A program made the position numbers and the translations under genes. Positions 1 to 37,767 of a stretch of 37,767 nucleotides of DNA are shown piece by piece. The notes beneath the pieces are model-generated. The model saw nothing but the letters and a program-made list of their open reading frames with translations, made no database searches and was not told where the DNA came from. Numbering within the stretch: the first letter of the stretch is position 1; each line of letters begins with the position of its first letter. The stretch comes from Hyphomicrobiales bacterium (lineage in GTDB: Bacteria > Pseudomonadota > Alphaproteobacteria > Rhizobiales > Beijerinckiaceae), in assembly GCA_025356415.1 (NCBI GenBank), contig JANXTB010000301.1, forward strand, positions 1 through 37,767, read 5' to 3'.

Positions 1-704
1 GGCGCCTTTTGCAGAGCCATCTGAATCAAGACACTGATCTTCTTCTCGTCGAGCCATGACTTGGAACGGCTTTTGAGGCTTCCCCAGGACCAGCCGATCC
101 GCGCATCGACTTCGCCGCGCTCCATCGCCATCGTCACGTCATTGCCGCCAGGATAACCAGTGACGACCTTGATCTTCGCGCCTGTCAACTTGCGGATGAG
201 AGTCGGAAAACGCCCCGTGTCGTCGATAACGCCGGTCGCGCCTGCCGTGATTTGTTGTGTCTGCAAGTCGTCCAGCGACTTGACGCCACGCGTATGCCAT
301 ACGACCCCGACCGACACCTCCTTGCTGGTGCTGCCGATTGGATTGAAACGGGACGGATCGTATTTCGCCATCTGCGGATTGAAAGCCGGCTCAATGGCGT
401 AACTGCGCGCCAGCATGCCCAAAGCCGTGCCATCGTGCGGCGCAACGCTGTAGAGATTCAGGATGGCCTTGATACCGCCCGAGCCGGGAAGGTTCTGCGG
501 AAGGAAGGTCGGATTGCCGGAAATGTGACGGCCCATATGGCGCGACAACAACCTGGCGGTCGCGTCATATGTGCCGCCGGCAGCATATCCGATCATAATC
601 GTGACATTCTTCCCGGCAAAGAAATCCGCATCGTCGGAGCGCGCGCCTGTGGCGCTTGCGACAAAAGCGCCAAAGCATAACGAGACGGCCAATAGTCTGG
701 TCAT
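1..704 (-). CDS. Tripartite tricarboxylate transporter substrate-binding protein (TctC/Bug family), C-terminus cut by window edge
   Basis: Not in ORF track because it runs off the edge. Reverse-strand translation from ATG at 704: MTRLLAVSLCFGAFVASATGARSDDADFFAGKNVTIMIGYAAGGTYDATARLLSRHMGRHISGNPTFLPQNLPGSGGIKAILNLYSVAPHDGTALGML..., signal peptide plus Bug-type core. Confidence 0.8.
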   Translation of the reverse strand, partial: MTRLLAVSLCFGAFVASATGARSDDADFFAGKNVTIMIGYAAGGTYDATARLLSRHMGRHISGNPTFLPQNLPGSGGIKAILNLYSVAPHDGTALGMLARSYAIEPAFNPQMAKYDPSRFNPIGSTSKEVSVGVVWHTRGVKSLDDLQTQQITAGATGVIDDTGRFPTLIRKLTGAKIKVVTGYPGGNDVTMAMERGEVDARIGWSWGSLKSRSKSWLDEKKISVLIQMALQKA

Positions 705-876
705 GCAGATTACCCTTCTTGCACGTGTCGTCGCTCGGCCGCTCCTGAGGGGCTGCAGATCGAGACCGACCAGCTGGACAGCATCGATGGCGTGTTCCGG
801 CACGGGGCGCTCCGCTCAAGTACCAAGGAGGTCACGGCGATGCACACAGCAGCGGGTTGAATGTTCTGAGCAAGTC

Positions 877-1407
877 TTAGCCGGGCGAAAAGAACTTCCC
901 TTCAGCATAGACGCGCTTCTTCGCGGTCTCGCCGTTCTTGGCGTCGGCGCCGACCTTCACGGACCCGTCCCCGAATTTCGTTTGCTGCACAACATCCTTC
1001 GGCGTGCCGAATGGCGTCAGATGATCCAGCCCCTTGGCGGTGCGTTCACCGCCACCCACGCGCAACAAAACGAGGTTCTCCGCTTCATCAGCTTCGAACT
1101 TATACTGCACGTTTTTGGGGATCATGACACCTTCATGCGTGGAGACGACCTGTGTCGCTCCGTCTGCGAAAGTGAATGTCGCCTTGCCCTGAAGAACCAT
1201 GAACGCATGATCCTCGCCGCCATGGGCATGAAGAGCGTTCTCGCCGCCGCTCGCATAGACCTTCACGGCCGCCCAAAGATTCTCGGACGTCGCCAAAGGA
1301 TCATAGGTCGTGCCCTGCTCGAGTAAGGGCAAATTGCGCATTGAGAAAACAACCGCGTAATCGATTGCGGCCATCGGACGTCGCTCGACGAGCTTCCCAC
1401 CGTCCAC
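877..1407 (-). CDS. Cupin-domain protein
   Basis: ORF 176 aa; cupin pattern HAHGGEDHAFMVLQGKATFTFADG...GVMIPKNVQYKFEA. Confidence 0.75.
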   Translation of the reverse strand: MDGGKLVERRPMAAIDYAVVFSMRNLPLLEQGTTYDPLATSENLWAAVKVYASGGENALHAHGGEDHAFMVLQGKATFTFADGATQVVSTHEGVMIPKNVQYKFEADEAENLVLLRVGGGERTAKGLDHLTPFGTPKDVVQQTKFGDGSVKVGADAKNGETAKKRVYAEGKFFSPG

Positions 1408-1810
1408 AGGTCACCTCCCTCAGTTCTTATTTTAGTCGATCCTGCCGGTGCGCCTGAACCCTGTCAATCCACATCCTCTCGAGGTGGTCGGTCCAGCCGC
1501 GCCGGCGATTGCGAAAATGCGGCGATCGATGATGATTTTGAGGCGAGCTGGACGTCGGCAAGTCGCTACGCGCAATCTACCATAAGGCAAGTAGCGGGCT
1601 TGGGCATGATGCCAACGTCCGCTTCTGGCGCCGACGGGACATCGCGGGCAGAAATCTATCCGTACTGCTCTATTTGAGCGCGAGCGACTGCATCCCATTC
1701 AGACCGAGATTTGGCGCGCGCAAATGGGAGTCGCAGAGACGCCTATAAGGTCGCACTCGTGTGAACAAGCCGATATTTAAAGGCTTTAACGATATCGATG
1801 CTTAAGCGCT

Positions 1811-1868
1811 AAGTGACTGTTCTCACTTGGGACGCTGGCGGTGCAAGACAGATTCGAACTTCCGATAT
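1811..1868 (-). repeat. Degenerate copy of the tRNA-Ser(GGA) 3' end plus 3' flank; possible distal attachment-site scar
   Basis: aagtgactgtt, tcact, gacgctggcgg and gattcgaac blocks occur in the same order and orientation at 9069-9120, which includes the CCA end and T-loop of the intact tRNA-Ser. Confidence 0.5.
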
Positions 1869-2199
1869 GCATCGTCTCAAGGACTGATTTTGTTACGTCT
1901 TTTCGGCTGATATGCCCCCCTAACTCCGCATCCGACCCTTGAGCGACTTTGAGTAGGTCCGCTTACGATCAAACCAGCAAGATTGGCCACTCGGGGCCGG
2001 ACCTGACACACAACGTGGCGGGTCGCAATTCCTGGTCGCGAGGTCGAACCGCGCGATCTCATCGCAACTAACCTGATGTCGCGGTTGGACGAGAAGTCTT
2101 AGCAACAAGATTGAAGTGCACCGCTAGCAACCTAAGCTTGCGCCGCATACGGTGATGCTTCAAGCTGCACGGTAAGGGTGATCGTTTAGGATCGGTGTA

Positions 2200-3468
2200 G
2201 TGCCGGACGTTCTCAATGAGGGGCAACAAGCGACGATGGCAATCGCGATTAATGACGCTGCGCTGAACTTGCCGTCGCATGACCCTTATCGGAGGGTGAC
2301 AGACATACTACAGCGTCTCTCGCCTGGACGGATGCGGATCGCATTCCTGCTTGGAGCGGGTTGCCCTTTGTCCATTCGCGAAAACGGCGACGCGCTAATC
2401 CCGGACATCGCAGGCCTTACTCAGCTAGTGAAGGCGTCGTTGCTGGCCGTTGGTAACACCGCGGCCCTCACGACCGGGCTATGGGAGCGCTTCCAAGGCC
2501 GGGGAATCCATAAGCCCACGATCGAGGATCTGCTCAGCCATGCGCGGACCCTGTTATCGCTGTGCGGAGAGCCCGGCATCGACGGGTTCAGCAAAGCCCA
2601 GTTAAAAGCGTTCGACGAAGGAGCCTGTGCGACAGTTCGCTCGGCTGTCTCCAAACCCCTCCCTGCTGAAGGTACGCCCTACCACACTCTCGCAAGCTGG
2701 ATTCAGTCGATCTACCGAGAACATCCAGTCGAAATCTTCACCACCAACTACGACGAACTGATGGAGCAGGCGCTCGAAAACCGCGGTGTCCCCTATTTCG
2801 ACGGCTTCGTCGGAGCGGCCAGCGCTTTCCTGGATCTCGACTCTATGGTGGAGGATGATCTTCCTGCCCGTTGGGCGCGCCTTTGGAAGATGCACGGTTC
2901 GATCAACTGGTGGCTAACCAAGAACAATCAGGTGCGGCGCAGTCGGGACAAGATCGAAGGCGAGCAACTGCTAATTTACCCGTCTCACCTAAAATACGAC
3001 CAGAGCCGCCAGATGCCGTATCTCGCTATGCTGGACCGGCTGCGTGTCTTCCTGCGCGCACATCAAAGCGTGATCGTCACCTGCGGCTATTCTTTCGTCG
3101 ATGAGCACATCAACGCCTATCTGGCCCAGGGTCTCGCCGGAAATCCGAACGCCTCGTGTTTGGCGTTGATCTACGGCGATCTCGTCTCGGCCCCCGATGC
3201 GGTCAAGCTCGCACGCCGGCATGCAAATCTGACGGTTATGGCGGCCGACGGCGGTGTGATAGGCACGGTGGAACGGGCTTGGTGTTGCGACCATAAGGAC
3301 AACAACCCGGCCTACGAGATCGCCGTAACCCGAGACGCGCTTCCTCCGGAACGCTCCGCGTCTCCAGACGGACAGTGCAAATGGCTGCTGGGGGATTTCG
3401 CCGCCTTCGGGAAGCTGCTCGCCTCGCAGCTTTCCAACCGGGAAGCGGAGTCGGGGCTCGCTGAATGA
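2200..3468 (+). CDS. SIR2-domain protein (NADase-type) of a SIR2-HerA defense pair
   Basis: 422 aa from GTG 2200 (alternative ATG 2236). SIR2 motifs: FLLGAGCPLSI, IFTTNYDELMEQAL, KMHGSINWW, CGYSFVDEHIN. Stop overlaps the start of the HerA gene. Confidence 0.85.
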   Translation: MPDVLNEGQQATMAIAINDAALNLPSHDPYRRVTDILQRLSPGRMRIAFLLGAGCPLSIRENGDALIPDIAGLTQLVKASLLAVGNTAALTTGLWERFQGRGIHKPTIEDLLSHARTLLSLCGEPGIDGFSKAQLKAFDEGACATVRSAVSKPLPAEGTPYHTLASWIQSIYREHPVEIFTTNYDELMEQALENRGVPYFDGFVGAASAFLDLDSMVEDDLPARWARLWKMHGSINWWLTKNNQVRRSRDKIEGEQLLIYPSHLKYDQSRQMPYLAMLDRLRVFLRAHQSVIVTCGYSFVDEHINAYLAQGLAGNPNASCLALIYGDLVSAPDAVKLARRHANLTVMAADGGVIGTVERAWCCDHKDNNPAYEIAVTRDALPPERSASPDGQCKWLLGDFAAFGKLLASQLSNREAESGLAE

Positions 3469-5363
3469 AAGCCAGTTCAACCCTCATCGGATCTGTCCAA
3501 GACGTCTCAGGTACATCGATCAGTGTCGCCTTGGTCACGGATACAGTGACGGGGCTCAGTTTTCATAACGGCGAGGCCTACCGCATTGGTCAAGTCGGCA
3601 GTTTCGTGCGAATTCCGCTGGGGTACACGAGCCTCTTCGGCCTGGTGTCGCAAGTAGGGGCTGGCGCCGCGCCGGTGAGGGAGGGTGCACCCGCGCCCGA
3701 GAGCAATCAGTGGCTGAGGGTCCAGCTAGTCGGTGAGCGGGGGCGGGAAGGACGTTTCGAGCGCGGCGTCTCACAGCACCCAACGATAAACGATGCGGTT
3801 CACATCGTCACAGAGGCCGATCTTAGGGATATTTACGGCCCTGGCGATCCGATCGATTTCGTTCCCATCGGACACCTGGCCAGCGCGGATTCCATCCCAG
3901 CGCTGGTGAACATCAACAAGCTCATAACCCGGCACTCCGCCGTGGTGGGAACCACCGGGGCTGGAAAGTCGACGACGGTCGCCGCGATCTTGACGGCACT
4001 CTGCAACGTAAACGCCTATCCGTCATCACGTATTCTGCTGTTCGACGTCCATGGCGAGTATGGCCAGGCGCTTCAGTCCGTCTCGACCGTTCTGAGGATC
4101 GAGCCCTACCTCGACCGCGGCGAACTTCCGCTGAGGGTTCCTTATTGGGCTCTGAGCTTCGACGAACTGATCAGGCTAACGTTCGGATCGCTCGGCGACG
4201 ATCACAGGGCCTTCGTAGGCGATATGGTCGCGGACAGGAAACGGGCCACGTTCGACGCAAACCCGGTCCCAGGCCTCACAAGAGAGCGCATCAGCGCCGA
4301 TACCCCGATCTCGTTCTCGATTCATCAGCTCTGGTTCGACTTGCATTGCCGGGAGTATCAGACCGTCGTGCCTGACCCGGGCGGTTCGGCCGACGTCGTT
4401 CATCCGGCCTACGTGCTGGACCCAGCAGGCGCTCCCGTGCAACCCGGCGACGCAGAACAAGTCATTCCACCACTCTACAGAATGGTGAAGACGACCGGTC
4501 CAGCTGCGGAACGAGTTCAGTGGGGACCGGATCCGATCAACATTCGGAGGGAAGTGGGTATTCTAGGTTCGCGCCTCCGCGACCCTCAACTCCAGTTTCT
4601 TTTCAACCCTGATGAGTGGCGGCCAAACCTGGCCGGCGCGGCCCAGGCCGATCTCGACACCCTGTTGGATCGATGGCTCGGCAACACAAAGCCGCTCACA
4701 ATCTTGGACCTGTCGGGAGTCCCGTCCTCCATTCTGAACGACCTCGTGGGGGCAGTGCTGAGGATCGTCTATGATGCGCTTTTCTGGGCCAACAGCCTGC
4801 CTGAGGGCGGGAAGGAACGGCCTCTGCTCTGCGTACTGGAAGAAGCACACACTTATCTGAGCAAGGGGCGCGAAGGTCTGGCGTCAGAAACAGTGAAGCG
4901 CATCGCCAAGGAAGGCCGCAAATATGGCGTCGGCATGATGCTTGTCAGCCAGAGGCCCTCGGAGATTGACACCACTATTCTCTCACAGTGCGGGACCATA
5001 TTCGCCATGCGTCTGGCGAACGATGTCGACCGCAGCCAAGTGTCTGGCGCGGCGACCGACAATCTTAAAGGCCTCTTCGACATGTTACCGATCCTTCGAA
5101 CCGGCGAGGCGATCGTCGTTGGAGAAGCCGTCAGCCTGCCGATCCGGGCGATGATCGACTCGCTGTCGCGTGAGCGCCGCCCGAACAGCGCCGATCCCAC
5201 AGTGGTCGTTCGCGGCGACGCCCAAGGGGAGGGCTACGAACAGGAAGGCGGCTGGACCATCCCGCCCATCACCGAGAAATACGCCATTGTCCTGCGGCAG
5301 TGGCGATCGCAAACGAGCCGATACGTCTTCCTCGAGGGCGATGGGCCGACCGAGGAAGAGTGA
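3465..5363 (+). CDS. HerA/DUF87-type ATPase/translocase
   Basis: 632 aa; Walker A VVGTTGAGKSTTVAAIL, LLFDVHGEY, Walker B LLCVLEEAH, RKYGVGMMLVSQRPSEIDTTILSQCGTIFAMRL. ATGA overlap with the SIR2 gene. Confidence 0.9.
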   Translation: MKASSTLIGSVQDVSGTSISVALVTDTVTGLSFHNGEAYRIGQVGSFVRIPLGYTSLFGLVSQVGAGAAPVREGAPAPESNQWLRVQLVGERGREGRFERGVSQHPTINDAVHIVTEADLRDIYGPGDPIDFVPIGHLASADSIPALVNINKLITRHSAVVGTTGAGKSTTVAAILTALCNVNAYPSSRILLFDVHGEYGQALQSVSTVLRIEPYLDRGELPLRVPYWALSFDELIRLTFGSLGDDHRAFVGDMVADRKRATFDANPVPGLTRERISADTPISFSIHQLWFDLHCREYQTVVPDPGGSADVVHPAYVLDPAGAPVQPGDAEQVIPPLYRMVKTTGPAAERVQWGPDPINIRREVGILGSRLRDPQLQFLFNPDEWRPNLAGAAQADLDTLLDRWLGNTKPLTILDLSGVPSSILNDLVGAVLRIVYDALFWANSLPEGGKERPLLCVLEEAHTYLSKGREGLASETVKRIAKEGRKYGVGMMLVSQRPSEIDTTILSQCGTIFAMRLANDVDRSQVSGAATDNLKGLFDMLPILRTGEAIVVGEAVSLPIRAMIDSLSRERRPNSADPTVVVRGDAQGEGYEQEGGWTIPPITEKYAIVLRQWRSQTSRYVFLEGDGPTEEE

Positions 5364-5367
5364 CGCC

Positions 5368-5577
5368 ATGAACTGGATAGCCGTCGACAGCAGCACGATT
5401 TCGAGAATGGCCTACGACGACGCCCGCAAGGTGCTTTCGGTCGAGTTTAAGAACGGCTCGCGATACGAATACTATGATCTACCCACAAATGTTTTTCAGC
5501 AGATGAAGGCGGCGGCGTCAAAGGGCCAGTTCATTTCGGCGCATATCAAGGGCCGCTATCGTTACGCGCGCGTCTGA
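5368..5577 (+). CDS. KTSC-domain small protein
   Basis: 69 aa from ATG 5368, 4 nt after the HerA stop: MNWIAVDSSTISRMAYDDARKVLSVEFKNGSRYEYYDLPTNVFQQMKAAASKGQFISAHIKGRYRYARV. The ORF track extends it artificially upstream. Confidence 0.75.
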   Translation: MNWIAVDSSTISRMAYDDARKVLSVEFKNGSRYEYYDLPTNVFQQMKAAASKGQFISAHIKGRYRYARV

Positions 5578-5704
5578 CAAGCGCTTAGTCGCCACACACA
5601 CGTCGCGCTGGATGCAACACTGACCGACAGCCAAACGGTGGTCTGGGGAACCCGGCGCGAGCAGGCGGCCAGGTCCTGGCTCCGATTCGAAGGGGGCCCC
5701 CAAC

Positions 5705-6285
5705 GTGAACCAGATCCCGTCCTCCTAGCTCCGAAGTACCGTCCCCGAGCTGCGCTGGCGCACGGCGGGCTACTTCACCAGATGCCGTCGGGGTTCAACG
5801 ACTACACGCGCAACGGCTCGACCATGGAGGATCACCTCATCCAGCACACAGTGCGCAACGACGACATGACCAACCGAGGGATCCTGGAAGCCGTGGGCAT
5901 GCTCTCATGTTCACGTAGGCGCGTGTTCCGTTTCCTGCAGGAGATCACTAGCCCGGAAGCACAGTCCCCGCCTCGCCAGGCGGAGCTGGTCGAGAAGATC
6001 AACAAGGTCCTAGTCCACGACGGTTATCGCCTGATCGTCGCCGGGAAGATGTCAGGCAGTCTGATCTATGAGGTTCGAGAAGCTCTCAAGGGATCGCCTT
6101 CGGATGCAGCGATCTCCAACACACTGACGACCTTCGATCCGCATGACGTAGCCAAGCGCTGGCAAGAGGCCATGGAAAGCCGCGAGGCCTCTCCCGGTCG
6201 CGCCATCACCCTTGCGCGAACTCTGCTGGAGGATGTTTGCAAGTGGATCATCACGGAGGCAGCCCGGCGGGCTGCTATCTGGTAA
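5705..6285 (+). pseudogene. Degenerate abortive-infection-type (Abi C-terminal-like) protein
   Basis: Frame from GTG 5705 reads VNQIPSS*LRSTVPELRWRTAGYFT with an in-frame TAG at 5726. A one-base frame change near 5778 leads into MPSGFNDYTRNGSTMEDHLIQHTVRNDDMTNRGILEAVGMLSCSRRRVFRFLQEI...RAITLARTLLEDVCKWIITEA, then early termination (ARRAAIW*). Confidence 0.55.
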
Positions 6286-6348
6286 GCACCCTTGCGCCGC
6301 GGCGCTGGGGACCCAGCCGGTAATAGCGCTGCATATCAAGCGTCGGAG

Positions 6349-7071
6349 ATGACGGAAATGAAAGTCACGCCGGGTTGGGCGGCCGAGTTAGTCGGGGAGA
6401 AGATCGATCTCGATGATCTCCGGGCGCTTCTTGCGCCGCCGTTTGTCCCATGGGTCGAGGATTATAAAACCGAGCAAGGAGTTGCACTTCTTCTCCGATC
6501 ACCGGACTGGGGTCAACTGTCGGATGCGACGGCTGTCCGTCATGATGCGACCCGAATGGTGGAGAGGCTGAACGGGGCAGCCGCGTTGCTCCACACTGAT
6601 GCCGTGCCTGTTAGCCTAGGCCAGATCAGAAAATTTGGAATGGACGGGAATCCGGAACCGATTGTGGTTTCGGCGTCGGGACATGCGCAAGGGACATCGC
6701 GTGCGAGAGGTCGGGGGTCAGTGACCACCGGCAACTCAGGTCCGAGGCGCGAGACACTGATGCAGAAGTGGTTCCGAGAGGCAGACGCAGACGACTCGCG
6801 CGCAGACCTGCTGGCGTACGTATCGCGCGCGAACAATTGGTACGACCTTTTCAAAGCTGCGGAATGTGCTCGCCGACTGTCTGGTGGGAAGAATGGGCTG
6901 AAGGCGATACTAGGAACCGATTTTGGCGAGTGGGATAGGATTTGGCAAACCGCAAATTTTTACCGCCATGCGCCGGATCCTGTAAAATCTCGGCTCCCGC
7001 AACCACCAGCAGAATTCGACGTAGGCCGAGAGTTCATGCTCAGAGCCATCACTCGTGTCTTCAAATCTTGA
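6349..7071 (+). CDS. Hypothetical protein, no family recognised
   Basis: Uninterrupted ORF (listed from 6292; ATG 6349 more plausible): MTEMKVTPGWAAELVGEKIDLDDLRALLAPPFVPWVEDYKTEQGVALLLRSPDW... Confidence 0.6.
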   Translation: MTEMKVTPGWAAELVGEKIDLDDLRALLAPPFVPWVEDYKTEQGVALLLRSPDWGQLSDATAVRHDATRMVERLNGAAALLHTDAVPVSLGQIRKFGMDGNPEPIVVSASGHAQGTSRARGRGSVTTGNSGPRRETLMQKWFREADADDSRADLLAYVSRANNWYDLFKAAECARRLSGGKNGLKAILGTDFGEWDRIWQTANFYRHAPDPVKSRLPQPPAEFDVGREFMLRAITRVFKS

Positions 7072-7081
7072 TGGAGTGCTG

Positions 7082-7770
7082 ATGACCCAGACGCCGACGC
7101 TGACCCAGGTTCAGATCATTCAATCGCTCGCCGAGGCGCTCTCATGGATGGAGAAGGAGCTTTCATGGGGCGTTGCGCTAGGCGAGCTGAACCACCTGAC
7201 GGGGCGCATCGGAGAGCTATATGCTGCCATGATCACGCGCGGTCAGATGGCGCTGGCAACCAATCAGCAGGGCTATGATGTTGTTTCCGCTGCTAACGAA
7301 CGGATTTCGGTCAAATGCGTCACCAGCTCGGCGCAGGTGAACTTCAATCAGAATACGTTCCACCTGGTCGATCGCATTATCGTATTACGGATCGTCAATG
7401 AACGGGCCTTGCCGTCGAGGAGTTGCTCGATTGCCCAGCCGCGGAAGCTGAAGGCCGAATGCGGACCAGCGGCTCGAAAATTGTTTTCTCGACTTCTGCG
7501 TCAACACGCTCAGAAAAACCACTGGATCATTTGGCAGTGACCGCCCGTGCGGTGTTTCGGAATTGGGAGTTAAGGAAATACGAGAACGGCGCAATTCGGA
7601 TTTTCGTGGACGGGGTGCTTCAGAACGTAGTCGTGAAGGACGTGCTTCGAGTTATCGCCCCGGAACTCGGCGTTGCAATCACGAATGCTGCAGGCGAGGT
7701 GAAAACGACCCACCAGCTCGGGTCTGAGATCATCCGCGGTATAGAAGCCGCGTCGTCGTCGACCTCATAA
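7082..7770 (+). pseudogene. DUF6998-like protein split by a single-base frameshift
   Basis: ORF 7055..7540 gives MTQTPTLTQVQIIQSLAEALSWMEKELSWGVALGELNHLTGRIGELYAAMITRGQMA...VDRIIVLRIVNER. The natural continuation GLAVEELLDCPAAEAEGRM...KDVLRVIAPELGVAI is in the frame of ORF 7423..7770. Adding one G at 7404-7406 restores it. Confidence 0.65.
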
Positions 7771-7929
7771 TGCGCCCTTACATATCGATACCGAATGCTA
7801 TCGCGAATAAGATCGGACGCAGAAGCCCCGACCGGATCCGCTCGATCCGCACGCCTTGCGCGCTATAAAGCTGCTGAAGCCGCTCGTCCGCGAGCGGCGC
7901 CTCAGGCAAGTCCGAAAAGAGGGAACCCG

Positions 7930-8331
7930 ATGTCAGCATCGCCGCCGTCCCATGCAAGAGGCCTCCGCGAACCGGGCCCGGACCGTCCTATGGCCATTCA
8001 GCAAAACCCGCATCGCGTGATCGTCCGCGCCGACGGCCAGGTCGTTGCGGACAGCCGCTCCGCGCTCACCCTGACGGAGGCGGGCCACGGGGACGTCTTC
8101 TACATCCCGCGCGCCGATGTCGCGATGCAGCGGATCGTCCCCGTCGCCCGTTGGAGCTTCTGCCCCTACAAGGGCGACTGCTCCTATTTCGGACTGGCCC
8201 AGGCAGACACGGACGCCGCGCCGGTCGCGTGGTGCTATGAATCGCCCGGCACAAAGGCGGCGGCGCCGATCGCCGGTCACATCGCTTTTTATCGAGACCG
8301 CGTCGAGTCGATCGAGGAACTCGCCGGCTAA
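7930..8331 (+). CDS. DUF427-domain protein
   Basis: ORF 7795..8331, likely start ATG 7930: ...PHRVIVRADGQVVADSRSALTLTEAGHGDVFYIPRADVAMQRI...SFCPYKGDCSYFGL. Confidence 0.75.
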   Translation: MSASPPSHARGLREPGPDRPMAIQQNPHRVIVRADGQVVADSRSALTLTEAGHGDVFYIPRADVAMQRIVPVARWSFCPYKGDCSYFGLAQADTDAAPVAWCYESPGTKAAAPIAGHIAFYRDRVESIEELAG

Positions 8332-8352
8332 GGACGCGGCAACGGAGGCGCC

Positions 8353-8738
8353 ATGCACACGCTCATCAACCCCGGAGAACTCGCCCCGGCCGCCAGCTAC
8401 AGTCACGGCGTGCTCGTCAGCGGCGAGGCTCGCTGGCTGGCGATCGCCGGACAAGGGGCTGTGATTTGCAAGGCGACATCCCGGTCGGTATCGAGGCGCA
8501 AGCCGAGATCGCCTGGCGTAACATCAACAGCGTCCTGCGCAGCGCTGGCATGACGATGGCCGACCTGGTCGAGATCACGGTCTTCCTGATCCGGCGAGAG
8601 GACAATGCCGGCTTCGACGTGATGCGCAGCAAATGGCTCGCCGGCGCAAAACCCGCATCGACGAAACTCTACGTCGCCGGCCTCGCCGACCCGCGCATGC
8701 TCTGCGAAGTTCGGGCGATCGCGGCGAAAGCGGTATGA
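8353..8738 (+). pseudogene. RidA/YjgF-family protein interrupted by a frameshift
   Basis: MHTLINPGELAPAASYSHGVLVSGEARWLAIAGQ (frame of 8353..8553) continues as GCDLQGDIPVGIEAQAEIAWRNINSVLRSAGMTMADLVEITVFLIRRED... (frame of 8466..8738). Adding one G to GGGG at 8455-8458 restores the frame. Confidence 0.75.
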
Positions 8739-8785
8739 CAAAGAGAAAGGCCCGTCTGTCTTTACGACAGCCGAAGCTTTCGAAA

Positions 8786-8870
8786 GGGTGGCCCAACAGA
8801 AATCGAACCTGTGACCCTCACGATGTCAACATCGTGCTCCCGACACACTTACGCCTATCCTGTCGAGAGG
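8786..8870 (-). pseudogene. tRNA-Val(GAC)-like remnant, degenerate
   Basis: Reverse strand GAGCACGATGTTGACATCGTGAGGGTCACAGGTTCGATTTCTGTTGGGCCACC. T-arm ACAGG-TTCGATT-TCTGT pairs, and the anticodon region resembles tRNA-Val GAC. The anticodon stem/loop is irregular and no complementary 5' acceptor strand is visible. Confidence 0.35.
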
Positions 8871-9096
8871 GGCTCCAACGTCCGCAAAACGGACGTTTGA
8901 AATGCGCGAACTCTATCGGTACTGCTACGAATTATGGTCAGCGACCGGATCGGTTTCAGAGCGGCATTGCGCATGCGGAAATAAGAGGTACAGAGACGAC
9001 CGGAACAGCTTTTCTGAATCGTTATGCCGTAATTTCAGGACGTTACAGTCGTCGTTTCGGAGCTCTCAAGTGACTGTTATCACTGGTGAAAGACGC

Positions 9097-9186
9097 TGGC
9101 GGAGGGGGCGGGATTCGAACCCGCGATACGGTTTCCCGCATACACACTTTCCAGGCGTGCGCCTTCAGCCACTCGGCCACCCCTCC
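9097..9186 (-). tRNA. tRNA-Ser(GGA)
   Basis: Reverse strand GGAGGGGTGGCCGAGTGGCTGAAGGCGCACGCCTGGAAAGTGTGTATGCGGGAAACCGTATCGCGGGTTCGAATCCCGCCCCCTCCGCCA. Acceptor stem, long variable arm, T-arm and encoded CCA are all present. Confidence 0.95.
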
Positions 9187-9397
9187 ATCCCGCGCGCTGG
9201 AATTGCGCCGCGCGAGCCTGCTTCGGCTAAAGCCAGTCGGCAGGAGGGCGCACTATAGTCAGGACGGGTCGCGGCGCAACCCGCTGACCGTAACTATTCT
9301 TCTTTTCTCGGAGGGCCCCGGAACGGTGCGTCATTGGCGGGGAACCGGCTTGCGAAAGCCGGCGTTGCTCTCCAACAACGCTTCCCCGGAGGATCCC

Positions 9398-10045
9398 ATG
9401 AAATCCGCTTCGCTCGCCTTGGCGTGCGCTCTTCTCGGCGCTACCGCCCTTGGCTCGGCCAGCTTCGCACAGACATCCACGGGCACAGCCCAGACGCCTG
9501 CGGAAGCGAGCCCCTCGACCGCATCTCCGGACACCACCGCCCGGACCGGCACGCAGGCCCAGCGCGAATGGCGCGACCAGGATGGCCGCACCGGCGGCTG
9601 GAGCCGCAGCCGCGCCGATGGCGACGAACGCTTCTCGTCGCGCGACATGCGCGGCGGACGCTACCTGAACGACGATGACGATGATGACGACGAGGACGAT
9701 ATGTCCGACTCGCACGGCGGCGGCGCCGGCGGCATGGGCCAAATGCGGGAGCGCATGCAGCAGGGCATGGGGCCAGGAATGGGGCAAGGAATGGGGCAAC
9801 GCATGAGCGGAGGAATGGGAGGCCAGGAGATGGGCCAAGGCATGGCCCGTCGGCTGAGCCCCGAGATGATGCGCATGCATATGCGGATGATGGGCGGACA
9901 TGAGCGCGGCGCACATCTCAGCCTGAAACGCGGCGATTCACAGATCGACATCAATTGCCCCGCCAACGAAAACATCGCGGCTTGCGTCGATGCTGTCGGC
10001 AAGCTGATGGACAGATTGCAGACGATGCCGCAGACTCCGCGCTAA
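9398..10045 (+). CDS. Secreted low-complexity protein with an Asp-rich tract and a Met/Gly-rich segment
   Basis: From ATG 9398: signal peptide [25 protein letters not shown], then [10 protein letters not shown], then [59 protein letters not shown]. Confidence 0.7.
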
Positions 10046-10057
10046 CCGACGCTCCCT

Positions 10058-10080
10058 CCGGGCGGCCACGCGCCGCCCGG
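10058..10080 (+). terminator. GC-rich hairpin after the Met-rich protein gene, terminator-like
   Basis: ccgggcggc-cacgc-gccgcccgg: perfect 9-bp stem 12 nt after the stop codon. No long T-run follows, so termination is uncertain. Confidence 0.4.
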
Positions 10081-10096
10081 CCTTTCAGGACCTTTG

Positions 10097-10417
10097 ATGA
10101 TTCGCTTTCTCATCCGCGCGGCCGCGCTGCTGCTCCTCGCCGCCGGTTTTGTCGCGCTGGTGCTTGATGGCGCCCGCAGCATCGCCGCCAGCGGCCTCGC
10201 GCTGCTGGATGCGGGCACGCTCGCGCGAACGTTGGCTCCCCAGAAAATCGCGCAATTGCAGCCCGCAGCGGAGCGGCTGTGGCCGCCCCTGTGGGACCCC
10301 GTGCTGGTGACGGCCCTGAAAGGCCCGGCGTTTCTGTATCTCGCCCTGCTCGGCGCATTGCTGCTTTGGTTGACGCAGCGCCCCAAGCCGAAGATCGGTT
10401 ACTCGAGCCGGCCCTGA
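10097..10417 (+). CDS. Small membrane protein, hypothetical
   Basis: MIRFLIRAAALLLLAAGFVALVLDGARSIAASGL...FLYLALLGALLLWLTQRPKPK; two predicted hydrophobic segments. Confidence 0.65.
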   Translation: MIRFLIRAAALLLLAAGFVALVLDGARSIAASGLALLDAGTLARTLAPQKIAQLQPAAERLWPPLWDPVLVTALKGPAFLYLALLGALLLWLTQRPKPKIGYSSRP

Positions 10418-10483
10418 CGCCACTCGAAAAAGCGGGCGAGACGTCCTATCTTTCGTGCTCGGACTTTTCAGAGAGGATCGGAC

Positions 10484-11146
10484 ATGTTCGCATTTCTGAA
10501 GCGCACGTCGTTGCCCGGCGCCGGCGAGGCGCTGCCCGGCCGCGCCACGCCCGTGCCCACCGCCGAAAAGCATTACATCACCAGCCGCCCGCTGCAGGGG
10601 CCGTACCCCGAGGGATGCGAGACCGTGATGTTTGGCATGGGCTGCTTCTGGGGCGCCGAGCGCAAGTTCTGGGAACTGGGCAATGACAAGGTGTGGGTGA
10701 CGGCGGTCGGCTACGCCGCCGGCCTGACGCCGAACCCGACCTATGAGGAAGTCTGTTCAGGCATGACCGGGCATAACGAAGTCGTGCTGGTCGTCTTCGA
10801 CCCGAAGGTGACGCCGTTCACCGAGCTGCTGAAGACGTTCTGGGAGAACCACGATCCGACGCAGGGCATGCGTCAGGGCAATGACGCGGGCACGCAATAT
10901 CGCTCGGGCATTTATGTTTCCACGCCCGCGCAACGCGAGGCGGCGGAGGCCTCGAAGCGTCTGTTCGGCCCGGCGCTCAAGGCCAAGGGCTACGGCGACA
11001 TCACGACTGAAATTCTGGATGCGCCCGCCTTCTATTTCGCGGAAGCCTACCACCAGCAATATCTCGCGAAGAACCCACGCGGCTATTGCGGGTTGGGCGG
11101 CACCGGCGTCGCCTGCCAGATTGGCACGGGCGCTTCCGCGGGCTAA
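10484..11146 (+). CDS. msrA: Peptide-methionine (S)-S-oxide reductase
   Basis: [56 protein letters not shown]. Confidence 0.95.
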
Positions 11147-11217
11147 ACCAGACCCCAGGATATTTTCACAGGCGCGCGTTCCTCGACGCGCGCCTGCTTG
11201 CGGCAGGGGCTTGGCTG

Positions 11218-11748
11218 ATGATCGAACGCGCCATCGAGAAATTCATCTTTGCGAGCCGCTGGCTGCTGGCGCCGTTCTACATGGCGCTCGTCGTCGCGCT
11301 CGCGGTGCTTCTTCTGCAGATGCTGCGCGAGGTCTGGCATTTCATGATTCACCTCATGGATGCGACGGAAGCCGACGTGATCCTCGGCGCGCTCGCGCTG
11401 ATCGACGTCACGCTCACCGGTTCGCTGATCGTCATCGTCATCTTTTCCGGCTACGAGAATTTCGTATCGCGTATCGACGCCTCCGCGCATACCGAATGGC
11501 CGGAGTGGATGAGCAAGATCGACTTCAGCGGACTCAAGCTGAAATTGATGTCCTCCATCGTGGCGATCTCGGCGATTCAATTGCTGAAGAGCTTCATGAG
11601 CCTGAAATCGACGAGTGATCGCGACCTGATGTGGCTCGTGATCATTCACCTCGTCTTCGTGGTGTCAGGCCTGATGCTGGCGTGGAGCGACAGGCTCAGC
11701 GGCGACGCGCATGGCGCCAAGAACGACGCGAAGAGCGACGCGCACTAG
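11218..11748 (+). CDS. YqhA/UPF0114 family membrane protein
   Basis: MIERAIEKFIFASRWLLAPFYMALVVALAVLLLQ...LIDVTLTGSLIVIVIFSGYENFVSRID. Confidence 0.85.
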   Translation: MIERAIEKFIFASRWLLAPFYMALVVALAVLLLQMLREVWHFMIHLMDATEADVILGALALIDVTLTGSLIVIVIFSGYENFVSRIDASAHTEWPEWMSKIDFSGLKLKLMSSIVAISAIQLLKSFMSLKSTSDRDLMWLVIIHLVFVVSGLMLAWSDRLSGDAHGAKNDAKSDAH

Positions 11749-11750
11749 GT

Positions 11751-12665
11751 CTATTTCGCGTCGAGCACCGCACGGCATTCGTTCGGCATTTGCGCCATCG
11801 TCACGGGCTTGGGTTTCTTGCCAGGCGGCGTGGGCTTCGGATGCAACGCCTCGTCGGTGAACCACCAGGCCAGCGTGTTGTCGCAGCCCTCGCCGGACGG
11901 CGGCGGCTCCTGCGGGCGGCATGTCGCCTCGCCCGCCGGACATTTCAGGCGAATGTGGAAATGGTAATTATGCCCGTAGAATGGGCGTATCTTGGACAGC
12001 CAGCGCCGGTCGCCAGTGACATCGCGGCAGATCGCTTTCTTGATCGCCGGATTGACGAAGATGCGCTCGACCTGCTTCTGCTCGGCGGCGAGTTTCAGCA
12101 AGGCGATATGGCGCGGCGTCCACTTTGCGGGATCGACATCCATCCAGTCGTCGCGCACGACGTTTGTCGCGGATGTTTCCTCGCGCTCGGCGCGTGACAG
12201 GGTGCGGTCGGGCATCGGCGTCAGCCACACATCGGCGTCGAGGCCGATCTGATGCGACGCGTGACCGGTGATCATAGGCCCGCCGCGCGGCTGCGCCATG
12301 TCGCCGACGAGCAGGCCGGGCCAGACATTCTTCGACCGCGCCTCGCGTGCGAGCTTTTCCAGAAATCCGACGAGTTCGGGATGACCCCAATTGCGGTTGC
12401 GCGACAGCCGCATCACCTGCCACGCATCGCCGTCAATGGGCAAAGCGTTCGCGCCGGCGATGCAACCGCGCGAGTAAAAACCGATGGTGCGCGTCGCCAG
12501 ATGCGCGGGCGTCGGCCTGCGTCCAAACAATTCTTTCGCGGGCGTCGCGGGATCGTTGGGATGGGTCAGCGGAGGGAGCGGTTTGGGATCGAGCGTGCCG
12601 CGGTCTTGCGCCAGCGCGGGCGTGGCCAGCGCCAGTAGGGCGAGTAAGCTCGTCAAATTGCGCAT
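11751..12665 (-). CDS. mepA: Penicillin-insensitive murein endopeptidase
   Basis: From ATG 12665: MRNLTSLLALLALATPALAQ...GPMITGHASHQIGLDADVWLTPMP...FYGHNYHFHIRLKCPAG. Confidence 0.9.
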   Translation of the reverse strand: MRNLTSLLALLALATPALAQDRGTLDPKPLPPLTHPNDPATPAKELFGRRPTPAHLATRTIGFYSRGCIAGANALPIDGDAWQVMRLSRNRNWGHPELVGFLEKLAREARSKNVWPGLLVGDMAQPRGGPMITGHASHQIGLDADVWLTPMPDRTLSRAEREETSATNVVRDDWMDVDPAKWTPRHIALLKLAAEQKQVERIFVNPAIKKAICRDVTGDRRWLSKIRPFYGHNYHFHIRLKCPAGEATCRPQEPPPSGEGCDNTLAWWFTDEALHPKPTPPGKKPKPVTMAQMPNECRAVLDAK

Positions 12666-12685
12666 CGTTCGTCGCTCCACTACGC

Positions 12686-12766
12686 CGTCATTGCGAGCGC
12701 AGCGAAGCAATCCAGAAGCCGCGCGTGAGGCCGAAGATGGATTGCTTCGCTTCGCTCGCAATGACG
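12686..12766. repeat. REP-like inverted repeat, copy 1
   Basis: Arms 12686-12714 and 12738-12766 are inverted 29-mers (cgtcattgcgagcg[c/a]agcgaagcaatcca) with one mismatch, between mepA and purU. Confidence 0.85.
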
Positions 12767-12783
12767 AGGTTGAGAGTAGCAAA

Positions 12784-13650
12784 TCAGTCGTTGAAGACTA
12801 CCGTCTTCGAGCCATTCAGAATCACGCGGTCCTCGAGATGGTGGCGCACGGCGCGCGCGAGCACGCGGCGTTCGATGTCACGACCCTTGCGCACGAGATC
12901 CTCGGGGAGGTCGCGATGGCTGATGCGCTCGACGTCCTGCTCGATGATCGGACCTTCATCGAGATCTGCGGTGACGTAATGCGCCGTCGCGCCGATCACC
13001 TTCACGCCGCGCGTATGCGCCTGCTTGTAGGGATTGGCGCCCTTGAAGCCGGGAAGAAATGAATGGTGGATGTTGATGCAGCGGCCCGACAGCTTGGCCG
13101 ACAGGCCCTCGGACAGGATTTGCATGTAGCGCGCCAGCACGACGAGTTCAGTGCGCGTTTCCTTGATCAGGTTCCAGACCTGCGTTTCCTGCTCGAGCTT
13201 GGTCTCGCGGCTCACCGGCAGATAATGGAAATTCAGCCCCGTGAAATCGATATGCTCGTAGGTCTCGCGCGCATGGTTCGAGACGATGCCGACCAACTCC
13301 ATCGGCAATTCGCCGATGCGCCAGCGGTACAGGAGATCGGCGAGGCAATGATCGAATTTCGAGGCGAGGATCAGCACGCGCTTCTTGAGCGCGACAGGAC
13401 GCATGATCCAGCTCATCGCGAATTTCTGGCCGAGCTCCGAAAAGCCCGCATGCACTTTCGCGAAGACGTCCTCGTCGACGCCGTTGAACACCACGCGCAT
13501 GAAGAACACGTTGGATTGCGTGTCGTCATATTGCTGCGCATCCAGGATGTTGCAGCCGTGCCCGAACAGATACATCGACACGCCCGCGACAATGCCGGGC
13601 TTGTTGGGGCAGGAGAGCGTCAGGACATATTGCGGTGTGGCGCTGGGCAT
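12784..13650 (-). CDS. purU: Formyltetrahydrofolate deformylase
   Basis: [43 protein letters not shown]...[48 protein letters not shown]. Confidence 0.95.
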
Positions 13651-13815
13651 GAATGGCTTCGTTTGAATCGAGGAACCAGACCCCTGTCTTCGGGGCTTCG
13701 TGGTATAGGGCGCGACGCGCCAGACCTCAACAGCGCCTTGACGCGGAGCCGCGCCCGGACCTAAATTGTTCGTAATTCGCCCAATTGTTCTCTATGCGAA
13801 CACAGAGGATGCGCC

Positions 13816-15021
13816 ATGACTGAAGCCTATCTCGTTGGCGGCGTGCGCACGCCGATTGGCCGCTATGCCGGCTCGCTGTCCTCGGTGCGTCCGGACGACC
13901 TGCTCGCCCACGCGATCCGCCAGCTCGTGGCGAAATACCCCTCCGTCCCGGTCGACAAGATCGACGAGATTTTCGCCGGCTGCGCCAACCAGGCTGGCGA
14001 GGACAATCGCAATGTCGCGCGTATGGCGGGCCTGCTGGCAGGTCTCCCGCTCGAAGTGCCCGGCACGACAATCAACCGCCTCTGCGGCTCGGGCATGGAC
14101 GCCGTCGGCACGGCCGCGCGCGCCATCAAGTCGGGCGAATGCGATCTCGTGATTGCTGGTGGCGTGGAGAGCATGTCGCGCGCGCCGTTCGTGATGAACA
14201 AGGCGACCGAGGCTTTCTCGCGGGCGGCCGAAGTGCACGACACGACCATCGGCTGGCGTTTCGTCAACCCGTTGATGAAGGCGCAATATGGCGTCGATTC
14301 CATGCCGGAGACGGCGGAGAATCTGGCCGAGGAAAAGCAGATTTCGCGCGCCGATCAGGATGCGTTCGCATTCCGCTCGCAGCAACGCGCGTCGCGCGCG
14401 GCAACCAACGGCCGCTTCGCCCGCGAGATCGCGCCCTACGAAATCAAGGACCGCAAGGGCAACATCACCCGCGTCGAGCGCGACGAGCATCCCCGGGAAA
14501 CGACCCTTGAAAAGCTGGCCTCGCTCGGCACGCCGTTCCGCAAGGGCGGCTCGATCACGGCAGGCAACGCGTCGGGCGTCAACGACGGGGCCGCTGCGCT
14601 GTTGATCTGCTCGGCCGCAGCGCTCGAGAAATACGGCCTGACGCCGCTCGCCAAGATCAACGGGCTCGCCACCGCGGGCTGCCCGCCGCGCATCATGGGC
14701 TGGGGTCCCGTGCCCGCAACCCAGAAACTGATGGCGCGGCTCGGCCTCAAGATCACGGACTTCGACGTCTGCGAGTTCAACGAGGCCTTCGCGGCGCAGG
14801 CGCTGGCGTGCACGCGCGCGCTCGGCCTGCCGGACGACGCGGAACACGTGAACCCCACCGGCGGCGCCATGGCGCTGGGCCATCCGCTCGGCATGTCGGG
14901 CGCGCGCATTGCGCTCACCGCCGCCATCGAGATGAACGACCGCAATGCGAAGCGCGCGCTGGCCACCATGTGCATCGGCGTCGGCCAGGGCATTGCGGTG
15001 GCGCTCGAGGCGGTGCGCTAA
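13816..15021 (+). CDS. Thiolase, 3-oxoadipyl-CoA/acetyl-CoA acyltransferase type
   Basis: Full thiolase: NRLCGSGMDAV, GGVESMSRAPFV, NPTGGAMALGHPLGMSGARI, CIGVGQGIAVALE. Confidence 0.9.
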   Translation: MTEAYLVGGVRTPIGRYAGSLSSVRPDDLLAHAIRQLVAKYPSVPVDKIDEIFAGCANQAGEDNRNVARMAGLLAGLPLEVPGTTINRLCGSGMDAVGTAARAIKSGECDLVIAGGVESMSRAPFVMNKATEAFSRAAEVHDTTIGWRFVNPLMKAQYGVDSMPETAENLAEEKQISRADQDAFAFRSQQRASRAATNGRFAREIAPYEIKDRKGNITRVERDEHPRETTLEKLASLGTPFRKGGSITAGNASGVNDGAAALLICSAAALEKYGLTPLAKINGLATAGCPPRIMGWGPVPATQKLMARLGLKITDFDVCEFNEAFAAQALACTRALGLPDDAEHVNPTGGAMALGHPLGMSGARIALTAAIEMNDRNAKRALATMCIGVGQGIAVALEAVR

Positions 15022-15024
15022 GCT

Positions 15025-15108
15025 CGTCATTGCGAGGAGCGAAGCGACGCGGCAATCCATCTAAATGGCTGCCGTTAGCTGGATTGCTTCGCTTCGCTCG
15101 CAATGACG
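15025..15108. repeat. REP-like inverted repeat, copy 2
   Basis: Right arm 15080-15108 (tggattgcttcgcttcgctcgcaatgacg) is identical to 12738-12766. Left arm 15025-15059 is a longer variant containing gacgcgg. Confidence 0.85.
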
Positions 15109-15130
15109 AACACTTATGACGGGAGGCAGC

Positions 15131-15952
15131 ATGAAACTCGCCCTCATCCAGATGAACTCGAGCGACGACAAGGCCGCCAATCTGGCGCAGGCCGAAAAGC
15201 TGATCCTGCGGGTGATCGAGAGCGAGCGTCCGGACTGGATCAGCCTGCCGGAAGTCTTCTCCTTCATGGGCGGCACACGCGAGCAAAAGGCCGCTGCGGC
15301 GGAAACGTTTCCGGACGGCGAGGCCTACCGCCTCATGCGCGGTCTCGCGCGTCGCCATGGCGTGTTCATTCACGCAGGCTCGATGCTGGAGCGCATTCCC
15401 GGCGAGGACCGGCTCGGCAACACCACTGTCGCTTTCGATCGCTCAGGCGCGGAAGTCGCGCGCTATCGCAAGATCCACATGTTCGACGTGACGACGCCCG
15501 ACGGGCAGGACTATCGCGAAAGCGCGACCATGAAACCGGGCGAAGACGTCGTCACCTACGATTGCGAGGGTGTCACCATCGGCTGCGCGATCTGCTACGA
15601 CCTGCGTTTTCCAGCGCTCTTCGCGGCGCTGGCCGCGCGCGGCGCGCAGGTGATCGCGCTGCCCTCGGCCTTCACGCTGCAGACCGGCAAGGACCATTGG
15701 GACGTGCTCTGCCGCGCGCGCGCCATCGAGACGCAAACCTATTTCGCCGCCGCCGCGCAGACCGGCCAGTTCCGGCAGGGCAAGGAAATGCGCGCCACCT
15801 TCGGGCATTCGCTCATCGCCGACCCCTGGGGCCTCGTGGTCGCCAAGGCCTCCGACGGGGTGGGGTTCGTCACCACAAGCGTCGATCTCGATCTCATCTC
15901 GCGCGTGCGCCGGCAGATCCCGGTCGCGAGCCACAAGATCGCGCTTACTTGA
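15131..15952 (+). CDS. Carbon-nitrogen hydrolase family protein (Nit-type amidase)
   Basis: LPEVFSFMGG, YRKIHMFDV, GCAICYDLRFPALFAALAARGAQVIALPSAFT. Confidence 0.85.
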   Translation: MKLALIQMNSSDDKAANLAQAEKLILRVIESERPDWISLPEVFSFMGGTREQKAAAAETFPDGEAYRLMRGLARRHGVFIHAGSMLERIPGEDRLGNTTVAFDRSGAEVARYRKIHMFDVTTPDGQDYRESATMKPGEDVVTYDCEGVTIGCAICYDLRFPALFAALAARGAQVIALPSAFTLQTGKDHWDVLCRARAIETQTYFAAAAQTGQFRQGKEMRATFGHSLIADPWGLVVAKASDGVGFVTTSVDLDLISRVRRQIPVASHKIALT

Positions 15953-16463
15953 GCACTTCTTTCAACCGCAGCAGGGCGATCTTTTCGATCTGCTCCAGCG
16001 CGGTTGAAAATTCCTGATCTTCCGAATGATGCAGGCGCGTCTCGAATGCGTCGAGAATTTCAGCTTTCGTGCGGCCTTTCACGGCGAGGATGAAGGGGAA
16101 GCCGAAGCGCGCCTTGTAGGCGTCGTTCAACTCCACGAAGCGCGCGCGCTCGGCGTCGGTCAGCATGTCGAGCCCGGCGGAGGATTGTTCCTTCGTCGAA
16201 TCAGCCGTGAGGCGGCCCGCTGCGTGGAGCTTTCCTGCGAGATCGGGATGCGCGTTGATCAGCGCGAGCTGCTTTTCCTTCGGCGCGGCGCGCATGATCG
16301 CCGCCATGTCGGCGTGAAGTCCCTCGGGCGTATCGCTTTCCGCGCCAAGCCCCTTGTCATAGGCGCCTTCGGCGACCCACGGGGAATGTTCGAAAATCCC
16401 GCCAAAGCGGGCGATGAAATCGTCTCGGGAGAGGGTTCTGACGATCACGGGCGGGGGCTCCAC
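15945..16463 (-). CDS. uraD: 2-oxo-4-hydroxy-4-carboxy-5-ureidoimidazoline decarboxylase
   Basis: INAHPDLAGKLHAAGRLTADSTKEQSSAGLD...FVELNDAYKARFGFPFILAVKGRTK. Confidence 0.92.
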   Translation of the reverse strand: MEPPPVIVRTLSRDDFIARFGGIFEHSPWVAEGAYDKGLGAESDTPEGLHADMAAIMRAAPKEKQLALINAHPDLAGKLHAAGRLTADSTKEQSSAGLDMLTDAERARFVELNDAYKARFGFPFILAVKGRTKAEILDAFETRLHHSEDQEFSTALEQIEKIALLRLKEVLK

Positions 16464-16601
16464 TTGTCATGCATTCGATTGGGCTCCAAATTGCACAGCC
16501 GCCGCTTCGCGTCTAAGCAATTCCCTTACGGTCGCCGGTTTGCCCGGCGGCCAGGTTCACCCTAGCATGCCAAGGTCGCGGGCCGCGGCCAAGGAGCTCC
16601 G

Positions 16602-16976
16602 ATGTCCAATCCTTCAGCAGGCGGACGCCTGACGACGCATATTCTCGACACAGCCGCAGGCAGGCCCGCCGCCGGCATCGCCATTTCCCTGCACGCGATC
16701 GGCGCGGACGGGACCGCGACCCTTATTTCCAAGCACGTCTCCAACGCCGATGGCCGCTGCGATGCGCCGATTCTGGCCGGCGAGGCGATGAAGACCGGCG
16801 TCTACGAGCTCGTTTTCGAAGTTGCGGCCTATTTCCGCGGCGCTGGTGCAGCGCTTGCAGAGCCGCCTTTTCTGGACCGCATTCCAATCCGCTTCGGCAT
16901 CGGTGACGCCAGCGCGCATTACCATGTGCCGCTGCTCGTCTCGCCTTACAGTTTCTCGACATACAGGGGTAGCTAA
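16602..16976 (+). CDS. uraH: 5-hydroxyisourate hydrolase
   Basis: [17 protein letters not shown]...[19 protein letters not shown], with the characteristic YRGS C-terminus. Confidence 0.95.
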
Positions 16977-18188
16977 GTGACTCTCGCAATCGTCGCCGGC
17001 GAATGGGCCAATTTCCTCATCCGCTGGACCCATGTGATCGCCGGCATCGCCTGGATAGGATCGTCCTTCTATTTCGTCCATCTCGATCTCTCCCTGCGCA
17101 AGCATGAAGCGCTGGCCGAGGGCGTCGGTGGCGAAGCATGGCAGGTCCACGGCGGCGGCTTTTACAATATGGTGAAATACGTTGTCGCCCCGCCGCATCT
17201 GCCCAAGGAGCTGACGTGGTTCAAATGGGAGGCCTACGCCACCTGGCTGTCGGGCTTCGCGCTGTTCATCTCGCTCTATTACACGAATGCCGAACTCTAT
17301 CTGATCGACAAGACGGTGCTCGACATCTCACCGACGGTCGCGATCGCGATCAGTCTCGGCGGGCTCGTTGCCGGCTGGGTCGTGTATGACCTGATGTGCA
17401 AGTCGCCGCTGGGGCGCAATGATCTTCTGCTCGGCATCGTCGGCTTCGTGCTGCTGGTCGCGGCGTCCTATGGCTTCACCAAGGTCTTCTCCGGCCGCGG
17501 CGCCTATGTGCAGATCGGCGCGATGATTGGCACCATCATGGTGGCCAGCGTCGCGATGACCATCATCCCCAACCAGCGCAAGATCGTCGTCGACCTGCTC
17601 GCAGGCCGCACGCCCGATCCCGCGCTTGGCGCTGCGGGCAAGCAGCGCTCGGTGCATAATAATTACCTGACGCTGCCGGTCGTCTTCCTGATGATCTCGA
17701 ACCATTACCCGCTGTCTTTCGCGAGCCGCTGGAACTGGGTGATCATCGGACTCGTGGTCATCATCGGCGTCACGATCCGCCACTTCTACAATTCGCGCCA
17801 TGCCCACAAGGGAACGCCGTGGTGGACGTGGGCTGTGGCCGCAGCCGCGTTTCTCGCCATCGTGTTCCTGTCGCAGCCGTCGGCCTTCACGGGCAAGAGT
17901 GCGGGGCTCGCGCCGGGCAAGCAAGTCTCCTTTGCGGACGTGCAGGAGATCGTCACCTCGCGCTGCTCCATGTGCCACGCGGCTGAACCCGTGTGGGACG
18001 GCGTCGGCGTGCCGCCCAAAGGCGTGATGCTGGAGACGCCGGCCCAGATCCGCGAACATGCCGGCGCCATCTATATGCAGGCGGCGATGACGCACGCCAT
18101 GCCGCCGGGCGGCAACATCACCGAGATCAGCGACGAGGACCGCTCGGTGCTCGCCGCCTGGTATGAGTCCGGAGCCAAGGCTCAGTGA
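16977..18188 (+). CDS. puuD: Urate hydroxylase PuuD (membrane urate oxidase with cytochrome c domain)
   Basis: GTG start directly after uraH; FLIRWTHVIAGIAWIGSSFYFVHLD, NNYLTLPVVFLMISNHYP, C-terminal CSMCHAAEPVWDG. Confidence 0.92.
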   Translation: MTLAIVAGEWANFLIRWTHVIAGIAWIGSSFYFVHLDLSLRKHEALAEGVGGEAWQVHGGGFYNMVKYVVAPPHLPKELTWFKWEAYATWLSGFALFISLYYTNAELYLIDKTVLDISPTVAIAISLGGLVAGWVVYDLMCKSPLGRNDLLLGIVGFVLLVAASYGFTKVFSGRGAYVQIGAMIGTIMVASVAMTIIPNQRKIVVDLLAGRTPDPALGAAGKQRSVHNNYLTLPVVFLMISNHYPLSFASRWNWVIIGLVVIIGVTIRHFYNSRHAHKGTPWWTWAVAAAAFLAIVFLSQPSAFTGKSAGLAPGKQVSFADVQEIVTSRCSMCHAAEPVWDGVGVPPKGVMLETPAQIREHAGAIYMQAAMTHAMPPGGNITEISDEDRSVLAAWYESGAKAQ

Positions 18189-19138
18189 CGACACGCCAAC
18201 GCATCGCCGTTCTCGGCGAGGCGCTGGTCGATGTCGTGCAGACGGGAACGGGCGCGTCGCGCGCCTGTCCCGGCGGTTCGGGGCTCAATACGGCGCTGGC
18301 GCTCGCCCGTCTTGATGCGCCGGTCGCCTTCTGCGGCGCGCTGTCCCGCGATGACGAGGGCGCGCGTCTCGCCAAGCATCTCGCAGCTGAAGGCGTCGAT
18401 CTTTCCTGCGCCTTGCAAAGCGACCTGCCCTGCCCGCGCGTGATCGCGACGCCGGGCGCTGATGGATCGCCCCATTACGATTTGCGCCTGTCCCGCAGCG
18501 CACTTGAGGCGCAACCGGGCGCATGGCGCCTGCCCGACGACCTCATCCATCTGCACGCGACATCCTTCGCTTCCACCACCGGCGTGCAGGGCGAAGCCGC
18601 ACTCGCGGCGATGATTCAGGCGCGCGCTGTCGCCTCGACAAGTTTCGATCCCAACGTGCGGCGCGCCGTCCTTCCTTCGATAAACGAGACACGCGCGCTC
18701 ATCGCCGCGCGCATCGCGCAGGCCGACATTGTGAAAGTAAGCGCGGAAGATTTCGTCGAACTGGGCGATGCGTCAGGCGCCCTGCTTGGAGAATGGCGTG
18801 CGCTCGGGCCGAGGCTTATCGTCGTGACGCGTGGCGGCGCCGGCGCGCTCGCGCTGTTTGCTGGCGGCGAGATCGAGGCGGCGGCGCCAAGCGTCACTGT
18901 CCGCGACACGATTGGCGCGGGCGATACTTTCATGGCCGCATTGCTGGCGGAAATGCTGCGCGACGGCGCGCTCGGCCCCGCAACCGGCGGCTTTGCAGCC
19001 GCGCCGGTCGCACGCTGGCTGGCCTTCGCGACGCGTGCGGCGGCGCTCTGCTGCACGCGCGACGGCTGCGATCCACCTCGTCGCGCCGAGCTCGAAGCGC
19101 GGCACGACGGCCCGAATTCAGTTGCGCCCCTTGCATGA
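18185..19138 (+). CDS. PfkB-family carbohydrate kinase
   Basis: RIAVLGEALVDVV, PGGSGLNTALALARL, RDTIGAGDTFMAALLAE. Confidence 0.88.
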   Translation: MTTRQRIAVLGEALVDVVQTGTGASRACPGGSGLNTALALARLDAPVAFCGALSRDDEGARLAKHLAAEGVDLSCALQSDLPCPRVIATPGADGSPHYDLRLSRSALEAQPGAWRLPDDLIHLHATSFASTTGVQGEAALAAMIQARAVASTSFDPNVRRAVLPSINETRALIAARIAQADIVKVSAEDFVELGDASGALLGEWRALGPRLIVVTRGGAGALALFAGGEIEAAAPSVTVRDTIGAGDTFMAALLAEMLRDGALGPATGGFAAAPVARWLAFATRAAALCCTRDGCDPPRRAELEARHDGPNSVAPLA

Positions 19139-19177
19139 ACCGCCTAGAGAGGCGCGCCTGTCACACAAGGAATTCCC

Positions 19178-19891
19178 ATGCGTCCTTCTCAACGCGCCGT
19201 CGACGAAATGCGCTCCGTCTCGCTTGAACGCGCCGTGGCGCGCTATGCGGAAGGGTCGTGCCTCGTCAAGTTCGGCGAAACGCATGTGCTCTGCACCGCC
19301 TCGCTCGAGGACAAGCCGCCGATGTGGCTTCGTGGGCAGGGCCGCGGCTGGGTGACGGCTGAATATTCCATGCTGCCGCGCGCCACCGCGACACGCACGC
19401 GGCGCGAGTCCACGGCCGGCAAGCAATCCGGCCGCACGCAGGAAATCCAGCGCCTGATCGGCCGCTCGCTGCGCGCCGTGGTCGATCTGCAGGCGCTCGG
19501 CGAGCGCCAGATCACGGTCGATTGCGATGTGCTGCAGGCCGATGGCGGCACGCGCACCGCCGCGATCACCGGCGCCTGGGTGGCGCTGCACGATTGCCTG
19601 AAGTGGATGCGCGCGCGCTCCATCATCAAGGACATGCCGATCCGCGATCATGTCGCCGCGGTTTCCTGCGGCGTCGCGCGCGGCACGCCGGTGCTCGATC
19701 TCGACTACGCCGAAGATTCCACCGCCGAGACCGACGCCAACTTCGTCATGACCGGGTCCGGCGGCCTCGTCGAAGTTCAGGCGACGGCCGAAGCCGCCAT
19801 TTTCACCGACGAGCAGCTCGCGGCGATGATGGGCCTGGCGCGCAGCGGCATCATGCGCTTGATCGACCTTCAGAAGTCCACCATCGCCTGA
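19178..19891 (+). CDS. rph: Ribonuclease PH
   Basis: [70 protein letters not shown]...[22 protein letters not shown]-type core. Confidence 0.97.
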
Positions 19892-20734
19892 GCGCGACAG
19901 CTCCGCCGAACATACAGCCGCGCTGCTTGATATATTGCAGTGCGGCGAAATTCGGGCCTCGATCCTGCTTCCGGATTACGTATTTCGTAGCATTTGGGAC
20001 GATGTTTGAGCTTCCGCTTGGGGCCCAAGTGTGGTTACCTGATCATCCAAAAGAACAATAAGCGCAGGGGTGATCGACATCGCTCCATGCTCCGGTTGAG
20101 GAAATGTCGAGAGACAGGACAGAGCGCCCATCCGGCGCCCCTGTTTCAAATGCCAAGGAAGAAAAGCCGCGGCATGGCGCTCAACTCTCGTGATTTAGAA
20201 ACGGACGAGTTCTTCTGGGACAGATGAATTCGAGCACAGTGTACCGGGACCGGGATGAGAAATGTGAGCAGGACATGCAGGGGGAAGGTAGCGGCATTGG
20301 CCGCAGCCTATCTGCACGCGTTCGTCCTGCTGGTCTCCCTCGTGCTGGTGCCGGCCGATCCGCTCTTCAAATCCTATGAAAATGCGACCGCCCTGGCGAT
20401 GACCGACTCCTCGCCTGACGAGACGGTCGAGAACGTCAAAATCGACGGCGACGAAAAGTCCTTCTGGTTTCTCGCACAGCAGGCTCGCGTCAGCCTGCGT
20501 GACGGTGAACGTAGGTGCCATACGCAAGAGGCGCCTCGAGCCAGCGGCTGCGGCCGCTCTTTCCACGCGCGTGGACCGCCCGTGTTGACGATCTGACGCA
20601 GCCGCCCCCGGGCGGCCGCTGCAATCGCGTAAAGAGGGTCATCCTTCCCGTGGGCCAATCCGCCCGCGGCAGCCGGTCAATCAGTCACATACCGGCCTGT
20701 CGGATGATCTCGAAGAGAGATTTAGGGGAATTTC

Positions 20735-22795
20735 ATGGAAATCTGGGATGCACTGGGTCAGGGCCTCGCGCTGATCTTGGAGCCGCATCGAATGCTGCTC
20801 CTTTGGGGCGGTGTGCTCTGCGGTCTCGCGCTCGGCATTCTGCCGGGCATTGGCGGCGTGGCGGGTACGGCCCTCCTCCTGCCTTTCACGTATAATATGG
20901 ATCCGGCGGCCGCCATGGCGCTGCTGCTCGGCCTCGCCGCCACCACGACCCACGGCGATCCGATCTCGGCCATCGTTCTCGGCGCGCCGGGCCATGCGGC
21001 TTCCGCCGCGACGGCGCTCGACGGTTATCCGATGACCAAGCGCGGCGAAGGCGCACGCGCTCTTGGCGCGGCGTATATGTCGGCTCTCATGGGCGGCCTC
21101 TTCGGCGCGGTCCTGATGGCTCTCGTGCTGCCGGTCGTGCGTCCCCTGATCCTGTTCATCGGCTCGCCGGAACTGCTGGCGCTCGCCGTGTTCGGTATTT
21201 CCATGGTCGCCGTTCTGTCGGGCAACACCCCGCTGCGCGGCCTGACCATGGCGTGCTTCGGCATCATGCTCGCCATGATCGGCTCCGATCCGCAGACCGG
21301 CACGCTCCGCTGGACGATGGACAGCCTTTACCTCTGGGAAGGCCTGCCGCTCGTGCCGTTGACACTCGGCGTCTTCGCGCTTCCGGAACTCTGCGACCTT
21401 CTCGTCGCCCGCACCGCGGTCGTCGAACAGGGCAAGATGCAGAACAACTGGAAGGGCCTCTGGCAGGGTTCGGCTGACTGCTTCACCCATTGGTGGCTGA
21501 ACATCCGCTGCGCCTGGATCGGCTCCGTCATCGGCGCCATCCCGGGCATCTCGGCCTCGGTGATCGACTGGATCTCCTACGCCCACGCGCTCAAGACCGA
21601 AAAGGGCGCTCGCCTGACCTTCGGCCAGGGCGACGTGCGCGGCGTGATCGCGGCGGAATCGGCGACCTGCTCGCGTGAAGGCGGCGCTCTCATCCCGACG
21701 ATCGTGTTCGGCGTGCCCGGCTCGGCCGGCATGGCGATCCTGCTCGGCGCCTTCCTGATGCACGGCCTGGTCCCCGGACCGGAAATGCTCACGAAGCACC
21801 TTGCTGTCACCTACTCGATGGTGTGGTCGATCGCGATCGCCAACATCCTCGGCTCGGGCCTCTGCTACATCTTCTCGAGCCAGTTCGCGAAGCTTGCGGG
21901 CCTGCGCTACACGCTGATCCTGCCGCTGGTTCTCTCGCTCGTCTACATCGGCGCGTTCGAGGGCCATCGTAACTGGGGCGATCTCTTCTCGCTCCTGTTC
22001 TTCGGCATCTTCGCTTGGGGCATGAAGCACTTCAAATGGCCGCGTCCGCCGTTGGTCCTCGGCTTCATCCTGGGCGCGATTCTCGAGCGTTACATGTTCA
22101 TCTCGATCCAGCGTTACGGTGGTTCGTGGATGCTGCGTCCGCTCGTGATCATCCTGTTCGCGATGGCGCTGCTCAGCCTCGTGCGTCCCTTCCTCATCGA
22201 CGTGAAGGCGCATGGCGGCATCAAGGGCATGCTCTCCGACTTCCACGCTCCGAAGTTCGACCTGACGCACATCTTCCCGATCTTCATGCTCGGCCTGTTC
22301 GGCGTGATGATGGCGGAAGCCGTGACGTGGAACTTCTCCGCCAAGGTCATCCCGATGATCGTCGGCACAGGGGCGATTCTCTTCTGCCTGCTCTCGCTGC
22401 TGAACGAAGTGTTCAAGGGCGACACGCACAAGCGGCGTGAGGAAGAAGCCCTGGCGCGCGGCGAAGTCGCCGAAAAGATGCACATGGACATCGCCTCGAC
22501 GATCGACCACATGGAAACGAAGGACATCATCCTTCGCGGCGCGATCTTCTTCGGCTGGATGATCGGCTTCCTCGCCTCGATGGCGTTGATCGGCCTCATC
22601 CCGACAGTGCCGATCTTCATCGTGCTGTTCATGCGCGTTGAAGGCCGTGAGCCCTGGCGGATCACCATCCCGATGGCGTTCTGCGTGACCGCTCTCGTCT
22701 ACGGCCTGTTCGACCAGCTGTTGACGATCCCGTGGCCGGGTTCGGTGCTGGGCGATTACTGGGTGTGGTGGAAGACCAACATTCCGAGCGCCTGA
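20735..22795 (+). CDS. Tripartite tricarboxylate transporter TctA-type permease with C-terminal TctB-like extension
   Basis: 686 aa; TctA signature GILPGIGGVAGTALLLPFTYNMDPAAAMALLLG and GDPISAIVLGAPG. Another ~190 aa hydrophobic C-terminal region starts near FDLTHIFPIFMLGLFGVMMAEAVTW. Confidence 0.85.
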   Translation: MEIWDALGQGLALILEPHRMLLLWGGVLCGLALGILPGIGGVAGTALLLPFTYNMDPAAAMALLLGLAATTTHGDPISAIVLGAPGHAASAATALDGYPMTKRGEGARALGAAYMSALMGGLFGAVLMALVLPVVRPLILFIGSPELLALAVFGISMVAVLSGNTPLRGLTMACFGIMLAMIGSDPQTGTLRWTMDSLYLWEGLPLVPLTLGVFALPELCDLLVARTAVVEQGKMQNNWKGLWQGSADCFTHWWLNIRCAWIGSVIGAIPGISASVIDWISYAHALKTEKGARLTFGQGDVRGVIAAESATCSREGGALIPTIVFGVPGSAGMAILLGAFLMHGLVPGPEMLTKHLAVTYSMVWSIAIANILGSGLCYIFSSQFAKLAGLRYTLILPLVLSLVYIGAFEGHRNWGDLFSLLFFGIFAWGMKHFKWPRPPLVLGFILGAILERYMFISIQRYGGSWMLRPLVIILFAMALLSLVRPFLIDVKAHGGIKGMLSDFHAPKFDLTHIFPIFMLGLFGVMMAEAVTWNFSAKVIPMIVGTGAILFCLLSLLNEVFKGDTHKRREEEALARGEVAEKMHMDIASTIDHMETKDIILRGAIFFGWMIGFLASMALIGLIPTVPIFIVLFMRVEGREPWRITIPMAFCVTALVYGLFDQLLTIPWPGSVLGDYWVWWKTNIPSA

Positions 22796-22824
22796 TCCAA
22801 CAGGATCGACCTCTCCAAACAGAA

Positions 22825-22855
22825 CCGCCGGGGCGAACCCCCGGCGGTTTTTTTT
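22825..22855 (+). terminator. Rho-independent terminator after the TctA-type gene
   Basis: ccgccggggcgaacccccggcggtttttttt: GC-rich hairpin followed by a T-run. Confidence 0.92.
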
Positions 22856-22859
22856 ATTG

Positions 22860-23111
22860 TCAGGCAGGCGGCGAGATCGTCGATTGCGTCACCGGATGCG
22901 CGCCGGCCTCTATGCTGCGCTGAAGCGCCTCTTCAAGATGAGCGCGAGCCGTCTCCGGGCTGCCCTGGGCCAGCGCCGCCAGCCCAAGCCTGACGCCCGC
23001 TTCCAGAATGTCGCGCTGCTCCTGCAGCACATCGATCGGCGTGACGCCGGTAGGAACCGGCGCGCCCAGAATTTCGTCGGCGATCTGCCCGACGAGGGAT
23101 TTGTCACTCAC
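22860..23111 (-). CDS. Small hypothetical protein
   Basis: GTG start at 23111: MSDKSLVGQIADEILGAPVPTGVTPIDVLQEQRDILEAGVRLGLAALAQGSPETARAHLEEALQRSIEAGAHPVTQSTISPPA. The ORF track overextends it upstream. Confidence 0.6.
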   Translation of the reverse strand: MSDKSLVGQIADEILGAPVPTGVTPIDVLQEQRDILEAGVRLGLAALAQGSPETARAHLEEALQRSIEAGAHPVTQSTISPPA

Positions 23112-23121
23112 GCGCTTCTCC

Positions 23122-23322
23122 TCAAGGGCCTTTGCGATAGGTCGGCCAAACTGTTCCCGCGAGCGGCTGGGACAGCACGGAATCTCGCGCAAGTCGCGCC
23201 GCCTGCAAGGTCGCGCAATGAGGGCACGCCACCAGACTGTGCGTCTGCACGCTGCTGCGAGGTTTCTCAAAAGTCCGTCCGCAGGCGGAGCACGAAAGGG
23301 TGACGGACTGGGTGATCGGCAT
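23122..23322 (-). CDS. Small zinc-ribbon-like protein
   Basis: MPITQSVTLSCSACGRTFEKPRSSVQTHSLVACPHCATLQAARLARDSVLSQPLAGTVWPTYRKGP; two CxxC pairs. Confidence 0.6.
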   Translation of the reverse strand: MPITQSVTLSCSACGRTFEKPRSSVQTHSLVACPHCATLQAARLARDSVLSQPLAGTVWPTYRKGP

Positions 23323-23432
23323 GACGCGGTACTCTCGGGGTTTGGAGTCTGAGAGCGTTCCAAACCGCACTTGGTTCCGCCTTGGCTGGAGCTTTTCTTG
23401 CGTCGCAAAAGCCGGAAAGGCTTGATGCCCAA

Positions 23433-23453
23433 TGATGTAATACTATAACATCA
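23433..23453. promoter_or_regulatory. Zur-box-like palindrome upstream of the zinc ABC operon
   Basis: TGATGTAATACTATAACATCA: inverted repeat with one mismatched pair. Resembles alphaproteobacterial Zur sites (TGTtATAnTATaACA-like), about 25 nt before the first operon ORF. Confidence 0.7.
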
Positions 23454-23476
23454 CATCCAATCTGGAGTTCGCCCCC

Positions 23477-23653
23477 TTGCCTGACGCACACGCCCATTCG
23501 CACGCGCATCACCATGCGGATCAACCCCAGGCCGCGCCTCATGCGCCCGTCCTTCGCGCCTCATGGCTGCGCCATTCCGCCCTGCAACGGCTGGCGGGCG
23601 CGGGCGTCGCCATCGCGCTCATCTGGGCCGCCGTCCTTTGGGCGCTGCGATGA
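23477..23653 (+). CDS. 58-aa His-rich single-TM microprotein, first gene of the zinc ABC operon
   Basis: TTG start: MPDAHAHSHAHHHADQPQAAPHAPVLRASWLRHSALQRLAGAGVAIALIWAAVLWALR*. Its TGA overlaps the ATG of znuC (ATGA). Absent from the ORF track. Confidence 0.6.
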   Translation: MPDAHAHSHAHHHADQPQAAPHAPVLRASWLRHSALQRLAGAGVAIALIWAAVLWALR

Positions 23654-24426
23654 ACGCCCCGCTGACCCACGCCCGCGGCGCGGCTATCCGCTTCACCGAC
23701 CTGACGCTCGGCTATGACCGGCACCCGGCCGTGCATCACCTCTCGGCCAAGGTCGAAGCCGGCGGGCTCGTCGCCATCATCGGCCCGAACGGCGCAGGGA
23801 AATCGACGCTGCTGAAAGCGGTGGCGGGCGCGCTCGCGCCCTTGAGCGGCCATGTGAGCGTCGAAGGCGCGCGCCGCCGCGCCATCGCCTATCTGCCGCA
23901 GCTCGCCGCGATCGACCGCACCTTCCCGATCTGCGTCTTCGATCTCGTCGCAACAGGCCTCTGGCGGCGCACCGGCCTGTTCGGCGGGTTTTCCCGCACC
24001 GACCGCGACGCGGTTTCGCAGGCGCTGGCCCATGTCGGCCTCACGGGCTTCGAGCGCCGCACGATCGATGCGCTGTCGGGCGGCCAATTGCAGCGCGCAC
24101 TTTTCGCCCGCCTCATGCTGCAGGATGCCGATGTCATCCTGCTCGATGAACCGCTGACCGCCATCGACACCAAGACCGCCGCCGACCTGCTCGATGTGCT
24201 GCGCGGCTGGCATGCTGAACAGCGCACCATTCTCGCGGTGCTGCATGACATGAATCTCGTGCGCGATCTGTTTCCGCACACGATGCTGCTGGCGCGCGAA
24301 CTGGTCGCCTATGGCCGCACCGATGATGTTCTGACGCAAGCCAATCTCGCCAGGGCGCGTCACATGATCGAGGCCTTCGATGAAGCGGCGCATATTTGCG
24401 AACACGACAAGGCTGCGGCTCAATGA
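23650..24426 (+). CDS. Zinc/manganese ABC transporter ATP-binding protein (ZnuC/AztA type)
   Basis: From ATG 23650: IIGPNGAGKSTLLKAVAG, LSGGQLQRALFARLMLQDADVILLDEPLTAID. Confidence 0.88.
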   Translation: MNAPLTHARGAAIRFTDLTLGYDRHPAVHHLSAKVEAGGLVAIIGPNGAGKSTLLKAVAGALAPLSGHVSVEGARRRAIAYLPQLAAIDRTFPICVFDLVATGLWRRTGLFGGFSRTDRDAVSQALAHVGLTGFERRTIDALSGGQLQRALFARLMLQDADVILLDEPLTAIDTKTAADLLDVLRGWHAEQRTILAVLHDMNLVRDLFPHTMLLARELVAYGRTDDVLTQANLARARHMIEAFDEAAHICEHDKAAAQ

Positions 24427-25295
24427 CCTTTTATGACTTCGCGATTGCGCCTTTCGCCGAATTCGAATTCATGCGCCGCGCGCTCGTCGGTTGCCTCGCG
24501 CTGGCCTTGGGCGCGGGGCCCGTCGGCGTGTTCCTGATGCTTCGCCGCATGAGCCTGTTTGGCGACGCCATGGCGCATGCGATCCTGCCCGGCGCGGCCA
24601 TCGGTTATCTCGCCGCCGGCCTGTCGCTCACCGCCATGACGATTGGCGGACTGGTCGCGGGCTTCACCGTCGTGCTGCTGGCAGGTCTCGTCACGCGCGC
24701 GACTGCGCTGAAGGAAGACGCCTCTCTTGCAGCCTTTTATCTGATCTCTCTGGCGCTCGGCGTCACCATCGTGTCGCTGAAGGGATCGAACATCGACCTG
24801 CTGCATGTGCTCTTCGGCTCGGTGCTGGCGCTGGATGATGCCGCGATGATCCTGCTCGCCGCGATGGCGTCGATCACGCTCGTCGTGCTCGCGATCATCT
24901 ATCGTCCGCTCGTGCTCGAATGCGTCGATCCCTCATTCCTGAAATCGGTCAGCCGCGCGGGAGGCCCCGCGCATCTGGCGTTTCTGGCGCTTGTCGTGAT
25001 GACGCTGGTCGGCGGCTTCAATGCGCTTGGCACGCTGTTGTCGGTCGGCATCATGATGCTGCCCGCCGCCGCCGCGCGCTTCTGGGCGATCGAGCTCACG
25101 GGCATGATCTGCGTCGCTACGTTGATAGGTCTCCTGTCCAGCGTCAGCGGACTCATCCTCTCCTATCATCTGGGCCTGCCGTCCGGCCCCGCGATCATTC
25201 TGTCGGCGGGCGTCGCTTATTTTGCTTCGCTGGCTTTTGGTCCACATGGCGGGTTGGTGTTGCGCCTTCTGCCGCAGCGTCATCTCGAAGCTTGA
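24423..25295 (+). CDS. Zinc/manganese ABC transporter permease (ZnuB/AztB type)
   Basis: MSLFGDAMAHAILPGAAIGYL, LFGSVLALDD; ATGA overlap with the ATPase gene. Confidence 0.88.
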   Translation: MTFYDFAIAPFAEFEFMRRALVGCLALALGAGPVGVFLMLRRMSLFGDAMAHAILPGAAIGYLAAGLSLTAMTIGGLVAGFTVVLLAGLVTRATALKEDASLAAFYLISLALGVTIVSLKGSNIDLLHVLFGSVLALDDAAMILLAAMASITLVVLAIIYRPLVLECVDPSFLKSVSRAGGPAHLAFLALVVMTLVGGFNALGTLLSVGIMMLPAAAARFWAIELTGMICVATLIGLLSSVSGLILSYHLGLPSGPAIILSAGVAYFASLAFGPHGGLVLRLLPQRHLEA

Positions 25296-25303
25296 GGCCA
25301 CTC

Positions 25304-26188
25304 GTGAATCGCAGGTCGTTCCTTCTTTCAGCGGCGGCTTTGCTCGCCGGACCCTCGGCGCAGGCGCAGGCGCGCGGCGAGATGATCGCCAGCATGTCGA
25401 TCATCGCCGATCTCGTGGCGCAAGTCGGCGGCGGGCGCATAAGCGTCGGCTCGCTTGTGGGGCCGGGAGGCGATGCGCATGTCTTCCAGCCCGCGCCAGC
25501 CGACGCGCGCCGTGTTGCGCAAGCGCCCGCCCTGTTCGTCAACGGCCTCGGCCTTGAGGGATGGCTGCCGCGTCTTGTGCAGGCCTCAGGCGGCAAGGCC
25601 CGCATTGTCACCGTGTCGACGGGCGTGAAGCCGATCCGCGACGAGGCTGATGGACACGGCCACGATGTCGATCCGCACGCGTGGCAAGATGTCGCCAATG
25701 CGAAGATCTACGTCGCCAATATTCGCGACGCGCTCGTCGCCGCAGACCCCGATGGCGCTGCCAACTTCACGCAGCGCGCCAAAGATTATCTGCAAACGCT
25801 CGACGCGCTGGACGCGGAAATCCGCGCGGGCGTGGCGACCATTCCCACCGAGCGGCGCCGCATCATCACCTCGCACGACGCCTTCGGTTATTTCGCGAAA
25901 GCCTATGGCCTGGCCTTCATCGCGCCGCAGGGCGTCTCAACCGAAACCGAAGCCTCCTCGCGCGATGTCGCGCGCATCATCCGCCAGATCAAGGCCGAGA
26001 AGGTCCCGGCTGTTTTTCTGGAAAACGTCTCGGATCCGCGCCTGATGAATCAGGTCGCGCGCGAGACTGGCGCCCGGATCGGCGAGGCCGTGTTTTCGGA
26101 TTCGCTGTCGCCCAAGGACGGGCCGGCTTCAACCTATGTCGCGATGATGCGGCATAATCTGAACGCCTTCACGCAAGCCTTGCGCTGA
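25304..26188 (+). CDS. Zinc/manganese ABC transporter substrate-binding protein (ZnuA/AztC type)
   Basis: GTG 25304: VNRRSFLLSAAALLAGPSAQAQ...GPGGDAHVFQPAPADARR...DGHGHDVDPHAWQDVANAKIYVANI...RRIITSHDAFGYFAKAYG. Confidence 0.88.
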   Translation: MNRRSFLLSAAALLAGPSAQAQARGEMIASMSIIADLVAQVGGGRISVGSLVGPGGDAHVFQPAPADARRVAQAPALFVNGLGLEGWLPRLVQASGGKARIVTVSTGVKPIRDEADGHGHDVDPHAWQDVANAKIYVANIRDALVAADPDGAANFTQRAKDYLQTLDALDAEIRAGVATIPTERRRIITSHDAFGYFAKAYGLAFIAPQGVSTETEASSRDVARIIRQIKAEKVPAVFLENVSDPRLMNQVARETGARIGEAVFSDSLSPKDGPASTYVAMMRHNLNAFTQALR

Positions 26189-26458
26189 TTATTTCTCGAT
26201 GATGAGTTCGAACATGTCGGGCGTAAAGCATGGCTCCTCGTCGCCCACGACGTCGTGCTGGTAAGTGCGATTTTGCAATTCGAGAAAACGCAGCCCGTCG
26301 CCATGCGCCGGCGTCTCGACGACTTCACGCACCGTGTAGACGCGGCCTTTCACCGGCAGGCTCAGCTCGCCAAGGAAATACGGCAGGTCGATATCGATGC
26401 GCTCCACGCTCTGCAGGCAGCGCACCCGATCTCCCTTCATGAACCTCAGCTTGACCAT
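26189..26458 (-). CDS. Small hypothetical protein
   Basis: MVKLRFMKGDRVRCLQSVERIDIDLPYFLGELSLPVKGRVYTVREVVETPAHGDGLRFLELQNRTYQHDVVGDEEPCFTPDMFELIIEK (listed ORF starts 11 codons upstream). Confidence 0.65.
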   Translation of the reverse strand: MVKLRFMKGDRVRCLQSVERIDIDLPYFLGELSLPVKGRVYTVREVVETPAHGDGLRFLELQNRTYQHDVVGDEEPCFTPDMFELIIEK

Positions 26459-26591
26459 GGCCGATTCCGAATCACCATCCACAGAATACATTGGCTAAAA
26501 TGACACACGCCACAATTGAATGGTCAAGCTGCCGGAATCTGGCCGCACTGCATCTCTAACCCGTGATCATCACATTGTTGGAGCGTAAGCA

Positions 26592-27764
26592 TTGCCAGTT
26601 CTCAGCCAGACCGCAGACCTCGCCTTCAGCCCCCCGACCGTCCGGCTCCGGTCGGCCAAACCCGGCGCTGATCGCGGTGTGTCCACGGACAAGGCAAAGA
26701 ACACCGCATCCTTCGCTGGCTTTGCGGTACGGTCGCTGCTTATCAGCGGGCTCATGGCTTCCGGTTCCATGGCCGCGCTTTCGGCTCTTGGCAAGGCGCC
26801 GCACGAAACCAACACGATCATTCGCGCATCGCTCGCGCCGTCCATGCCGAGTCTGTCCCTCAACGCCGGAACATCTCGCGCGGTTGCAGATGCGGCGACC
26901 GCGGCGGACATGGCTCCGCTCACCGACAAGGAAATTGCCAGGCAGGCTGCCGAAGCCAAGAAGGAGCTCGCCGCCGCCAGCGCTATTACTGAAGCGGTGA
27001 CTGAGGCCACGCGCAAGGTCGGCGCGAAATCCGAAACGGGCTTCATGCGCCTGTTCAGCAATTTCATCACCGCCAAGCCTGACGAACTCGGACTCTCGTC
27101 TGACCTTCTGAAATTCGGACCGATGCGCATTCGCCAGGATCTCGTCGCCACCATCGTGCGCGCCGCGAAGGAAACCAATTCCGATCCTGTGCTGCTGATG
27201 GCGATCGCCGACAAGGAATCGAGTTTCGCGACCTCAGTCAACGCATCGACCTCGTCAGCCGTTGGCCTGTTCCAGTTTGTTGAAGGCACCTGGTTCAAGG
27301 TGCTGCGCGACTTCGGCGCCGATCACGGCCTCGCGCGTGAAGCCGCGCTGGTCGATGGCGATCTTGGCGGCAAGGAGCGCGCGCGCATTCTCGACATGCG
27401 CAAGAATCCCTATCTCGCCGCCGTCATGGCTGCGGAGATGTTGAAGAAAGACGCTGCGGATATTGGCGAAAAGCTCGGTCGCGACCTGACGACCGAAGAA
27501 ATCTATCTCGCGCATTTCCTTGGACCGGGCGACGCTTACAAATTCCTGGCCAAGGTCGATTCACAGCCGAAGGCGGTTGCCGCCAAGCTGCTGCCGAAAC
27601 CCGCGCGCGCCAACCGCCCGATCTTCTTCGCGCGCAGCGGGCGCAAGTCGAAGAGCCTGTCGGTGGCTGAAGTGCATCGCAAGCTCGAGCAATCGATGGG
27701 CCTGCGTCTCGACCGCTATCGCAACGTCACCGACAGCGTCCCCACCGCCACCGCTTATCGTTAA
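26592..27764 (+). CDS. Lytic transglycosylase (SLT-type) domain protein
   Basis: MAIADKESSFATSVNASTSSAVGLFQFVEGTWFKVLRDFG...EEIYLAHFLGPGDAYKFL. Confidence 0.8.
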   Translation: MPVLSQTADLAFSPPTVRLRSAKPGADRGVSTDKAKNTASFAGFAVRSLLISGLMASGSMAALSALGKAPHETNTIIRASLAPSMPSLSLNAGTSRAVADAATAADMAPLTDKEIARQAAEAKKELAAASAITEAVTEATRKVGAKSETGFMRLFSNFITAKPDELGLSSDLLKFGPMRIRQDLVATIVRAAKETNSDPVLLMAIADKESSFATSVNASTSSAVGLFQFVEGTWFKVLRDFGADHGLAREAALVDGDLGGKERARILDMRKNPYLAAVMAAEMLKKDAADIGEKLGRDLTTEEIYLAHFLGPGDAYKFLAKVDSQPKAVAAKLLPKPARANRPIFFARSGRKSKSLSVAEVHRKLEQSMGLRLDRYRNVTDSVPTATAYR

Positions 27765-28219
27765 TCGACCTTCGGCACATTATAGAGCGGGATGATGCGC
27801 ACCTTGCGATCGTCGCGCGGAACCGGCGCGACATCAGCCGCGGTCGCCACAACATCGGCCTGCGCGATTTCGCTGGGGCGCACGTCGGGCGCGGACAGAG
27901 CCATCGCCGGAGCCGGAGACGATTTCACCGAAGCCTTCTTCTGCACGGCGCGTTTGCGCGCGCGCTCGATGTCGTTCACGAGGCTTGAGGGATCGACGCT
28001 GACGCGCGAGACGCCTGCGCCAGTCTGATATTCATAAGCGAGATGGGCCGAGTCGGTTGCGGAAACGCGGCGCAGCTGAACGCCCTCGGCGCGCACCGGC
28101 GTCACGGAAATCGCCGCGCGCTCATTAATCAAGGATTGCGCCATCGCTCCGGACATGGCCTGCGGGGCCATCATGGCCGTCACCGAGCCCGCGATCATCG
28201 CCAAATGCTTCAAACGCAT
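27761..28219 (-). CDS. Secreted hypothetical protein
   Basis: N-terminal signal MRLKHLAMIAGSVTAMMAPQAMSGAMAQ; convergent, 4-nt overlap with the SLT gene end. Confidence 0.55.
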   Translation of the reverse strand: MRLKHLAMIAGSVTAMMAPQAMSGAMAQSLINERAAISVTPVRAEGVQLRRVSATDSAHLAYEYQTGAGVSRVSVDPSSLVNDIERARKRAVQKKASVKSSPAPAMALSAPDVRPSEIAQADVVATAADVAPVPRDDRKVRIIPLYNVPKVD

Positions 28220-28370
28220 GTCATCCCCGCGCCAAAATTGCCAACCGAAAATCGCCTCGCGGAGTCAGAACGCCGAAGCTGGCGATAGGTTGCCAAGCTT
28301 GCCTGCCCGCCGCTTGGCTTTACGCGCGCGCGCTCGCTACCTATCTTGGCGACGCATCAGGAGAACCGGG

Positions 28371-29339
28371 ATGAAACTCGTCTGCTACGATCCGCACGCG
28401 CGGCGCACCGATATTGCCGACGCGATGGCGGAATTCCCGGATGTCGATTTCGCCCGGCCAACCAGCCTGCCCGATCTCGCAACCGCGCTGGCGGGGGCCG
28501 AGATCCTCGTCACCAGCAACCGCGCCTATGAGGCCGACGCCGCAAAGATCGTGCGTGACCACGGCGGCGCCCTGCGGTGGATCCAGTTCACCACGTCGGG
28601 CCTCGACAAGGCGATCGGCCTTGGCCTGCCGCCAAATTGCGTGGTCACCAACGCGTCCGGCCTGCGCGCCTTCAGCGTGGCCGAACACGCGCTGTTCCTG
28701 ATGCTCTCGCTGATGCGCCAGGCCCGCATGGCCGAGCAGGGCCAGCGCGACAATCAATGGGTGCGCGACGCCATCACCCCGCGCATGGATAATCTCGCGG
28801 GCAAGCATCTGCTGATCATCGGCGCCGGGGCCATCGGGCAGGAGATTGCGCGCAAGGCCAAGGCCTTCGACATGCGCGTCACCGGCGTCAGCCGGTCGTC
28901 AGCGCCGCTGCAGAATTTCGATGCGATGCGCCCGCGTGCGCAATTGCCCGACGCCGTCGCAAACGCGGACATCATCGTGATGGCGGCCAATTACGATGCC
29001 GACACGCATCAACTGATGAGCGCGGCGCTGATCGGCGCGATGAAGCCGAGCGCGTATTTCGTCAACATCGGGCGCGGCGGGCTGGTGGATGAAGAGGCGC
29101 TGGTCGCTGCCTTGCGCGATGGCCGCATCGCCGGCGCCGGGCTCGACGTGACGCTCATCGAGCCGCTGCCGCACGGCCATGCGCTCTACAACCTGACGAA
29201 CGTCATTCTCAGTCCCCATATAGCGGGTGCGGGGTCTGCCGGCACGGGCGCGGGCATGGGCCGCATTCTTGGCGACAATCTCCGGCTGTGGCTGAAAGGC
29301 GAAGAATTGCAGAAGATCGTGATCGAGCGGACGGCATGA
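28371..29339 (+). CDS. D-2-hydroxyacid dehydrogenase family protein
   Basis: From ATG 28371: LLIIGAGAIGQEIARKAKAFDMRVTGVSR, FVNIGRGGLVDEEALVAALRDGRIAGAGLDV, NVILSPHIAG. Confidence 0.88.
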   Translation: MKLVCYDPHARRTDIADAMAEFPDVDFARPTSLPDLATALAGAEILVTSNRAYEADAAKIVRDHGGALRWIQFTTSGLDKAIGLGLPPNCVVTNASGLRAFSVAEHALFLMLSLMRQARMAEQGQRDNQWVRDAITPRMDNLAGKHLLIIGAGAIGQEIARKAKAFDMRVTGVSRSSAPLQNFDAMRPRAQLPDAVANADIIVMAANYDADTHQLMSAALIGAMKPSAYFVNIGRGGLVDEEALVAALRDGRIAGAGLDVTLIEPLPHGHALYNLTNVILSPHIAGAGSAGTGAGMGRILGDNLRLWLKGEELQKIVIERTA

Positions 29340-30115
29340 GCGACGACAAGGCGCCTAACCCCGCTTCCCAGCTCGCCTCGGCCTCATACCGCCTGGCCGC
29401 GCTCGATCAGGATTTCCTGCTCGCTGACGAGCAGCGCGGCGTGCGCTTCATGCTTGAATATGAAAAGGCCGAACAAGCGCTGCGCGCGTGGGGCGTGCGT
29501 TCCACCGTCGTGGTCTTCGGCTCGTCGCGCATTCGCGAGACCGACGACGCAAGGCGCGCGCACTGGTATGCGCAGGCGCGGGCTTTCGGAAAATTGTGCT
29601 CGCTGGAAGGCGGCGCGCTGGACCGCAACGGCGGACATCGTGACAACGTGATCGCCACCGGCGGTGGACCCGGCGCGATGGAAGCCGCAAACCGGGGCGC
29701 GCATGATGCGGGCGCGCCGAGCATCGGTTTCAACATCATGCTCCCGCGCGAGCAGATTCCCAATCCCTACACGACGCCGGAACTCACCTTCCGCTTTCAT
29801 TACTTTGCAATGCGCAAGATGCATCTCGCCATGCGGGCGAAAGCGCTGGTGGTGTTTCCCGGCGGTTTTGGCACGTTCGATGAGTTGTTCGAAATCCTGA
29901 CGTTGCGCCAGACGCACAAGGCGCCCGACATTCCCGTCGTCCTGTTCGACGCGGCCTACTGGCGCTCCGTGATCAAATTCGACGCCCTGCTCGACGCGGG
30001 CATGATCCAGAAAAGCGACCTCAACCTGTTCACCTTCGCCGAAAGCGCCGCAGAGGCTTGGGCGCAATTGGTCGCGCATGGCGTGATCCGCAAGGAAGAG
30101 CCAAGGAACACCTGA
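29336..30115 (+). CDS. LOG/lysine-decarboxylase-like family protein
   Basis: From ATG 29336: VVFGSSRIRE, ATGGGPGAMEAANRGAHDAG, ALVVFPGGFGTFDELFEILTLRQT. Confidence 0.88.
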   Translation: MSDDKAPNPASQLASASYRLAALDQDFLLADEQRGVRFMLEYEKAEQALRAWGVRSTVVVFGSSRIRETDDARRAHWYAQARAFGKLCSLEGGALDRNGGHRDNVIATGGGPGAMEAANRGAHDAGAPSIGFNIMLPREQIPNPYTTPELTFRFHYFAMRKMHLAMRAKALVVFPGGFGTFDELFEILTLRQTHKAPDIPVVLFDAAYWRSVIKFDALLDAGMIQKSDLNLFTFAESAAEAWAQLVAHGVIRKEEPRNT

Positions 30116-30118
30116 CGC

Positions 30119-30805
30119 ATGATCTCTGACGCTCTCGCAGCCCTGCCGCAAATCTTCACGCCGCCGTTTCGCCGCGTGCTTTATAAAATTCTGGCGCTGA
30201 CGCTCGCGATCCTGACGCTCATCTGGATCGCGCTCGATCGCTACATCATCGCCTATATCGCGGTGCCCTACCCGTGGCTCGCGACCATGCTGTCGCTGCT
30301 GACGGGCTTTGGCCTGTTTGTCGGACTGGCGTTTCTCGTTGCGCCAATTTCATCGCTGGTGGCGGGCTTCTTTCTCGACGAACTCGCCGAGCAAGTGGAG
30401 GTCGAAACCACGGGAACGCCCGGGGAAGCGCTGCCAGCGGGACAGGCGGTCTGGCTCGCGACGCGCTTCGCCTGCGTGTCGGTGCTGGTGAACATCGTTG
30501 CGCTGATGGTGTTTTTATTGCCGGGCGTGAACATCGCCGTGTTCTTCGTCGCCAACGGCTATTTGCTGGGACGTGAATATTTCGAGCTCGCGTCGCTGCG
30601 CTATCGCTCGCTGCACGAGACGCATGAGATGCGCCGGCGCCATCGCCTTTACATTTTCATGTGCGGGCTCTTGATCGCCTGTTTCGTCGTCGTGCCGATC
30701 GTGAACCTGCTGACGCCGCTGTTCGGCGCCGCGTTGATGGTGCGCATCCACCAGCGCCTGTCGCGCGCCGATCGACTACCGCTGATCGTTCAGGCCGGGC
30801 GCTGA
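30119..30805 (+). CDS. EI24/CysZ-like membrane protein
   Basis: MISDALAALPQIFTPPFRRVLYKILALTLAIL...YLLGREYFELASLRY...; multiple TM segments. Confidence 0.75.
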   Translation: MISDALAALPQIFTPPFRRVLYKILALTLAILTLIWIALDRYIIAYIAVPYPWLATMLSLLTGFGLFVGLAFLVAPISSLVAGFFLDELAEQVEVETTGTPGEALPAGQAVWLATRFACVSVLVNIVALMVFLLPGVNIAVFFVANGYLLGREYFELASLRYRSLHETHEMRRRHRLYIFMCGLLIACFVVVPIVNLLTPLFGAALMVRIHQRLSRADRLPLIVQAGR

Positions 30806-31800
30806 CGCTCGAACTGGCCGGACTTGCGGAAGCGGTAGAGATAGGTCGGCACGATGGTCTCGATGGCCTCGGGCGCTATGCCCAGTCCTTCGAGCGTTCG
30901 TCCTTCCGCCAGCGCGGGCGCCGACACCACATTGTCCCGCTGCAGCAGGCGCACCTGATCGCGCGTGGTCAGCAGCATCTTCGGGTACAGGCCGAGCGAG
31001 ACCGTTGAGGCGACTTCCATGCCCAGCGCCATGTAATGCGCTGCGCCGAACGGCACCGGGACCAGCAGGCGCTTGCGACCGATGGTGGCGCAGGTGAATT
31101 CCATCAGCTCGCGGAAGGTCTTCACCTCCGGCCCGCCGAGTTCATAAATCGCTCCGGGCGTGGTCTCGCCGCGCAGCGCGCGCGCCACGACCTGCGCGAC
31201 GTCGCCGACATAGACCGGCTGGAAGCGCGTCTCGCCGCCGCCGATCAGCGGCAGCACCGGCGACATGCGCGCCAGCGCCGCGAAGCGGTTGAAGAAATCA
31301 TCCTCGGGACCGAAGACGATGGAGGGGCGCAGCACATTACCTTGAGGGAAATATTCGAAAGCCGCGGCCTCGCCGGCAGCCTTGGAGCGGGCATAATCCG
31401 AATCCGACTTCGGATCGGCGCCCAGAGCCGACATCTGCACGAGCGTCGAGACGCCAGCCTCCTTGGCGGCGCGGGCGACGGCGCGGGCGCCGAAGGCCTG
31501 CACGGCGTCGAACTTCTGGCGGCCCGTCTCGGTGAGAATGCCAACCAGATTGACCACGGCGTCGGCCCCGCGCACCGCGGCGGCGACGGACGCCGGATAG
31601 CGCAAGTTGGCCTGCATGGCGTGGATCTGTCCGACGCGGCCGGCTGGCTGCAAATGGCCTGCAAGATCGGGGCGGCGGCAAGCGACGCGGATACGCCAGC
31701 CGTCACGGGCCAGGGCGCGCACGACGTGGCGGCCAATGAAACCGGAGCCGCCGAAGACCGTCACCAGACGGCCAGTCCTGTCGCTTGTCTCGAGCATCAT
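30790..31800 (-). CDS. NAD(P)-binding protein, complex I NDUFA9-like/SDR family
   Basis: LVTVFGGSGFIGRHVVRALARDGWRIRVACRRPD...LRPSIVFGPEDDFFNRFA. Confidence 0.85.
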   Translation of the reverse strand: MMLETSDRTGRLVTVFGGSGFIGRHVVRALARDGWRIRVACRRPDLAGHLQPAGRVGQIHAMQANLRYPASVAAAVRGADAVVNLVGILTETGRQKFDAVQAFGARAVARAAKEAGVSTLVQMSALGADPKSDSDYARSKAAGEAAAFEYFPQGNVLRPSIVFGPEDDFFNRFAALARMSPVLPLIGGGETRFQPVYVGDVAQVVARALRGETTPGAIYELGGPEVKTFRELMEFTCATIGRKRLLVPVPFGAAHYMALGMEVASTVSLGLYPKMLLTTRDQVRLLQRDNVVSAPALAEGRTLEGLGIAPEAIETIVPTYLYRFRKSGQFERQRPA

Positions 31801-31878
31801 ATTCCCCGCGTCAACAGCTTCGCGATCACGAGACGCTGATTAGAGGACGCGGGCTGTTCTGTACAGGGGCTGGCGCTT

Positions 31879-32184
31879 CTACTTGCGGCGAGCCCGCACG
31901 GGAATCGGGATCAGCTGGCGGCGTCCGCCGCCGGGGCCATCGTCCCGATCGTCCTCTAGCCCCATGATCGCGGTGCCGCAGACGGCGCTGCCGAAGGTGA
32001 CGGCGAAACCGCCAAACAGGAGCAGGAGCGCGGGAACGGGCTGCTCGCTGCGCGCCAGCAGCGTGCCGATGCCGCCCACGTCCCAATAAACCAGAAAGGC
32101 TGCGAACAGCACGCCGAGCATCGCGCCGGCGAGCGCGTTCCAGAGGACGAGGCGGATCAAGTCTTGTTCGGCACGCTTGGTCAT
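31879..32184 (-). CDS. Small membrane protein, hypothetical
   Basis: MTKRAEQDLIRLVLWNALAGAMLGVLFAAFLVYWDVGGIGTLLARSEQPVPALLLLFGGFAVTFGSAVCGTAIMG. Confidence 0.6.
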   Translation of the reverse strand: MTKRAEQDLIRLVLWNALAGAMLGVLFAAFLVYWDVGGIGTLLARSEQPVPALLLLFGGFAVTFGSAVCGTAIMGLEDDRDDGPGGGRRQLIPIPVRARRK

Positions 32185-32385
32185 GCAGCACCTTTTCTGG
32201 CCGGAGCCCTACGAACGCGACACGCGGGCTTCCGTTGCAGGCGGCCCATGATAATGGCCCGCCTGTGATTTCTAATATAGAAACCCTTCAGCGCAGTTTC
32301 ACCTCCCTCGCGGCGGAAATAAGTCGAGAGACTTCAGCGATGCGAGATTGACAACAAGCCGCCCCGCCCCGTAGAACCCGCCCGT

Positions 32386-32470
32386 GCCCAGGTGGCGGAA
32401 TTGGTAGACGCGCTGGTTTCAGGTACCAGTCTTGCAAGAGGTGAAGGTTCGAGTCCTTTCCTGGGCACCA
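32386..32470 (+). tRNA. tRNA-Leu(CAG)
   Basis: gcccaggtggcggaattggtagacgcgctggtttcaggtaccagtcttgcaagaggtgaaggttcgagtcctttcctgggcacca; acceptor stem pairs, anticodon CAG, encoded CCA. Confidence 0.95.
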
Positions 32471-32527
32471 ATCATTTTTCAAGCTCCTGACTTTTTGGGA
32501 GTTTCGACGTTCACGCCCGTACCTCGA

Positions 32528-32743
32528 TCAAGGTGCGGGCGTTTTGCGTTCCATGTGTGCACGGAGAAGCTTTTCAGGGCCGATTTTTGCGAGGACCTTG
32601 CGGCTCGCCGCGCGCGTGTAATGGGTCGCCATCTTCGCAGTTGACCATCCGAACTGACGAAACCACGTTCCGAAGCTCTTGACGAACGGAGTGCCGCGCT
32701 CGGTCACGAGGTAGTGCTTCGACATGCCGGTCGCCTTCGGGAG
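32528..32743 (-). pseudogene. Tyrosine recombinase (phage-type integrase) C-terminal fragment with internal deletion
   Basis: ...ATGMSKHYLVTERGTPFVKSFGTWFRQFGWSTAKMATHYTRAASRKVLAKIGPEKLL: flanking blocks resemble integrases (FLVTE.GKPF...WFR; FGW.T.KMA.HYTRAA.RK), but the HGLR-containing catalytic segment between WFR and FGW is missing. Confidence 0.65.
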
Positions 32744-32744
32744 G

Positions 32745-32909
32745 CGTGTTCTCTTGCCAATCGGCGCGCTCGTGCCGCTGCTCGAGGCGTTCTCTACCGT
32801 TCCCGTCGCAGTCCATGCTCTCTGGCCGCGACAAGCCCACGTCAGCCCCCAGGTCCGCTACATCGTGGACCAGCTCGTAGCACGGGCAGCCGCAGGCGAG
32901 CTGAGATGA
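32745..32909 (+). pseudogene. LysR-type regulator C-terminal fragment
   Basis: RRVLLPIGALVPLLEAFSTVPVAVHALWPRQAHVSPQVRYIVDQLVARAAAGELR* resembles LysR substrate-domain C-termini (LVPLLE...VHALYP...S.KVR.FVDFLV). No HTH or N-terminal part is present. Confidence 0.6.
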
Positions 32910-33148
32910 TCATTCAGGGCGGCACAACGATCTTGCCGCCCGCCTTCATTGGCTTCCTTGCAGCACTGGCCACGACGATCGGGTCGGCGGAACACGCAGG
33001 CAGCGTGCCTCGCTCGACCTCGTCCGTGAGCCGCTAAAGGCGCACACCCATGAACACGTCGCGATCCGCACTGCAGGGTAGCGACCGACGGCGAGTACTC
33101 ACGGCCCTGAAGTCGCCGTGCTACCAAGGCTCTCCACTGAACATCTCC

Positions 33149-34426
33149 TCACTGAAGCATGAAGCGCATAAGAGCGAGCGAGACCTCGGGGACATAAGTG
33201 ATGAGACCGAGCGCGAGCAAGTAGAGACCAACAAATGGCAGAATGCCGCGATAGATGATCTTCAGGTCGATCCCGAGCACGGATTGCGCGACGAAGATGT
33301 TGATGCCGAAGGGTGGATGGAACAAGCCGATCGCGAGATTGACCATGAAGACGATTCCGAAATGGACCGTGTCGATTTGCAACGACTTGGCGATCGGGAT
33401 CAGCAGCGGCGTGAGTAGCAAGATAGCCGAGAGCGGATCGAGGAAGCACCCGACGATCAGCAGGATGACGTTGACGATCAGCAGGAACTGCCATGATGAT
33501 AGATTCAGATATTGAATCCACTCGACCAGCATCGCGGGAACCTGATTGATCGTCAGTATCCAGGAGAACACGCCGGCGCAGGCGACAATAACCAGGATCT
33601 GCGCGGTGAAGCGCACCGTGGCCGTCGCGCAATCCAGGATTTCATGCCAGCTTAATTCGTTGAAAATGAATCGCGTCACCAGCGCCGCATAGACACAGGC
33701 GACGGCGGCTGCTTCGGTCGGCGAGAAGACGCCGCCGTAAATGCCGCCAAGGATGATGACCGGCGCTCCAAGGGCCCAAGCGCCACGCTTGGTTGAATGC
33801 AGAAAATGCTTGAGCTCGAACGGCGTCCCTTTGCCAAAATTCGAGAACCAGGCCTGCGCGATCACATAGCCGGCAATCAGCAATGCAATGAGAAGACCCG
33901 GCACGATGCCGGCCGCGTACAGGCGCGGCACGGATTCATTCGCCGCCGCTGCATAGACAAGCATCGGAATGCTAGGCGGAATGATGATATCGATCGCGCC
34001 CATAGCGGTGATGAGCCCCGCTGCAAAAGGCGCCGGATAACCGGCCTTCGTCATGGCCGGATACATGACCTTGCCGATGGTCGCGACAGCCGCCGCACTG
34101 ACGCCAGAGATGGCGCCGAAGATTGTAGCGACGCCGACCGTCGTCACGCCAAGGCTGCCCCGCACCGAGCCGACTCCACTCTGCACAAAATCCACGAGGC
34201 GCTGCGCGACGCTGCCGCGCCCCATCAATTCGCCGGCATAGATGAAATAAGGAATGGCGAGCAGCGCGTAAGCGTTGATCGAACCGAACAGGTTTTGATG
34301 CAGCGCCGCCAACGGAACATGCATGAAGAAGACAAGCGCGACTGTGGATGCGCTCAGCAGAACGAGGAAAATCGGAAATCCGAGCAGCAGCAGAATGACG
34401 GGAAGAAAACCAAGCGCGAAACTCAT
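33149..34426 (-). CDS. TRAP transporter large permease (DctM type)
   Basis: From ATG 34426: MSFALGFLPVILLLLGFPIFLVLLSASTVAL...FGAISGVSAAAVATIGKVMYPAM...DIIIPPSIPMLVYAAAANES. Confidence 0.93.
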   Translation of the reverse strand: MSFALGFLPVILLLLGFPIFLVLLSASTVALVFFMHVPLAALHQNLFGSINAYALLAIPYFIYAGELMGRGSVAQRLVDFVQSGVGSVRGSLGVTTVGVATIFGAISGVSAAAVATIGKVMYPAMTKAGYPAPFAAGLITAMGAIDIIIPPSIPMLVYAAAANESVPRLYAAGIVPGLLIALLIAGYVIAQAWFSNFGKGTPFELKHFLHSTKRGAWALGAPVIILGGIYGGVFSPTEAAAVACVYAALVTRFIFNELSWHEILDCATATVRFTAQILVIVACAGVFSWILTINQVPAMLVEWIQYLNLSSWQFLLIVNVILLIVGCFLDPLSAILLLTPLLIPIAKSLQIDTVHFGIVFMVNLAIGLFHPPFGINIFVAQSVLGIDLKIIYRGILPFVGLYLLALGLITYVPEVSLALMRFMLQ

Positions 34427-34932
34427 CAGACTGTCTCCCGGATCGGGCGCCGCCCGAGCCATGCACGAAGAATGAGGGCGATCACCATCAAGGTCAGTCC
34501 GAGCGGCACGGCGCTATGGGGAATCCATGTCGGCAATTGCGCAATGTCGCTGACCGCGCCCAAAGTGTAGATGCGGCGGACGTACAGTATGGATTGCCAA
34601 GCCACGAAGGCCGCAACGACGCCGGTCACAAGCACTTCGGCGAAGGTGACGATGCGGCGAACGGACGGAGGTGCAGTCTCTAGCAACACGTCCATGCGCA
34701 AATGCTGTCCGCGCCAGCTCACGACCGCGCCACCCAGGAATGCGATCCAGATCAGGATATAAATCTCGATCTCGTCACTCCCCCCAATCGAGACATCCGC
34801 GAGATAACGCCCGCAGACATTGATAAAGTTGAGACAGATCCCCGCGATCAACGCGACCGCGAGAATCCTTTCAATGACCGAGGCTACGGACTCGACCCGC
34901 TTGCCGACTTCAGTTTTGGACATCACCTTCAT
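34426..34932 (-). CDS. TRAP transporter small permease (DctQ type)
   Basis: Four-TM small permease pattern; GGSDEIEIYILIWIAFLGGAVVSWRGQHLRMDVLLE; stop/start overlap with the large permease. Confidence 0.9.
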   Translation of the reverse strand: MKVMSKTEVGKRVESVASVIERILAVALIAGICLNFINVCGRYLADVSIGGSDEIEIYILIWIAFLGGAVVSWRGQHLRMDVLLETAPPSVRRIVTFAEVLVTGVVAAFVAWQSILYVRRIYTLGAVSDIAQLPTWIPHSAVPLGLTLMVIALILRAWLGRRPIRETV

Positions 34933-34974
34933 CTCCTGAAACCGGAAAGCTGCCGGCCGCTTGAAAGCCCGGTC

Positions 34975-35964
34975 TTATTTGGCTGCGGCGGCGACGAGAG
35001 CCTCGTAATCGGCCTTCATCTTCGGATTTGAATTGAGAACAGCCGGAAGCGTCGAGAGCACCTGGTCGAGATATCTCTTCTTCTCGGCATCATCGAAGCT
35101 GATCAGCTCGCCGCCATTCTGCGTCCACACTTTCTCGGTGTTGGCGACGTCGCCTTGGGCGAAAGCTTCGATCTTGCGCTGCGCGTTGAACGCCTCTTCG
35201 CGAACCATGGCTTCGAGCTGCGGGCCGAGCGACTTCAGGAAGTCCTTGTTCGCCATGGCGGGGACGATGAGATAGGAGCCAGGAAGCGCGGTGAGACCCT
35301 TGGCGAGATCGTAATATTTGAACGCTGTGAACACCGTCGAACTTGCGACAAGCCCGTCGATCGTGCGATTCTGCATGGCTGACAAAACTTCGCCGAGCGG
35401 CATTGAGAGCGGCGAGGCGCCAAGCTTGCGGAAAGGTTCGATCTGCAACGGCGCGGCGCCGGGCACGCGGATTTTCTGACCCTTGAAATCATCGACCTTG
35501 CGGATCGCCTTGCTCGACAAGAGCATGATCGGGCCATGCGCGAGCACAGCGATGGGCTCAAGTCCCTTGGTCGCGCCATATTCGGCGAAACGCTTGCGAA
35601 TATCGGGATCGGCAAAAACCTTTTGCGCCGCAGCGAGAGACGGGAACAGGCCCGGCGCGTCGAACACCTGAAAACGCGGCTCAAGGCCGATCAGAAAGCC
35701 GCTCGCCGGAGCGGTGATTTCGATCGTTCCCATTGCGACGCCTTCGACCGTCGCGGGGATCTGGCCGAGCTGATTGGCCGGATAAGGCTCGACCTTGATC
35801 TTGCCCGCCGAACGCGACTCGATGCCGGCCTTAAAGGCTTTCATCCACTCATGCGTCACGTCGTTGACGGTGGGCGACGAAATCTTGATCGTGTAGGTCT
35901 GCGCCATCACGGCGGTCGGCGCGAGCGCGAGCAGCGCCGACAAAAGAAATGCCCCAGTCTTCAT
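34975..35964 (-). CDS. TRAP transporter substrate-binding protein (DctP type)
   Basis: Signal peptide, FKAGIESRSAGKIKVEPYPANQLGQIPATVEGVAMGTIEI, AMQNRTIDGLVASSTVFTAFKYYDLAK. Confidence 0.92.
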   Translation of the reverse strand: MKTGAFLLSALLALAPTAVMAQTYTIKISSPTVNDVTHEWMKAFKAGIESRSAGKIKVEPYPANQLGQIPATVEGVAMGTIEITAPASGFLIGLEPRFQVFDAPGLFPSLAAAQKVFADPDIRKRFAEYGATKGLEPIAVLAHGPIMLLSSKAIRKVDDFKGQKIRVPGAAPLQIEPFRKLGASPLSMPLGEVLSAMQNRTIDGLVASSTVFTAFKYYDLAKGLTALPGSYLIVPAMANKDFLKSLGPQLEAMVREEAFNAQRKIEAFAQGDVANTEKVWTQNGGELISFDDAEKKRYLDQVLSTLPAVLNSNPKMKADYEALVAAAAK

Positions 35965-36020
35965 CGTTTTCTCCCGTTTCGTTTTAGAGGGCGCCTTTGC
36001 GGCGTCCCTGTTTTTGCAAC

Positions 36021-37235
36021 TTAGTATTGACCCTTGGGCTCCAGCCCGAACGTGTGCTGCCCATACATGGCTGACACGGCATCCCAGTTGAGGCTGATAT
36101 GCGAACTCACCGCGTGAATGTCGCGCCAGAAACGCTGCACCGGATGATCTAGGCCGAGCGCGCTGCCGCCAGCGGCCGTGAAGACGGCGTCCACCGCCTG
36201 CACCAGAAGACGAACTGCAAAGGAATGCGTCAAGCGGTTGCGCATACGCATTTCGACGTCCACCTCTCCGCCATTGGCGACAGCGGCCAAGGTCTCCTTG
36301 AGATCGCGATGGATCATGAGCGTAGCCGCGTCGATGGAGGCCGTCGCCTCCGCCACGCGCATCTGGATGGTCGCAAATTCCGCCATGCGATTGTTGCCGC
36401 CAGCGACAGCGCCACGGGTCGTGCGGCCGGAGACCTGCTCAACGAAGGATTTGAGCGCGCCGCGCGCCATCCCCAGAGCGGGAGAGACGAGGCAGTTTGG
36501 AACGACGGCCAACATGGGCTGCCGATAAATCGGATTGGCGTTGATCTTCGCCCCGGGCGTATTGCCGACGAGCAACTCGGCGAAACTGATCGCGCGATAG
36601 GCCGGCGCCACGGCGTCGGTGATGACGATCGACTTGCTGCCGGTGCCGGCGAGGCCCATTGGATTCCAGTCGTCCTCAATGGTGAAGTCGCGCTTCGGGA
36701 CCAGCAGGAAGCCCGGCTTCGGACCGGTCGGGAACGGAATGATCGCGCCAAGAATGCCCCATTGCGCGTTGTCGATCCCGCTCATGAAACTCCAGCGCCC
36801 GCTGACGCGATAGGCCCCTTCTTCCGCGACGACCTTGCCTGATGGCGCATAGGAGACGGCGGAAATCGCATCGGGATTCTCGCCCCAGATCTCCTGCTGC
36901 GCTTCAAGCGGGTAGCAGCCGATCATCCATTGATGCACGGCGCCCAGGCTGAACACCCACCCTGTCGAACCATCGCCAGCGGCAATCGCCGCAACTGCCT
37001 CGACGAAGACTTCATAGCCATATTCGAAACCGCCAAAGGCGCGCGGCTGCATGATCTTGAACAGCTCGGCCTCGCGCATCCTGTCGACGATTTCGGCGGA
37101 GACCTGACGATTAGCCTCAGTAGCGCGCGCGTTATCCCGTGCGATCCGTCCGATGTCATGCGCACGAGAGAGCAACTCCTGAACCGATGGACGGGCGCCG
37201 GACGATCGTTGCTGCACTGCGATGGCGACAGACAT
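36021..37235 (-). CDS. Acyl-CoA dehydrogenase-fold flavin-dependent monooxygenase (HsaA-like family)
   Basis: FKIMQPRAFGGFEYGYEVFVEAVAAIAAGDGSTGWVFSLGAVHQW...YRVSGRWSFMSGIDNAQW...DDWNPMGLAGTGSKSIVI. Confidence 0.82.
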   Translation of the reverse strand: MSVAIAVQQRSSGARPSVQELLSRAHDIGRIARDNARATEANRQVSAEIVDRMREAELFKIMQPRAFGGFEYGYEVFVEAVAAIAAGDGSTGWVFSLGAVHQWMIGCYPLEAQQEIWGENPDAISAVSYAPSGKVVAEEGAYRVSGRWSFMSGIDNAQWGILGAIIPFPTGPKPGFLLVPKRDFTIEDDWNPMGLAGTGSKSIVITDAVAPAYRAISFAELLVGNTPGAKINANPIYRQPMLAVVPNCLVSPALGMARGALKSFVEQVSGRTTRGAVAGGNNRMAEFATIQMRVAEATASIDAATLMIHRDLKETLAAVANGGEVDVEMRMRNRLTHSFAVRLLVQAVDAVFTAAGGSALGLDHPVQRFWRDIHAVSSHISLNWDAVSAMYGQHTFGLEPKGQY

Positions 37236-37298
37236 GGAAACCTCCCGAGATCATTTTCTCGACGCTAGCAGCAGCCCAAAAGTCTGACAAGCAGATAA

Positions 37299-37312
37299 TT
37301 TGCATTTGCAAA
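37299..37312. promoter_or_regulatory. Palindrome in the intergenic region between the monooxygenase and MarR genes, candidate operator
   Basis: TTTGCA-TT-TGCAAA, in a divergent promoter region. Confidence 0.4.
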
Positions 37313-37479
37313 CAATTTTTCACACGAGAGACCACTGGGCTGGGCATATCTTCGCCAGACGCCCTTGAAAATTAGCATGCAATCGCAAATAATGGGATCC
37401 ACATTCGATGCCTGTCCGTACCTTCGGGACTGGCTTCGATGTTCTTCACAGGACGCAAAAAGAAAGTACGCTGGGCCCC

Positions 37480-37767
37480 ATGGCAAGAAAGCTCGTCCTC
37501 CAGGAATTCCTTCCCTATTTACTCAATCGCGCCGGCGTCCGAATGGGCATCATGTTCTCGAAGGATGTCGAGCCCTACGGCATTACCCTGCCCATGTGGC
37601 GCGTCATGATCGAGCTCTGGCACCGCGGAGATTTCCGCTTGGGGGAATTGGCGGACAGGACGGACATCGACATTTCGACGCTCTCACGCCTACTTGTCAC
37701 CATGCAGCGCAAGGGATTGATCACGCGCCGGCGCTCGGGATCGGACGGCCGCGCGCTGAGCCTGACG
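37480..37767 (+). CDS. MarR-family transcriptional regulator, 3' end cut by window edge
   Basis: Absent from ORF track (no stop in window): MARKLVLQEFLPYLLNRAGVRMGIMFSKDVEPYGITLPMWRVMIELWHRGDFRLGELADRTDIDISTLSRLLVTMQRKGLITRRRSGSDGRALSLT. Confidence 0.85.
   Translation, partial: MARKLVLQEFLPYLLNRAGVRMGIMFSKDVEPYGITLPMWRVMIELWHRGDFRLGELADRTDIDISTLSRLLVTMQRKGLITRRRSGSDGRALSLT

Follow-up and report, generated by a model that had tools for sequence, protein, structure and literature searches.

The SIR2-HerA complex contains 12 SIR2 and 6 HerA subunits, and in the Nezha homologue of V. cholerae immunity is abolished by mutation of the NADase site or by loss of HerA (PMC11559045). In DUF4297-HerA, an effector is likewise stacked on a HerA ring, a C-terminal hook of HerA strengthens this ring by docking into the next subunit, and a split spiral, idle as such, becomes a planar and active ring on assembly (PMC11291478); according to a review, a hook of that kind is not seen in SIR2-HerA (PMC12198126). 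KTSC proteins linked to HerA were noted briefly by Iyer et al. in 2022, who gave as unpublished observations neighbourhoods combining HerA and KTSC with an endoDNase in the place of the sirtuin (PMC9503650). Those neighbourhoods resemble the locus described here in coupling a KTSC gene with a HerA-like ATPase and differ from it in the replaced sirtuin; no HerA-KTSC-endoDNase locus was present among about 60 KTSC loci that we sampled. The closest solved relative of our locus is the SIR2-HerA pair of Paenibacillus sp. 453MF (PDB 8w9l for SIR2; 8wiv, 8wld, and 8wof for HerA and the complex), a system that was reportedly tested for NAD+ depletion by Garb and colleagues in 2022.

The window, that is, the whole stretch of 37,767 nucleotides analyzed here, contains intact ORFs for SIR2, HerA, and KTSC proteins in a single operon on the plus strand (Table 1). 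This arrangement had been described in a sequence-only reading and was confirmed: the end of the SIR2 gene and the start of the HerA gene share 4 nucleotides (ATGA), a spacer of 4 nucleotides separates the HerA stop codon from the KTSC start codon, and all three products match their families (SIR2_2, E 5e-18; HerA central domain, E 1.8e-31; KTSC, E 5.2e-20). The KTSC protein aligns with positions 1-58 of the 58 in the PF13619 profile at 71.4 bits (curated cut-off 25) and is a full-length member of that family. The SIR2 reading frame is open from GTG 2200 to its stop codon, but the conserved ATG 2236 is the likelier start, because an in-frame TAG sits just upstream of the equivalent ATG in L052, the nearest relative. 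A short way upstream of the KTSC ATG lies GAGGAAGAG, a candidate Shine-Dalgarno sequence that could plausibly serve this gene, and a promoter and terminator scan gave no signal above chance.

Table 1. Features of the SIR2-HerA-KTSC cassette in the window.
Feature	Position	Strand	Remarks
Whole cassette	2155..5579	+	blastn: conservation at the DNA level (86%) with Brevundimonas MAG locus L052
SIR2-family NADase gene	2236..3468	+	410 aa from ATG 2236; 422 aa if GTG 2200
HerA-family ATPase gene	3465..5363	+	632 aa; family matches and motifs
KTSC-domain gene	5368..5577	+	69 aa; split-off equivalent of the Paenibacillus HerA C-terminal domain

The SIR2 protein carries the motifs GAG, FTTNYD (N183, in the numbering of the 422-residue form), KMHGS (H232), and GYSF.DEH, and the NADase residues N183 and H232 of TTNYD and HGS are unchanged in 13 homologues. 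Walker A (GTTGAGKST) and Walker B (LLCVLEEAH) of HerA are both intact and conserved in the alignment. Strong PADLOC matches for SIR2 (1.5e-124) and HerA (4.7e-149) back the earlier identification as a SIR2-HerA antiphage module, and the copy in the window would presumably be active against phages; PADLOC returned nothing matching the window KTSC.

The label "Nezha-type", which the sequence-only reading had also applied, did not hold. The window shares the logic of SIR2 NADase plus HerA ATPase with the E. coli-type Nezha system (PDB 8j4u, 8su9), but its sequences are distant from that pair (38 bits for SIR2 and 101 bits for HerA), whereas the Paenibacillus pair gave the best match among solved structures (SIR2, 313 bits, E 2.4e-92; HerA, 638 bits, E 1.9e-190). 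Scores against the NCBIfam equivalogs are far below the cut-off (SIR2_antiphage, 50 of 500; HerA_antiphage, 161-219 of 800-850), and the two-gene architecture of Nezha-like loci, which lack KTSC, does not fit the window's clade, in which KTSC is present. DUF4297-HerA has a nuclease effector and a C-terminal hook peptide (PMC11291478) where the window has SIR2 and a KTSC domain; the window effector belongs to SIR2_2 and is no DUF4297 nuclease. In the Paenibacillus system the gene order is the same and a KTSC domain also follows HerA, with the difference that it is fused to HerA in a protein of 696 residues. The genes of this locus (L104) were identified with the solved proteins by agreement in length (381 residues for SIR2 and 696 for HerA) and with the printed SIR2 alignment. 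Judged by its SIR2 NADase residues, adjacent HerA with Walker A and B motifs, and KTSC as the next gene, the window would be assigned to the Paenibacillus 453MF type.

To learn how constant this linkage is, we scanned 84,980 species genomes with SIR2 as seed. This search yielded 80 loci, of which six were unreadable 3' of HerA (five because the contig ends there, and L053 because of N masking), and in all 74 readable loci a KTSC directly follows HerA, counting L091, which holds the first half of KTSC only, near a contig end. These loci cover about 20 phyla of Bacteria and Archaea, including Methanobacteriota and Promethearchaeota. On annotated plasmids, KTSC follows HerA in 12/12 cases in the order SIR2-HerA-KTSC; these relatives, with 29-44% SIR2 identity, come from alpha-, beta-, and gammaproteobacteria and the archaeon Natrinema. 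A SIR2-seeded scan of viral contigs found no match, and an independent HerA-seeded scan of such contigs found 13 clade-type loci, 12 of them readable and all 12 with KTSC. Outside the window's clade, Nezha-like loci included, KTSC was found in none of 40 SIR2-HerA loci (14 from Pseudomonadota genomes and 26 from viral contigs that extend 600 nucleotides or more downstream). Any KTSC at all was encoded in only 16 of 289 alphaproteobacterial genomes and 41 of 349 genomes in a phylum sample, and the window's own genome has one. Since KTSC is rare in alphaproteobacteria, yet all 74 relatives carry it 3' of HerA, the linkage is far beyond chance, and throughout this SIR2-HerA clade KTSC is a fixed component. 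The proposal that KTSC is a third component is thereby borne out, and the frequency at chance level within one lineage that would have spoken against it is contradicted.

The coupling is also tight. In the 93 loci with split genes, KTSC starts between -20 and +26 nucleotides relative to the end of HerA (the gap in L085 could not be placed), in agreement with the earlier suggestion of co-occurrence within 100 nucleotides, and KTSC is a separate gene in 93 of the 96 loci compared. All KTSCs adjoining HerA among roughly 60 sampled KTSC loci belong to the window's SIR2 type, and the neighbours of KTSCs not linked to HerA had no shared theme. All three genes are retained in 16/16 near-identical plasmids of enterobacteria and Aeromonas. 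Loss of KTSC in E. coli is uninformative as a natural genetic test, because the module occurs in only 1 of 5,426 E. coli genomes, and the Enterobacter type has no copies. In L063 (3601-7068), the HerA gene is in pieces with about 1.6 kb inserted, and SIR2 and KTSC are still there.

In a tree of 126 HerA sequences, the loci bearing KTSC form one clade (support 97), with one change on the tree; because several branches outside the clade are long, the deeper branching order is uncertain. The HerA proteins of L094 (Bacillus sp. 2B10) and L054 (Methanothrix) group with proteobacterial or other bacterial HerA, possibly by recent transfer or contamination. Divergence of KTSC correlates with that of HerA (r 0.80; partial 0.38 given SIR2) better than with that of SIR2 (partial 0.16), a modest advantage. 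Identity to L052 at the DNA level starts about 80 nucleotides upstream of the likely SIR2 start, ends 2 nucleotides past the KTSC stop codon, and is absent outside the cassette. Against L052, dN/dS is about 0.05 for SIR2, 0.03 for HerA, and 0.09 for KTSC, which indicates purifying selection on each of them. Native fusions of HerA and KTSC are found in Paenibacillus 453MF, Mucilaginibacter, Pedobacter, and a viral contig (loci L104, L112, L119, and L245), with at least two origins. The three junctions examined look like the tail of a split HerA to which KTSC was attached, and the linker methionines in L104, L112, and L119 make it look as if the stop codon between coupled genes was lost. KTSC is also found in many other contexts, with ABC transporter, DUF72, or TPR neighbours, as would be expected of a gene merely carried along without a role in the system; against such a neighbour stand the co-occurrence over about 20 phyla, the tight coupling, the native fusions, the purifying selection, and cassette edges that take in KTSC and nothing further, which together rule out chance and leave this explanation next to no probability.

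A small gene that overlaps or abuts its partner and whose loss is not seen where SIR2-HerA is intact is also what one usually expects of a toxin-antitoxin regulator, and KTSC might then be an antitoxin-like inhibitor that holds the NADase off before infection. We consider this improbable. KTSC is the last gene and not the first, Nezha-like systems are controlled without it, and in several lineages it is part of the HerA chain, so that it cannot be separately degraded or diluted.

Downstream of the cassette and outside it, an ORF at 5638-6285 encodes a protein with the AbiJ N-terminal domain 3 (E 2.9e-24) that stops after 215 residues and looks like a truncated abortive-infection gene. It is followed at 6292-7770 by an unassigned ORF, a DUF6998 ORF, and a further overlapping ORF, and this AbiJ remnant and the ORFs resemble a small defence-island stretch. 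A tRNA-Ser (gga) gene on the minus strand at 9097-9186, about 3.5 kb beyond the cassette, is a possible island edge. Genes for ADP-ribosylglycohydrolases lie near SIR2-HerA-KTSC in L031 (Natrinema zhouii plasmid, 7593-8570) and in L003 (Paracoccus plasmid, 544-1569).

The AlphaFold model of the window KTSC (pLDDT 94.9) superposes on the stand-alone KTSC crystal structures 7x8c (Methanolobus vulcani) and 4rgi (YPO2434) with TM-scores of 0.91-0.94, and on the resolved HerA C-terminal domain of 8wld, 8wof, 8wiv, and 8wj3 with TM-scores of 0.84-0.89 (best chains). The KTSC profile matches residues 629-696 of the 696 residues of Paenibacillus sp. 453MF HerA (E 2.6e-26). Because of this profile match and the superposition of the model on the resolved domain, the 69-residue KTSC protein is the split-off form of a HerA C-terminal domain, and it is better described in this way than as the independent regulator or trigger that the sequence-only reading had considered. 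The abstract of a 2024 paper by Liao and colleagues is said to attribute the stability of the HerA split spiral to a unique C-terminal extension; this extension would be the KTSC domain. The stand-alone KTSCs share the fold of the window KTSC and are not known as partners of HerA. The two kinds are separable by sequence: HerA-linked KTSCs favour N10, an aromatic residue at position 36, L56, and K61, unlike unlinked ones, and their mean net charge is -1.2, compared to +1.8 for the unlinked group.

Phages, and jumbo phages above all, commonly encode KTSC proteins (records H78-H107), some of them annotated as structural or DnaJ-like, and the BFVD lists the KTSC fold for small structural proteins and for a phage portal protein. 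A KTSC of phage origin could act as a mimic or competitor of that of the system, and KTSC has been called DNA-binding in HerA neighbourhoods by Iyer and Aravind (PMC9503650), while others suggested RNA binding (PMC8541194). KTSC could thus be a phage sensor that binds nucleic acid or protein derived from the phage and relays the signal to HerA-SIR2, and the basic character of the window's own KTSC (net charge +5) would suit such a role. The HerA-linked group is, however, slightly acidic. Being non-basic on average, its members seem better suited to protein docking than to nucleic-acid binding, and this average would speak against a general nucleic-acid-binding role, the basic window copy notwithstanding. 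KTSC is also conserved (dN/dS of about 0.09 in the comparison with L052) and not fast-evolving like many phage-recognition parts, and its fusion to HerA points to a subunit that is constitutively present, although this is compatible with a sensor domain. We regard a phage sensor as rather unlikely.

Our analysis shows one operon in which KTSC is constantly linked to HerA, native fusions of the two, joint inheritance, and a KTSC fold that is also resolved in solved SIR2/HerA complexes. KTSC occupies the chain position of the DUF4297-HerA hook, so the best inference for its role is a subunit that staples or gates the ring; by this analogy, KTSC most likely binds to the HerA ring and either stabilises it or acts as its gate. 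We favour, as probable, that the three products form one antiphage complex with KTSC as a small ring-stapling or gating subunit of HerA. SIR2 would be a NADase of stacked rings, and HerA a DNA-translocase ring of six subunits, docking on SIR2 and activating it. KTSC would be supplied to HerA from its own coupled gene in most members and as a fused C-terminus in a few, with about one copy for each HerA protomer, seated on the ring's C-terminal face, where its contacts would staple adjacent protomers and decide between an open, idle and a closed, active ring. Infection, probably through phage DNA or DNA ends engaging HerA, would switch the complex on and lead to NAD+ depletion. Several points count against this reading: the basic window KTSC may contact nucleic acid, the lead of HerA over SIR2 in the divergence correlations is modest, and, because Nezha-like systems function without KTSC, HerA rings have no general need of it. 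A bolder extension, in which KTSC is a ring-gating module common to defence HerA rings and phage proteins, with phage KTSCs as decoys or counter-defence competing for the docking site on HerA, seems to us a long shot.

In the literature searched, which covered a minority of the structural papers on the system, we found no discussion of KTSC with SIR2-HerA as a three-part system, and neither the PADLOC nor the NCBIfam models that we searched include the third gene. Defence-system models count SIR2-HerA as two genes, while one large and widespread clade has a constant third part; with a clade-defining and usually separate third gene, the "two-gene" system is really three-part in the window's lineage. 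The laboratory model of this clade, from Paenibacillus, conceals the third part as a fused domain, and heterologous tests of split-type members with SIR2 and HerA alone would omit a HerA domain. The KTSC domain (PF13619), in turn, gains its first concrete place, as a subunit of a solved antiphage complex.
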